64,000 nucleotides of DNA from Thiomicrorhabdus cannonii. Lineage in GTDB: Bacteria; Pseudomonadota; Gammaproteobacteria; Thiomicrospirales; Thiomicrospiraceae. The notes under the pieces were generated by a model that was not told the DNA's origin, did not search any database, and worked only from the letters and a program-made list of their open reading frames with translations. Made by a program: the position numbers and the translations under genes. Numbering within the stretch: the first letter of the stretch is position 1; every line of letters begins with the position of its first letter. Location: the NCBI RefSeq assembly GCF_013391695.1, contig NZ_JACBGH010000012.1:1-64000 (forward strand). Direction: 5' to 3'. Shown here piece by piece: positions 1 to 64,000 of the stretch.

Positions 1-81
1 TGTTGAGAGAGCGGTAGAATTTTCGCCCTGAAGATAGCGCTTTGCTATGGTGACTTTTGTATTGCGACTGTATTTGGACAT
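1..81 (-). CDS. IS3-family transposase OrfA, N-terminal 27 residues only
   Basis: The reading frame starts with ATG at 81 and runs off the window edge. It begins MSKYSRNTKVTIAKRYLQG, which resembles the start of the helix-turn-helix OrfA of IS3/IS150-type elements; these bind the IS ends and are joined to OrfB by frameshifting. The start lies directly inside the terminal inverted repeat, the usual arrangement for the family. Only the first part of the helix-turn-helix is visible, so subgroup and integrity are unknown. Confidence 0.6.
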   Translation of the reverse strand, partial: MSKYSRNTKVTIAKRYLQGENSTALST

Positions 82-120
82 GAAAAACCCCCAAAGTTGG
101 TGTCCAACATTTGGGGGTCA
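1..120 (-). mobile_element. IS3-family insertion sequence, left end (partial)
   Basis: The end of an IS element enters the window. On the minus strand it begins TGACCCCCAAATGTTGGACA at 120, the form of terminal repeat seen in the IS150 group of IS3. The terminal repeat folds on itself (CCCCCAAA and TTTGGGGG arms around 89-118). A transposase OrfA start follows at 81. The other end and the target duplication lie outside the window, so activity cannot be judged. Confidence 0.75.
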
Positions 121-164
121 CTTCAAAACCCGGTTTTTTTAGAAATTTTAGTCAGAAACTAAAA

Positions 165-428
165 TTAAGCCATCGCTTTGATACGAGCGTTGATACGGCT
201 CTTAGTACGTGCAGCTTTGTTTTTGGCGATTAGGCCTTTACGAGCCATACCGTCCAATTTAGACTGCGCAACGCGGAACGCTTCGTTTGCTTTAGCCTGG
301 TCGCCACCAGCGATTTCTGCCAATACTTTCTTAACAGAAGTACGCATTGCTGAACGCAATGATGAATTGTGTTGACGTTGAGCTTCCGCCTGACGGGCGC
401 GTTTTGCTGCTTGTGCTGAGTTTGCCAT
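165..428 (-). CDS. rpsT: 30S ribosomal protein S20
   Basis: S20 is a primary binding protein of the 5' domain of 16S rRNA. The 87-residue lysine/arginine/alanine-rich helical protein begins [18 protein letters not shown], typical of S20, and has the usual length. It is monocistronic, as in most Gammaproteobacteria, with about 160 bases upstream before the next repeat region. The IS3-family element at 1-120 has landed just downstream of its stop and leaves the gene intact. Confidence 0.98.
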
Positions 429-591
429 GTTGGTTTCTCCAAAAAATTTTACGTGTTAACGATCCGTAGACCTATCATTAACAATTAACACAACATTGCC
501 GCTATGCGTACACAACCGACAATGACTACGATGTAATCTGTTTGCAAAAAGTTGCAAAGAAGCGGAATTATCTAAAATTACAATAACTTGG

Positions 592-786
592 TCAAGTGTT
601 TATTTGAACAGCACACAATTTACTCGCCCCTTTAAAACGTTCGTTATGGCGTTTGGCGAAGGGCGCGTTAAAAGGTTGCGCTGTTTGAGCACGCTTGCGT
701 GCGAGTTCGCAATCTTCAGCGCACAAGCCTAGCGCCATAGAACGTTTTAGCGGGGTGGCCTTTTTTCGGTTACCTTTTTTGGCCAA
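592..786 (-). other. Dispersed-repeat region with a short ORF of doubtful coding value
   Basis: The 434-base gap between rpsT and rlmH holds a 64-codon frame starting MAKKGNRKKATPLKRSMALG. It is basic, has no recognised domain, and its start codon lies within a hairpin. Similar KGNRKK-type frames joined to a GTTACC / GGTAAC hairpin recur, from memory, in many aquatic Gammaproteobacteria, so I read this as a repeat-borne frame rather than a functional gene. No clear ribosome-binding site is seen. Confidence 0.4.
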
Positions 787-800
787 ACAAAAAAGGTAAC
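769..800. repeat. Perfect 12-bp hairpin (GTTACCTTTTTT / AAAAAAGGTAAC)
   Basis: Arms 769-780 and 789-800 are perfectly complementary with an 8-base loop, GGCCAAAC. The arms end in T and A runs, so either strand could act as a terminator, for example after rlmH, which ends at 863 and is transcribed towards it. Confidence 0.7.
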
Positions 801-862
801 AAGGGCGCCGCGCGAAGTTTAAAGGACAAAAACAGCTTTATAGCGCCCTTAAAATAGAATCT

Positions 863-1333
863 TCATTCCCTATGGTAAGGATGGTTGTTTATCACCGACC
901 ACGCGCGATAGATTTGTTCCGCCACCAATATACGCACCATCGGATGCGGCAATGTCAGTTTGGACAGGCCCCACTTCCACTGCGCCTGATCGAGAATGGT
1001 CTGATCCAAACCGTCCGGGCCGCCGACAATCAGCGCCACATCCTGCCCGCCGCCGAGCCACTCTTGCATCTTTTCTGCCAGCTGCAATGTGGTGACCTGT
1101 TGGCCGTGTTCGTCCAGCACAATCAGGCGCGCGCCTTTCGGCACCGCTGCCAAAATACGCTTGGCCTCTTCCGCCTTGTTCTGTTCCACCGAACTGGTTT
1201 TGCCGCGTTGCGCCATCGGCAGTTCAATCAGATTCAGACTGCACGCTTTAGGCAACCGCTTGGCGTATTCCGCATAACCTTCCTGCACCCATTTGGGCAT
1301 TTTCTGGCCGACGGTAATAAAGTGGATAATCAT
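863..1333 (-). CDS. rlmH: 23S rRNA (pseudouridine-1915 N3)-methyltransferase RlmH
   Basis: RlmH methylates pseudouridine 1915 in helix 69 of 23S rRNA on assembled 70S ribosomes. The 156-residue protein has the SPOUT signature: the SAM-binding loop VGGPDG at 103-108 and the conserved carboxy end NNHPYHRE. Length matches the family. It is the last gene of proA-nadD-rsfS-rlmH, 22 bases after rsfS, and the rsfS-rlmH pair is one of the most conserved in bacteria. Confidence 0.97.
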   Translation of the reverse strand: MIIHFITVGQKMPKWVQEGYAEYAKRLPKACSLNLIELPMAQRGKTSSVEQNKAEEAKRILAAVPKGARLIVLDEHGQQVTTLQLAEKMQEWLGGGQDVALIVGGPDGLDQTILDQAQWKWGLSKLTLPHPMVRILVAEQIYRAWSVINNHPYHRE

Positions 1334-1355
1334 CGGACTTTACCGCACAACCAAC

Positions 1356-1721
1356 TTAAGCGTCGGTTTTGGATGGGTTTTCCAAACGCTTGGCCTGCGA
1401 TTTCACATCCCACAGTTTTTCCAACGCATAGTGCGCGCGGGCGTTTTCGGTCATGACATGCACAATCGCATCGCCCAGATCCACCAATACCCAGTCAGGC
1501 TGCGGGCCGGCTTCGACTCCCAGCGGGGTTTCGCCGGCGTCTTTGAACGCCTGCGCCAGGGCAAAACCGGTCGACTTCACATGGGTGGTCGACGTTCCCG
1601 TCGCCACCACCATCAAATCGGCAAAGGTGCTGATGCCGGCCACGTCAATCACCTGGATATCACGCGCTTTGCTGTTTTCCAGACTTTCAATAATCAGGTT
1701 TTTAACCGCTTCTAATTCCAT
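1356..1721 (-). CDS. rsfS: Ribosomal silencing factor RsfS
   Basis: RsfS (formerly YbeB) binds L14 on the 50S subunit and blocks subunit joining when nutrients are scarce. The 121-residue protein shows the family core: DIQVIDVAG, ADLMVVATGTSTTHVKS, and the WVLVDLGDAIVHVM segment near residue 80. It lies 23 bases after nadD and 22 before rlmH, the normal arrangement. The start has an upstream AAGAGA. Confidence 0.97.
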   Translation of the reverse strand: MELEAVKNLIIESLENSKARDIQVIDVAGISTFADLMVVATGTSTTHVKSTGFALAQAFKDAGETPLGVEAGPQPDWVLVDLGDAIVHVMTENARAHYALEKLWDVKSQAKRLENPSKTDA

Positions 1722-1744
1722 AAATCTCTTCTATACTCTTTAAA

Positions 1745-2371
1745 TTAACTGTTCTGATATAAGTGCTGTTTGTGAATGTAGTCGACCACTTTCGGCGGCA
1801 GCAGATAATCCACCGAAAGCCCCTGCTGCAAAGCGCTGCGAATCGCCGTGGAACTGACATCCAGCTGCGTCACCGCCACATCGACAATCTGTTCGCACGC
1901 CGCGCTCAACTGCTTAACGTGATGGGCACGCAAAATCTGCCCGGCCTCGCAGCTTAACGGCAAGCCGTCACCCGGGCGATGGGCGATGGCGATATTGGCC
2001 AAGCGCAAAATCTCCTGCCAGTTGTGCCAGGTATGAAAGCGCAAAAACGCGTCCGTTCCCATCATCAGCACCAAAGCATCCTGCGGAAAGCGCGCTTTCA
2101 ACGCCGCTAAGGTATCCACCATATAGGACGAGCCGCCGCGGTCGATTTCAATGGTGTCGAGCACAAAACCGGGTTGATGACGAATCGCCAGTTCAATCAT
2201 CGCACAACGCTGTTCGGCTGACACCTGCGGCGTTCCGCGATGCACCGGACGGTAACAGGGCACAAAACGTACCTCATCCAATCCCAACGTCTGTTGCATC
2301 TCCAGCGCGGGACGCAGATGGCCGATATGAATCGGATCGAAAGTACCACCATTAATACCGATCAGCCGCAT
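1745..2371 (-). CDS. nadD: Nicotinate-nucleotide adenylyltransferase NadD
   Basis: NadD makes deamido-NAD from nicotinate mononucleotide and ATP, the essential step of NAD synthesis. The nucleotidyltransferase motif GGTFDPIHIGH lies at residues 8-18, and the carboxy-terminal SSTAIRS binds phosphate. At 208 residues it is full length. The ATG is preceded by GGGAG. It is 20 bases downstream of proA. Confidence 0.97.
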   Translation of the reverse strand: MRLIGINGGTFDPIHIGHLRPALEMQQTLGLDEVRFVPCYRPVHRGTPQVSAEQRCAMIELAIRHQPGFVLDTIEIDRGGSSYMVDTLAALKARFPQDALVLMMGTDAFLRFHTWHNWQEILRLANIAIAHRPGDGLPLSCEAGQILRAHHVKQLSAACEQIVDVAVTQLDVSSTAIRSALQQGLSVDYLLPPKVVDYIHKQHLYQNS

Positions 2372-2391
2372 GGAGAATCTCCCGTCACGCC

Positions 2392-3666
2392 TTATTGACG
2401 GATATGGCCGTCGCCCAGCACGATATATTTCTGCGAGGTCAGCCCTTCCAAACCGACCGGTCCGCGCGCGTGGAACTTGTCGGTACTGATGCCGATCTCC
2501 GCGCCCAAGCCGTACTCGAAGCCGTCGGCAAAACGCGTCGACGCATTGACCATCACCGAGCTGGAATCCACTTCGGCCAGGAAACGGCGTGCGGTGGAGT
2601 AGTTTTCAGTGATAATCGATTCGGTATGTCCCGAACTGAAATTCGCAATATGATCCATCGCCTCATCGACATCATCAACCACCTTGATCGACAGAATCGC
2701 CGCGAGGTATTCGGTGGCCCAATCTTCTTCGCTGGCCGGTTTGGCGTCGATAATGGCGCAAGTCTTCTCGCAACCACGCAGTTCCACGCCCTTTTCAGCG
2801 TACAGCTTGGCCAGTTCAGGCAACACTGTGGCCGCCTGCGACTCGGCCACCAACAAGGTTTCCATCGCATTGCACACGCCGTAACGGTGAGTTTTGGCAT
2901 TCAGCGCCACTTTAACCGCCTTGTCGAAATCGGCATCACTGTCGATGTAGACATGACAGATACCGTCGAGATGCTTGATCACCGGCACGCGCGCATCGGC
3001 GCTGATGCGCTCGATCAGGCTCTTGCCGCCGCGCGGGATAATCACGTCCACATACTGCGGCATGGCAATCAGTTCACCCACTGCCGCGCGGTCGGTGGTC
3101 GCCACCACCTGCACCGCCGCCTCCGGCAAACCGGCCGTTTTCAGGCCCTGCTGAATACACGCCGCCAAAGCACGGTTGGAGTAGGCCGCCTCGGAACCGC
3201 CGCGCAGAATCGCCGCATTGCCCGACTTCAAACACAACGCCGCCGCATCGGCCGTGACATTGGGACGCGACTCATAAATAATGCCCACCACGCCCAGCGG
3301 TACGCGCATTTTGCCGACCTGAATCCCCGAAGGACGGTAACTCATATCAGAAATTTCACCCACCGGATCCTGCAACGCCGCGACCTGACGCAAACCTTCG
3401 GCAATGCCGGCGATGACTTTGTCTGACAAAGTCAGGCGATCCAGCATCGCCGCATCCAAACCGTTGGCCTTGCCGTTTTCCAAATCCTTGGCATTCTCCG
3501 CTTTCAAGTGATCGGCAGCCGACTCGATCGCCTCGGCCATTGCCAGCAACGCGCGGTTTTTCTGCGCCGTGGTTGCGCGCACCAACACCCTGGATGCGGC
3601 ACGCGCCTGCTGACCTAACTGTTGCATATAGGCTGTCACATTAGTGATGTCGGCTTGAAGTTCCAT
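2392..3666 (-). CDS. proA: Gamma-glutamyl phosphate reductase ProA
   Basis: ProA reduces gamma-glutamyl phosphate to glutamate semialdehyde with NADPH, the second step of proline synthesis. The 424-residue aldehyde-dehydrogenase-fold protein has the catalytic cysteine at 265 in [13 protein letters not shown] strong AGGAAAA site lies upstream. It heads the nadD-rsfS-rlmH group; its partner ProB is far away at 60910. That separation and the proA-nadD linkage are common in Gammaproteobacteria. Confidence 0.97.
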
Positions 3667-3713
3667 GCGATTTTCCTATTTGTTTTCCTGTTTATTCTTT
3701 GCTTTTATTCCAG

Positions 3714-3725
3714 ACCCGGCCTGTT
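3714..3725 (-). repeat. DUS-like 12-mer, copy 1
   Basis: Exact AACAGGCCGGGT on the minus strand with the upstream flank AAAAACTC. It lies in the proA-holA gap, 47 bases before proA. Confidence 0.85.
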
Positions 3726-3752
3726 GAGTTTTTACAACGACTCAAGAGGCTC

Positions 3753-3876
3753 TGATTAACGTCATGAGCGCAGGCAAGACAAGGCGAAATTGGCCGAAAA
3801 AGCGGAGTTTACACTGCGTAAATGAGCATTTTGAGGCCAATTTCAACGCCGTATTGGCAAGCGCAATAGTTAATCA
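3753..3876. repeat. 124-bp palindromic (MITE-like) element
   Basis: An imperfect inverted repeat fills most of the holA-proA gap. The ends are TGATTAAC at 3753 and GTTAATCA at 3876. Further in, AAGGCGAAATTGGCC on the left faces GGCCAATTTCAACGCC on the right. No coding frame is present. The structure fits a non-autonomous miniature transposable element or REP-like palindrome. No direct target duplication is obvious. Confidence 0.7.
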
Positions 3877-3882
3877 TACTTC

Positions 3883-4917
3883 TTAACTGGCGATTTGCCT
3901 GACTAATGCACTCAACCCCATCCAAACCTCTTCTTCGGTCAGTTTGGGACGCACGCCTTTAATCAGCAGATCAATCTGCAACGCCTGTTTAAGCATCGCT
4001 TGCCAGCTTTCCAGCGTATGACGCTGCAAGGCGGCTTTGCATTCCGCCTGACGCGACTGCCAGATTTTCAACTGGTTAAAGGCCTGCGCCAATGGCACGG
4101 CCTGACTCAACTGCGCCAGCTCCAATTGCTGGCGAATCTCTTTGGCCACCAGCCACAGAATCACCGGCGCCTCCAACCCTTCCTGACGCAAACGCGTCAG
4201 CATCTGCTGCGCATGCTGGGCGCGCCCCAAGAGCATCTCGCTCGACAGCGCAAACAATTGGTAATGCGCCTGATCGACCACGCTTTGCGCAATAATCGAC
4301 GCATCGATCACCGAGCCTTGCGGGTAGAGCAGACCGAGTTTGATCAACTCCTGATCGGCGGCGAGCAGATTGCCTTCTACCCGTTCGGCCAGCAAAGCGG
4401 CCGCTTCATTATCCAGCCCAATCCCGTAAGCCTGCGCCTTTTGCTGACACCAGCCGGGCAACGCCTGCGCCGGCACCGGCTTGGCCTGTACCACCAGACC
4501 GGCGGACTCGATAGCGGCGACCCATTTGGATTTAAGCTGACGGCTTTCGAGCTTTTCGCACTCGATCACCACAATCACTTCCGGCGGCTGCGGCAATTCA
4601 GAACTGATTCGCACCCAGTCCTGAATGAACTGCGTGCCGTCCGTGCCGGGATTGCCCTTGGGCAGCGCCACGCTGACCACCCGCTGCTCCGAAAACAGCG
4701 AACCCGCCTGAGTTTCCATTTGCAGGCTGCGCCAGTCAAAACCGGCATCCGCCTCATAGCGTTCGCCATACAGATAACCTTGCGCCTGCAAGGCATGGCG
4801 CAAGCCGTCGGCACAATCGCGCAAAAACAGCGCCTCCTCACCGTACAGCAGGTAGATCGGTTTGAGTTCCAACCGATTCTGCTGCAACTGGTTGAGAAAG
4901 GCGCTGGCTAATATCAT
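3883..4917 (-). CDS. holA: DNA polymerase III subunit delta
   Basis: HolA is the delta subunit of the clamp loader; it opens the beta sliding clamp. The 344-residue protein has the amino-terminal YLLYGEEALFLRDCADGLR segment and the KLESRQLKSKW region typical of the family. It starts 3 bases after the lptE stop, so leuS-lptE-holA is clearly an operon. The 124-bp palindrome directly after the stop may help end transcription. Confidence 0.96.
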   Translation of the reverse strand: MILASAFLNQLQQNRLELKPIYLLYGEEALFLRDCADGLRHALQAQGYLYGERYEADAGFDWRSLQMETQAGSLFSEQRVVSVALPKGNPGTDGTQFIQDWVRISSELPQPPEVIVVIECEKLESRQLKSKWVAAIESAGLVVQAKPVPAQALPGWCQQKAQAYGIGLDNEAAALLAERVEGNLLAADQELIKLGLLYPQGSVIDASIIAQSVVDQAHYQLFALSSEMLLGRAQHAQQMLTRLRQEGLEAPVILWLVAKEIRQQLELAQLSQAVPLAQAFNQLKIWQSRQAECKAALQRHTLESWQAMLKQALQIDLLIKGVRPKLTEEEVWMGLSALVRQIAS

Positions 4918-4920
4918 GCG

Positions 4921-5544
4921 CTATTCCGTTTTTGTCTGACCATCGGCACTTTGCAAACGCTGTTGCGCCAGCGCTCGGTTGATGCGGTCGATAATCTGCC
5001 GCGCCACCTCGTCGCTCATCTGCTCGCGGATTTCCTGCAGCTCGCGATCCGACGCCAAACGCGCATTGAGGTCGATGGTATGGTCGCGATAGGTCGTGGC
5101 CTGTGCATCCAAAATCCAGGTTTCGCTGGCCACATCCTGTACTTTGAAATGTTGCTTCAAGGTCAGCAAGATGGACGCAACATCCCCGCCGCTATAGCCG
5201 GTGCGCGTCTGTTTCCAGTCGGTGCGGTCAAACTGCACCCACAACTGCGCGGAGCCGAGCGTGTCGGCAAGGCGCACCCCGCCGACTGCAAGTTGCTGCT
5301 GCAATGCCTCGCGCAACTGCGGATCAAGCTGCTGAGCCCCGTCCAGCTTGACGCTCTGGAATTGCGCCTCGCCGCCACTTCCTACGCCGCGCAGATGGAA
5401 CCCGCAGCCGCTCAGCAGCTCCACACTCAACAACACCACCAAAAATCCCAAGATAAATTTGAGGCGGCCGGCAAATGCAGATGAACTACGCAACCCGGCC
5501 TGTTGAGTTTTTTTGCGGCCGCGCAAGGCGCTCAAACGATGCAT
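4921..5544 (-). CDS. lptE: LPS-assembly lipoprotein LptE
   Basis: LptE is the outer-membrane lipoprotein that plugs the LptD barrel and delivers lipopolysaccharide to the surface. The lipobox LLSGC puts the lipidated cysteine at residue 47, followed by GFHLRG as in other LptE proteins. The amino end is unusually long: residues 12-17 are KTQQAG, encoded by an embedded DUS-like repeat. An AAGGG site overlapping the leuS stop, 8 bases before the ATG, supports this start. A TTG start at about residue 18 is an alternative and would give a normal signal peptide. Confidence 0.92.
   Translation of the reverse strand: MHRLSALRGRKKTQQAGLRSSSAFAGRLKFILGFLVVLLSVELLSGCGFHLRGVGSGGEAQFQSVKLDGAQQLDPQLREALQQQLAVGGVRLADTLGSAQLWVQFDRTDWKQTRTGYSGGDVASILLTLKQHFKVQDVASETWILDAQATTYRDHTIDLNARLASDRELQEIREQMSDEVARQIIDRINRALAQQRLQSADGQTKTE
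5493..5504 (-). repeat. DUS-like 12-mer, copy 2, inside lptE
   Basis: Exact AACAGGCCGGGT with the flank AAAAAAACTC, in the lptE coding strand just upstream of its signal peptide. It is read as TQQAG. Confidence 0.85.
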
Positions 5545-5548
5545 CGTC

Positions 5549-8029
<2,481 letters not shown>

Positions 8030-8146
8030 TTAGGTGTCTGTGAATATTGACTGAATTCTCGTTAAAACAAGCCCTTTGCACGCTTGCTATCTGCGGCAAA
8101 TAAGTCCAATATTATAGTGGATAGTGAGCCGATAAAGGAAAAAATA

Positions 8147-8536
8147 ATGAGCCAATCTAAAATGTTACACGCCTACCGCACCCTGCTGAATCACGCCAGG
8201 GAAAGCGTGATTAAGGCGGAAAACGCCACATGGGCATTTCTGGGCAAAGCGATTGAAAAAGCCGAACAGACCGATCACGATCTGGCGGAATTGACCGCCA
8301 AGGAGTTTGAGCAGGTACAGAAGGATTTGCACGACGACCTGATGCAGACAGCGGAATACTTGAGCGAAGTGGAAAAAGGAGTTGAGGAGTTCGCCACCAT
8401 GGACTTCCCGATTCTGGAGCAGATTCTGTTGGACAAAGCCCTGAGTCTGGCCGACCCGACCGAAATCACCGTATTGAGATTGCGTTTGACTGCGGCGATG
8501 GAGCCGGATCACCCGATTTTCAAACAAGAACATTGA
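8147..8536 (+). CDS. YbeL-like (DUF1451) protein lacking the zinc ribbon
   Basis: The 129-residue acidic helical protein starts MSQSKMLHAYRTLLNHARES. Its pattern (YRTL...AxExTxxELxxLTxxExExVxxDL) resembles the amino-terminal half of E. coli YbeL/DUF1451, which also lies next to leuS. The carboxy-terminal CxxC zinc ribbon of YbeL is absent; the protein has no cysteine. The ATG at 8147 follows AAGGAA; an upstream in-frame start at 8084 has no such site. Function is unknown; the family assignment rests on pattern and position. Confidence 0.7.
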   Translation: MSQSKMLHAYRTLLNHARESVIKAENATWAFLGKAIEKAEQTDHDLAELTAKEFEQVQKDLHDDLMQTAEYLSEVEKGVEEFATMDFPILEQILLDKALSLADPTEITVLRLRLTAAMEPDHPIFKQEH

Positions 8537-8543
8537 TGCAAAC

Positions 8544-8574
8544 ACCCGGCCTGTTCACTTTCGGCAGGCCGGGT
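8544..8574. terminator. Bidirectional terminator built from a DUS-like pair (copy 3 plus a 10/12 partner)
   Basis: ACCCGGCCTGTT at 8544-8555 faces GGCAGGCCGGGT at 8563-8574, giving a 10-bp perfect GC-rich stem with a short loop. It separates the convergent YbeL-like gene and lnt. Confidence 0.75.
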
Positions 8575-8595
8575 TTGAAGCGTTTTCATCCTGCA

Positions 8596-10137
8596 TTAAC
8601 GGTTCTTAACCCTGCCAAACCGCCCTGTCAGAAAATAACGCTTGCCCAGAATAAAACCGAAAATGGCAAACAGCATCATCTCAATCGGCAACTGCTTCCA
8701 CTGCGCATAGAAGGTCATACCGTCATAAGGCTGCACCTTGTCGCGCAACACCCCTTCTTCATACGCCGGAATCTGCGCCTTGATCTGCCCGTCCACACCG
8801 ACAATCACGGTATGACCGGTATTGGTGCTGCGTGCAATTTCACGCCCCAGCTCCAAGGCGCGCATACGCACCTCCTGCAACTGCTGCGCCGGTTCCAACG
8901 TGTGCGCAAACCAGGCATCATTACTGACGGTAATCAGATACTTGGCATCCGGCAGATAACGCGCCAGTTCCTCGCCAAACGCCATCTCGTAGCACACGCT
9001 CAAACCGACCAGCTGACCGCCCAACTTCAACGGCGGCTGGTTTTCCGGCCCGTGAGAGAAGCTGTCATAGGGAATATCGAAAAACAGGTTCAAAAACTTG
9101 AAGAAGCCGACAAACGGAAAATACTCGCTAAACGGCACCAGATGGGTTTTATAGTAACGCTCTTCAGGCTTGCCCAGGTTAACCAAGGCGTTGTAATACT
9201 CTTTATCCTTGCCGGCAATGACGCCGACCAGAATATCCTTGTTCATCAGCTTGGCATCTTTGATAAAGCTGAAGAGCGCGCCTTTTTCCACCACATCGAA
9301 ATAAGTGGCAATCGCAGTTTCCGGCCAGACGATGACATCCGCGTCGATATGCTGCTTGGTCATCTCCACGTAGCGCTTTAACGAGGGATAGAACTCATCG
9401 CGTCGCCATTTTTTTTCCTGCGGAATATTGCCCTGCACCAAGGCGATATCGATCGGCTTACCGGCCGGTTCCACCCACTGCACCTTTTGCAGCAGCCCGC
9501 CGGTCGCCCACAATACGCCCAGCATCAGGCCGGGCACAAACCAGGCGCGCTGCTGCGCAAACCACAACAGCAATCCGGCGCTGATCGCCACCGCCCAGCT
9601 CACCCCCAACACCCCCAATAACGGGGCATAACCGGCGAGCCAGCTGTCGATATGTGACAAGCCAACCTGCAGAAACGGAAAGCCGCCGAAAAGGTTACCG
9701 CGCAGATATTCCGCCGCCACCCAGACCGCCGGAAACAGCACAAACAACATCAAGCCCGGACGCTTGTCATCCTTGAAATACAGCGCCAGCCAACCGGCCA
9801 GACCGATATACACAGAGAGAAACAGAACAAACAGAAAGGTCGCCACGACCGCGAGCACGATATTGACGCCGGAATAGAAATACATGCTGGAGAAGAGCCA
9901 GCTGACGCCGACCCCGAACAGACCAAGACCGAACCACAGTCCGAGCTTGAAGCCTTGATAAGCGTTTTGCGCCTTCTGTTGCCACAGCCAGAAAAGCCCG
10001 GCCAAGCCGAGCAACATGACAAAGGCGATCTCAAAAGGCGCAAACGCCAGTACAGATGCCGCACCGAGCAGCAGTGCGATCAGTTCATTCTTATGCGGTA
10101 CAAACAGATGCAACACCGACAACAGGCGGGCTTTCAA
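8596..10137 (-). CDS. lnt: Apolipoprotein N-acyltransferase
   Basis: Lnt adds the third acyl chain to lipoproteins in the inner membrane. The 513-residue protein has an amino-terminal block of membrane helices (about residues 15-210) and a carbon-nitrogen hydrolase domain with the triad Glu273 (WPETA), Lys330 and Cys382 (SVCYEMAF). It appears to start with TTG directly abutting the corC stop, so translation is coupled. The corC-lnt pair is conserved. Confidence 0.96.
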   Translation of the reverse strand: MKARLLSVLHLFVPHKNELIALLLGAASVLAFAPFEIAFVMLLGLAGLFWLWQQKAQNAYQGFKLGLWFGLGLFGVGVSWLFSSMYFYSGVNIVLAVVATFLFVLFLSVYIGLAGWLALYFKDDKRPGLMLFVLFPAVWVAAEYLRGNLFGGFPFLQVGLSHIDSWLAGYAPLLGVLGVSWAVAISAGLLLWFAQQRAWFVPGLMLGVLWATGGLLQKVQWVEPAGKPIDIALVQGNIPQEKKWRRDEFYPSLKRYVEMTKQHIDADVIVWPETAIATYFDVVEKGALFSFIKDAKLMNKDILVGVIAGKDKEYYNALVNLGKPEERYYKTHLVPFSEYFPFVGFFKFLNLFFDIPYDSFSHGPENQPPLKLGGQLVGLSVCYEMAFGEELARYLPDAKYLITVSNDAWFAHTLEPAQQLQEVRMRALELGREIARSTNTGHTVIVGVDGQIKAQIPAYEEGVLRDKVQPYDGMTFYAQWKQLPIEMMLFAIFGFILGKRYFLTGRFGRVKNR

Positions 10138-10986
10138 TTATTGTGCCTCCGCGTCCGCTTCAACCGGCTTAACCTGCAACACCTCGGCGCGGCGCTCGGT
10201 CGCTTTGACCACCTTAAACTGCAGTCCGCAAAGTACAACCTCCTCGCCTTCGACCGGGATATGCCCCAGCTCCAGAGCGATCAGGCCGCCAATGGTTTCG
10301 CTTTTTTCCAACGGCAACTCGACCTTGAAGAAATCGTTAAACTCATCCAAATCGGCAATCGCCTGCACCATAAAGCCGCCGCCGACATGCTTTTGAATCA
10401 GCTTGTCTTCGTCTTCATCATGCTCATCGGCAATATCGCCGACAATCTGCTCGATGACATCTTCAATCGTCACCAGGCCGGCCAGCTCACCGTATTCGTC
10501 CACCACCAAGGCCATATGGTTGCGGCTCGATTTGAAGTCATGCAGCAACATATTCAGTCGCTTGCTTTCGGGCACAAAGGTCGGCTCACGGTAAATGGCC
10601 ACCAACTGCTCCTTGCTGGTCAACTGCCCTTTGACCACCGCACGGAAGACGTCTTTGGCCAGCAACACGCCGACAATGCCGCCCTGCTTGCCATCAATAA
10701 CAGGATAACGGGAGTGCGAGGTTTCAAGCATCTGCTCCAAAATCACCTCAAGCGGCTCGGAAACATCCACCACCTCGATTTGCATTCTGGGGATCATAAT
10801 GTCGCGCACACGCGCTTCGGAGACATTAAGCACCCCTTCAATCATCAACTGCGCGTCACTATCGATGACGCCATGTGACTGGGCATCTTTTATCACTTCT
10901 AAAAGATCTTCTCGGCTCTCCGGTTCATCTGAAAATACCTTTCCTAGACGCTCTAACCACGAAGAGCCGCTACTACTGTCACTCAT
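10138..10986 (-). CDS. corC: CorC/YbeX-type CBS-pair protein (magnesium/cobalt efflux family)
   Basis: The 282-residue soluble protein has a tandem CBS pair (from IMIPRMQIEVVDVSE at about 61 to residue 195) and a carboxy-terminal CorC_HlyC domain. It lacks the DUF21 membrane domain, as YbeX does. Genetic work in enteric bacteria links the family to magnesium/cobalt efflux and to ribosome metabolism. It lies between ybeY and lnt, the standard order. Confidence 0.93.
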   Translation of the reverse strand: MSDSSSGSSWLERLGKVFSDEPESREDLLEVIKDAQSHGVIDSDAQLMIEGVLNVSEARVRDIMIPRMQIEVVDVSEPLEVILEQMLETSHSRYPVIDGKQGGIVGVLLAKDVFRAVVKGQLTSKEQLVAIYREPTFVPESKRLNMLLHDFKSSRNHMALVVDEYGELAGLVTIEDVIEQIVGDIADEHDEDEDKLIQKHVGGGFMVQAIADLDEFNDFFKVELPLEKSETIGGLIALELGHIPVEGEEVVLCGLQFKVVKATERRAEVLQVKPVEADAEAQ

Positions 10987-11024
10987 GAGTTTTGTGTTAC
11001 CTCTATTTAAAAAAACAGTTGCGA

Positions 11025-11561
11025 TCAGGCCTCTTCGGCCTCATCGTTCGCATAAGGATTCGGATACCCCAATCCCTGCATAATTTCAATTTCCAACGCT
11101 TCCATCTCTTCGGCTTCAGCGTCCTCGATATGGTCGTAACCCTGCAAATGCAAAGTGCCGTGAACAATCATGTGCGCCCAATGCGCTTCCAACGATTTGC
11201 CCTGTTCGACCGCTTCTCGCGCCACCACATCGGCACAGACGACCAAATCGCCCAAGTACGGCAACGCCTCACCCAAATCCAACAGGCCGGGTGGGTTTTC
11301 AAATTCAAACGACAACACGTTAGTCGGCTTGTCCATCCCGCGGTAATCACGATTGAGGGCGCGGCTTTCGGCTTCATCCACAATACGAATCGTCAGTTCA
11401 TTGGCCTCGTTGGCCACTTCCCCGACCAGACTCGCCAACACCCAACGCTCGCACTGCTCCTGCGTCGGGATGGCGCGCGGCTCAATTCCCCATTGCAACT
11501 CTAACTCGATCATATTGGCCTCCACCGGTTGAATGACGGAATCGGTCTGAACGGGTCGCAT
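11025..11561 (-). CDS. ybeY: rRNA maturation endoribonuclease YbeY
   Basis: YbeY is a metal-dependent RNase in 16S rRNA 3' maturation and ribosome quality control. The zinc motif [11 protein letters not shown] supplies His134, His138 and His144. The start shares one base with the ybeZ stop (TAATG), indicating coupling. At 178 residues it has about 16 extra amino-terminal residues; Met17 would match the usual length. Residues 90-95 (PPGLLD) are encoded by a DUS-like copy on the opposite strand. Confidence 0.96.
11281..11292 (+). repeat. DUS-like 12-mer, copy 4, inside ybeY
   Basis: Exact AACAGGCCGGGT on the plus strand, antisense to ybeY, which reads it as PGLL. Many YbeY proteins have PPG at this point, so this copy may have arisen in place by few substitutions. 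Confidence 0.7.
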
Positions 11562-12553
11562 TATCTGCCCCCCTGCTTATCTTCAGCTTGCTTTGCCTGC
11601 GTACGTTCATAACGATCATACGCCTTAACGATCTTCTGCACCAGCGGATGACGCACCACATCTTTGGCCTGATAGAAGGTAAAGCCGATATCATCGACCC
11701 CCTCCAACACTTCCAACACATGACGCAAGCCCGATTTCTGATGCTTGGGCAGATCGCACTGGGTAATGTCGCCGGTAATCACCGCCGTGGACGAAAACCC
11801 CATGCGCGTCAGAAACATTTTCATCTGCTCAACCGTGGTGTTTTGCGCCTCATCCAAAATAACAAAGGCTTCGTTCAATGTGCGTCCGCGCATAAAGGCC
11901 AGCGGAGCCACTTCAATCACGTTCTTTTCAATGAGTCGTTCCACGGTTTCAAAGCCGAGCATCTCAAACAGCGCATCAAACAGCGGGCGCAAATAGGGGT
12001 CGACCTTTTGGCTCAAATCGCCCGGCAGAAATCCGAGTTTTTCACCCGCTTCCACCGCCGGACGCGTCAGAATAATGCGTCTCACCCGCTCGTTTTCCAA
12101 CGCTTCCACCGCACAGGCCACCGCCAGATAGGTCTTGCCTGTACCGGCCGGGCCGATGCCGAAATTGATATCGTGCTGCCGAATCGCTTCCACATATTCA
12201 GACTGATTGGCATTGCGCGTCTTAATCACCTTGCGGCGCGTCTTGATAATCTGCTGATCAACCGTCAACGCCTGCGCCTCGTCCAACCCCAAATGGTGCA
12301 ACGCCAGATGCACCTTTTGCGGATCAAGCGTTTCCTCTGCCGTTTCGGCATACAGATCGCGCAGCAGCTGTTCAGCCTGCACCAAACGCTCCGCCAGTCC
12401 GGTCACAGCCATCGCAAAACCGCGGCTATTGATTTCCACGCCAAGACGCAACTCAATCAGCTCGAGGTGTTCGTTATGCCAGCCAAACAGATTTTGCAGG
12501 CGCTCGTTATCCTCCGGATAGAGGTTAAATTGGATCGTATGTAATGTCGACAA
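11561..12553 (-). CDS. ybeZ: PhoH-like ATPase YbeZ
   Basis: YbeZ is a PhoH-family P-loop ATPase that works with YbeY in RNA metabolism. The 330-residue protein has Walker A GPAGTGKT at 134-141 and Walker [10 protein letters not shown] near 222-230. The likely start is TTG with GAGAAG upstream. It begins ybeZ-ybeY-corC-lnt. Here miaB, normally first, is separated from it by a strong hairpin. Confidence 0.95.
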
Positions 12554-12617
12554 ACAGGCTTCTCAAATAGGGGACGCTAAAACGGTTAACTTAAACAAAT
12601 AAAGAGCTATAAAATAA

Positions 12618-12652
12618 AAAACGTTATTATCCGCACTCAATAATAACGTTTT
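12618..12652. terminator. Hairpin terminator between miaB and ybeZ
   Basis: Arms AAAACGTTATTAT-type at 12618-12630 and ATAATAACGTTTT at 12640-12652 pair around a 9-base loop. It follows the miaB stop at 12701 and suggests that ybeZ has its own promoter. Confidence 0.65.
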
Positions 12653-12700
12653 ATGAATTTTCAATGGCAGGGTTGCAAACTTATTGTTAGTGGACTCAGT

Positions 12701-14113
12701 TTACAATGCATAAAACTGCGGTGCAACGTGTTTGTCGGCCTCGGGCGTGGCCACCACGCGACCGCGTAATGAGTTCGGCAGCGCCTCGGTAATTTCCACA
12801 TCCACAAATTGGCCGATCAATTCCGGCGACCCTTCAAAGTTCACCACGCGGTTGTTTTCGGTACGGCCGGCCACCTCGTTAAACGAATGGCGCGACAAGC
12901 GTTCCACCAATACCGACTGGACCGTGCCGATCATCGCCTCGCTGATGGCGTTGGTCTGCTTGTTCAACTGCTCCTGCAATGCGTACAAACGACGTTTTTT
13001 CTTCTCCATCGGCTCTTCATCCGGCAAAGACGCCGCCGGCGTTCCCGGGCGTGGGCTGTAGATAAAACTGAACGAACGGTCGTAGTTCAACTCTTCCACG
13101 AGTTTCAACGTTTCTTTGAAATCGTCACAGGTCTCTCCCGGGAAACCGATAATGAAATCGCCCGACAAACTCAAGTTGGGACGCAATGCGCGGATTTTAC
13201 GAATGGTGGATTTGTACTCCATCGCCATATGGCCGCGTTTCATCAGCGCCAACACGCGATCGGAACCCGACTGAATCGGCAGATGCAGATGCGACACCAG
13301 CTCCGGAATTTCCGCATAGCAGTCGATCAGACTTTGCGACATCTCGTTGGGGTGAGAAGTGGTGTAACGGATACGGTCAATGCCGGGAATGGTGCGCACG
13401 GCATGCAGCAACACCGCCAGATCGGCGATTTCGCCGTCCGGCATCACGCCGCGGTAGGCGTTGACGTTCTGCCCGAGCAGATTCACCTCGCGCACGCCCT
13501 GCTCGGCCAACACACGGATTTCGTGCATTACATCCTCAAACGGACGGCTGACCTCTTCGCCACGGGTGTAAGGCACCACGCAGAACGTACAGTATTTGGA
13601 ACAGCCTTCCATAATAGAGACCATCGCCGACACACCGTTGACTTCCGGCTCCGGCAAGTTGTCAAACTTTTCGATCTCCGGAAAGGAGATATCAATCACC
13701 GCCTGCTTTTTCTTGATGGAATCGTCACCACGCATTCTCAACGCTTGGTCGATCATCGCCGGCAGGCGGTGCAGGGTTTGCGGCCCGAAAATCACATCCA
13801 CACTCGGCGCACGCTCGCGAATCACCTCGCCTTCCTGCGATGCCACACAACCGCCCACGCCGATAATGCGGTTGGGTTTTTCCTGCTTCCACTTCGACCA
13901 GCGCCCCAACTCCGAGAACACCTTTTCCTGCGCCTTTTCGCGCACCGAACAGGTGTTCATCAACAACACATCCGCCTCTTCCGGCTCTTTCACCAGCTTC
14001 AGACCGTGGGTTTTTTCCAGCAAACTCGCCATCTTGTCCGAGTCATACTCGTTCATCTGACAACCGTAAGTGATGATATGAAGTCCGCCCGTAAAAGGTG
14101 AAGTGTGCGCCAT
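12701..14113 (-). CDS. miaB: tRNA-2-methylthio-N6-isopentenyladenosine(37) synthase MiaB
   Basis: MiaB is a radical SAM methylthiotransferase acting on i6A37 of tRNAs that read UNN codons. In order: the amino-terminal domain with three cluster cysteines ([30 protein letters not shown]), the radical [11 protein letters not shown], and a carboxy-terminal TRAM domain. I chose the ATG at 14113 because GGAAA precedes it by a good distance; an ATG four codons upstream lacks a clear site. Confidence 0.96.
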
Positions 14114-14230
14114 AGGTGTTTCCATTTTTAAAGCAGGGTTATTTGCAGAATTATGCTATGTAACTGAATATTAACTAAAAATTAAGGTCGCGTATTCTAA
14201 CACAGAGTTTTCAAAAAAGCCTAAAAACAA

Positions 14231-14250
14231 AAAACCCGCCGAAGCGGGTT
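14231..14250 (-). terminator. Terminator of the pilin-like gene (UUCG tetraloop)
   Basis: On the minus strand AACCCGC-TTCG-GCGGGTT is followed by a T-rich tract. It lies 20 bases after the stop at 14270, so it ends the pilin transcript before miaB. Confidence 0.85.
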
Positions 14251-14269
14251 AGTGAGTACTTAACTAAAA

Positions 14270-14857
14270 TCACATTTCCAAACAAATCACCCAGTCAGCG
14301 GTGTCAGCAGTCCCTGTCATTCTCACATTACCAGTAGTAGCAATACCATCATCCAACTTTTGGTCCATACCAAATGCAACATTTTCTTCGATGTTATTGA
14401 TACAAATTTGATTCACTGCATTACCCGCAGTACCTGCGATTCGAACTGCGTTGGTAACAGTATAGAAAGCTGTTGTTTCATGCTCTACTGCCGGATTAGG
14501 AGATTTAGTAAATCCCTCATCAAAAATATCAGCAAAGAAAGAACCATCACCAGCCGCGTTGGGCGATGCTTCCGTTGTAGCATTAGCTATCACAACTTTT
14601 GAAGCAGTCGGTGCAGTAGCTGGATCATACGGCGTTCCTGGATACGCCCCTGTACGATCTTTATAAGCATAAGCCGCAGCTTGCAATGAAACTAACGTAT
14701 CAGTATCGGATTTAATTTTAGCACTGTTAATCATCTCCTGACCTTTCAAAACACCGCCCAACAACAGGCCGATGATAACCAGTACGATCGCGATTTCAAC
14801 TAGCGTGAAACCTTTTTGATTTTCAAGCTTGGCTTGCATTTGTTGCAAATCTTTCAT
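14270..14857 (-). CDS. Type IV pilin-like protein (class III signal peptide)
   Basis: The 195-residue protein has a prepilin leader ending in KG, with cleavage expected after Gly16. Mature Phe1 and Glu5 follow (FTLVEIAIVLVIIGLLLGG). The globular part carries two late cysteines (QICINN and VICLEM at the end) that could close a disulfide loop as in major pilins. AAGGAGAGAG lies upstream of the ATG. A gap of about 120 bases before it and a terminator after it suggest separate expression from the kinase gene. The assembly machinery is not in the window, so a housekeeping pilus or secretion system is presumably used. Confidence 0.85.
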   Translation of the reverse strand: MKDLQQMQAKLENQKGFTLVEIAIVLVIIGLLLGGVLKGQEMINSAKIKSDTDTLVSLQAAAYAYKDRTGAYPGTPYDPATAPTASKVVIANATTEASPNAAGDGSFFADIFDEGFTKSPNPAVEHETTAFYTVTNAVRIAGTAGNAVNQICINNIEENVAFGMDQKLDDGIATTGNVRMTGTADTADWVICLEM

Positions 14858-14979
14858 GCTCTCTCTCCTTTATAAAAATAGAAGCAACCTTTTACAGGTG
14901 AGTTCATCCTAACAAGTGCTAATGGCATTAAAAAGAGTAAAAGTTTTTTACTCCAAGCATTTAAACGGGATTATTGACC

Positions 14980-16086
14980 TCAATCAATTTCGCACAACAG
15001 AGGCACATTATTGAGTTGCAACCTAAACTCCACCTCCCTGCCATGTTGCTTGAAGCTGACTTCCCCACCCACCTGCTTTAACAGTTCGCGCGTCAGAAAT
15101 AACCCCAGCCCCATGCCACTCTCACTGGTTGTCCAAAAAGGTTCAAACAGCCGCTCAGACCGCAGCTGACTCCCTTCATCAGGCAAACAGCTAGCAATGA
15201 CCACCTCGGCACCTTCTGCACCACGATTATGCAATAGAATTTTCAAACCGCAATCGCCGAGCGGATGATCACGGTAGTTACCCAAAATATTTTTAAATAC
15301 TTCCAACAACAACGGACGGCCGATCTGCACAACCGCCTGACCCTGAACGTCGGCTTGCAGCTGATACATCTGCAAGACCTCTTCCACCAGCAAATTCAAA
15401 TCAACAGGCCGGCTATCAAAGAAATCGGCCAGCGGCTGTTTCATCTGCCTCACGGTATTGGCGGCACGCTGCGACATAAACGGCAAGGTTTGCTGCAATC
15501 GATCCACCAGACGCAATTTGTCTTCATCTTTACCGCCTTGCGCATAAAGACTTGCCACCTGCTCGCTTAGCAGCTGCACAAACTGGGCGATATTTTTAAT
15601 CTCGTGCTGCACAAACATCTGATAACGCTCCAAACGTCTTTGCGAAATCAAAATCTCCGCCTGCTTATGCTCAATGTCTTGCAACAAAATCTGCGTAAAG
15701 GTGGTAATCATCAACTGCAAACGGCTGATGCGTTCGGTTCCAAAACCAGGTAGCGCAAAATGTAGCACAAAGCGCATATCTTCGCGCTCAAGCGTCACCA
15801 CTTCTGTTTCTGCGCCAGGGGGAATTTGCCCGTAAAGATGTTCCTTGTGTTCACCAAACCAGTCAATCTGCACGGACATCCCGCCAACACCGGTTGAGTG
15901 CAACAACGGCCAAGCCTGCTCCAAAAAATCCAGCGCATCCTGCTTTACCTGCTGATTAAGCGCATAGAGCTGTGAAATAGCTTGTTTAAGACGCGCGGTT
16001 TGGCGATGCACATAATAGGCTACACCAAGAAGAATCATGCCAATTAAAATAAACGCGACTGAAATCCAGTCAGCAACAATAATCAT
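14980..16086 (-). CDS. Membrane sensor histidine kinase
   Basis: The 368-residue protein has one amino-terminal membrane helix (residues 8-26), a middle region with no recognised sensor fold, and a kinase core: H-box FVQHEIKN with His161, N-box FKNILGN with Asn266, and a G-box ending GMGLGLFLTREL. There is almost no periplasmic part, so sensing is probably in the membrane or cytoplasm. The gene follows the response regulator by 15 bases and ends the pseudopilin operon. The signal is unknown. Confidence 0.88.
   Translation of the reverse strand: MIIVADWISVAFILIGMILLGVAYYVHRQTARLKQAISQLYALNQQVKQDALDFLEQAWPLLHSTGVGGMSVQIDWFGEHKEHLYGQIPPGAETEVVTLEREDMRFVLHFALPGFGTERISRLQLMITTFTQILLQDIEHKQAEILISQRRLERYQMFVQHEIKNIAQFVQLLSEQVASLYAQGGKDEDKLRLVDRLQQTLPFMSQRAANTVRQMKQPLADFFDSRPVDLNLLVEEVLQMYQLQADVQGQAVVQIGRPLLLEVFKNILGNYRDHPLGDCGLKILLHNRGAEGAEVVIASCLPDEGSQLRSERLFEPFWTTSESGMGLGLFLTRELLKQVGGEVSFKQHGREVEFRLQLNNVPLLCEID
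15403..15414 (+). repeat. DUS-like 12-mer, 11/12 variant inside the histidine kinase gene
   Basis: AACAGGCCGGCT differs from the core at one base and has the flank AAATC. The gene reads it as SRPVD at 225-229. It may be a degenerate copy or chance. Confidence 0.4.
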
Positions 16087-16089
16087 GTA

Positions 16090-16101
16090 ACCCGGCCTGT
16101 T
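16090..16101 (-). repeat. DUS-like 12-mer, copy 5, between response regulator and kinase
   Basis: Exact AACAGGCCGGGT fills most of the 15-base gap between the two genes of the two-component pair. Confidence 0.85.
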
Positions 16102-16701
16102 CTATTCTTCACGCTGCAAACCGTATTTTTTGATGAGGTAATAGACGTTTTCGCGTTTGATACCCAAACGTCTGGCGGTTTCATGCACGTTAAAATCGGT
16201 GTCGGCCAACACCTGTTTAATCAGTTTTTCTTCCGCCTGATTACGGATGCTTTTAACGCCCTCGCCCAGCACAGCTTCGATTTCCACGCGCTGCACACCT
16301 TCCTGTGCCTTGCGTTTTTGCGCCTGCTCAAAAAACAAAAAGGCGCGTTGCACGGCCTGCAACAACGCCTGACTAGAAACGGGCTTTTCAAGAAAATCAA
16401 AAGCGCCATGTTTAAGTGCCACATAGGAAGTGGCCTCGGCATTCTGACCGGTCAGCACAATGGTTTTGACGTCGGGCTGATTGTCTTCCAACCACCTTAA
16501 AACGGCAACGCCTTCAGCTGAAGTATGCTCATGCGGCGGCATCCCCATATCCAAAACCACTACTTGCGGACAGACCTTTTTTAATTCCTGCAAAGCATCT
16601 GAACGGCAACCCGCTTCAAATACCTCGCACTTCGCGACCTCTAAACCAAAAGTGACCATCCCGCGAAGTGCCGGGTCATCATCAACCACCAAAACACGCA
16701 T
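16102..16701 (-). CDS. Two-domain response regulator, REC plus Fis-type helix-turn-helix (RegA/ActR-like)
   Basis: The receiver domain (residues 1-120) begins MRVLVVDDD and carries the phosphoacceptor Asp51 (VVVLDMGMPP). A linker leads to a Fis-type helix-turn-helix at the carboxy end (HETARRLGIKRENVYYLIKKYGL). There is no AAA+ domain, so it is not a sigma-54 activator but resembles RegA/ActR regulators. The start is uncertain: ATG at 16701 gives a standard receiver; a GTG at 16737 adds 12 residues. Neither has a strong site. It probably controls the surrounding pilin genes. Confidence 0.88.
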   Translation of the reverse strand: MRVLVVDDDPALRGMVTFGLEVAKCEVFEAGCRSDALQELKKVCPQVVVLDMGMPPHEHTSAEGVAVLRWLEDNQPDVKTIVLTGQNAEATSYVALKHGAFDFLEKPVSSQALLQAVQRAFLFFEQAQKRKAQEGVQRVEIEAVLGEGVKSIRNQAEEKLIKQVLADTDFNVHETARRLGIKRENVYYLIKKYGLQREE

Positions 16702-16749
16702 TAAAAAAGGTGATTTGAATTCGCTTGTGCACACCACTTAAAAACCAGT

Positions 16750-18174
16750 TTAAAGATCAACTTGAACGTTATTTTCAAATACTGCTTTCTCGAAGTTCAC
16801 AATCACTCCTTGCAAAGCGGTATTCGCAGTCCACTCTTCATACGTTATATTCAAGAAAATAATATCCGTACCCTGACCACCATCAATATCAGCCGTACTT
16901 GTATCCACAGTACCATTCAGATACAGTCGGTCATTATCCTTGCTCATATTGATTGTTCCGGCCACAATGCCATTTACCGTTACATCGTCATTACCAAAGC
17001 CTGCATCCAGTAAAGCGCCGCTGTTGATGTTACCATCGATTATCGCCACATCCTTACCATCGGAACTTTCAAATGTTTCAACATCGGTAGTGTCGTCATT
17101 ATCACCCAGGTAAATAGCTCCGCCCGCCAAAATGGAACCACCTACATAGACATAGTCATCACCAGCCCCCATTTTGGCATTCCCGCCACTCTCTACATTG
17201 CGTTCGATATGAAACTTATCATTACCTTCTTTGAACACTATATTTGCATTTAGGTTACCGCCTTCTGTATCAGAGGTTTTATCGATATAGAATTTATTAT
17301 CAACGCCATCCGCTACGTTAAGATCATTGGAACTATCCACGTCACCACGCACAATGAAATCATAACCGTCATATTCATCTGTAACCTGAAGGGTAATGGT
17401 ATTAAGCAAATCCAATACCTGCTGCTTGATCTCATAACCTGAAATGGTCACAACTTGGTCGTCGTAGGCATCGTTATCAAATGTGCCCTTCCACAAAAGC
17501 AGGTCGGCATTACAGTTTTCGGTTTCGCGATCACCGCGGTCGGCGCCGTTACAGCCTTGCAGATTAGTCACCCCGCCATTTTCATTAAACGCCACGATGA
17601 CCGCCGGAATAGCACTCACTTCGACATTTGCCGCAGCCGTAGTACAGTTAGCAGCTTCACGTTTACACACCGTATAACTTTCAGGAACGGAGGGCAAAGC
17701 GGTAGTTGGCGGTGTTTGCAAGGTAAACTGCGGAGGACTTTGATTGCCAAAATAACTTGCCGAATCAGCCGAATCGGCAATATCGCCCGTATTGACCACA
17801 TTACCGTTAACGCCATAGCCAAACAAATTGCCGTAATCATCACTGGTAACCGCCGCACCCAAACCAATATCGTCAAACGGAATCGTGCCTACACTGGCAC
17901 TACAGGCAATATTAGAACCATCTCTGTTTTCACGACCATCGTTATCGGTGTCCGGGCACGGCATATGTCGATTGACCATAACATAATCCAACAAAGCACG
18001 TTTAGTGACCTGTAAATTACCCATCGTATGCGATTGATAGGCGTTATCCAAATAAGCGCCGAGCGATGAAAACCCGGCACCCAAAACCAAACCTATAATC
18101 AACAGAACAATGGTGATTTCAACCAGTGTGAAGCCCTTTTGAACCTGTTGAAAGATCGTATTCAATACTCTCAT
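16750..18174 (-). CDS. Pseudopilin with a carboxy-terminal RTX-like repeat domain
   Basis: The 474-residue protein begins with a prepilin leader (cleavage after Gly14, then FTLVEITIVLLIIGLVLG). It then has MPCPDTDNDGRENRDG at about residue 56, a DxDxDG calcium-type loop. A pilin-like region runs to about 250. Residues 275-474 are repeats such as MGAGDDYVYVGG, AGFGNDDVTVNG, SKDNDRLYLNG and GGQGTDIIFLN, which resemble RTX beta-roll units. It overlaps the upstream gene by 4 bases (ATGA). I infer a tip-located, calcium-dependent adhesive pilin; no close relative is recognised. Confidence 0.85.
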   Translation of the reverse strand: MRVLNTIFQQVQKGFTLVEITIVLLIIGLVLGAGFSSLGAYLDNAYQSHTMGNLQVTKRALLDYVMVNRHMPCPDTDNDGRENRDGSNIACSASVGTIPFDDIGLGAAVTSDDYGNLFGYGVNGNVVNTGDIADSADSASYFGNQSPPQFTLQTPPTTALPSVPESYTVCKREAANCTTAAANVEVSAIPAVIVAFNENGGVTNLQGCNGADRGDRETENCNADLLLWKGTFDNDAYDDQVVTISGYEIKQQVLDLLNTITLQVTDEYDGYDFIVRGDVDSSNDLNVADGVDNKFYIDKTSDTEGGNLNANIVFKEGNDKFHIERNVESGGNAKMGAGDDYVYVGGSILAGGAIYLGDNDDTTDVETFESSDGKDVAIIDGNINSGALLDAGFGNDDVTVNGIVAGTINMSKDNDRLYLNGTVDTSTADIDGGQGTDIIFLNITYEEWTANTALQGVIVNFEKAVFENNVQVDL

Positions 18175-19073
18175 CTTATTGCCCTCGTTCCAATTATGGC
18201 CGTTTTAGCCTGGTTAACCGTTATCCACGTGATGAAATCCCTATCCAAACCGGTTTGCGTATCTACAAAATCACGGTCGTTATCACAATTTTCCATTTCC
18301 TCTGTCGAACCGCCAGAGCAGGAGGCACGGTTTACTGTATCGCCGTTAGCCCCCCAAGAAACCACAACGGCTACCACCCCTTCTCCCAACTGATCACCAT
18401 CTTCGTTATACACCCGCAAATTCAAAGAGCCACTCACTGTTCCGAATGGAGGCGTCGCTAAATGAAAAAAAGGCGGTGAGGGAGGCGTTGCTGTGGGCCG
18501 GGGATCGGTTGAATTGGTACAGGGCACATCACAAATATTAAAAGTCACATCACAATCTGTTGATGCCGTAATCGATGCGGAACAGTAATAAATATTGCTG
18601 CTGGGGCACAACCATAAATTATTCGTACCCCGCGTTCCACTCAATCCCAGCACACTCGCAGGCTCGCAAATTTGATTGATATACACAGGGTTTTCGGCTC
18701 GCTGATGCACGCGATAATAATAAGACTCCCCCCAAGCATCCGTTGCCGGCACGCCTATATCCTCATAAGGCAATCCGCCTTCACGGTCAGCACACACTGA
18801 ATTACCTGCATCCGTAACACGATCTTCACGCCCATCACCATCCGTATCTGGACAAGGTAAATATCCATTAACAGAAAGATACGTATTCAACGACAAATTA
18901 ATTCTATGCATACTCTGCTGTTCACGCATCTTATGATCCGTATCGAATAACAGCTTGAAAATCCCCTGGAAAGAGACAATTACCAACCCCAAGATAAGCA
19001 GTGCAATCGCCATTTCCATTAACGAAAAGCCTTTAAGACTCGTGTCAGTGCGTCTAGCTGTAAAATAACTCAT
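18171..19073 (-). CDS. Pseudopilin-like protein with a DxDxDG loop
   Basis: The 300-residue protein has the leader MSYFTARRTDTSLKG, then mature FSLMEMAIALLILGLVIVSF with Glu5. After the helix comes PCPDTDGDGREDR, nearly the same as in the next gene, then a cysteine-rich region (about ten cysteines) suggesting a disulfide-stabilised exported domain. I chose the ATG at 19073 because it overlaps the upstream stop as ATGA; a longer frame to 19100 exists. A minor pilin or pseudopilin role is inferred. Confidence 0.83.
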   Translation of the reverse strand: MSYFTARRTDTSLKGFSLMEMAIALLILGLVIVSFQGIFKLLFDTDHKMREQQSMHRINLSLNTYLSVNGYLPCPDTDGDGREDRVTDAGNSVCADREGGLPYEDIGVPATDAWGESYYYRVHQRAENPVYINQICEPASVLGLSGTRGTNNLWLCPSSNIYYCSASITASTDCDVTFNICDVPCTNSTDPRPTATPPSPPFFHLATPPFGTVSGSLNLRVYNEDGDQLGEGVVAVVVSWGANGDTVNRASCSGGSTEEMENCDNDRDFVDTQTGLDRDFITWITVNQAKTAIIGTRAIR

Positions 19074-20098
19074 GGACACGCTACCCCCCAAGACAACCAT
19101 TCTGACCCTAGCGGATTATCCGTTGCATGATAATCTTTAACCCAATGCTCCGTTACCGTAACGGCATCAAAATCTGCCGCATCGCCGCTAAAACGGTCAT
19201 GCTCGCCACATACTCGGTGCGCGATAAGGGTAATCCATTCATTGTAAGTAATCCCAACCACTTGGTCGTCATACTCAACACCAGGGATGTCCGGGTCATC
19301 CGGGTCATAAGTGACTCCTACAATCTCGTCTGAAGCGTTCTTTAGGTACTTATTACCTCGCCCCGACACAAACGCATTATCGCCATCATTGTTAGCAGCA
19401 TCCAAACCGTTATCACCCGCATCAATAATCAGCGCCACATACTTCCCAACCTCATTTAACCGTAAAATCGGGTCAAACGAGTCCAAACTGCTCGACGCAC
19501 TGGCTGGATCACCTTCCAAACGACTCGGCGCCAAAGGTGCATAACGCTTTGGGCCCACACCGCTAATATCGTTATAAAACACATTTTGGGTACTGAAACG
19601 CTCATCCAGCACATAAAAATAACGTTTTTTAGGTGCAAAATAAACGTCACGCGTATCAATCTCTTGCGGCACATATCCCGTACAAATCGAACCGCCGCCG
19701 GTACAACTCCCCAAGCCAATCGCACTTAGCGGATCCGGCACAAAGCCGGATGCACTATTACCACTGATTAACGGATTACCACAACTGCTTTCCAAACCCG
19801 ACACCAGACCATCACCATCCAAATCGGGACAAGGAAAATAACCCACTGCAGGCACTTTATCATTTCCCTGAAGGACGCCGGTTGTCGTGGTGAGATAAAT
19901 CTCCGGATTCAGCACCGAAAACTCCAGCAAACGGCGTTTAACCTCTTTTAAAGCCATCAAGCTTTCATCAATTTCTTCGTTTTTAAATGCCGAAATCAAT
20001 CCTTGATGCTTGGTAGCAAGCCACAACGTAGCGATAATGGCTATCACCACTATCACCAGTAGAAACACAAATCCTTTCTGACGCTGAACTGCCGGCAT
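19070..20098 (-). CDS. PilX-like minor pseudopilin without Glu5
   Basis: The 342-residue protein starts MPAVQRQKG, then FVFLLVIVVIAIIATLWL. Position 5 of the mature form is Leu, not Glu, as in GspK/PilX-type components. The body has FPCPDLDGDG, the motif shared with its two neighbours, and an acidic Asp/Gly-rich second half (DAGDNGLDAANNDGDN and DPDDPDIPG). The ATG at 20098 follows GGTGGA; a TTG at 20143 is less likely. It is the first gene of the coupled pseudopilin and two-component operon. Confidence 0.8.
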   Translation of the reverse strand: MPAVQRQKGFVFLLVIVVIAIIATLWLATKHQGLISAFKNEEIDESLMALKEVKRRLLEFSVLNPEIYLTTTTGVLQGNDKVPAVGYFPCPDLDGDGLVSGLESSCGNPLISGNSASGFVPDPLSAIGLGSCTGGGSICTGYVPQEIDTRDVYFAPKKRYFYVLDERFSTQNVFYNDISGVGPKRYAPLAPSRLEGDPASASSSLDSFDPILRLNEVGKYVALIIDAGDNGLDAANNDGDNAFVSGRGNKYLKNASDEIVGVTYDPDDPDIPGVEYDDQVVGITYNEWITLIAHRVCGEHDRFSGDAADFDAVTVTEHWVKDYHATDNPLGSEWLSWGVACP

Positions 20099-20217
20099 AC
20101 TTCCACCCACAAGGTTAATCCATTTCTTTTTAGTATAGACCAAACGGACTGCATTAAACCGCCTGTTTTATATGACTTTTTTATAAAATCGCCCGAATCA
20201 TAAAAAACCAACAATCA

Positions 20218-20697
20218 CTACCATAACCGTTTACCCTGCGCCTGCTGCTCTAAAACCCACTGTTGAAACGCCGGTGGGCCGTAAGCGAGGGTGAGAGGGT
20301 TTTTCTCAAGGATTTTGCTCTGCGGATCCTGCTGTTGGTAAATCAGCGGGCGCATATTCTGTTCCGCAAACTGCATCAGCCAATACAAGGTTTTGTCGGG
20401 AATCTCGCGCCCCACCGGCACGGCTAAATCAACCGTTAAGCCTTGCCACTGCAAAATACTGTCAATCACTAGTGCGCCAGATTGATCGGGCCTAAAATCA
20501 TCCGGCAAATATGAACCTTGCTTTACCCACGTACACTCAAATTGGCGGCACGGATTCACCGGACGGTTCTCATAATCATCACAACCTTTACCCGTACTGT
20601 GCGGGCAAGGATGCCCCGGATACGCTTCACAGCCCTTGACTTCAATACGCACCCACCCATCGCAACATGCCGTACACGGCTGACACTGTCTTTGCAT
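20218..20697 (-). CDS. YkgJ-type cysteine-cluster protein (putative metal-binding)
   Basis: The 159-residue protein begins with a dense cysteine cluster (Cys5, Cys8, Cys11, Cys12 in CQPCTACC), followed by CEAYPGHPCPH, GCDDYENRPVNPC and CTW, as in the YkgJ/UPF0153 zinc- or iron-chelating family. The start at 20697 has AAAGGAG upstream. It lies alone between the porin and the pilin operon. Biochemical role is unknown. Confidence 0.7.
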   Translation of the reverse strand: MQRQCQPCTACCDGWVRIEVKGCEAYPGHPCPHSTGKGCDDYENRPVNPCRQFECTWVKQGSYLPDDFRPDQSGALVIDSILQWQGLTVDLAVPVGREIPDKTLYWLMQFAEQNMRPLIYQQQDPQSKILEKNPLTLAYGPPAFQQWVLEQQAQGKRLW

Positions 20698-20769
20698 AAC
20701 CACTCCTTTTATTAAGCGTCCAGTATAAAACAAAGCCTACAAAACAAAAAAGCCGGGAGACTTTCGTGC

Positions 20770-20781
20770 ACCCGGCCTGTT
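20770..20781 (-). repeat. DUS-like 12-mer, copy 6
   Basis: Exact AACAGGCCGGGT with flank AAAATTCTC, between the YkgJ-type gene and the porin. Confidence 0.85.
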
Positions 20782-20821
20782 GAGAATTTTCAAAGAATTT
20801 TTGAGTAAAAATTTAACCCAA

Positions 20822-20859
20822 TAAAAAAGCCCCGTTTGTTGCCAAAGGGGGCTTTTATT
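20822..20859 (-). terminator. Terminator of the porin gene
   Basis: AAAAGCCCC and GGGGCTTTT arms with a loop of about 13 bases, 46 bases after the porin stop. On the minus strand the stem ends in a T run. Confidence 0.8.
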
Positions 20860-20904
20860 CAAAGTTTAATCACACTGTACTAGACGAATCTAGGACAACC
20901 GTAA

Positions 20905-21897
20905 TTAGAACTTGTGAACCATACCAACAGAAACTACGTTGAAGTCGTCGTTTACGCCGCTCAACACACCCATTTTCTTGTCAGCTGCCATGTATTCAAC
21001 ATAACCAGTAGTTTTCTTGCCGAAAGAGTAGTCTAGACCCAAAGCGTAAGCTGAACCATCTTTGTTAGCTTTAACCGCAGAATCAGTCATAGAGTACTTA
21101 GCTTTAGGCATGAACGCGCCCATTTTGTAACCTACGTTAACTTGGATGTTAGTACCTTCGTCAGAGCTCTTAACAGAAGAACCATCTTTGAAGTCTTGGT
21201 AAGTTACGTTAGCAACTAGACCACCAGTAGCATACTGAGCAGACAAACGAAGGTGGTTCCACTCTTCATCAGTTGCGCCAGCGATTTGCTCATCAGCGTG
21301 ATCCATCGCAGCGGCCAGGTACAAACCTTCTTTAGTAGAACCGTACATTGCAGCGATAGAGTAAGCGTTAGTCAGAGATGCATCGTTAGTACCGTTTTCA
21401 GCACCAACACCTGCTGCTACAATTTTGATACCAGCAAATTCTGGAGAAACATAAGCCACTACGTTATCAAAACGGATTTCACCGTTTTTCTTACCGTAAC
21501 CCAACTGACCCATCAACTGTTTCTTACCCATATCGGCATAAGTTGCGTCACCAAACAAATCTTTAGCTTGAGACATTTTCAATGGTGAGTCATGACGACC
21601 CAACAATACTGTACCGAAAGAACCACCCAAACCAACAACGGCATTACGGCCAGACATTGCATAAGCGTTACCAACAGAAACACCAAATTCCATTTGGTAA
21701 ACAGCTTTCAAACCATTACCTAGATCTTCAGAACCTTTAACACCAACACGTGAATCGCGGTCAGAAGTGAATTGACCCATGTCTTTTGCAGAGTCCATAG
21801 ACACGTTGATTTGACCGTATACAGTAGGAGCGTCAGCCATTGCTACTGGAGCAGCGATTGCAGAAGCGATTGCTAGAGCAATAATATTCTTTTTCAT
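20905..21897 (-). CDS. Gram-negative general porin
   Basis: The 330-residue protein has a Sec signal peptide (cleavage after VAMA, near residue 21), then DAPTVYGQINVSMD, the first strand of the porin barrel. RVGVKGSEDLGNGLKAVYQME is the family signature, and it ends VGMVHKF with the terminal Phe needed for outer-membrane insertion. A trimeric 16-strand diffusion porin is expected. The AT-rich 5' region and codon use suggest high expression. Selectivity cannot be told from sequence. Confidence 0.92.
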   Translation of the reverse strand: MKKNIIALAIASAIAAPVAMADAPTVYGQINVSMDSAKDMGQFTSDRDSRVGVKGSEDLGNGLKAVYQMEFGVSVGNAYAMSGRNAVVGLGGSFGTVLLGRHDSPLKMSQAKDLFGDATYADMGKKQLMGQLGYGKKNGEIRFDNVVAYVSPEFAGIKIVAAGVGAENGTNDASLTNAYSIAAMYGSTKEGLYLAAAMDHADEQIAGATDEEWNHLRLSAQYATGGLVANVTYQDFKDGSSVKSSDEGTNIQVNVGYKMGAFMPKAKYSMTDSAVKANKDGSAYALGLDYSFGKKTTGYVEYMAADKKMGVLSGVNDDFNVVSVGMVHKF

Positions 21898-21952
21898 GTT
21901 TCGTAATCCTAATAGTTAGTTAAAACTGTCCGCTATTGCGAACTTGAGTGTG

Positions 21953-21981
21953 ACTATATTGAAATCAATTTTGCCGCGCAA
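21953..21981 (-). promoter_or_regulatory. Candidate sigma-70 promoter of the porin
   Basis: On the minus strand TTGCGC at 21981-21976 and TATAGT at 21958-21953 are separated by 17 bases, about 55 bases upstream of the start. The roughly 300-base gap here is otherwise AT-rich with no further gene seen. Confidence 0.45.
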
Positions 21982-22145
21982 CTTTTTTTCGCAAAAAAAC
22001 CACAAAATTATTTTGTGTTGCTTTTTTACAACACCATTTTCAATTCATACGCGCTTTTACTTGATTCTAATCAAGTTTGACCATGTAACCTATAAAGTGA
22101 ATAAAACGCATAAGACCTGCTTTAAATAGGCAACGCAAAAAGCAA

Positions 22146-22168
22146 AAAACCCGCACAAGGCGGGTTTT
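22146..22168 (-). terminator. Terminator of rplM-rpsI
   Basis: AAAACCCGC-ACAAG-GCGGGTTTT hairpin, 28 bases after the rpsI stop; the minus-strand transcript ends in a U-rich tract. Confidence 0.85.
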
Positions 22169-22195
22169 CTGTTCCAAACACGTTGAATAGTAATA

Positions 22196-22588
22196 TTAAC
22201 GTTTTGAGAATTGTGGACGACGACGTGCTTTGCGCAGACCCACTTTTTTACGTTCAACTTCACGCGCATCACGAGTCAATAGACCACGTGCACGTAGTGC
22301 AGAACGGTTAGCTTCGTCATACGCACACAAAGCGCGTGACAGACCGTGACGGATCGCACCGGCTTGGCCAGTAGTACCACCACCTACAACCGTGATGATT
22401 GCGTCAAACTTTTCCATGTTTTCAGTGGCTTGCAATGGCTGGTTGATAACCATCAAGTCAGTGTCACGGGCAAAGTATTGTGCAATGTCACGACCGTTTA
22501 CAGTCATTTTGCCTGAACCAGCGCGCAAGAATACGCGAGCTACTGAGCTTTTACGACGACCTGTTCCGTAGTATTGTTCTGTTGCCAT
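22196..22588 (-). CDS. rpsI: 30S ribosomal protein S9
   Basis: S9 sits in the 30S head; its carboxy tail reaches P-site tRNA. The 130-residue protein begins [22 protein letters not shown] and ends in [11 protein letters not shown], the conserved basic tail. It is 13 bases downstream of rplM, the universal pairing. Confidence 0.98.
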
Positions 22589-22601
22589 GTTCTAATTCCT
22601 C

Positions 22602-23030
22602 TTACAACGCAAGTTCTTTAGGTTGTTGTGCCGCATGTGGGTGTTCAGTTCCCGCATACACTTTTAGTTTTTTAAACATTGCACGGCCTAGAGGACCTTT
22701 TGGCAACATCCCTTTTACTGCAAACTCGATTGGACGCTGAGGCGCTTTGTCGATCAACTTTTCAAAGTTAGTTGATTTTAGGTGACCTACATAGCCAGTA
22801 ACATGGTAGTACATTTTGTCTTTGCGCTTGTTACCTGTTACCGCCACTTTGTCTGCGTTAACAACAACGATGTAGTCGCCGCAGTCAGCGTGTGGAGTGT
22901 ATTCAGGCTTGTGCTTGCCGCGTAGGCGAGAAGCGATTTCAGCCGCCAAACGACCCAAAGTTTTACCTTCGGCGTCTACAATGTACCAGTCACGTTTGAT
23001 TTCAGCTGGTTTTGCAACAAATGTTTTCAT
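22602..23030 (-). CDS. rplM: 50S ribosomal protein L13
   Basis: L13 is an early 50S assembly protein. The 142-residue sequence shows [18 protein letters not shown] and the [21 protein letters not shown] block of the family, at normal length. It leads rplM-rpsI. Confidence 0.98.
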
Positions 23031-23270
23031 AATTTGTTCCTAAGAAAATATAACTAATCCAAATCCATTAGATTCTGATGCCGCGCTGCTCGTTGTTTTG
23101 ACAAGGCGCTTAAACCAAAATCCACTTACTGTTTAACGGGCAATAAGGGGGAAGGATTAAAGAAGCGAAATTATACAGATTAGTTTTCGAGGTTTCAATG
23201 AGTTAGCGCGAAATATTTTATAAACAAACTCAGTGAGTTATTTACGCAACACGGTGAAAAAAACGCCTCA
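23031..23270. other. Leader of rplM and intergenic space
   Basis: No gene, repeat or convincing promoter pair is visible in these 240 bases. The region is AT-rich and should contain the rplM promoter. Confidence 0.4.
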
Positions 23271-23271
23271 T

Positions 23272-23319
23272 AAAACTGAACAGGCCGGGTAAGCGTACCT
23301 ACCCGGCCTGTTCAGTTTT
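23272..23319 (-). terminator. ychF terminator made of two inverted DUS-like 12-mers (copies 7 and 8)
   Basis: AAAACTGAACAGGCCGGGT at 23272-23290 faces its exact complement at 23301-23319, a 19-bp perfect stem with a loop of about 10 bases and a T run. It lies after the ychF stop at 23356. Cores are at 23279-23290 and 23301-23312. Confidence 0.9.
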
Positions 23320-23355
23320 TAAATGCAAATTGTGTGCAAAATTTACACTTTGAAT

Positions 23356-24447
23356 TTAGACGTTGAATCTAAAGTGCATCACGTCGCCGTCCTGCACAAT
23401 ATATTCCTTACCTTCCAAACGCAGCTTGCCGGCTTCTTTGGCGCCCGCCTCACCTTTATATTGAATAAAGTCGTTGTAGGCCGTGACTTCGGCGCGGATA
23501 AAGCCGCGCTCGAAATCGGTATGAATCACACCCGCCGCCTGTGGCGCGGTGGCCCCTTTGCGAACCGTCCAGGCGCGAACTTCTTTAACACCCGCCGTGA
23601 AATAGGTTTGCAAGCCCAGCAATTCAAAACCGGCGCGGATCACGCGGTTCAAACCCGGCTCTTCCTGCCCCATCTCTTCCAAAAAAGCGGCCTTGTCTTC
23701 TTCGTCCAACTCGGCGATTTCCGATTCGATGGCGGCACACACCGGCACCACAATCGCGCCCTGCTCGGCCGCCAGCTTTTGCACGGCTTCAAGATGCGGG
23801 TTGTTTTCAAAACCGTCTTCGTTGACGTTGGCGATATACATCATCGGTTTGATGGTCAGCAGATGCAGACCCGCCAGCACTTTGCGGTCGTCGTCATCCA
23901 GATCGATCATGCGCACCAAGGTGCCCTGCTCGACCTCTTTCATGACTTTTTCCAATGACGCCATCTGCGCGGCGGCGGCTTTGTCGCCACTCTTAGCGAC
24001 ACGCTGCACTTTTTGAATGGCTTTTTCAATCGATTCCATATCGGCCAAGACCAATTCGGTATTGATGATCTCGATATCGCTCAACGGCTCGACCTTACCG
24101 GCCACGTGAACAATGTCGTCGTTTTCAAAACAACGTACCACCTGGGCAATGGCGTCGGTTTCGCGGATATTGGCCAAGAATTTGTTGCCCAGCCCCTCGC
24201 CTTTGGAAGCCCCTTCTACCAAGCCGGCAATATCCACAAACTCCATGGTCGTCGGCAGAATACGCTCCGGCTTGACGATCTCGGCCAAGGCCTGCAAACG
24301 CGGATCAGGCACCGGCACCACGCCCACGTTAGGCTCGATGGTGCAGAAAGGATAGTTGGCCGATTCGATACCGGCGTTGGTCAATGCATTGAACAAGGTT
24401 GATTTGCCCACATTCGGCAAACCGACAATACCACACTTAAATCCCAT
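23356..24447 (-). CDS. ychF: Ribosome-binding ATPase YchF (Obg family)
   Basis: YchF is an Obg-type P-loop protein that prefers ATP and binds ribosomes; it modulates translation and oxidative stress responses. The 363-residue protein has GLPNVGKST at 8-16, a central coiled coil and a carboxy-terminal TGS domain ending [19 protein letters not shown]. The ATG at 24447 has AGGAG six bases upstream; a start at 24474 is rejected for that reason. It follows pth, as usual. Confidence 0.97.
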
Positions 24448-24520
24448 CTCTTTCTCCTGACGCCACTTAAGCAAAGTGCGTTTTTACAACATACTGTGAA
24501 AATAAATCAATGAATACAAA

Positions 24521-25096
24521 TCAAGACTGCGTATGCAACTGCTGCATCGCTTTGGCGAAATCGCCCTGTAATAGCTCCGGCACCACACGACTGGCTTCGT
24601 AAATGGCATCGTCCAATTTCTGACGGTCGATTTTGGACGGTGCTTTCAACACATAATCCACCACCTGGTCGCGATGCCCCGGATGACCGATCCCCAAACG
24701 CAAACGCGCGAATTCCGCCCCCATTTTGGCAATCGTATCGCGCAAGCCGTTATGCCCGCCGTGACCGCCGCCCACCTTGAGCTTGGCAGCACCCGCCGGC
24801 AAATCCAATTCGTCATGCACCACTAGAATGGATTGAGGACTGATCTTATAGAAATTGGCAATGGCATGAATCGCCTGACCGCTGCGGTTCATGAATGTAC
24901 TGGGCTTTAGCAGCCAGCAATCGCGGCCACCCACCTGAATACGGGCGACCTCACCTGAGAATTTGCTTTCTGGACGAAACACCGCGCCGTATTGCCGCGC
25001 TACTTCCTCCACAAACCAAAAACCGGCGTTATGTCGGGTCTGCTCGTACTGTGCGCCTGGATTTCCCAAACCTACAATAAGTTGAACAGATGACAT
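24521..25096 (-). CDS. pth: Peptidyl-tRNA hydrolase
   Basis: Pth recycles peptidyl-tRNA released from stalled ribosomes. The motif LIVGLGNPGAQYEQTRHNAGFW gives the catalytic His22 and the binding Asn12; ILVVHDELDLP and GGHGGHNGLRDT are also present. I chose the ATG at 25096, giving 191 residues, over a frame extending to 25132. It follows rplY in the conserved prs-rplY-pth-ychF order. Confidence 0.97.
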   Translation of the reverse strand: MSSVQLIVGLGNPGAQYEQTRHNAGFWFVEEVARQYGAVFRPESKFSGEVARIQVGGRDCWLLKPSTFMNRSGQAIHAIANFYKISPQSILVVHDELDLPAGAAKLKVGGGHGGHNGLRDTIAKMGAEFARLRLGIGHPGHRDQVVDYVLKAPSKIDRQKLDDAIYEASRVVPELLQGDFAKAMQQLHTQS

Positions 25097-25152
25097 ACGC
25101 CGGCTCTCAATCGTTATTGCGGCGACATTCAAATTGAATGCCGCCCAACAGA

Positions 25153-25737
25153 TTATTTACGTTTTGGCTTGCTGATGTTTACAACCGCTTGGTCGTAGTC
25201 AGAGTTGCCGTGTGTCAACGCAGTGATGATAACACCCGCTGGCAAGGTCAACTCAGACAGACGCATACTGTCGCCCGCTTCCATGTTAGAAACGTCAACT
25301 GTGATCGCAGTCGGCAGGTCTTTTGCCAAACAACGGATTTCAACAGTCGGTTGCAAGAATGTCATCATACCACCCATCTTCACGCCAGGCGCTACCGCTT
25401 TACCAACGAAGTTCAGAGGTACGCGCTTAGTGATCATGCCTTTATCGCTTGCGCGCTGCAGGTCGATGTGGGCAACTTCATTGGTTGCCGGATGACGCTG
25501 GATGTCTTTAACAACGCAGCTCTCAGTTTGACCACCCTGTACATCTACAGTCAAAACGCTGTTGAAGTTATCCACGTTTTCCAACGCGTGCTTCACAAAG
25601 TTAGCTGAGAAAGTTACAGAAACGGCGTCTTTGTCCGCACCGTAGATGATAGCGGGTACTTTACCCTCACGACGAAGGCGGCGGCTCGCACCTTTCCCTT
25701 CGTTCGTGCGGATTTCTGCTGTCCAATTTTGGCTCAT
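25153..25737 (-). CDS. rplY: 50S ribosomal protein L25 (Ctc form)
   Basis: L25 binds 5S rRNA. The 194-residue protein is the longer Ctc form: an L25 domain (residues 1-95, GKGASRRLRREGKVPAIIYG) plus a carboxy-terminal TL5-type beta domain. It is set between prs and pth, the classic position. No ribosome-binding oddity is seen. Confidence 0.96.
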   Translation of the reverse strand: MSQNWTAEIRTNEGKGASRRLRREGKVPAIIYGADKDAVSVTFSANFVKHALENVDNFNSVLTVDVQGGQTESCVVKDIQRHPATNEVAHIDLQRASDKGMITKRVPLNFVGKAVAPGVKMGGMMTFLQPTVEIRCLAKDLPTAITVDVSNMEAGDSMRLSELTLPAGVIITALTHGNSDYDQAVVNISKPKRK

Positions 25738-25905
25738 GTCATAATCTCCAATAGCGAGAAACCAAACCTATTGAATTCAAAGGGTTTCTCAAATTGATAA
25801 GGCTTGTGTTCGCGACCAAACACAAGGAAAGCGGGCATTATACCCAAAAATCAGTTTTTTACCAGCACTTTCAAGCGCTTCGTGAAAATCACGTTTGCAA
25901 AAGTC

Positions 25906-25917
25906 AACAGGCCGGGT
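25906..25917 (+). repeat. DUS-like 12-mer, copy 9
   Basis: Exact AACAGGCCGGGT with flank CAAAAGTC, between rplY and the prs terminator. Confidence 0.85.
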
Positions 25918-25933
25918 ATTTTCAACGCAAACA

Positions 25934-25959
25934 AAAACGCCCCTAAGCAGGGGCGTTTT
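25934..25959 (-). terminator. Terminator of prs
   Basis: AAAACGCCCCT-AAGC-AGGGGCGTTTT, an 11-bp perfect stem with a tetraloop, 20 bases after the prs stop. Confidence 0.85.
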
Positions 25960-25978
25960 AAATCAGATCGGATTCACA

Positions 25979-26935
25979 TTAATGCATCATCAATGCCGTC
26001 ACCGATTCTTCCTGGTGAACGCGACGGATGGTTTCACCCAGAATATTGGCAATGCTCACGCGGCGAATTTTTTCGCACGCCATCGCTTCGGCCGTGGCCG
26101 GAATCGAATCGGTGACCACCAACTCTTTTAGAACGGAGTTTTTGATATTCTCAACCGCCGGACCGGACAATACCGCATGCACCACATAGGCCGACACACT
26201 CTTGGCACCGCGCTCCATCAAAGCTTGAGCTGCTTTGCACAAGGTACCCGCCGTATCGACCATATCGTCGATAATGATGCAGTCGCGGCCTTCGATATCA
26301 CCGATGATATTCATCACCTGCGCCACATTGGCTTTTGGACGGCGCTTATCGATAATCGCCATATCGGCATCAATCGCCTTGGCCACCGCACGCGCACGCA
26401 CCACGCCACCCATATCCGGAGAGACGATGGTGATATTTTCCAAATCACAATTCTTCTGCATATCCTCAACCAACAGCGGTGAGCCGTAGATATTGTCTAC
26501 CGGAATATCGAAGAAGCCTTGGATTTGGTCAGAGTGCAAATCCACCGTAATCACACGGTGCGCACCGGCCACGGTAATCATGTCGGCCGACAGACGCGCG
26601 GTAATCGGTACACGCGCCGAGTGAGGACGGCGATCCTGACGGGCAAAACCATAATAAGGGACAACCGCCGTGATACGCGCTGCCGACGCACGCTTAAGCG
26701 CATCGATCATCACCAGCATTTCCATCAGATTGACGGCAGGTTCAGGCGTACAGGTAGGTTGCAAGACATAAACATCCTGACCACGAACAGATTCTTTGAT
26801 TTCAACCATGATTTCGCCATCGCTGAAACGGCCAACATCGGCTTTTCCAAGAGGGATATCTAAGTATTGGGAGATTTTTTCAGCAAGACTGACGTTTGCG
26901 TTTCCCGCAAAAATCATGACATTTCTGTTTGCCAT
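25979..26935 (-). CDS. prs: Ribose-phosphate pyrophosphokinase
   Basis: Prs makes PRPP from ribose 5-phosphate and ATP for nucleotide, histidine and tryptophan synthesis. The 318-residue protein has [31 protein letters not shown] and the PRPP loop [17 protein letters not shown] precedes the ATG. It lies directly downstream of tRNA-Gln, as in many Gammaproteobacteria. Confidence 0.98.
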
Positions 26936-26989
26936 TTAAGGCGCTCCTGTTCAAGGATGATAATGACTTGGGGAATTCGGATAGGATAT

Positions 26990-27064
26990 TGGCAGGGCTG
27001 GCAGGATTCGAACCTACGGTACACTGGATCAAAACCAGATGCCTTACCACTTGGCCACAGCCCT
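26990..27064 (-). tRNA. tRNA-Gln (anticodon TTG)
   Basis: The 75-base gene has the acceptor stem AGGGCTG / CAGCCCT, discriminator G and an encoded CCA. The D-arm GCCAAGTGGTAAGGC, anticodon loop with TTG (CTGGTTTTGATCCAG) and T-arm GTTCGAATC are complete. The position next to prs is conserved. Confidence 0.97.
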
Positions 27065-27200
27065 GTAATATCTTTGTCGTGAAGACAGGTGCGTATTATC
27101 CATTTATTTTTCAGCATGGCAAGTCATTTTTTAAAATTTCTTGCACTTTTTTTTGGGCGATTAGCAGCCGCCTACCCCCTGAGCAAAGGGACCAGCCCTC

Positions 27201-29009
27201 TTATTTCCCCAACTGTTTTTGAAACGTCGGCATAAGCGATTGATATCTTGAATCATCTGCAAATTGCGACCGATATTGGCGCCATAATTTTTCAGCTTCC
27301 GCCCGCTTGTTCAGCACCCACTTCACCGCGATCAGATGCATCACAACCTCCACATCCGCCTCAATCGCCACCGCCTGCTGCAGATATTCCTCGGCATCAG
27401 CATAGCGCTGCTGCCGGTACGCCAACCAGCCGACACTGTCCAATACATAATAATTATTGGGCGCCAATGCCAAGGCTTTATTCAAGAGCACTGCCGCTTC
27501 GTCCAGCTTAACATTCTGCTCAACGTAGAAATAACCCAGCGCATTCAACGCCTCGACCTCGTCCGGCAGAAGCGCCACGACCTTTTGCATGGTTTGTTCA
27601 TATTCTAGGTAACGCTTCTCTTCATACAACAGCGCCGCCTTGGAAAACAGCAATGAGGCATTATCGGGCTGAATGGTCAACGCCTTGTCAAACAGGTCAA
27701 TGGCGTCGGCATAACGATCGCTGGCCCGATAAAAGATCGCCTTGGCGCGATAGACCTTGACCCGCGACTCGTCATCATCCATCTTCACCGAATCCAGCAC
27801 CGCCAATGCCGCGTCCAGCCCTTTGGAGGAGAATACGATTTCAGACTGATGCAGCTTGGCATCCACTGCATAAGGGGCGACCTTGACCTTCTCAAAGTAG
27901 TCATAAGCCTGCTCAGACAGATTTTGCTGCTGGCTCAACACGCCCAAATAATAGTAGCCGACCGACTCGTAAGCCGGCTGCTTCACCACCAATTGTAAAT
28001 TTTTGGCCGCCTGCGAATATTTTTGCATCTCTATTTGCAATAACGCCAACGACAGCCGTGATGTGGTCGCCTCGCTATTCGACTTTAAAATGGCCTGATA
28101 ACGTTTTTCCGCCGCTTTATAGCGCTCCGCCTTCACTTCCAGTCTGGCCATGCGCTCCTGCACCAGCCAATCCTGCGGAAACTGCTTTAAATACCCTGCC
28201 AGCCCTTTCAACCCCGGCTGCGGATTGTCCAGCTGCAAGTAAACTTTGGAGAGCAATTGATAGATTTGCTGCACTGCATCCTGCTGCGCATCATCGGAGG
28301 CCTTGTCAGCCTGCTGCAGAACCTGCACGGCCTTTTCGAGCTGGGCAATCGCCCCGTCCGGCTGCTGCCACACGGAATACAGCAACCCCAGGCCATAATA
28401 AGCCTGCCAGACTTCCGGCGACTCTTGCTGCAACCGGGCGAAAAATCCCTTTATCGCGTCGTTTGGCGCGCTGCGCGACAAACGCTGTGCCGCCAGCAAT
28501 AAATCCTCTTCGAGCGTCGCATCGGAATATTGGCGGTAGGTTTGCCACTGCTCAAGCGCCAGCGGCAACTGATTTTGGCGCAATGACATAAAGTAAGCCA
28601 CCCGCCATGCGGCCGGCTCCTGCGGCGCCACTTCCGCCCATAAGGCAGCCGCCTGTGCAATCGCCTGCTCATCATAAGTTGTCATAGACAGCTCAAACGC
28701 ACGCTTCGCCAATTCGGGTTCGCGGGTTTCGGCCGCCAACGGAAACATCACATTAAAGGCATCGGCGGGATAGCCTTTTTCAACCATCAACTCCGCCGCC
28801 AGCACCTGAAACACCTGCTGTGCGTGCTGGGCAGACTCCAACGCTTCCTGACTCAACAACTGCGGAGACAACTTCGATTCGGAGGGCGCGGATGGCTTTT
28901 CCTCGACCGTCGCTACCTGGCTGCAAGCCGTCAAGGACAAGCCGCCCGACAACGCCACTCCCAACCAAATCGATCTGTTCAAACCCTGCACCCACTTAGT
29001 AAACTTCAT
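27201..29009 (-). CDS. TPR-repeat outer-membrane lipoprotein (predicted)
   Basis: The 602-residue protein has a lipoprotein signal peptide with lipobox LTAC (Cys29), then an all-helical chain of tetratricopeptide repeats; clear units include ALTIQPDNASLLFSKAALLY and ALALAPNNYYVLDSVGWLAY near the end. Position +2 after Cys is Ser, which predicts outer-membrane sorting. I chose the ATG at 29009, preceded by AGGGAT. Such genes commonly sit opposite hemA beside lolB; lolB is not present here. A scaffold role is inferred; the partner is unknown. Confidence 0.85.
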   Translation of the reverse strand: MKFTKWVQGLNRSIWLGVALSGGLSLTACSQVATVEEKPSAPSESKLSPQLLSQEALESAQHAQQVFQVLAAELMVEKGYPADAFNVMFPLAAETREPELAKRAFELSMTTYDEQAIAQAAALWAEVAPQEPAAWRVAYFMSLRQNQLPLALEQWQTYRQYSDATLEEDLLLAAQRLSRSAPNDAIKGFFARLQQESPEVWQAYYGLGLLYSVWQQPDGAIAQLEKAVQVLQQADKASDDAQQDAVQQIYQLLSKVYLQLDNPQPGLKGLAGYLKQFPQDWLVQERMARLEVKAERYKAAEKRYQAILKSNSEATTSRLSLALLQIEMQKYSQAAKNLQLVVKQPAYESVGYYYLGVLSQQQNLSEQAYDYFEKVKVAPYAVDAKLHQSEIVFSSKGLDAALAVLDSVKMDDDESRVKVYRAKAIFYRASDRYADAIDLFDKALTIQPDNASLLFSKAALLYEEKRYLEYEQTMQKVVALLPDEVEALNALGYFYVEQNVKLDEAAVLLNKALALAPNNYYVLDSVGWLAYRQQRYADAEEYLQQAVAIEADVEVVMHLIAVKWVLNKRAEAEKLWRQYRSQFADDSRYQSLMPTFQKQLGK

Positions 29010-29239
29010 GCCTATCCCTGCTGCATCCGCCATTCTCTCGGCCAGTCCAATTCCGACAACCCTTGCCGATTGCTTCACCCTTGAAGACAACCTTTGCGGA
29101 AACCTAACTGTGTCATTTTCCCGATAAAACTTGCAATTAACCCTATAATTTAGCAGAATTACGCCTCTTTAGTTGGCAATTCACTGTGGAACTCCCCGGC
29201 GAACTCCTGAACGGTAATGATACGGTAAATCACTCGGTT

Positions 29240-30508
29240 ATGAAGCTTCTCTCATTTGGCGTGAATCACGAGACCGCTCCGGTCAATATACGTGAAACCG
29301 TATCATTCAGTTCGGAACGCGCACTCAGCGCCATTGATGAGCTCAAAAACCAACAACTTGTGTCAGAGTGTATCATCTTATCCACCTGTAACCGCACCGA
29401 AATTTATTGCACCCTCAGAGCCTCCGATCAAGCTCAAGCCGTTTTCAAGTGGCTGCATGATTTCTTCGATCTGCCCGCCAACACCCTTATGCCCTATCTG
29501 TACAGCCATCAAGGGCTCGATTCGGTTAAGCATATTATGCGCGTCGCCAGCGGGCTGAACTCACTGGTGCTCGGTGAACCGCAGATTTTCGGACAGATCA
29601 AGGAAGCCTACAATCTGGCACACAAGGCCGACAGCGTTCATCACACGCTGGAAAACCTGTTCCAACACATTTTCCGCACGGTCAAGCAAGTGCGCACCGA
29701 TACCGCCATCGGCTCCAGCCCGGTTTCAGTGGCCTTTTCGGCGGTGACGCTATCCAAACAGTTTTTTGGCGACCTCTCGGAGCAAACCGCCCTGCTGCTT
29801 GGCGCCGGCGAAACCATCGAACTGGTCGCCCGCCATCTCAAAGAGAGCCATATCGGCAAACTGATCATTGCCAACCGCACGCTGGAACGCGCGCACAATC
29901 TGGCCGAGGCGATCGGCGGCTATGCCATCGGCCTCAACGAGATCGACAGCCACTTGCACGAGGCCGACATTGTCATCGGCTCCACCGGCAGCCCGACGGC
30001 CATTCTGCATAAGGCCCAGGTGGTTCCGGCATTGAAGCGCCGCAAAAACCGCCCGATGTTTATGGTCGACATCGCCGTACCGCGTGACATCGACCCGAAA
30101 ATCGACGAGCTCGAAGACGTTTACCTTTATACCGTGGACGACCTGCACGAAATCATCGAGGACAATAAACAGTCGCGCCAGACCGCCGCATTGGAAGCCG
30201 AAGAGATTATTGAAGTCCAGGCCGAAAACTTTATGGCGCAGTTCCTCGCCACCCAGCAGGTCAATCCGCTGATCCAGCGTTTCCGCCAGCAATCGTGCGA
30301 TATCAAGGAACACGCCTTGCAACAGGCGTTGCACCAACTGGAACTTGGCGTCGATCCGCAAGAGGTCGTCAAAAAACTCGCCAACCAGCTGACCAACAGA
30401 CTGCTGCACACCCCAACCAAACAACTTCACCAGGCCGGTCTCAACGGCCAGCATAGCCTGATTGACGCGGCGAAAACCCTGTTGCTTAACGACTCCAAGC
30501 AATCTTAG
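29240..30508 (+). CDS. hemA: Glutamyl-tRNA reductase
   Basis: HemA reduces Glu-tRNA to glutamate 1-semialdehyde, the entry to haem synthesis. STCNRTE holds the catalytic Cys50; LLGAGETIELVARHL is the NADPH site; a helical dimerisation domain forms the end. I chose the ATG at 29240 because MKLLSFGVNHETAP matches the family start; a frame to 29186 is longer. A TATAAT at 29144-29149 may be its -10 box, though no good -35 is seen. It leads hemA-prfA-prmC-thiF. Confidence 0.97.
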   Translation: MKLLSFGVNHETAPVNIRETVSFSSERALSAIDELKNQQLVSECIILSTCNRTEIYCTLRASDQAQAVFKWLHDFFDLPANTLMPYLYSHQGLDSVKHIMRVASGLNSLVLGEPQIFGQIKEAYNLAHKADSVHHTLENLFQHIFRTVKQVRTDTAIGSSPVSVAFSAVTLSKQFFGDLSEQTALLLGAGETIELVARHLKESHIGKLIIANRTLERAHNLAEAIGGYAIGLNEIDSHLHEADIVIGSTGSPTAILHKAQVVPALKRRKNRPMFMVDIAVPRDIDPKIDELEDVYLYTVDDLHEIIEDNKQSRQTAALEAEEIIEVQAENFMAQFLATQQVNPLIQRFRQQSCDIKEHALQQALHQLELGVDPQEVVKKLANQLTNRLLHTPTKQLHQAGLNGQHSLIDAAKTLLLNDSKQS

Positions 30509-30568
30509 CGCACCACCCCGACGTCAACCCGTTAAACCCTTTTTGCACCACTCGCAAGCGACCCTATT

Positions 30569-31657
30569 ATGAAAGACTCTATTCGCACTAAACTACAACA
30601 CTTGGTAGAACGCCTTGACGAGGTCAACGCCCTGATTTCCGAGCCGGACGTCATCAGCGACCAGAACAAGTTCCGCAATCTGACCAAAGAACACGCCCAG
30701 CTCTCGCCGGTGGTCGAAGCCTTCAACGCCTTTGAAAACGCCGAAGCCGACCTGCAGGAAGCCAAGGAAATGCTGGTCTCCGGCGATCCCGACCTCAAAG
30801 AGATGGCGCAGGAAGAACTGCCGCTGATTGAAGAGCGTCTGGAAACACTGGAACTGGACCTGCAAAAAATGCTGTTGCCGCGCGACCCGAAGGACGACGC
30901 CAATATCTTCCTTGAAATCCGCGCCGGCACCGGCGGTGACGAAGCGGCCATCTTCGCCGGCGATCTGTTCCGTATGTACAGCCGTTATGCCGAAAAAATG
31001 CGCTGGCAGGTCGAGATCATCAACTCCCACGAAGGCGAACACGGCGGTTATAAAGAGATCATCGCCCGCCTGATCGGCGACGGCGCTTTTTCACGTTTGA
31101 AATTTGAATCCGGCGCCCACCGCGTGCAACGCGTGCCGGCCACCGAAACCCAGGGGCGCGTCCACACCTCGGCCGCCACCGTCGCCGTCATGCCCGAAGC
31201 GCCCGAGTTGGAAGAGGTTGAACTCAACCCGGCCGACCTCAAAGTGGATACTTTCCGCGCCTCCGGTGCCGGCGGTCAGCACGTCAACAAAACCGATTCG
31301 GCCATCCGCATCACCCACTTGCCCACCGGCACGGTGGTGGAGTGTCAAGACGAACGATCGCAGCACAAAAACCGCGCCCGCGCCATGTCACTGCTGGCGG
31401 CGCGCATCAACGACGCCAAACGCCAGGCGCACGACAAAGAGATCGCCCAGGAACGCAAAAGTCTGGTCGGCAGCGGCGACCGTTCGGAGCGCATCCGAAC
31501 CTACAACTACCCGCAAGGCCGCGTCACCGATCACCGCATCAACCTCACGCTCTATAAGCTGGACGACATTATGAACGGCGGACTGGAACAGGTCATCGAA
31601 CCGCTCATCAACGAATATCAGGCCGAGCAGCTGGCGGCGCTGAGCAACGAAAGTTAA
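30569..31657 (+). CDS. prfA: Peptide chain release factor 1
   Basis: RF1 releases peptides at UAA and UAG. The 362-residue protein has the GGQ motif in [16 protein letters not shown], methylated by the product of the next gene, and the PxT-type stop-recognition region in domain 2. It follows hemA by about 60 bases and precedes prmC by 9. Confidence 0.98.
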
Positions 31658-31666
31658 GGCCAACGC

Positions 31667-32593
31667 GTGAACAGTATCGCCAGCACCTTGGCCAGTGCAG
31701 TCCGGCAACTGACCGAACAAACCGCAAGCGACACCCCCAGACTCGATGCCGAACTGCTATTGGCAGCGGCATTGAACTGCTCCCGCACCCATCTGTTCAC
31801 CTGGCCGGAACAGCGCCTGACCCATCAACAAAGCGAACAATTCAACGACCTGCTCGTCCAACGCCTGCAAGGCCGCCCTATCGCGCATATACTGGGGCAA
31901 CGTGAGTTCTGGGGATTAGCGCTTAACGTCAATGCCTCCACCTTGATTCCCCGCCCGGACACCGAAATCCTGGTGGAAACCGCACTCGAAAAGCTGCGCG
32001 AAAATTGTCCGCAAAAAACTCAACAGGCCGGGTCAGACGATCCATACCCGGCCTGCCGGGTTTTGGATTTGGGCACAGGCACCGGTGCGATTGCACTGGC
32101 GCTTAAAAGCGAACGGCCCGATTGCGAGATGACTGGCGTGGATTTCAGCCTTGAGGCGGTGCATTTGGCGCAGCGCAACGCTGACGCCTTAACGTTGACC
32201 GTCCGTTTCCTGCAAAGCGACTGGTTTAACGCCCTGCAAGGCGCAGCCCCTTTTGCGCTGATTGTCTCCAATCCGCCCTATATCGAAGAAAACGACCCGC
32301 ATCTCAGCCAGGGAGATGTGCGTTTTGAACCTTTGAGCGCGCTGACCTCTGGCGAAGACGGCCTCGATGACATTAGAATGATTACTGCCCAGGCCGGCGC
32401 ATTTCTGCAACCCGGCGGCTGGCTGATTATCGAACACGGCTACAATCAGGCCGCCGCCGTGCAGCAACTCTTCAAAATGCAGGGATTCACGCAAGTTGAA
32501 ACCCGCCACGACTATGGCGGCAATCCGCGCATAACACTTGGACAGAAACCGCAACAAAGCGAGAAACAACATGACCACCAAAACCGAACTTAA
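31667..32593 (+). CDS. prmC: Release factor glutamine methyltransferase PrmC (with a repeat-derived insert)
   Basis: PrmC methylates the GGQ glutamine of RF1 and RF2. Its amino domain is helical, followed by the SAM motif RVLDLGTGTG at 131-140 and the active-site SNPPY at 201-205. The start is GTG. Between the domains, residues 111-130 form an extra linker, KTQQAGSDDPYPAC in part, encoded by an inverted DUS-like pair (32022 and 32046). E. coli PrmC lacks this stretch. The frame is kept, so the enzyme should still work. Confidence 0.95.
   Translation: MNSIASTLASAVRQLTEQTASDTPRLDAELLLAAALNCSRTHLFTWPEQRLTHQQSEQFNDLLVQRLQGRPIAHILGQREFWGLALNVNASTLIPRPDTEILVETALEKLRENCPQKTQQAGSDDPYPACRVLDLGTGTGAIALALKSERPDCEMTGVDFSLEAVHLAQRNADALTLTVRFLQSDWFNALQGAAPFALIVSNPPYIEENDPHLSQGDVRFEPLSALTSGEDGLDDIRMITAQAGAFLQPGGWLIIEHGYNQAAAVQQLFKMQGFTQVETRHDYGGNPRITLGQKPQQSEKQHDHQNRT
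32022..32057. repeat. Inverted DUS-like pair inside prmC (copy 10 plus a 10/12 partner)
   Basis: Exact AACAGGCCGGGT at 32022-32033 with flank AAAAAACTC faces ACCCGGCCTGCC at 32046-32057. The 10-bp stem would form within the prmC message; the whole pair is translated. Confidence 0.85.
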
Positions 32594-33338
32594 CGATGCC
32601 GAATTGTCGCGTTATAGCCGCCAAATCCTCTTGTCGGAAGTGGACTATGCAGGTCAGCTAAAACTGGCGCAATCCCACGCCGTTATATTCGGCTTGGGTG
32701 GTTTGGGCTCGCCGGTTGCGCTCTATCTGGCCGCCGCCGGTGTCGGCAAGCTCACCTTGGTGGATTTCGATAGCGTGGACGACTCCAACCTGCAACGCCA
32801 GATTGTGCACCGCGAAGCCAATATCGGCCAGGCGAAGGTGGAATCGGCCCGTCAAAATCTGCAAGCCCTGAATCGTCATATCGAGATTGTTGCCGTCAAT
32901 GCAAAAATGGAAGAAACAGCCCTACCCGGCCTGTTGAAAAACGCCGACGTGGTGCTCGACTGCACCGACAACTTCGCTTCGCGTTTTGCGCTGAATCGTG
33001 CCTGCCATGCCGCCAAAATCCCGCTGGTTTCGGGCGCGGCCATCCGCTGGGAAGGCCAGTTGACCACCTACGATTTCCGCGATGCAAACAGCCCGTGTTA
33101 TCAGTGTCTCTATAAAGAGGAGAGCGGCATGGAACTGACCTGCAGCCAGAACGGTGTATTGGCACCGGTGGTGGGAATGATCGGCTCCATGCAGGCGATT
33201 GAAGCGGTTAAAGCTTTGCTCGGCAAACCGACCTTGAGCGGCAAGTTGATGATTGTGGATGCGTACACGATGCATATCCGCACCTTAAACTTAAAGAAAG
33301 ACCCGCATTGCAAAGTCTGCAGCGAGCCTAGCGCCTAA
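32571..33338 (+). CDS. HesA/MoeB/ThiF family adenylyltransferase
   Basis: The 255-residue E1-like protein activates a small sulfur-carrier protein (MoaD or ThiS type) by carboxy-terminal adenylylation. GLGGLGS at 41-47 binds ATP; DNLQRQ-type SNLQRQIVH and the zinc cysteines CYQC and CKVC are present. The ATG at 32571 lies inside the end of prmC, so translation is coupled. The prmC-moeB linkage favours MoeB over ThiF, but the sequence alone does not settle it. Confidence 0.9.
   Translation: MTTKTELNDAELSRYSRQILLSEVDYAGQLKLAQSHAVIFGLGGLGSPVALYLAAAGVGKLTLVDFDSVDDSNLQRQIVHREANIGQAKVESARQNLQALNRHIEIVAVNAKMEETALPGLLKNADVVLDCTDNFASRFALNRACHAAKIPLVSGAAIRWEGQLTTYDFRDANSPCYQCLYKEESGMELTCSQNGVLAPVVGMIGSMQAIEAVKALLGKPTLSGKLMIVDAYTMHIRTLNLKKDPHCKVCSEPSA
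32924..32935 (-). repeat. DUS-like 12-mer, copy 11, inside the thiF/moeB gene
   Basis: Exact AACAGGCCGGGT on the strand opposite to the gene, which reads it as LPGLLK at about 117-122. Confidence 0.8.
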
Positions 33339-33355
33339 CCGCAAAACTCAACGCG

Positions 33356-34087
33356 TTAACGCGCCGCGCGAACCGGAGTCGGCAGCGGCTTTTTGACCTC
33401 CACCGGCGGGCGTTTATCAACCGTGATAATCACGCGGCGGTTCACCGAGCGGCTATAGCTGGAGTCATTCGGCACCACCGGATCGTTATCCGCATTGCCC
33501 TCGATTTTAATCAAGGACTGGTCCACCCCCATATAGATGAAGGTTCGCGCCACGGTGGCGGCACGTGCGGCAGACAGCTCCCAGTTGGACGGGAACTGGA
33601 AGTTGTTGATCGGAATATCGTCGGTATAACCGGAAATCACCATCTTCTGACCGCGCCCGGCGAGGGTTTCGCCCAAAGTCTCGAGCTGTTCGCGGGTTTT
33701 GTCGCTGATGGTGGCGCGCCCGCTCTCGAAAAAGCTGTCCGATTTCAGCGTAATCCGGGTGAACTCCGGACCGTCCTCGATTTCGATATCGCGCTGATTC
33801 ATGGTTTTGAGACTTTGGCGGATTTCCAGCTCGGTTGCCGGCGGTTTCAAATCCAGCGGGTTCAACTCGCTGCCGTCCTGCTTGGCGCTGTCTTCCACCA
33901 CCGCAACCGGTTCTTCGTATTTCCCGGTTAAACTCTCGGCAAAGGTTTTGCGCTTTTCAGGCTCGACCACGGCCAATAGCCACATCACCAGAAAGAAGAC
34001 CATCAGCACGGTCATCAAATCGGCCAGGGCTATTTTCCAGGAACCGCCGTGCGCGCCTCCGTCATCATGTCCGCCACGACGACTCAT
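33356..34087 (-). CDS. motB: Flagellar motor protein MotB
   Basis: MotB anchors the stator to peptidoglycan and carries the proton path. The single membrane helix has the key Asp23 (KIALADLMTVLMVFFLVMWL). A plug/linker follows, then an OmpA-like domain (SGYTDDIPI and NWELSAARA). The start at 34087 has AGGGA upstream; a GTG at 34096 is too close to it. It lies just after motA. No other flagellar gene is in the window. Confidence 0.94.
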   Translation of the reverse strand: MSRRGGHDDGGAHGGSWKIALADLMTVLMVFFLVMWLLAVVEPEKRKTFAESLTGKYEEPVAVVEDSAKQDGSELNPLDLKPPATELEIRQSLKTMNQRDIEIEDGPEFTRITLKSDSFFESGRATISDKTREQLETLGETLAGRGQKMVISGYTDDIPINNFQFPSNWELSAARAATVARTFIYMGVDQSLIKIEGNADNDPVVPNDSSYSRSVNRRVIITVDKRPPVEVKKPLPTPVRAAR

Positions 34088-34108
34088 TGAACCCACTTCC
34101 CTAACAGA

Positions 34109-34957
34109 TTAGTCTTCATCGCGCGGCACCTCGAATTCAGGCGGTACGCGCTGACGGCCGATCTCCACCGCCAAATTGGGTGAAACGCCGCTCGCATAAG
34201 CCTCCAAAAAGGCTGCTGTCATTTCAAACAATGAGCGATCCTGGCGAATCATCACCTCAACCGCGTGCACAAACGGCGCCACCACGGCAAAGGCAAAAAA
34301 CACGCCGGTCAGGGTACCGACCAGAGCGGCACCGATTGCCGTACCAATTTTTGCCACATCCATATCGCCGCCCAACAGCTCCATAGTGATAATCACCCCC
34401 AGAACAGCGGCAACAATCCCGAAGCCCGGCAACCAGTCGGCCACTTTGCCGGCGGCACGCGGCACTTCCATGGAGGACTGATAGATATCGTCAATCTGGT
34501 TCTGCAAATGGTGCTGGAAATTCAAGCTGGCCGGCGGATTCAGCAGCAGATAACTGAAATTATCGACCACGAACTTTTTAAGATCCTTGTGCTTCAGCAC
34601 CTTGGAATAGTGCATGAAAATCGGGCTGTTTTCGGGGTTGACGATATGCTTTTCCAAAGCCAGCATGCCCGACGAACGCGACAAACGCGCCAGCTCCTCA
34701 AGCAATCCCAGGGTCTCGGCATACAGCGCCTTGCTAACGCGTTCGCCGGCAAAAAAACGTCCCAAATAGGTCAAGGTTTTGGTCCACACGTACACCGGCG
34801 TGGAGGCCAGAAAAGCCCCGAACGAAATCCCCAGAATGACCAGCAACTCGGAGGGATGCCACAAAGCGCCCAGATTGCCCCCCATCAGCACAAAGCCGAC
34901 CAGCAGACTGAACAAAATAATGATGATTCCAATGGGTTTGGCAAACATATGCGTCAC
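34109..34957 (-). CDS. motA: Flagellar motor protein MotA
   Basis: MotA forms the outer ring of the stator and pushes on FliG. The 282-residue protein has two amino-terminal helices, a cytoplasmic loop with conserved charges, and two carboxy-terminal helices (WLPGFGIVAAVLGVIITM and GTAIGAALVGTLTGVFFAF). The motAB order is standard. The H+ form is suggested by overall similarity to MotA rather than PomA. Confidence 0.94.
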   Translation of the reverse strand: MTHMFAKPIGIIIILFSLLVGFVLMGGNLGALWHPSELLVILGISFGAFLASTPVYVWTKTLTYLGRFFAGERVSKALYAETLGLLEELARLSRSSGMLALEKHIVNPENSPIFMHYSKVLKHKDLKKFVVDNFSYLLLNPPASLNFQHHLQNQIDDIYQSSMEVPRAAGKVADWLPGFGIVAAVLGVIITMELLGGDMDVAKIGTAIGAALVGTLTGVFFAFAVVAPFVHAVEVMIRQDRSLFEMTAAFLEAYASGVSPNLAVEIGRQRVPPEFEVPRDED

Positions 34958-35037
34958 TTTTCAAACTTAAAAGAAAGATTTGTAAAACTTTTCCAAGTTT
35001 CTCCAAAAGCAATTCCTGTACCAAACACCAACACAAA

Positions 35038-37266
35038 TCATTCCTGGGCAAAAATAGCGGTAACCTTTTTCAAGGTTCTAGGTAACGCAATGCCGCGCTT
35101 GGCACGACTCGCAAAGGCCTCTTCGACAGCCGTTGCGTTAAAGAGCTTTTCATAATCGCCCGCCACCAGTGTCAATTTACTGCCGGGTTTAAAGGCAAAT
35201 ACCGCGTTCACCTGCTGCCCTTTGGGCATCTGGATCAGCTTATTGCCTTTGCCCTTGGCCAATTCCGGCAACTCTGTCGCGGCAAACACCAGCATGCGCG
35301 GTTCGTCGGTCACCACCACCAGCCAGTCGTCGGCCTGCACCAACGCAGGCGTCAATACCTCGGCCCTATCGCTCAGACTTAAAATCGCCTTGCCTGCCTT
35401 GTTTTTGGAGTAGAGATTTTCCACCTGGGTAATAAAGCCGTAACCGGCGGACGTGGCCAACACCACCTTGTCGTCGGGCTGGGTTAGCATCACATGTTTG
35501 AAGTTGGCACCCGCCGGCGGGCTCAAACGCCCGGTCAGCGGCTCGCCATGGCTTCTGGCCGACGGCAAACTGTGCGCCGCCAACGCATAGGCCCGCCCGG
35601 TATCATCCAGAAACACCGCGGTTTGCCGGCTCTGACCGGTGGCCTGGCTACAGAAGTTATCGCCTGCTTTGTAACCCAAGGTGCGGCCATCCACATCATT
35701 GCCTTTGGCGGCGCGTACCCAGCCGTTTTCGGAGAGCACAATCGTCACGGCCTCCGATGGCAGCAGGTCCTGCTCGCTCATCGCCTGCGCCATACGCGCT
35801 TCGATCAACGGCGATTTGCGCGGATCGCCATACGCCTCGGCGTCGGCCAGCAACTCTTTTTTAACCTGCGTTTTCAAACGCGCCGCACTGCCCAGAATCT
35901 TCTCCAGCTTCTGCCGCTCGGCATCCAACTCGGCCTGCTCGGTACGGATTTTCATCTCTTCCAGACGCGCCAGATGGCGCAGTTTCAATTCCAGTACCGC
36001 TTCGGCCTGAATATCACTCAAACCGAAGCGTTCCATCAATACCGGCTTGGGCTTGTCCTCTTCGCGGATAATGGCAATCACCTCGTCGATATTCAAAAAG
36101 GCAATCAACATCCCTTCCAACACATGCAGACGCGCCAACACCTTATCCAGACGGTATTGCAGACGGCGGCGCACCGTTTCGGTACGATATACCAGCCATT
36201 CGCTCAGCAGCGCCTTCAAGGGTTTGACCTGCGGACGCCCGTTCAGGCCGATCATATTGAAATTGGCGCGGTAGCTCTTTTCCAGATCGGTGGTGGCAAA
36301 CAGGTGCAGCATCGCCGTTTCCACGTCAATGCGTTTGGAACGCAGCTCCAACACAAAACGTACCGGGTTCTCGTGATCCGATTCGTCGCGTAAGTCCACC
36401 ACCATCGGCAGTTTTTTGGCGCGCATCTGTGCGGCGATCTGTTCCAGCAATTTGGCGCCCGAGGTCTGGTAAGGCAACGCATCAATCACCACATTCACGC
36501 CGTCCTCCACATGATAACTGGCACGCTGGCGAATTCCCCCCGTGCCGGTTTCATAGAGTTTCAGCAGTTCGCTGCGCGGGGTGATAATCTGCGCGCTATT
36601 CGGATAATCCGGCGCGGGAATGTACTCCATCAACTCTTCAGTCGTCATAGACGGATTATCAAGCAGCGCCACACAGCCGTTGACCACTTCGGCCAGATTA
36701 TGCGGCGGAATATCGGTGGCCATCCCCACGGCGATGCCGCTGGTGCCGTTGAGCAAGACATGCGGCACGCGCGCCGGCAACACCAAAGGTTCGTCCAGGG
36801 TGCCGTCAAAGTTCGGCGTCCAATCCACCGTCCCCTGCCCGACTTCGTCGAGCAGCAGCTGGCTGAAACGCGACAGGCGCGATTCGGTGTAACGCATCGC
36901 CGCAAACGATTTGGGATCATCCATCGAACCCCAGTTGCCCTGGCCGTCGATCAATGGATAGCGGAACGAGAAATCCTGCGCCATCAGTACCATCGCCTCG
37001 TAACAGGCGCTGTCTCCGTGTGGATGGAACTTACCGAGCACGTCCCCCACTGTTCTGGCCGACTTTTTGTATTTGGCGGTCGCCCTGAGTCCCAACTCCG
37101 ACATCGCATAGATAATGCGGCGCTGTACCGGCTTCAAGCCATCGCCGATGTGCGGCAAAGCGCGGTCGAGAATGACATACATCGCATAATCCAGATATGC
37201 CTTCTCGGTAAACTGGGCGACCGGTAATTGCTCAATGCCTTCGTAATTGATGACTTGCTGGGACAC
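35038..37266 (-). CDS. parC: DNA topoisomerase IV subunit A
   Basis: ParC cuts and rejoins DNA to decatenate chromosomes. The catalytic Tyr126 is in [11 protein letters not shown]. The quinolone region [12 protein letters not shown] has Ser86 and Glu90, the susceptible-type residues. A short carboxy-terminal beta-pinwheel matches ParC rather than GyrA; the total is 742 residues. The start is GTG with AAGGAG upstream. ParE is encoded nearby at 40725. Confidence 0.97.
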
Positions 37267-37309
37267 AAACGACTCCTTATTGACCTACTTTACGTGCCAT
37301 GAATTGCCA

Positions 37310-37606
37310 TTACTTCTCTGTATTATCATCGCTTAATTTGCCGACCGCGCAGGAGACAAACGATTTGGCTTTGGCTCCGGCCGCACTCAAGCCGCGCACG
37401 CTGCCGGCTTGCGGATAGCCCATTTTCAACAGCTGCGCCAAAATCTGTTCGCGTATCGCCGCGCTGTCTTCCACCAATTCAAGGGCAACTTTGCCTTGAG
37501 CCACATCCACGTCCACCGCCTTGATGCTCGGCACAGCACCCAGCTGCTGACGGATGCTGTTGGCGCAGCCGCCGCATTTGATATTGTCGACTTCAATTTC
37601 CCACAT
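37310..37606 (-). CDS. Heavy-metal-associated (HMA) domain protein
   Basis: The 98-residue protein starts with an HMA fold, with the metal site CGGC (Cys11 and Cys14) and the usual beta-alpha-beta pattern to residue 70. An extra tail of about 25 residues has one more cysteine. The class suggests a copper chaperone or cargo binder. No copper ATPase lies nearby. It ends 43 bases before parC and may be co-transcribed with it. Confidence 0.88.
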   Translation of the reverse strand: MWEIEVDNIKCGGCANSIRQQLGAVPSIKAVDVDVAQGKVALELVEDSAAIREQILAQLLKMGYPQAGSVRGLSAAGAKAKSFVSCAVGKLSDDNTEK

Positions 37607-37736
37607 CTTATGTTGGCCCCGATGTTTTTTGATAGCGGATAATCTAACACACTTGTCCGGCCGATGGGCGCAAGCGCGGCGCAGTTTTAATTCAAACTTT
37701 TAATCAATCCCTAAAAGCGTCTGCGCGCGCACCCCC

Positions 37737-37761
37737 TTAACCTAGTAAATCACTAGGTTAA
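37737..37761. promoter_or_regulatory. Operator-like palindrome in front of selO
   Basis: TTAACCTAGT (37737-37746) and ACTAGGTTAA (37752-37761) are perfect 10-bp arms around AAATC. A TATAAT at 37777-37782 lies 16 bases downstream, so the palindrome overlaps the -35 position and could bind a dimeric repressor. Confidence 0.5.
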
Positions 37762-37812
37762 AGACCCTCTAACGCTTATAATAAAAGTTATTTTCACTTG
37801 CGCCAAACCTCT

Positions 37813-39264
37813 ATGAACTTCTGCAATCGCTACTTTGAATTGCCCAGCCACTTCTACAGCCAGCTCAACGCCGAGCCGTTGCACGAGGCTGTGCTGCTGC
37901 ATGCCAATCAGCCACTGCTGGCAAGCCTCAGTATCGGGTTGGAGCAGGAGGCGTTACGACAAATGACCTCGGGGCAGACACTCCCACCCGGCCTGTCCAG
38001 TTTGGCGCAAAAATATACCGGCCACCAATTCGGCTACTACAATCCCGACTTGGGCGACGGCCGCGGCCTATTGTTAGGCCAGGCCATTGACCCGAAGCAT
38101 CGCCTGTGGGATCTGCATTTGAAGGGTGCCGGACAAACCCCTTACTCGCGCCGCGGCGACGGCCGTGCGGTGCTGCGTTCCGCCATCCGCGAATATCTCG
38201 GCGGCGAAGCCCTGCATGCACTGGGCATCCCCAGCACCCGTTGCCTGAGCCTCTGCCATAACCGCGAGGCGGTGCGCCGCGAAACTTACGAGCCGCGCGC
38301 CGCCTATATCCGTGTGGCCAAAACCCATGTACGTTTCGGCCACTTTGAATGGCTCGCCGAACACCGCGATCTTGGCGGCATGCAACAGTTGACGGATTAT
38401 GTCATCGACACCGTCTATCCGGAGCTGCGTGCTCTCAACCCGCAGGAACGTTACGCCGAACTGCTGCACACCATACTCCGCAATACCGCCGACCTGATTG
38501 CCGGCTGGCAGTCGGTCGGTTTCTGCCACGGCGTGCTCAATACCGACAATATGTCGGTGGCGGCGGAAACCTTTGACTTTGGCCCCTATGCTTTTATGGA
38601 CGACTTTAAAATCCACCATATCTGCAACCACTCCGACACCGAAGGGCGCTACGCCTACAGCCAGCAACCCAATATCGGCCTGTGGAACTGCCAGGTGTTT
38701 GCGCAGGCCTATGCACTGATACTGGATGAGAACCAACGCGATGCCATTCTGGCGGATGCCATCAACGGTTATGTGGAAACCTACAATCAGCGTTATCTCG
38801 ACAAAATGCGCGCCAAACTCGGCTTGCAGACACCGCAGCCGCAAGACCGCGAACTGGTGGCTGATCTGCTGATGTTAATGGATCAGGCCGATATTGACTT
38901 CCAGCACTTTTTCCTCGAACTGGCGACTTTACAAACTCAACAGGCCGGGTCCTGGCACCCATTGGCACCGGCTTCCAAGGCGTGGCGACTCTGGTTTGAG
39001 CGTTACCAACTGCGCTGCCAGCTTGAAGAGAATCCTTCGCAGATTGCGCAGACCATTTTGCAACACACTCCCCGCTTCGTGCTGCGCAACTACATCAATC
39101 AGGAAGTCATTGAAGCCGCCGAGCATGGCGACTTCAACCTGCTGCACCGGGTTTTCGATGCGCTGCGCGCGCCCTTCGAACAACACCCGGAATTGCCGCA
39201 ACACTACTATCAGGCCCCCCGACTGGCCTCGCAGAAAGGCATTGCGCTGAGCTGCTCCTCCTGA
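37813..39264 (+). CDS. selO: SelO-family protein AMPylator
   Basis: SelO is a pseudokinase-fold enzyme that transfers AMP to proteins and is linked to redox stress. The 483-residue protein has the LKGAGQTPYSRRGDGRAVLR and HGVLNTDNMSV blocks and the DFGPYAFMD metal motif. It lacks the carboxy-terminal selenocysteine extension. I chose the ATG at 37813. Two DUS-like copies lie within: PPGLSS at 58-63 and TQQAG at 375-379. Confidence 0.94.
   Translation: MNFCNRYFELPSHFYSQLNAEPLHEAVLLHANQPLLASLSIGLEQEALRQMTSGQTLPPGLSSLAQKYTGHQFGYYNPDLGDGRGLLLGQAIDPKHRLWDLHLKGAGQTPYSRRGDGRAVLRSAIREYLGGEALHALGIPSTRCLSLCHNREAVRRETYEPRAAYIRVAKTHVRFGHFEWLAEHRDLGGMQQLTDYVIDTVYPELRALNPQERYAELLHTILRNTADLIAGWQSVGFCHGVLNTDNMSVAAETFDFGPYAFMDDFKIHHICNHSDTEGRYAYSQQPNIGLWNCQVFAQAYALILDENQRDAILADAINGYVETYNQRYLDKMRAKLGLQTPQPQDRELVADLLMLMDQADIDFQHFFLELATLQTQQAGSWHPLAPASKAWRLWFERYQLRCQLEENPSQIAQTILQHTPRFVLRNYINQEVIEAAEHGDFNLLHRVFDALRAPFEQHPELPQHYYQAPRLASQKGIALSCSS
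37986..37997 (-). repeat. DUS-like 12-mer, 11/12 variant inside selO
   Basis: ACCCGGCCTGTC on the plus strand differs at one base; the gene reads it as PPGLSS. Confidence 0.5.
38939..38950 (+). repeat. DUS-like 12-mer, copy 13 in order, inside selO
   Basis: Exact AACAGGCCGGGT with flank CAAACTC, read as TQQAG at 375-379 in a likely surface loop. Confidence 0.85.
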
Positions 39265-39389
39265 CACCTAAGATGCAAACACCGCTAAAATTAGGCGGAT
39301 GCGGGACAGTTTGTATAAAATAAGCGTGTTTTAATCTTCATTTTGCAACCTTGGATGCGAATCGTTCACCCAACAGAGAACTTTCGAGC

Positions 39390-39737
39390 ATGACCAACGC
39401 CGAACTCCATCAACGCGCCAAACACCGCGTGACACTCAAACGTCCGGTTGAACTGCTGATCAACAACGATGAAATAGTGCATGGAACGCTATTAAACCTG
39501 TCGATACTCGGTGCCGGCGTCCTGTTAGACCGCGCCCTGCAGCCGCTGCAGCGGCTTAGCATGAAGTTTTCACTGCCCGCCTACGACGATGACATCGAGC
39601 TGGTCATAGACGCTCAAACCACACACGTGACCTCGTCCGGCGCGGGCTTTCTGACTGGCATAGAGTTTTCGTTACTGAGCCCTCACCAGAGTCTGGTCAT
39701 CGGACACTATGCCAATAGCAGCGAATCGGCAGAATAA
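39390..39737 (+). CDS. PilZ-domain protein (first of a pair)
   Basis: The 115-residue protein is a lone PilZ fold. An amino-terminal arginine cluster (KHRVTLKR) and NLSILGAG, the (D/N)xSxxG motif, would bind cyclic di-GMP. I chose the ATG at 39390; the frame extends to a TTG at 39351. It lies 2 bases ahead of a second PilZ gene. The spacing of the arginines is not canonical, so binding should be tested. Confidence 0.82.
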   Translation: MTNAELHQRAKHRVTLKRPVELLINNDEIVHGTLLNLSILGAGVLLDRALQPLQRLSMKFSLPAYDDDIELVIDAQTTHVTSSGAGFLTGIEFSLLSPHQSLVIGHYANSSESAE

Positions 39738-39739
39738 TC

Positions 39740-40099
39740 ATGGACACTGCAATCCAACTTGATAGCCGTGTTAAAACCAGCCGCAAAGTGATTGTCCACG
39801 GCCGCAACGGCCAGGCCGAAGGGGAACTGGTCGACCTGTCACTCAAAGGCGTTGGTGTCATTGTGAACCGCGGCGCACGTGAAGGCACCGAGCTGGAAGC
39901 GGAGTTTGAACTGCCGGCACTGGGCACTTTCCGCGTGTTTCATTTACTGGGCAAAGTCACCCATCGCCACAATACCGGCGACCAGGTCTATCTGACGATT
40001 GCATTCAACAAACTCAACGATGAAGATCAGGCCGCACTGGAAGATTTTATTAATTACAAAAACCGGCTAAGCCGACTGAATAAAAAAGAGTTCTCCTAA
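39740..40099 (+). CDS. PilZ-domain protein (second of a pair)
   Basis: The 119-residue protein has SRVKTSRK and DLSLKGVGV, the cyclic di-GMP motifs, and a helical tail rich in Lys and Arg. It begins 2 bases after the first PilZ gene and shares its fold but little identity, so the pair is probably old and co-expressed. A target is unknown; motility or pilus control is a reasonable guess given motAB and the chemoreceptor nearby. Confidence 0.85.
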   Translation: MDTAIQLDSRVKTSRKVIVHGRNGQAEGELVDLSLKGVGVIVNRGAREGTELEAEFELPALGTFRVFHLLGKVTHRHNTGDQVYLTIAFNKLNDEDQAALEDFINYKNRLSRLNKKEFS

Positions 40100-40149
40100 A
40101 CCCGCTTAAACCCGCCGCATTCCCGGACAGGGCATCTTACCAGGCGGGC

Positions 40150-40710
40150 TTAGTAACACACCGCTTCGTAAGGCTCGATCACCCCCTGAAAACCGCGCAA
40201 CGAAAAGGCATAGCGCTTTTGTCCGAACGACGCATGGCTTAAGGTGAACACCACCTCATTACCGGCTTTTAACGCCGCCATCCAATCCTGATAACCCTGC
40301 TTCATCGCCGCCATCGAGGCAAAGTGTTCCGGCTTCAACTCCAAACGTACCTTATTGGAGATTTCCTCATAATTCAGCTTAGGCTGCAAAATGCCTTGCA
40401 CAGGCTGGGCATTCGCATCCTCCGGCCCGTCAATTCGATAACTTAACGCCATCAAACGCGGGCTTTCGGAAATAATCGCATCATTAAACAACAGAATTTG
40501 CAGCATCGGGAAAGGGTTGATGGCATTGCAACTCACCCCGAAAAACACCTCCTGATCGGCCTGTTTGGTGAAAACTTCCAACCCCTCGACACTGCCTTGC
40601 ACATCTTTATACAGCGTTAAATGGAAATCATCCTTCACCTGTTGGCTTTGCGTTTGCGCCCAAACAGCCTGTGGCGACCATAGCAGCGCAATCAATAACA
40701 GTCTTTTCAT
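40150..40710 (-). CDS. Exported protein of unknown function
   Basis: The 186-residue protein has a Sec signal peptide (MKRLLLIALLWSPQAVWA, cleavage after AWA) and a mature beta-rich domain with two cysteines, one in GVSCNAINPFP and one at the second-last position (AVCY), which may pair in the periplasm. It lies 14 bases after parE and is probably co-transcribed. No family is recognised. Confidence 0.75.
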   Translation of the reverse strand: MKRLLLIALLWSPQAVWAQTQSQQVKDDFHLTLYKDVQGSVEGLEVFTKQADQEVFFGVSCNAINPFPMLQILLFNDAIISESPRLMALSYRIDGPEDANAQPVQGILQPKLNYEEISNKVRLELKPEHFASMAAMKQGYQDWMAALKAGNEVVFTLSHASFGQKRYAFSLRGFQGVIEPYEAVCY

Positions 40711-40724
40711 ACATTCAACTCTGT

Positions 40725-42614
40725 TTAAAATTCCGCCAAATCGCCTTTGCTTTCCAACCAGACCTTGCGGTCCGAGGCGCGTTTTTTATTCAACAGCATA
40801 TCCATGACCTCATGGTCGTGTTGCTGCTGAGAATCCAACTGCAACTGAATCAGGCGGCGCGTTTCCGGCATCATGGTGGTTTCACGCAACTGCGGCGGGT
40901 TCATCTCCCCCAGACCTTTAAAACGAGTGACCTGCACCTTGCCGGGGAGTTTCTCGGCGGCGATGCGGTCCAGCACGCCCTGGCGCTCAAACTCATCCAA
41001 CGCGTAAAACACCTGCTTGCCGACATCAATCCGGTACAACGGCGGCATGGCCACATAAATATGCCCGGCTTCCACCAGACGCGGAAAATGGCGCACAAAC
41101 AGCGCGCAGATCAGCGTGGCGATATGCGCGCCGTCCGAATCGGCATCCGCCAGTATGCAGACCTTGCCGTAACGCAACCCGCTCAGATCGTCCGATCCCG
41201 GATCGACACCGATCGCCACGCTGATATCGTGAATTTCCTGCGAGGCCAATACATCGCCCGATTCCACTTCCCACGTATTCAGTATCTTGCCGCGCAGCGG
41301 CATAATCGCCTGATAGTTTTTGTCGCGCGCCTGCTTGGCCGAACCGCCGGCGGAATCCCCTTCCACCAAAAACAGCTCGGTCAAACTCAGGTCCGATTCG
41401 GTACAATCCGCGAGCTTGCCGGGCAAGGCAGGCCCGCTGGTGATTTTTTTACGCGTGACTTTTTTGGCTTTTTTGCTGCGCTGGTTGGCGTTGTTAATCA
41501 CCAGTTCGGCAATTTTCTCGGCCACATCGGTATGCTGGTTGAGCCACAGACTCAACGCATCCTTGACCACACCGGAAATGAAAGGCACGCACTCGCGCGA
41601 CGACAAACGTTCCTTGGTCTGTCCGGCAAACTGCGGTTCATGCACCTTGGCCGACAGCACAAACGCCACGTTCTGCCAGACATCCTCCGGCGTAATCTTG
41701 ACGCCGCGCGGAATCAGATTGCGGAACTCGCAGAACTCGCGCACCGCATCGGTCGCTCCGGCCCGCAAACCGTTCACGTGGGTACCGCCTTGCGGCGTCG
41801 GAATCAGGTTGACGTAACTTTCCATCAGGTTTTCGGCCGGCTCCACCAGCCAGGTAATCGCCCAGGCCACACCTTCGTGATCGGTCTGGCTCTCGCCCAC
41901 AAAACCCTCTTCGGGCAAACGCTCCAAACCGTCCAGCGCTTCGTTCAGATAATCCTGCAGGCCGTTCTCGAAATACCACTCGGTGGTTTCATTACAGGTT
42001 TCGTCGACAAACGTCATCTTCAGCCCCGGCGCCAACACCGCCTTGGCGCGCAACAGATATTTCAGCTTGCCTAGCGCATATTTTGGGGTATCGAAAAAAC
42101 GCGCATCCGGCCAAAAACGCACCAATGTGCCGGTGTTTTTCTTGCCAACCTTGCCGATCACCTCTAGCGGAGAGGCGACATCACCGTTTTCAAAGGCAAT
42201 GGCATGCAGTTTTGCGTCACGGCGAATCTGTACCTCTACGCGACTGGAGAGCGCATTGACCACCGAAATCCCCACACCGTGCAGACCGCCGGAAAACTTG
42301 TAGGCCTTATTGGAAAACTTACCGCCGGCATGCAGGCGGGTCATAATGACCTCCACCCCCGGCACGCCCTCTTCAGGGTGAATGTCCACCGGCATGCCGC
42401 GCCCGTTATCGAGCACACTCATGGAGCCGTCGGCATGATGCGTCACCGTAATCTCGCTGGCAAATCCGGCCAGCGCTTCGTCCACACTGTTATCGATGAC
42501 TTCCTGCGCCAAATGGTTGGGACGCGTCGTATCGGTATACATCCCCGGGCGCTTGCGCACCGGTTCCAACCCGGTTAAGACTTCAATTTCGGCTGCATTG
42601 TAGTTTCCGCTCAC
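40725..42614 (-). CDS. parE: DNA topoisomerase IV subunit B
   Basis: ParE is the ATPase partner of ParC. The GHKL ATP site is in VIDNSVDEALAGFA; a transducer domain follows, and the TOPRIM region has LVEGDSAGGSAKQARD and PLRGKILN. At 629 residues it is ParE-size, without the GyrB insertion. The start is GTG with CAGGAG upstream. Confidence 0.97.
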   Translation of the reverse strand: MSGNYNAAEIEVLTGLEPVRKRPGMYTDTTRPNHLAQEVIDNSVDEALAGFASEITVTHHADGSMSVLDNGRGMPVDIHPEEGVPGVEVIMTRLHAGGKFSNKAYKFSGGLHGVGISVVNALSSRVEVQIRRDAKLHAIAFENGDVASPLEVIGKVGKKNTGTLVRFWPDARFFDTPKYALGKLKYLLRAKAVLAPGLKMTFVDETCNETTEWYFENGLQDYLNEALDGLERLPEEGFVGESQTDHEGVAWAITWLVEPAENLMESYVNLIPTPQGGTHVNGLRAGATDAVREFCEFRNLIPRGVKITPEDVWQNVAFVLSAKVHEPQFAGQTKERLSSRECVPFISGVVKDALSLWLNQHTDVAEKIAELVINNANQRSKKAKKVTRKKITSGPALPGKLADCTESDLSLTELFLVEGDSAGGSAKQARDKNYQAIMPLRGKILNTWEVESGDVLASQEIHDISVAIGVDPGSDDLSGLRYGKVCILADADSDGAHIATLICALFVRHFPRLVEAGHIYVAMPPLYRIDVGKQVFYALDEFERQGVLDRIAAEKLPGKVQVTRFKGLGEMNPPQLRETTMMPETRRLIQLQLDSQQQHDHEVMDMLLNKKRASDRKVWLESKGDLAEF

Positions 42615-42695
42615 AAATCAGGCTCCTGATGATAGAATTGGGTTAAACTCAACGTCAGCATCATAACATATAAATGTAAAGGTGAAATCGTACCT

Positions 42696-43343
42696 ATGCC
42701 AAATCGAGACTACCGCCAGGAACGCCGCAGCTACGAGTTTGCCGAACTCAAACGCAGCCAGCTAAAAGACAGCCCTTTTGAACAGTTCTCGCTCTGGATG
42801 GATGCGGCCATCACCCATATCCATAACGACCCGACGGCCATGAGTCTGTCGACGGTGGACGCCAATGGGCAGCCGCACAGTCGTGTGGTGCTGCTAAAAG
42901 AGTTCGATACCCGCGGCCTGGTGTTCTACACCCATTATGACAGCGACAAAGGCAGCGAGATGGCGGCCAACCACCGCGTCGCCGCGCTGTTCTTCTGGCC
43001 GGAGATGGAACGCCAGATTCGCGTGGAGGGCTTGGTCGAAAAAATCACTGCGGAAGAGTCCGAAACCTATTTTCACAGCCGGCCGCGCGACAGCCAGTTG
43101 GCCGCCTTTATTTCCAAGCAAAGCTCACCGGTTTCGAGCCGCGACGAACTGGAACTCAGATTACAGGCCGCCCAAGCTGCCTACAGCGAACAGGAAGTGC
43201 CGCATCCGCCGCACTGGGGCGGTTACCGCATCGTGCCGCAGCGCTTCGAGTTCTGGCAAGGCCGTCCGAGCCGCCTGCACGACCGTTTCCGTTATGAAAA
43301 ACAGGATGAACACAACTGGCTCATCAGCCGCCTGGCGCCTTGA
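42696..43343 (+). CDS. pdxH: Pyridoxamine 5'-phosphate oxidase
   Basis: PdxH is an FMN enzyme that makes pyridoxal phosphate. The 215-residue protein has [35 protein letters not shown] and the end WLISRLAP with the substrate-binding arginine. Full length. It is followed by ung after 5 bases. Confidence 0.97.
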
Positions 43344-43348
43344 TCGTT

Positions 43349-44038
43349 ATGCCTAACAACGACAATCCGATCAAGCTGTCCGACAGCTGGCTCAACCTGA
43401 TTGGCGACGAATTCGACAAGCCGTATATGCAGCAGCTCAAAGCGTTTTTGCAGGCGGAAAAAGCCGCCGGCAAGCAGATTCTGCCCAAAGGCGGCCTATG
43501 GTTTAACGCCTTGAACAGCACACCGTTTGAAAACGTCAAAGTGGTCATACTCGGCCAGGATCCCTATCCCACCCCCGGTCACGCCCACGGGCTGTGTTTT
43601 TCGGTTCTGCCGGATGTCAAACCGCTGCCGAAATCGCTGCTCAACATCAATAAAGAACTTTCGGATGATCTGGGTGTCGAGAACCACCACTGCGGTTATC
43701 TGCAACCTTGGGCCGAACAAGGCGTACTGCTGCTCAATGCCGTTTTGACGGTGGAAGCGCATCATTCCAACTCCCACCAAAACCACGGCTGGGAACAATT
43801 CACCGATGCGATTATCCGCGTCATAAATGACCAGAAAGAGCATTGTGTGTTTATCCTCTGGGGCAGTTACGCCCAGAAAAAAGGGGCTTTTATCGACCGC
43901 CAGCGCCATCTGGTGCTGGAAGCGCCGCACCCCTCGCCGCTTTCCGCTTACCGCGGTTTTTTCGGCAGCCGTCCCTTTTCAAAAGCCAATGCCTATTTGC
44001 AGGCGCACAAACTCCCTCCCATTAACTGGCAGCTGTAA
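43349..44038 (+). CDS. ung: Uracil-DNA glycosylase
   Basis: Ung removes uracil from [20 protein letters not shown] holds the catalytic Asp71, and [17 protein letters not shown] has the catalytic His and the Leu wedge. The ATG at 43349 follows the pdxH stop; a TTG at 43340 overlaps pdxH. 229 residues, family length. Confidence 0.97.
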
Positions 44039-44155
44039 AACACCCATCCAACTATAAAAACTGCTTATCTTTGTATGCATAGGTTTGTTTTGACTCTCTA
44101 GCGCCACCCGCTATGCTGGTCTCTTCTGATTAACGCCGTTTTAAAGGAAAGAGAC

Positions 44156-45928
44156 GTGAAACACGCAGGATGGTGGAGCCGGACCAAAATTGCAACACTC
44201 AGCGCCGTATTGCTCGGCATGATGATACTGGCCGGTGTGTTTTTTACCGGCGCCTTTTCACTGCTCCAGTCCGAGGCGCAGCTCATTGCCGAACAGTGGC
44301 AGGCGTACCAGAGTGGTAACGCCGCAGACACCCAAGCCGTCATCGGCGCGCAACTGACCCAACAAATTCAGCAGGTGATCGACCTCACCGGCTATTTCAT
44401 CGTGGCGGTTCTCATTGCGGTTAGCGCGTTTATTGCGCTGATGTATGCCACCCTGATGGTCAAAATCGCCCGCCCGCTCAAACGTATGGAACAAGGCATC
44501 ACCCAAATTACCGACAGCGACGACTTTTCGATACGTCTGCCGATTCAATATCAAGACGAAGTAGGCCAGGTTTTAAAATGTTTCAACCATCTGACAGCCG
44601 ACCTCAAAACCGTCTTTGACGAAACCAACCGGCAGTTGAGCAAGGTCGCCAATGGTGAATTCGACCAGCAGGTCAATGTGGAGGTCGGCGGGGATTTGCT
44701 GCGCTTCAAGGACAACGTCAATGCTTCGATTCAGAGCGTCTCGCACACCATGCACTCGTTGGAAAGCATTGCCGATGCGATCGCCCGCGGCGATTTTTCT
44801 GCGCGCATGGACAGCGGCGTGAAAGGCACGCTGAAACATAAAATCGATTTTGCGATGAATTCAATCGACGAGGTCGTCGACAACATCAATCAGGTGATGC
44901 AGCAGGTCGCCCACTGCCAGTTAAAAGACCGTGTCCAGATCCAGGCGGAAGGCCGCATGAACGAGTTGAAAAACTATATCAACCATGCGTTACATACTTT
45001 GGAATCCGGCTTCGATGCGATCAACACCTCGATTGCGCATCTGGCGGAAGGCAACCTGACCCACCAGATTAACGGCGCTTTCAGCGGCGAAATGGAACAG
45101 GTCAAACAACAGCTCAACCACACCGCCTGCCAACTCAACCGCACGGTCAATCTGGTCGGCGACACCTCGGATCTGGTCAACCACAACATCCATCAAATTT
45201 CGCAAAGCAGCCTGGCGCTGGCGGATCGCAGCCAGCAGCAGGCCAGCGCCATCGAACAGACCGCCGCGGCCATCGAAGAGATGACCTCGGTCGTGCGCCA
45301 AACCGCCGACAATGCGATGCGCGCCAGCCAACTCACTCAGGACACACGCCGCTTGGCCAATGAAGGTTCCAAAGCCATGAGCTCCTCGGTTGAATCGATG
45401 CGCGAAATCCAGCAATCCAGCGTGCGCATCAGCGACATCGTCGGCCTGATCGACAGCATCGCCTTCCAGACCAACCTGCTTGCACTGAACGCGGCGGTTG
45501 AGGCGGCGCGTGCCGGCGAGGCGGGACGCGGCTTTGCGGTGGTGGCGGGTGAAGTGCGCAATTTGGCACAAAAGTCGGCCGGCGCCGCCAAAGAAATTCG
45601 CGGCCTGATTGATGAAGTGGTGACCCAGGTAAACGACGGCGCGTTGCAGCTTGACGAGACCAGCGAAGCCTTTGATCAGATTCATCAAGGCATCCAGATG
45701 GTGAATGATCTGGTGGTTGAAATTTCCTCCAGCACCCAGGAACAGGCGCAAGGCATTGCGCTGGTGAATCAGGCCATTACCGAACTGGACGACAGCATCC
45801 AGCAGAATGCACAGATGGTCGAAGAGACGACCCAATTTGCCAATGAACTAGTCGGTCAGGCACAGCAGCTCAATCACGAGGTTAACCAGTTCGTGGTCGA
45901 CAAAACCCTACTGCTCAAAGCGCCATAA
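44156..45928 (+). CDS. Methyl-accepting chemotaxis protein
   Basis: The 590-residue receptor has two membrane helices (about 13-35 and 78-102) that enclose only about 45 periplasmic residues, too few for a known ligand domain. A HAMP domain follows and then HAMP-like repeats to about 340. The signalling hairpin [23 protein letters not shown] lies near 440-470. The start is GTG with AAGGAA upstream. No CheB/CheR tether is seen at the end (LLKAP). It may sense membrane or cytoplasmic state. Confidence 0.92.
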
Positions 45929-45950
45929 ACCGCGCCGTTTCAAGCCTTTT

Positions 45951-46001
45951 AAAACTGAACAGGCCGGGTAGATTGTATTCAGACCCGGCCTGTTCAGTTT
46001 T
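45951..46001. terminator. Terminator made of two inverted DUS-like 12-mers (copies 14 and 15)
   Basis: AAAACTGAACAGGCCGGGT at 45951-45969 faces its exact complement at 45983-46001 across a 13-base loop. It serves the convergent chemoreceptor gene and plsC; the plsC stop touches it. Cores are at 45958-45969 and 45983-45994. Confidence 0.9.
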
Positions 46002-46720
46002 TATTTAGTTTCCTGAACGAGGTGCTTCGTAAACCACTCTTCCGTTGCCGCATTGATTTCGGCCACACTCATCTGCGAGGCATCCAGCGGCGCGCTGATA
46101 TACACCTCAATCACCCCCGGTTTTTTGATGAAGCTGTTTTTAGGCCAGCAACTGCCGGCGTTGTGCGCCACCAGATAAACCGGTACTTTGGCTTTACTGG
46201 CCAGCATCGAACCGCCTACATTGATCTTGCCCAATTCGCCCACCGGCATACGCGTGCCTTCCGGGAAAATCACCACCCAATCGCCTTGCTCAAGACGCGC
46301 CTGCCCCTCTTTCAGCAACTGGTTCAGCGCCTGACGGCCGGCGCCGCGGTCGATCGCAATCGGATGCAGCAGACGCATCCCCCAACCGAAGAACGGGATT
46401 TTCAGCAGTTCACGCTTCAACACATACGCCTGACGCGGAAAAATCTGCTGGAACGCCAGCGTTTCCCAAGCCGATTCATGGCGCGCCAGAATCAGACCCG
46501 CTTTACTTGCATCCACCTGCTCCAAACCATGCACCTGGTATTTCACTCCGCAGGTCACACGCAACCAGAACAGACAGAACTTGGCCCAATGGTGCATAAA
46601 GGCGTAACGCGTTTTAAATGAAAACGGCAACGTCAGCTGCCCCAATACCGAAAACAGCACCAGCGTCGTCACCTGCCCGAGAGCAAATAACACCGAACGC
46701 AAAAACCAGATCACTTTCAT
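46001..46720 (-). CDS. plsC: 1-acyl-sn-glycerol-3-phosphate acyltransferase
   Basis: PlsC makes phosphatidic acid from lysophosphatidic acid at the inner membrane. The 239-residue protein has an amino-terminal helix, the catalytic motif HESAWE at 81-86 (an HX4E form of the usual HX4D), and FPEGTR. The ATG overlaps the gmhB stop by four bases (ATGA), so the two are coupled; gmhB-plsC pairs are common. Confidence 0.94.
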   Translation of the reverse strand: MKVIWFLRSVLFALGQVTTLVLFSVLGQLTLPFSFKTRYAFMHHWAKFCLFWLRVTCGVKYQVHGLEQVDASKAGLILARHESAWETLAFQQIFPRQAYVLKRELLKIPFFGWGMRLLHPIAIDRGAGRQALNQLLKEGQARLEQGDWVVIFPEGTRMPVGELGKINVGGSMLASKAKVPVYLVAHNAGSCWPKNSFIKKPGVIEVYISAPLDASQMSVAEINAATEEWFTKHLVQETK

Positions 46721-47256
46721 GCCAACAGCGCCTCCACAGCCGCCAATAGATTGTCATACACCGGAATGCCGGCCAGTTCATCACCATGCTTGGCCAAGGT
46801 GCGCTCGCCCTTGCCGCTTCTCACCAGAAATGGGCGCATGCCTTTGGCCTTGGCCACCTGCATGTCCGCCCAGGTATCGCCGATCATCGGCATGCCCTGC
46901 AAACTGATACCAAAACGGTTCTCGATCGCCTGCAACATACCGGTAGACGGCTTGCGGCAAGGCGTCGCATCATCGCCGACATAGGGCGAGAAATTGATCC
47001 AATCGACCTTGGCACCCTGCTCGGCCAGCAAACCTTGCAGTTTCTGATGCATGGCGCTGAGCGTGGCGCGGTCGTAATAACCGCGGCGGATGCCCGACTG
47101 GTTGGTTGCCACCGCCACCAGCCAACCGGCCTGTTTGAGCTTAACAATCGCCTCGATACTGCCGGGCACCGGCTGCCACTCGTCGGGTGACTTGATAAAG
47201 GCGTCCGAGTCCTCGTTAATCACACCGTCGCGATCCAGTACAATCACCTTTTGCAT
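46717..47256 (-). CDS. gmhB: D-glycero-beta-D-manno-heptose 1,7-bisphosphate 7-phosphatase
   Basis: GmhB is a HAD phosphatase in the ADP-heptose branch of LPS core synthesis. The DxD motif is Asp8/Asp10 (LDRDGVIN), with ATNQSGIRRG and CRKPSTGM following. The zinc loop CPHxP...CxC of E. coli GmhB is shortened to SPYVGDDATPCRKP, with one Cys left. Related enzymes without zinc are known. 179 residues. Confidence 0.94.
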   Translation of the reverse strand: MQKVIVLDRDGVINEDSDAFIKSPDEWQPVPGSIEAIVKLKQAGWLVAVATNQSGIRRGYYDRATLSAMHQKLQGLLAEQGAKVDWINFSPYVGDDATPCRKPSTGMLQAIENRFGISLQGMPMIGDTWADMQVAKAKGMRPFLVRSGKGERTLAKHGDELAGIPVYDNLLAAVEALLA

Positions 47257-47282
47257 ATTTATTCCTGATTTTCAAAAGCAAA

Positions 47283-47356
47283 AACCACGAAGAACACAGA
47301 GTTCACGAAGTGAGTGAATGACCAGTCTCTTCGTGAACTTCGTGCACTTCGTGGTT
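47283..47356. repeat. Hairpin of CACGAAG repeats
   Basis: Left arm 47283-47310 (AACCACGAAG...TTCACGAAG) pairs with right arm 47329-47356 over about 24 of 28 positions, with an 18-base loop. The arms are made of 9-base units ending CACGAAG. It lies between gmhB and glyS and could end the glyS side or be a mobile palindrome. Confidence 0.65.
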
Positions 47357-47397
47357 CAAGATAACTCCCGCCTCTATTAATAGAGAGGAACGGTTAA

Positions 47398-49476
47398 TTA
47401 CAAACGCGAAACGTCCGCCACCTGCAGGAACAGCTGATAGATCTGGTTGAGCAGCGCCAGACGGTTCAAACGCACCGCCTCGTCTTCCGCCATGACCATG
47501 ACGTTGTCAAAGAAGCTGTCAACGCTACCGCGAATCGTCGCCAGGGATTCGATCGCGGCGATGTAATCACGCCCGGCAATCAGATTGCTGACCGACTCAC
47601 GCAACGCATCCAGCTCGTTCCACAAGGTCTGCTCGGCGCTTTCCGTCAGCAGCGCCACATTGACGGTTTCCGGCAAGTCGCCTTCGACCTTCTTCAACAA
47701 ATTGCTGATACGTTTGTTGGCCGCACTCAAGCTTTCCGCCGCGTCCATCTGTGCGAACTTCTCGACCGCCTGGATACGTTTGGCGAAGTCCAACGGATGC
47801 GCCGGACGGCAAACACGCACCGCCTCGAACTGCTCGGCACTGATGCCCTGGTCGGCGTAATAGGCGCGCAGACGGCCGATAATGAAGTCGTAAATCTCTT
47901 CAATCAGCGCATCGCTGGCCTCGACCGCCTCGTGCAGTTCCAGACCGTACTGGATCAACAGACGCAAATCCAGATCCAGTTCGTTTTCGATCATAATGCG
48001 CAGCAGACCCAAGGCGGCGCGGCGCAATGCAAACGGGTCCTTGTCGCCGGTCGGCACCTGACCGATGCCATAGATGCCGGTAATGGTGTCGATCTTATCG
48101 GCAATCGCCAACGCCTGCGCCAAAGCCGATTGCGGCAGCTCGTCACCGGCAAAACGCGGCTGGTATTGCGCATCAATCGCGTCGGCCACGTCCTGCGCCT
48201 CTTTCTGCTCCATCGCGTAGTAACGACCCATCACGCCTTGCAATTCAGGGAACTCGCCGACCATTTCCGACATCAGGTCACACTTGGACAGACGTGCAGC
48301 ACGTTCACACAGTGCCGCATCTACGCCCAGCGGCTTGCCGATTTTGACCGTCAGAGTTTCCAAACGCTCGACCTTGTCATACAGCGTGCCTAATTGTTGC
48401 TGGAACACCACGGTTTTCAGGCGAGGCAAAAAGTCGTCCAACGGACGCTTGCGATCCTGATCCCAGAAGAATTTGGCATCCGACAGACGCGGACGGATCA
48501 CACGTTCGTTACCGTTTTTGACCGACTGCGGGTTAGAGCTTTCGATATTGCTGATGGTGATGAATTTCGCCATCAGCTTGCCGTCTTTGCCGAACATATG
48601 GAAATACTTCTGGTGACCCGCCATTGCTGAAATCAACGCTTCCGAAGGCACCGCCAGGAAGGTTTGATCGAAATCACCGACAATCGCCATCGGCCATTCG
48701 TTCAGGGCGGTGACCTCTTCCAGCAGCTCTTCGTCGATTTCCGCTTCGCCACCGGCCTGCTGCGCCGCCGCCATGACCTGCTCGCGGATCAGCTCGGCAC
48801 GCTCGGCAAAATCGGCGACCACATAACCTTGCGCTTTCAAGGTTTCGGCATAGTCTGCCGGTTGCGCAATGGTAATCGCTTCAGGTGCATGGAAACGGTG
48901 ACCGCGCGTGGTGTTGCCGGTGGTGTGGCCTAGAATCGTGGCAGGAACCACTTCCTCACCCAGCAGCATCAGCGCCCAGTGCACCGGACGCACGAATTCC
49001 ACATCGGAGCTGCCCCAACGCATACGCTTCGGAATCGGCAGCGCCGCCAAAGAACGATTGACGATATCGCCCAACAAAGCACTGGTCGGCTGACCTTGCT
49101 GTTGCAGGTTATAGGCCATCCATATGCCTTTGTCGGTCTCGACTTCGATCAGCTCGGCAACGGTTACGCCGCAACCGCGTGCAAAGCCTTCCAAGGCTTT
49201 GGTCGGGTTGCCGTCGGCATCAAAACCGGCTTTCTTGGCAGGACCGCGGCGCTCGACCACCTTGTCGGCCTGTTGGGTTTGCAACCCTTCAATCAAAACC
49301 GCTAGACGGCGCGGTGCGGCATAAACCTGCACTTCACCGTGCGCCAGTTCGGCCTCGTTCAGGCCGGCGACGATGCCGTCGGCAAACGCCTGGCTCAATT
49401 TTTTCAACGCTTTCGGAGGAAGTTCTTCGGTTCCGATCTCAACCAAAAAATCTGCTGTCTGATTCAAAGCCGTCAT
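47398..49476 (-). CDS. glyS: Glycyl-tRNA synthetase beta subunit
   Basis: The beta subunit of the alpha2beta2 bacterial GlyRS binds the tRNA. The 692-residue protein begins LVEIGTEELPPKALKKLSQAF and has an HD-like region and anticodon-binding helical end. Its ATG shares one base with the glyQ stop (TAATG), so translation is coupled. Confidence 0.97.
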   Translation of the reverse strand: MTALNQTADFLVEIGTEELPPKALKKLSQAFADGIVAGLNEAELAHGEVQVYAAPRRLAVLIEGLQTQQADKVVERRGPAKKAGFDADGNPTKALEGFARGCGVTVAELIEVETDKGIWMAYNLQQQGQPTSALLGDIVNRSLAALPIPKRMRWGSSDVEFVRPVHWALMLLGEEVVPATILGHTTGNTTRGHRFHAPEAITIAQPADYAETLKAQGYVVADFAERAELIREQVMAAAQQAGGEAEIDEELLEEVTALNEWPMAIVGDFDQTFLAVPSEALISAMAGHQKYFHMFGKDGKLMAKFITISNIESSNPQSVKNGNERVIRPRLSDAKFFWDQDRKRPLDDFLPRLKTVVFQQQLGTLYDKVERLETLTVKIGKPLGVDAALCERAARLSKCDLMSEMVGEFPELQGVMGRYYAMEQKEAQDVADAIDAQYQPRFAGDELPQSALAQALAIADKIDTITGIYGIGQVPTGDKDPFALRRAALGLLRIMIENELDLDLRLLIQYGLELHEAVEASDALIEEIYDFIIGRLRAYYADQGISAEQFEAVRVCRPAHPLDFAKRIQAVEKFAQMDAAESLSAANKRISNLLKKVEGDLPETVNVALLTESAEQTLWNELDALRESVSNLIAGRDYIAAIESLATIRGSVDSFFDNVMVMAEDEAVRLNRLALLNQIYQLFLQVADVSRL

Positions 49477-50396
49477 TATTTCTCCTCCTGGCTTTTGACT
49501 AACGGGAACCCAAGCGCTTCACGCCCTTCGTAATAAGATTCGGCAATCTGTCTGGCCATGGCACGTACGCGGCCGATAAAACGCGCACGTTCGGTCACGG
49601 AAATCGCATGGCGCGCGTCCAGCAGGTTGAACGCATGCGACGCTTTCAATACCTGCTCGTAAGCCGGCAATGGCAGTTTATCGGCGACCAGTTTGGCGAA
49701 AATCTCTTCGCACTCGTCAAAGGTGCGGAACAGCTTGTCGGTATCGGCTTTCTCGAAGTTGTAGGTCGACATCTCCACTTCGTTCTGATGGAACACATCG
49801 CCGTAAGTGACTTTGCCGCTTGGGCCTTCCACCCAGGTCAAATCGTAAACCGAGTTCACGCCCTGCAGATACATGGCGATACGCTCCAGACCGTAAGTGA
49901 TCTCGCCGGTGACCGGACGGCATTCCAAACCGCCAACCTGCTGGAAGTAGGTGAACTGCGTGACTTCCATGCCGTTCAACCAGACTTCCCAGCCCAAGCC
50001 CCAGGCGCCCAAGGTTGGCGACTCCCAGTTGTCTTCGACAAAACGGATATCGTGTTCCAGCGGGTCGATGCCCAGCATTTTCAACGATTCTAAATACAGT
50101 TCCTGGATATTGTCCGGCGACGGCTTCAGCATCACCTGAAACTGGTAGTAGTGCTGCATGCGGTTCGGGTTTTCGCCGTAACGCCCGTCGGTCGGGCGGC
50201 GGCAAGGCTGCACGTAAGCCGCACGCCACGGCTCCGGGCCGATGGCACGCAGAAAGGTCGCCGGGTGGAAAGTCCCCGCCCCCATCTCGTTGTCGTAAGG
50301 CTGCATAATGACGCAGCCGTGGCTCGCCCAGAATGCCTGCAGGGTCTGAATCAATCCTTGAAAGGTACGAATATCCGTTGCCGCTTGTGAAGACAC
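49476..50396 (-). CDS. glyQ: Glycyl-tRNA synthetase alpha subunit
   Basis: The alpha subunit carries the class II active site for glycine and [42 protein letters not shown] and [18 protein letters not shown] are typical. I chose the GTG at 50396, as AGAGG lies 8 bases upstream; a TTG at 50402 is too close to it. About 306 residues. Confidence 0.97.
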
Positions 50397-50524
50397 AATC
50401 AAAACCTCTTAAACTAAAATTCGATGCCCACGCTTCAAGATTGGGTTAAAGCGTGTAAAATCCGCTAATTATAACGTATTTTATAAACACTTTACGCCGA
50501 CTTTAATGTGACATAGCACACATT

Positions 50525-50536
50525 ACCCGGCCTGTT
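50525..50536 (-). repeat. DUS-like 12-mer, copy 16
   Basis: Exact AACAGGCCGGGT with flank CATTTTC, just upstream of tusA (start 50552). Confidence 0.85.
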
Positions 50537-50551
50537 GAAAATGGTTAAAGA

Positions 50552-50788
50552 ATGAACTACGAAGTAGATGCCAAAGGGCTCAAATGCCCGATGCCGGTGA
50601 TTAAACTGCAAAAACAGGTACGCGCCTGCCAGCCGGGCGATGAAGTGGTGATTGACTGCACCGACCTGGGCGCGGAAAAAGACATCGGCAGCTGGGCCAA
50701 GGTTAACCGCCATGAGTTCCTCAATTGTGAACCGACCGACTTCGGCTTGCGCATCACCCTTCGCGTTGTGGACCGGAATCAGGTATAA
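50552..50788 (+). CDS. tusA: TusA-family sulfurtransferase
   Basis: The 78-residue protein has the CPxP motif (KCPMPVIKLQK) with the persulfide-carrying Cys12 and the beta-alpha fold of TusA/SirA. TusA passes sulfur for tRNA thiouridine and cofactors; in sulfur oxidisers homologues also serve dissimilatory sulfur transfer. Here no sulfur-oxidation genes are adjacent, so the role is open. A TATAAT at 50784-50789, overlapping its stop, may serve the next gene. Confidence 0.88.
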   Translation: MNYEVDAKGLKCPMPVIKLQKQVRACQPGDEVVIDCTDLGAEKDIGSWAKVNRHEFLNCEPTDFGLRITLRVVDRNQV

Positions 50789-50817
50789 TCTGGAGCGTTA
50801 AAACAAAGCCCGTGCTT

Positions 50818-52122
50818 ATGAAAACTCCTTTGCTACGCTCTAAATTTTCCTGGTTAAGCCTGCTGTCAGTCGGCTTGTTTGGCCTGACCCTGTTGGCACC
50901 GCACAGCTCGACGGCCAACCTCTCCCCGGAACGCACCACGCTTCCGCTGCCTCCCGAACCCGACTCCCTGAGCAATGCTAAAAAACCGGCAGACATCACC
51001 CGTTTTTCGCAAGAGGAATGGCAGGAGCATACCGTCAAAATCCCGCAGAACGGCTCCCTGGGCGGGGCTTTGGCGAGCGTGAACATTCCGGCGAGCGTGA
51101 CCTACCAGATCGGCCAGCTCAAAAACAGCGACCTGCTGACCAACCTGCGCGCCGGCGACACCCTCACCATCTGGGTTGACAAACACGCCAACCTGCAGAA
51201 AATCCTCTACCCCAAAAGCAAAACGCTGCGTTACGAACTGCAGAAACAGGGCGATGACTACCGTATCGAAACCATTGAAGAGCAGGTCGACACACGCCTC
51301 GAAGTCGCCACCGGCGTCATCACCAACTCCTTCTATCTCGACGGCCAGAACGCCGGTCTGAGCGCCAAAACCATTATGAATCTGGCGGACATTTACGCCT
51401 GGGACATCGACTTTATCCGCGAGTTCCGCGAAGGCGACACCTTCAAGGTGATTTACGAGGCCAAATACCTCAACAACGAATACATCGGCGATGGCGATAT
51501 TATCGCCGCACAGGTCACCACCTATAACCGTCAGGAAACCCACAACGCCTTCTTGCTGAAAGACGGCGACGAAACCATCGGTTATTTCAACGAAGAAGGC
51601 AAAAACCTCAAGAAAGCCTTCCTGCGCAACCCGGTCGACTATGTACGCATCACCTCCAAATTCAAGCCGATGCGTTTCCATCCGGTACTGCAGAAATGGC
51701 GCGCCCACCGCGGCGTGGATTACGCCGGGCCGATCGGCACGCCGATTCACGTCACCGGCAACGGCAAAATCGTGTTTCGCGGCTGGGGCAACGGCTACGG
51801 CAACTACATCAAGGTGCAACATGCCGGCAAATACATGACGGTTTACGGCCATATGTCGCGCTTTGGTAAATTCAAGCAAGGTGACCACGTCAGACAGGGC
51901 GATGTCATCGGTTACATCGGCAAAACCGGCCTGGCCACCGGCCCGCACCTGCATTACGAGTTCCGTATCAACGGCGTCCATCAGGACCCATTGAAGATGG
52001 CATTCCCTGCGGCCAAACCGGTGGATAAAAAATACCAGACCGCTTTCAAAAAGCAGACGACACTGATGCTGAGCCAATTGAACCGCTTCTCGCCCGAACT
52101 GCAAATGGCGCGTTTCGAGTAA
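50818..52122 (+). CDS. M23 family murein endopeptidase (MepM/OapA-like)
   Basis: The 434-residue protein has a signal anchor (WLSLLSVGLFGLTLLAP), an OapA/LysM-like middle, and a carboxy-terminal M23 domain with HRGVDYAGPIGTPIH and GPHLHYEFR, the zinc ligands. It should cut peptidoglycan cross-links in the periplasm. The ATG at 50818 is preferred over GTG at 50812. It lies 3 bases before anmK; this peptidase-anmK pair is common in Gammaproteobacteria. Confidence 0.93.
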   Translation: MKTPLLRSKFSWLSLLSVGLFGLTLLAPHSSTANLSPERTTLPLPPEPDSLSNAKKPADITRFSQEEWQEHTVKIPQNGSLGGALASVNIPASVTYQIGQLKNSDLLTNLRAGDTLTIWVDKHANLQKILYPKSKTLRYELQKQGDDYRIETIEEQVDTRLEVATGVITNSFYLDGQNAGLSAKTIMNLADIYAWDIDFIREFREGDTFKVIYEAKYLNNEYIGDGDIIAAQVTTYNRQETHNAFLLKDGDETIGYFNEEGKNLKKAFLRNPVDYVRITSKFKPMRFHPVLQKWRAHRGVDYAGPIGTPIHVTGNGKIVFRGWGNGYGNYIKVQHAGKYMTVYGHMSRFGKFKQGDHVRQGDVIGYIGKTGLATGPHLHYEFRINGVHQDPLKMAFPAAKPVDKKYQTAFKKQTTLMLSQLNRFSPELQMARFE

Positions 52123-52125
52123 GCC

Positions 52126-53268
52126 GTGAAGACCTCGACCCGCTCCACCGCGGAATCTCAAACCGAACCTCAGCCCGAACTGTATATCGGCCTGATGTCG
52201 GGCACGAGCGCCGACGGCATCGATGCGGCTCTGGTCCGCATACAAGGTGAACAGATTTCGTTGCAGAGCTACCGCGAATATCCGCTTGACCCAACTCTGC
52301 GAAAAGCCCTGCTTGAACTCAATACCACTCCCCAAATCAGCCTGCAAAAACTGTGCGAACTGGAATTTGCCGTGGCCTCGGCGTTCAGCCAAGCCAGTCG
52401 CGCACTATTGCAGGAAAATGCCGTAAGCGCAGAACAAATACGCGCCATCGGCAGTCACGGCCAGACGATTTACCACGCCCCGCAGGTACCGATGAGCCTG
52501 CAAATCGGCCACCCGGCCTTTATTGCCAAACAGACCTGTATCGACACGGTGGCGGATTTCCGCATCGACGATTTGGCCGTAGGCGGCCAAGGCGCGCCTT
52601 TAGCCCCGGCGTTTCACCAGGCACTGTTTAAACCGCAACGCGCCTGCTGCGTGCTAAATATCGGCGGCATTGCCAATATCAGCTATCTGGATCCGGCGGC
52701 AGGCAGGGTTGCCGGTTTTGACACCGGAGCGGGCAATGGATTGATGGATGAAATCTGTCAGCGCCATTTCAACCGGGAATACGATCGCAATGGGGAAATC
52801 GCCGCAACCGGCCGTGTCAACCAAGCGTTGCTGCAAACGCTGTTAACGCATCCCTATCTGCAAGCGCCCTATCCCAAAAGCACGGGACGCGATACGTTCA
52901 ATATCGCCTGGCTGGACGCACAACTGCAAAATACAGCGATCGCGCCTCAAGACCTGCTCGCCACGCTGAGCGAATTCACGGCCGCCAGTGTCGCCGTTGC
53001 CGTCAATCAGCTGGGGGTTTCGCAAGGCGACCTCTGGGTCGTCGGCGGCGGCGCCTATAATTCCGACTTGCTCGCACGCCTGCAAAAGCGCCTGCCCGCG
53101 TTAGAAGTCGCGAGCAGTTTAAGTGTGAATATTCATCCCAATGCGGTGGAAGCGATGATGTGCGCCTGGCTGGCCCGTCAGCGCATCCACAACCGGACCA
53201 TCGCATTAACCGATATTACCGGCGCCCGGCGCAATGTCGTGCTCGGCGGTCTGTGGAGCGGCATCTAG
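52126..53268 (+). CDS. anmK: Anhydro-N-acetylmuramic acid kinase
   Basis: AnmK phosphorylates and opens anhydroMurNAc in cell-wall recycling. The 380-residue protein has GLMSGTSADGIDAALV at 21-36, FDTGAGNGLMDE and WVVGGGAYN. The start is GTG. The product pathway fits the preceding murein peptidase. Confidence 0.96.
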   Translation: MKTSTRSTAESQTEPQPELYIGLMSGTSADGIDAALVRIQGEQISLQSYREYPLDPTLRKALLELNTTPQISLQKLCELEFAVASAFSQASRALLQENAVSAEQIRAIGSHGQTIYHAPQVPMSLQIGHPAFIAKQTCIDTVADFRIDDLAVGGQGAPLAPAFHQALFKPQRACCVLNIGGIANISYLDPAAGRVAGFDTGAGNGLMDEICQRHFNREYDRNGEIAATGRVNQALLQTLLTHPYLQAPYPKSTGRDTFNIAWLDAQLQNTAIAPQDLLATLSEFTAASVAVAVNQLGVSQGDLWVVGGGAYNSDLLARLQKRLPALEVASSLSVNIHPNAVEAMMCAWLARQRIHNRTIALTDITGARRNVVLGGLWSGI

Positions 53269-53301
53269 CCCCTAACCCGCCGTTTCTAACCGCCAATAAA
53301 A

Positions 53302-53329
53302 AAACCCAGCAGGCCGGCCTGCTGGGTTT
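53302..53329. terminator. 28-bp perfect palindrome between anmK and gltA
   Basis: AAACCCAGCAGGCC and its exact complement GGCCTGCTGGGTTT form a bidirectional terminator for two convergent genes. It resembles but does not contain the DUS-like core. Confidence 0.85.
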
Positions 53330-53367
53330 CTGGTTGTATCGGTATGCGGTTTAGGGTTCAGCGCAAC

Positions 53368-54558
53368 TTAATCGCTCAACTCTCCCATCATCTGATTGCC
53401 TTCACCGCGCTGATCCATCGGCAAGTAGCAGGAGTTGCCGGCACCGGTATAAATCTGGGTCGGGCGGAAAATCTTGTTATTCTGCAGCTGCTCGCGCCAA
53501 TGCGCCATCCAGCCGGCAGAACGCGCTACCGCAAAGATAGGCGTGAACAGGCCGGCATCAAAGCCCATCTCTTTATAGAGAATACCGGAATAGAAATCGA
53601 CGTTGGGATACACGCCCTTATGGCCGAGCAATTCCTCGCAGATACGCTCCACTTCCATTGCCGTTTCAAAGGCTTTGCTCAAACTGCCTGCAGCACTCTT
53701 CTTCTCCAGCACTTCGGCAGACATCTTTTGCAGAATCGTGGCACGCGGATCTTTGGTTTTGTATTCGCGGTGCCCCATGCCCCAGATGACCTTTTTCTTG
53801 GCCAGACGCGCCTCGATGTAAGGACGGGCATTCTCCGGACTGCCGATCTCATCGAGCATCTCGATCACTTTCTGGTTGGCGCCGCCGTGCAGCGGACCGG
53901 ATAACGAGGCGATCGCCGAAGAGATGACCGAACACGGATTGGCCAGCGTCGAGCCGGTGACCATGGTAGTAAAGGTCGAAGCGTTGATGGTATGTTCGGC
54001 ATGCAGGATCAGACAGGCATCCAGCAGACGCGCCCAATCCGGATCGGGGTCTTCGCCGTTGACCATATAAAGGAAGTTTTCCGCGTAGGTCAGATCCTTG
54101 CGCGGCTCAATCGGGTCATAGCCGTTACGCATGTGCTCCCACATCGCCACCAGAGTGCCCATGTGGGCGATGATCTTGACCGTCACATCGTTGATATAGG
54201 TCTGGTTTTCGGTCGCACCTTTCATGTATTCGGTGCTGGGATAGAAACTTGCCAGACTGGCCACCACCACCTGCAACATGTGCATCGGGTGGGTCGAGGG
54301 CGGCAGGTTCTTCATGATTTCGCGGATGTTGTATTTGACGCGACGGTTCTGGCGCAATTGGGCATCAAAAGAAGCCAGCTCCTCTGCTGTCGGCAAATCG
54401 CCAAACAACAACAGCAACGTGGTTTCTTCAAAGGAGGACTTTTCCGCCAACTCCATAATATCGTAGCCACGGTAGGTCAAAAGCCCCTTCTGACCGTCGA
54501 TAAAGGATATTTTGGATTCGGTCGCCGGAACCCCTGCTAACCCCGGAATATATTCCAT
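53368..54558 (-). CDS. gltA: Citrate synthase
   Basis: Condenses acetyl-CoA with oxaloacetate. The 396-residue protein has LHGGANQKVIEML, GMGHREYKTKDPRA and DFYSGILYKEMG with the catalytic His and Asp residues. The size and the short amino end match the small dimeric type close to 2-methylcitrate synthases, so some promiscuity is possible. The ATG at 54558 follows AGGAAAGAG; a longer frame exists. It sits between anmK and erpA, which adjoin each other in many relatives. Confidence 0.94.
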   Translation of the reverse strand: MEYIPGLAGVPATESKISFIDGQKGLLTYRGYDIMELAEKSSFEETTLLLLFGDLPTAEELASFDAQLRQNRRVKYNIREIMKNLPPSTHPMHMLQVVVASLASFYPSTEYMKGATENQTYINDVTVKIIAHMGTLVAMWEHMRNGYDPIEPRKDLTYAENFLYMVNGEDPDPDWARLLDACLILHAEHTINASTFTTMVTGSTLANPCSVISSAIASLSGPLHGGANQKVIEMLDEIGSPENARPYIEARLAKKKVIWGMGHREYKTKDPRATILQKMSAEVLEKKSAAGSLSKAFETAMEVERICEELLGHKGVYPNVDFYSGILYKEMGFDAGLFTPIFAVARSAGWMAHWREQLQNNKIFRPTQIYTGAGNSCYLPMDQRGEGNQMMGELSD

Positions 54559-54642
54559 ACTCTTTCCTGAAATTTCGCTTTTAGATATTGCCCGCCGCAC
54601 CAATACGGCTTGTTACTGCTTGAAAAACGCCCGGCACCGCGC

Positions 54643-54984
54643 TTACACGCTGAATGAAGACCCGCAGCCGCAGGTTGTCGTGGCATTCGGGTTTTCGATC
54701 ACAAAGCGCGCGCCTTGCAAATCTTCCAGATAGTCAATTTTCGCGCCGACCAGATACTGGAAACTCATCGGGTCAACCAACAGGGTGACGCCGTTTTTTT
54801 CGACCACAGTATCGTCTTCAGCCTGACTTTCATCAAAGGTAAATCCGTAAGAAAACCCTGAACATCCGCCCCCGGTGATATAGACACGCAGTTTCAAGTT
54901 CGGGTTTTGCTCTTCTTCGATCAAACCTTTTACTTTCGCCGCAGCGGCATCCGTAAAAGTCAAAGGCGTTGGCATTTCAGACAT
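54643..54984 (-). CDS. erpA: Iron-sulfur cluster insertion protein ErpA
   Basis: ErpA is an A-type carrier that delivers Fe-S clusters. The three cluster cysteines are Cys41 ([11 protein letters not shown]) and Cys105/Cys107 (TTCGCGSS). The 113-residue length fits. It is downstream of argC, the usual neighbour in Gammaproteobacteria, with about 160 bases between. Confidence 0.95.
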
Positions 54985-55147
54985 GCTGTACTCTCCGTGA
55001 TTAAAACATTGGCATCGAGTTGGCTAGAGGTCAAAATAACCCTATAAAAACCAATGCCATGTCTTAAAACTAAAAAAGCATTATAACAAAAAGCCTCGCC
55101 TTGTGACAGGCGAGGCTGGAATCGTAACGTAATCGACTATCTCGCTA

Positions 55148-56191
55148 TCAGGGCAGCAAAGCCACCTGACGCAAGCCGGCGGTTTCATCCAGATTGAACA
55201 GAATGTTCATGTTCTGCACCGCCTGACCGGCCGCCCCTTTGACGAGGTTGTCGATAACCGAAGTGACCACCACGGTATCGCTGCCCTGCGGACGGTACAC
55301 CGCCATGCGGCACATGTTCGAGCCTTTAACCATACGCGTTTCCGGCAAGCTGCCAGACGGCATCACATCCACAAAATACTCGTCGGCATAGGCTGCTTCG
55401 TAAATCGCCTGCAATTCGGTCTGGCTCAGATCTTTTTTCAGTCTGGCGTAAATGCTGGATTCCATGCCGCGAATCATCGGCACCAGATGCGGTACAAATG
55501 TCAATCCCACCTTCTGACCGCTCAACTCACTCAACTTGTCGACCATCTCCGGCAGGTGACGGTGTCCGCCGACGCCATACGCCTTGAAACTTTCGCTCAT
55601 TTCGGCACCCAGCATCGCCACGCTGGCGCCACGGCCAGCACCGCTGACGCCGGACTTACCGTCGGCGATAATGCCATCCAGCTCGATTGCACCGGCCTTC
55701 ACCAGCGGCATAATGCCTAACAGGATACTGGTCGGGTAGCAGCCCGGATTGGCGATGATACTGGCCTGTTGAATTTTATCGCGATAGAGTTCCGGCATGC
55801 CGTAAGCCACCTTATCCATCAGATGAGCGCAGGTATGCTCATGCTTGTACCACTGCGTCCACACATCCAGATCATTGATGCGGAAATCGGCCGCCAGGTC
55901 AATCACCTTGACACCCGCCCCCACCAGCTCCTCGGCCATGCTCATGGCTACGCCGTGCGGCGTGGCAAAGAACACCACATCGCACCCCTTAAGCACATCC
56001 GGGCTCGGCTCGGTAAACGCCAAATCATAGTGTCCGCGCAGATTGGGGAACATATCGGCGACCTTGACGCCCGCTTCACTGCGCGAGGTAATCGCAACCA
56101 CCTCCGTCTGGGGATGCGCTGCCAGCAATCTCAATAGTTCCACGCCGGTATAACCTGTTCCGCCGACAATTCCCACCCGAACTTTTTCCAT
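55148..56191 (-). CDS. argC: N-acetyl-gamma-glutamyl-phosphate reductase
   Basis: ArgC is the third step of arginine synthesis. [17 protein letters not shown] binds NADP; the catalytic Cys151 is in [12 protein letters not shown] chose the ATG at 56191, preceded by GGAAGAG, over 56218. 347 residues. Confidence 0.96.
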
Positions 56192-56450
56192 GATACTCTT
56201 CCGTTTTTCGTTCAACACAATGCCATTATTTTAACGAAATAATTACCCGTACAGCCAACTTTATTGTTTTGAAATACAACATAAAAAGCGCCTTGTCCGC
56301 GCGTCAAATCCTTACCCAAATCGCCACCCAAATCGCCACCTGGCGCAACCCGATAAAAATTTGTTTATAAAGCAATAAGTTAAAAAAATCCGTTGTGATT
56401 TGCACCCGTCCGCTCAGGAGTGCTAATATCGCCCTCCAATCCCTGTCTCA

Positions 56451-58532
56451 TTGAAAAGAGACCCTGACCCTTTAAGCAAACCGGAAATCCACGTGCAGCT
56501 ACAACCGCCCTCTATTACCTGCAAACTCAGCAACAGGCTCTACCTGCCGATTATCGTCGTGCTGCTGCTTGGGCTTGCCATCATGGTGCTCAGCACCTTT
56601 TGGGCAATCCAAAAACTGACCCTGGAAAAACACAAGGAAGTGCGCCAAACCTATCAGAACTATGTGCAAAAGACCCTCAATGGCCAGCATCAAATCGTCT
56701 TGACCAACGTTATCGCGCTCTCCAACAACCCCGGCCTGCAAAAAGCGCTGGCTGAACGCAACCGCGCATCAGCCCAACAGTTATTGGACGACGTACTCAA
56801 GCAATACAAAAAGTTCAGCGGTTTTAAAAACGTCAAAATCCACCTGCACACCGCCGACTTCAAAAGCTTTTTGCGCAGCTGGAAACCGGAACAATACGGC
56901 GACAATCTCAGCCCTTTCCGCCACTCGCTGCATCATCTGGCCCTGACCCAAACGCCTTTCGCCAGCGTTGAACTCGGGCGCGAAGGGATTCTGCTACGCG
57001 GCTTCGCACTGATGAAATATGAAGGGCGCATTGTCGGCTCCATCGAATTCATCCAGAGTTTTGAGGAGGTCATTCAGGAACTCAACCAACAGTACAATCT
57101 GCAGGCCCTGATTCTCAGCAGCCATGACAAAACCATCGACTACTTCCATACCTTGACGCTCGTAGGCACCAACCGCGTGCTCCTCAATTCGCGGCCGCAC
57201 AACAATCAGCCGCTGATTCAGGCGCTGGCCAATTACGACTTCGACCAGCTGGAAAAAGACCAGCAAATCATCCGTCCGCCCTATTACTTCACCTCGGTCC
57301 CCCTGTACGATTTCAAAAACGACAAGGTCGGCTGTTTTCTCGTCGCCGACAACCTCACGCACGTCAACAGCCTGATTGACAGCACCCGCTCAGCCCTCTA
57401 CTGGCAGATCGCCAGCCTGGCACTGGTCGACCTCTTGATTATCGGCCTCTTGATTATTCTATTGCGCCAGCGTGTGATCCGCCCCCTGAGCCAGCTGCGC
57501 GCGCAATTAGCCTCCATCAATCCATTTTTCGGCGACGCCGATAAACTGCGTGAAATCCTCCCCCTGCGAACCAACCACAAGGACGAGTTCGGGGCTTTGA
57601 CACACTGCTTGAACCTGTTTTTTCAGCGCACCTGCGAAACCTTCAGCGAACTGACACTCGCCCGCAAACTGCACCAGGAAACGCTGCAAAACGTCATGCA
57701 GCCCAGCGCCAGACTAACAACGGACGGCCAGGGCAAGATACACTCCGTGAGCGCCGACTTTTTAAAACTGATACACGCTACCGACGACACCCTCAGCGGA
57801 CAAACGTTTAATCACTGTCTGCATCCCCAGATTCCGCGTGTACTTGTCAGAAAAATGCAGCGCGCCATATCACAGGGCGAAGTGTGGCAAGGCATCCTAA
57901 AACTCGCTGCCGCCGATGGCAGAACGCTTTATACGCGCACCACCGTGGTACCCGACTGCCTACCCGAACAGCACAGCCTGTTTCTGTTTGAAAACGTAAC
58001 CGATTTAGTGACCCACCATGAGCCTCTTCTAAACAGCTTCCGCACCCACCCGGCCAGCCTCCTCGGCGACCACGACAAACTCGAATACGACTACCGCCAC
58101 ACGCAGCAGGCCTATCTGGCGAAACTGTCGGTCGACGTTCAGGCCGAAACAGACGCTCAACAGCACACGCCGCCAGAACTCATCCAGCAGATGACGCACT
58201 ACTTGCTGGATAGCTTTGAAGACACGGACTACACCCTCTACCAGCTCAACCAGCAGGAATTCGCCGTTTTGGCCAACGCCCTGCTCACCCCGCAAAAAAC
58301 CTTTATTGAACAGATGGAACACTTTCTGATGGCGCACAACCATACCGCCATCCAGACAGAAAACCCGCAAGACAAGCCAATCGCCACCTTGAAATTGAGC
58401 ATTGGCGTTTCAACCCAGCACTACGGCTTATTGGAGCAGGCCCACAAGGCGCTGCAACAGGCACAGCAGACCACCTTGCCGCATGTGGTGGTGATGCCGC
58501 CTTTAACCGATTTGCAGCGGCTTTACCGCTAA
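56451..58532 (+). CDS. Membrane sensor with Cache-like, PAS-like and degenerate GGDEF domains
   Basis: The 693-residue protein has a membrane helix at about 31-54, a large periplasmic Cache-like domain, a second helix at about 323-345, a HAMP-like linker, a PAS-like region (about 416-520), and a GGDEF-like fold. The GGDEF signature is replaced by NQQEF at 600-604, so cyclase activity is not expected; LSIGVSTQHYGLLEQAHKALQQAQ is the conserved later part. The start is uncertain: TTG at 56451 or GTG at 56493, which has GGAA upstream. A nucleotide-binding or partner-binding sensor is likely. Confidence 0.78.
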   Translation: MKRDPDPLSKPEIHVQLQPPSITCKLSNRLYLPIIVVLLLGLAIMVLSTFWAIQKLTLEKHKEVRQTYQNYVQKTLNGQHQIVLTNVIALSNNPGLQKALAERNRASAQQLLDDVLKQYKKFSGFKNVKIHLHTADFKSFLRSWKPEQYGDNLSPFRHSLHHLALTQTPFASVELGREGILLRGFALMKYEGRIVGSIEFIQSFEEVIQELNQQYNLQALILSSHDKTIDYFHTLTLVGTNRVLLNSRPHNNQPLIQALANYDFDQLEKDQQIIRPPYYFTSVPLYDFKNDKVGCFLVADNLTHVNSLIDSTRSALYWQIASLALVDLLIIGLLIILLRQRVIRPLSQLRAQLASINPFFGDADKLREILPLRTNHKDEFGALTHCLNLFFQRTCETFSELTLARKLHQETLQNVMQPSARLTTDGQGKIHSVSADFLKLIHATDDTLSGQTFNHCLHPQIPRVLVRKMQRAISQGEVWQGILKLAAADGRTLYTRTTVVPDCLPEQHSLFLFENVTDLVTHHEPLLNSFRTHPASLLGDHDKLEYDYRHTQQAYLAKLSVDVQAETDAQQHTPPELIQQMTHYLLDSFEDTDYTLYQLNQQEFAVLANALLTPQKTFIEQMEHFLMAHNHTAIQTENPQDKPIATLKLSIGVSTQHYGLLEQAHKALQQAQQTTLPHVVVMPPLTDLQRLYR

Positions 58533-58562
58533 AAACACGCAACTCGGCTGCCCAAAAAACTC

Positions 58563-58574
58563 AACAGGCCGGGT
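58563..58574 (+). repeat. DUS-like 12-mer, copy 17
   Basis: Exact AACAGGCCGGGT with flank AAAAAACTC, between the sensor gene and the groEL terminator. Confidence 0.85.
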
Positions 58575-58603
58575 ACTCCTGAACCGGCCGCGTCCAAAAA
58601 CAA

Positions 58604-58630
58604 AAAAAGCCCGCATAATGCGGGCTTTTT
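58604..58630. terminator. Bidirectional terminator of groEL and the sensor gene
   Basis: AAAAAGCCCGCA and TGCGGGCTTTTT arms, 12 bp, with a three-base loop; it lies between convergent stops at 58532 and 58657. Confidence 0.9.
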
Positions 58631-58656
58631 GATTCACAGCTGTGTGATGTTCGGAA

Positions 58657-60297
<1,641 letters not shown>

Positions 60298-60359
60298 TTA
60301 AAACTTATTTGAAACTTGTTTTGAATTTCTCAGTTGAATCGGTCGCTTAAGCGTAACGC

Positions 60360-60650
60360 TTAGCCAATGATCGCAATAATGTCATCTTCTCGCATGACCA
60401 ACAGAGTCTCACCCTTGTCATCTTTGACTTCCTGACCCGAGTATTGACCAAACATCACTTTATCCCCGGCTTTGACCGTCATCGGAATAATGGTGCCGGC
60501 TGTCGATGCCTTACCTGGACCTACCGCAAGCACTTCACCCATGTTCTGTTTTTCTTGAGCGGAACCTGGCAATACAATGCCACCGGCAGACATCTGCTGC
60601 TCTTCAACACGACGAATCACGACACGGTCATGCAATGGCTTAATATTCAT
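60360..60650 (-). CDS. groS: Co-chaperonin GroES
   Basis: GroES caps the GroEL ring. 96 residues; IKPLHDRVVIRRVEEQQMSAGGIVLPG is the family start with the mobile loop. TAGGAGA precedes the ATG. It leads groES-groEL. Confidence 0.98.
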   Translation of the reverse strand: MNIKPLHDRVVIRRVEEQQMSAGGIVLPGSAQEKQNMGEVLAVGPGKASTAGTIIPMTVKAGDKVMFGQYSGQEVKDDKGETLLVMREDDIIAIIG

Positions 60651-60721
60651 AGGGTTTCTCCTAATTTATGCTTAAAAATGAATTTGTTAAATGCGTTATA
60701 GGTTGTGATAATTTTTTTGAA

Positions 60722-60748
60722 TTAGCACTCACCTTTTTAGAGTGCTAA
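60722..60748. promoter_or_regulatory. CIRCE operator of groESL (HrcA site)
   Basis: TTAGCACTC at 60722-60730, nine bases, GAGTGCTAA at 60740-60748: a perfect match to the CIRCE consensus. It lies just downstream of the -10 box, where HrcA would block transcription. Confidence 0.95.
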
Positions 60749-60750
60749 CC

Positions 60751-60778
60751 ATTTTAGCCAACTCTGTTGGGCTGTCAA
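60751..60778 (-). promoter_or_regulatory. Sigma-70 type promoter of groESL
   Basis: On the minus strand TTGACA (60778-60773) and TAAAAT (60756-60751) are 16 bases apart, and CIRCE begins two bases later. This points to HrcA control, without excluding sigma-32. Confidence 0.8.
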
Positions 60779-60839
60779 CCCTATATGGAGCCCGCCTTTT
60801 ATTATTCAAGCGTTGCCCCAAAAAAAATTAATCAAACCC

Positions 60840-60851
60840 AACAGGCCGGGT
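60840..60851 (+). repeat. DUS-like 12-mer, copy 18
   Basis: Exact AACAGGCCGGGT with flank CAAACCC, between the groESL promoter and the proB terminator. Confidence 0.85.
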
Positions 60852-60872
60852 CGAAGGCCTTGCAACCCAAAC

Positions 60873-60895
60873 AAAAACGCCGGCTAAAGCCGGCG
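60873..60895 (-). terminator. Terminator of proB
   Basis: CGCCGGCT / AGCCGGCG hairpin followed on the minus strand by TTTTTG, 15 bases after the proB stop. Confidence 0.8.
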
Positions 60896-60909
60896 CATTG
60901 CATCGAGAT

Positions 60910-62034
60910 TTACTCGTTAACCACCAAATTATCACGGTGAATCAGCGATTCATCGTCCACATACCCCAGAATCGCTTCAATCTGGTGGCTCGGTTTACCG
61001 AGGATTTTTTGCGCTTCATTGATCGGATAATTGATCAAGCCGCGCGCCACTTCCTGGCCTTGCAAATCCACGCAGACCACCATCTCGCCGCGCTGAAAAT
61101 TACCTTCGACCGACTTCACGCCGATCGGCAGCAGACTCTTGCCGGACTTTTTCAGCACCTGCACGGCACCGTCATCCAGCACCAGCCTGCCTTTGACCTG
61201 CAAATGCCCTGCCAACCACTGCTGGCGCGCCGTCAACGGTTCCAGATCAGGAATCAACAAAGTGCCGTATTGCTCGCCAAAAAACAACTTAGGCAGAATA
61301 CTCTCCTGACGGCCGGAGGCGATCAGGGTTGCCGTGCCGGAACGCGCCGCACGCTTGGCGGCCATCACCTTGGTATACATGCCGCCTTTACCCAAGGCGC
61401 CGCCGCTTGGGCTGGCCATCGCCTCGATATCCTTGCGGCTGACCTGCGCCTCGCTAATCAGTTTGGCATTCGGATTCTCGCGCGGGTTGTCGTCATACAG
61501 ACCTTGCTGATCGGTCAGAATCACCAGTACATCCGCACCGATCAGGTTGGCGGTCAGGGCTGCCAAGGTGTCGTTGTCGCCGAATTTGATCTCGTCGGTG
61601 ACCACCGTATCGTTCTCGTTGATGACCGGAATCACGCCGTAATCCAGCAGCGTCTGAATGGTGCTTCGCACATTCAGATAACGCTTGCGGCTCGCCAGAT
61701 CATCATGCGTCATCAAAATCTGCGCGGTACGGATGCCGTAATGCGAAAACGCCGACTCATAAGCCTGCACCAACCCCATCTGCCCGACAGCCGCCGCCGC
61801 CTGCAATTCATGTACCGCGGAGGGGCGCGATTCCCACCCCAAACGCTGCATGCCTTCGGCCACCGAGCCGGAGGAGACAATCACCACCTCTACACCGGCG
61901 TCGCGCAAGGCGACCATCTGCTCCACCCAACGGCGCATGGCGTTCAGGTTCAAACCCTGGCCGTCGTCCGTCAGCAAGGCACTACCGATTTTAATAACCC
62001 AACGCTTAGTCTGTTTTAACTGGGAACGCTGCAT
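60910..62034 (-). CDS. proB: Glutamate 5-kinase
   Basis: ProB is the first, feedback-inhibited step of proline synthesis. The 374-residue protein has an amino-acid kinase domain ([40 protein letters not shown]-type [13 protein letters not shown]) and a carboxy-terminal PUA domain. It follows obgE, as in many relatives. Confidence 0.97.
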
Positions 62035-62047
62035 TTCTCTCTTTCCA

Positions 62048-62059
62048 ACCCGGCCTGTT
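62048..62059 (-). repeat. DUS-like 12-mer, copy 19 in order (18th exact)
   Basis: Exact AACAGGCCGGGT with flank AAAACTG, in the 52-base gap between obgE and proB. Confidence 0.85.
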
Positions 62060-62086
62060 CAGTTTTTTAAACGTAAATTTTCAAAC

Positions 62087-63184
<1,098 letters not shown>

Positions 63185-63278
63185 CTAGGATTGTGGGAAT
63201 GGAAAGTGTCAATTTTAGCATTAGCGGTTAAAAACCCCTAAATTTAATCGACTGTTTTGAACCAATGGACAAATAACA

Positions 63279-63306
63279 AAAAAGCCCCGCTATTGCGGGG
63301 CTTTTT
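63279..63306 (-). terminator. Terminator of rplU-rpmA
   Basis: AAAAAGCCCCGC-TATT-GCGGGGCTTTTT, a 12-bp perfect stem, 20 bases after the rpmA stop and before obgE, which therefore likely has its own promoter as well. Confidence 0.9.
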
Positions 63307-63326
63307 CATCATCGTCCGAATAAAGA

Positions 63327-63584
63327 TTATTCAGTAACGATCGTCACGTAGGTACGAACTGGGTTACCTTTAGATACAAACGCAACTTGACCGGTTGCTT
63401 TTGCAAATAGGGTATCGTCTTTACCGCGACCAACGTTCACACCTGGGTGGAACTTAGTACCACGTTGACGAACAAGGATGCTACCCGCGTTTACTTGCTC
63501 GCCACCGAAACGCTTGACACCCAAGCGTTTGGCATTGGAATCGCGACCGTTTTTCGTACTACCTGCTGCCTTCTTATGAGCCAT
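63327..63584 (-). CDS. rpmA: 50S ribosomal protein L27
   Basis: L27 reaches the peptidyl-transferase centre. 85 residues beginning [22 protein letters not shown], with no amino-terminal extension to be cleaved. AGGAC precedes the ATG. It is 65 bases after rplU. Confidence 0.98.
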
Positions 63585-63649
63585 GGTATTGTCCTTCTGT
63601 TAACAGCATTGCCCCCTACTCAGAAGCAATCCCGTTTGAGATTCATAAA

Positions 63650-63964
63650 TTAAGCTGAAATCTTACCGATTTTAACTTCAGTGTAGTTTTGGCGGTGACC
63701 TTGTTTAGTCTTAGATCGGTTCTTACGACGACGGAACTTGATGATAGTCACTTTCTTGCCACGACCGTTTGATTCAACGGTAGCAGAAACTTTAGCACCT
63801 TCAACAACAGGCGCACCAACTTTAACGTCAGCGCCTTCACCCACCATCAGTACTTCGTCAAATTCAACCGCATCGCCTACTTCTGCATTCAAAGACTCAA
63901 TGCGAATAACCTGACCTTCACGAACTCGATACTGCTTACCACCGGTTTTAATAACTGCGTACAT
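63650..63964 (-). CDS. rplU: 50S ribosomal protein L21
   Basis: L21 binds 23S rRNA with L20. 104 residues, beginning [23 protein letters not shown] and ending in the basic [23 protein letters not shown] stretch. GGGAG precedes the ATG. It heads rplU-rpmA; its promoter lies at or beyond the window edge. Confidence 0.98.
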
Positions 63965-64000
63965 ACATATCTCCCGGATATCTAAATTCTTTTTAATAAG

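Follow-up and report, generated by a model that had tools for sequence, protein, structure and literature searches.

What a GGDEF domain does after losing its active site, and how such a domain comes to stand alone, are the questions raised by the gene at 56451-58532 (+ strand) of the window, the whole 64,000-nucleotide stretch of Thiomicrorhabdus cannonii DNA analyzed here. Degenerate GGDEF domains are common, though in most cases it is unclear where they come from and what they do, and this locus offers a lone dead GGDEF domain that is directly testable. On the evidence of its reading frame, Pfam matches and relatives, the gene encodes a membrane sensor followed by a PAS domain and a dead GGDEF-like domain, with no EAL domain; our literature search found no paper on it. 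We consider it rather probable that the protein is a former cyclic-di-GMP phosphodiesterase that became a sensor without catalysis and works through dimerisation or docking.

The reading frame is open throughout and specifies 693 amino acids counted from its TTG, with no stop or frameshift in the translation of these codons. As the relatives begin near residue 15, the GTG at 56493 is the likelier start, and the first 14 residues may never be made. The encoded architecture is TM-dCache_3-TM-HAMP-like-PAS-GGDEF-like. The original prediction had spoken of Cache-like and PAS-like parts, and Pfam recovered both: dCache_3 (PF14827) at residues 66-303 (56646-57359; E 1.5e-26, 93.9 bits against a cut-off of 25.7), and PAS and PAS_4 at about residues 418-511 (57702-57983; E 8.5e-05 and 1.4e-05). 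Hydropathy places transmembrane segments on either side of the sensor, at about residues 26-56 (56526-56618) and 314-346 (57390-57488). A HAMP-like linker at about residues 341-410 (57471-57680) was delineated by alignment with relatives; a Pfam HAMP match, at 16.8 bits and below the cut-off, was seen only in the relative from genome G027. The GGDEF-like domain, at about residues 526-680 (58026-58490) by alignment and model, scores only 15.3 bits against Pfam GGDEF (PF00990, residues 576-674), below the cut-off of 23.8. A promoter scan found no promoter on the + strand for this gene.

Structure prediction is consistent with these assignments. The sensor half was modeled with a mean pLDDT of 87.9 and has a double Cache fold in addition to its profile match above the cut-off. 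The same fold is seen in the periplasmic sensor domains of CitA (2j80; Z 14.1, rmsd 1.7, 123 residues, 19% identity) and DctB (3by9; Z 14.4, rmsd 4.4, 216 residues, 13% identity). This being a likeness of fold only, we assign no ligand from it; a weak profile match to CitA (E 0.3) includes an LRG stretch of the sensor. The AlphaFold2 model of residues 401-693, built from 23 PAS-GGDEF sequences, has a mean pLDDT of 86.8. Its PAS half superimposes on MmoS (3ewk; Z 17.5, rmsd 1.4, 105 residues) and its GGDEF-like half (model positions 129-291) on PleD (2wb4; Z 17.3, rmsd 2.8, 156 residues). A GGDEF fold is thus predicted in the carboxy-terminal region, as originally supposed, though the underlying alignment includes true GGDEF proteins and favors this outcome. 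When the C-terminal model as a whole was compared with solved structures by Foldseek, RbdA PAS-GGDEF-EAL (5xgb) ranked first.

Within this predicted fold the site is degenerate. The loop at residues 600-604 (about 58248-58262) reads NQQEF in place of GGDEF, as first noticed. Aligning 23 PAS-GGDEF stretches, we defined 28 consensus columns, each common to 17 or more of the other 22 rows and running from the end of the PAS domain onward (two still lie within it); the window protein keeps 9 of them, as against 25 in each of its three full-length relatives, described below. The consensus D-x-L-T-x-x-x-N-R reads H-x-A-S-x-x-x-D-H, which bears out the reported absence of an LTGLPNR-type motif. Along with this DxLTxLxNR motif, the protein has lost the metal-site Asp, F, K and N from FKxxND, both residues of the GD in GHxxGD, the second loop Gly and the Arg that precedes the loop. 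E603, F604, the D of ND and, as the original prediction held, SIG(VS) and the last helix are retained. The RxxD of the I-site is absent: DTDY precedes TLYQLNQQEF, so that D and Y occupy the R and D positions; in the same alignment it is missing from the G027 protein too. The metal-site, GTP-site and I-site roles, and likewise the I-site spacing, are ones that we presume for the aligned residues.

The protein therefore has neither the GG(D/E)EF loop with GTP- and metal-site residues that marks a diguanylate cyclase nor the RxxD upstream of the loop that marks an I-site receptor, and judging by these residues its synthesis of cyclic di-GMP is most unlikely. It might be argued that it is an active cyclase with an odd loop, like VCA0965 with AGDEF, the first loop residue being described as flexible in some cyclases (PMC3974145); however, here several motifs rather than a single residue are lost, and the chance of activity seems negligible. 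The protein could instead be a receptor like CdgI or PopA, signaling through cyclic di-GMP or GTP that its dead GGDEF domain would still bind. Several degenerate GGDEF proteins are reported to do so (PMC3974145, PMC5635695), but for a domain without the RxxD I-site, the GTP-site Asp, Lys and Asn and the second loop Gly this is quite improbable. Nucleotide binding, which had been proposed along with dimerisation, finds no support either, since FKxxND has lost its Lys and Asn and GHxxGD its Asp, and the metal-site Asp, the RxxD and the second loop Gly are changed as well. The dimerisation idea is plausible, and so is the broader picture confirmed of a Cache/PAS sensor whose GGDEF fold very probably makes no cyclic di-GMP.

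The relatives point to what the protein once was. Among 62 genomes of the order, near-full-length matches were found in only three others, G027 from the same genus and G063 and G064 from another; G004 carries a fragment, and the other matches listed are mainly to the sensor alone or to the PAS-GGDEF part alone. A search of an even sample of the class, 369 genomes in all, yielded no full-length relatives beyond these, and a wider contig scan yielded only a dCache match, in one Arcobacteraceae MAG. The G027, G063 and G064 proteins (922, 923 and 920 amino acids) all have a QGDEF loop and an EAL domain that is complete, including the E-x-L-x-R and DDFGTGYS motifs. NQQEF is hence not a family trait, a point on which the original prediction had called for a check; the G004 fragment begins downstream of the loop. 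The window protein is 39% identical to that of G027 over 660 columns, and an EAL domain is absent both from its gene and from the 124 bases up to groEL. Relocation of the EAL domain was considered and rejected, as no split gene was found: in the window genome (G000), the EAL domains most similar to the G027 one match it at 47% and 43% identity and sit in their own frames of 707 and 933 amino acids.

In the PAS/GGDEF tree the window row falls in a set of eight with 100/100 support, the other seven all coming from reading frames with an EAL domain. Its branch is very long (3.78) and its composition odd; its grouping with the G027, G063 and G064 rows is unsupported (67/17), and a placement as sister to G027 is neither rejected nor demonstrated (p-AU 0.136). 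Identity to G027 is 51% in the dCache domain and drops sharply to 24-28% beyond it. Such a drop, with an unsupported tree position, could mean that recombination joined the dCache sensor to another, already degenerate PAS-GGDEF piece. Yet when 32 genomes of the genus were searched with the PAS-GGDEF part, the top non-self match came from the same locus, namely the gene of G027 (E 2.1e-24), followed by the G004 fragment (4.9e-17) and then by a match at 1.7e-11; since the sister placement is also not rejected, we regard such a swap as very unlikely.

The gene neighborhood is conserved as well. The order anmK, citrate synthase-like, Fe-S protein, argC, the gene under study, groEL and proB-like is the same in the window and in G027, with argC (55148-56218, - strand) as the left border common to G027 and groEL (58657-60285, - strand) as the right border common to G027 and G004; these borders rest on reading frames and locus comparison, and we take the names argC and groEL, like several others at the locus, from protein sequence. 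In G027 a GST-like gene follows the sensor gene and precedes groEL, whereas in the window groEL comes 124 bases after it; this gap (58533-58656) shows on inspection no EAL or GST-like trace, and neither G000 nor G004 contains any match to the GST-like gene. We compared 20 argC-groEL intervals from other genomes of the genus in which the two genes are close and more than a few hundred bases apart, omitting G012, G017, G022 and G029, which have nearly no interval, and G002, G004, G006, G007, G019 and G023, where contigs are split, a gene is lacking or the genes lie far apart. A GST-like gene lies between argC and groEL in 17 of the 20 (18 of 21 with G027), and no copy of the studied gene is found among their listed reading frames. 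These intervals (L181-L200) are a variable slot in the genus, in which a GST-like gene, MsrP/MsrQ-like frames and GGDEF-tailed sensor frames, all identified by eye, are variously present or absent.

The same shortened gene end adjoins groEL in G004, which makes an assembly error unlikely. As the EAL domain and the GST-like gene are both missing here and are adjacent in G027, the simplest course would be a single deletion removing both in the common ancestor of G000 and G004, the lineage in which the EAL domain would have been lost. The final RLY (58521-58532) aligns in one alignment with an RLY inside the EAL domain of the relatives, a possible in-frame deletion scar; three residues (RLYR against RLYS, RLYP and RLYT) are too few, and we dropped the idea. 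An inverted repeat flanked by T runs (58604-58630, assigned by the scan to the - strand) is a possible terminator for both this gene and groEL.

The domains of the protein have changed at unequal rates. Branch lengths for window against G027, with G063/G064 as outgroup, are 0.38 against 0.42 for dCache, which is thus not accelerated, 1.98 against 0.36 for PAS and 1.95 against 0.43 for the GGDEF-like domain, the latter two being about 5 times faster in the window; the HAMP-like linker gives 1.52 against 0.12, over only 70 columns. The sensor was held while the output part changed fast. The main rival to our reading is a gene in decay, left without output after the loss of EAL and with its frame persisting for now. 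The acceleration of the PAS and GGDEF-like parts, the loss of 19 of the 28 consensus columns and the patchy occurrence of near-full-length relatives all accord with decay, but the unaccelerated dCache part, 693 codons free of stops and frameshifts and a GGDEF fold predicted with high confidence do not. The G004 contig starts inside the gene, limiting the comparison to the last 41 codons and the identical stop, and over these there are 10 synonymous changes in 28.7 sites and 6 nonsynonymous in 94.3 (dN/dS 0.14; Fisher p 0.0004); the adjoining groEL gives dN 0.004 and dS 0.38. With this low ratio and the shared stop, the shortened end appears to be kept by selection, and we hold decay to be unlikely.

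The architecture, the absence of EAL, the conserved locus, the lost active site, the selection over 41 codons and the faster cytoplasmic half are all computed; origin from an EAL-bearing ancestor is well supported, and the present mechanism we infer. The EAL motifs of the relatives suggest an ancestor of the form dCache_3-HAMP-PAS-GGDEF-EAL, presumably a cyclic-di-GMP phosphodiesterase, whose GGDEF loop would already have been off-consensus (QGDEF). The protein that remained ends cleanly after the GGDEF fold and should neither make nor break cyclic di-GMP. A conserved sensor joined to a GGDEF fold without a recognizable catalytic or nucleotide site most likely serves, by analogy with the systems discussed below, for docking or pairing: the periplasmic domain, which may sense a carboxylate, would alter the pairing of the dead PAS-GGDEF module with itself, with GGDEF or EAL proteins or with others, and these partners might be tuned or placed without catalysis. 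A more specific version, in which one deletion of the enzyme and the next gene left a stable receptor of the same periplasmic signal whose sole effect on the cyclic-di-GMP network is to pair with, and so antagonize, PAS-GGDEF-EAL phosphodiesterases of the kind it descends from, is doubtful. The locus presents before and after states at one place in related genomes, the sensor unchanged and the enzyme lost. New here is that EAL has disappeared from a conserved locus while what is left shows selection; the protein is an uncommon though readily understood variant of a well-known kind.

Several known systems bear comparison. RbdA (PA0861), a PAS-GGDEF-EAL phosphodiesterase of Pseudomonas aeruginosa, has the same PAS-GGDEF order and reported GTP-linked control of its EAL domain (PMC10874727), but its GGDEF is intact and its EAL active, and the window protein has neither. 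For CdgI and PdeK of E. coli, two-hybrid assays are reported to show their degenerate GGDEF domains pairing with other GGDEF domains, and action through GGDEF-GGDEF contacts was proposed for CdgI (PMC5635695). CdgI resembles the window protein in its sensor-type N-terminus and lone degenerate GGDEF without EAL; however, it keeps the I-site and binds cyclic di-GMP, whereas the window protein lacks the I-site and owes its origin to the loss of EAL. In PdeB of Shewanella putrefaciens, the inactive GGDEF is reported to dock on HubP (PMC9061725), and a similar docking face may be proposed by analogy here, although PdeB, unlike the window protein, retains GTP-binding residues and its EAL enzyme.

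Possible partners are numerous in G000, with 56 GGDEF and 32 EAL matches, and its PAS-GGDEF-EAL proteins of the same clade include one at C1:446214 with a FIST sensor. This FIST-PAS-GGDEF-EAL paralogue (L210:560-3358; C1:444500-448500) has the loop YGDRF, again a degenerate GGDEF, together with a complete EAL domain, and is a possible partner. Other PAS-GGDEF-EAL proteins of the genus (L212, L213 and L041) have SGDAF, SGDEF and HADQF, and going by such loops the GGDEF of this group seems generally released from catalysis.

The two PilZ genes mentioned in the original prediction are present, adjacent, small and just after a SelO gene (39351-39737 and 39740-40099). They lie 16 kb from the sensor gene, and several other sites in the genome carry PilZ genes as well; we therefore dropped the idea of a link. 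As the genome has 9 PilZ matches (8 over the cut-off) besides its many GGDEF and EAL matches, their presence says nothing special. A group of three further PilZ matches occurs at G000:C3:28098-29442.
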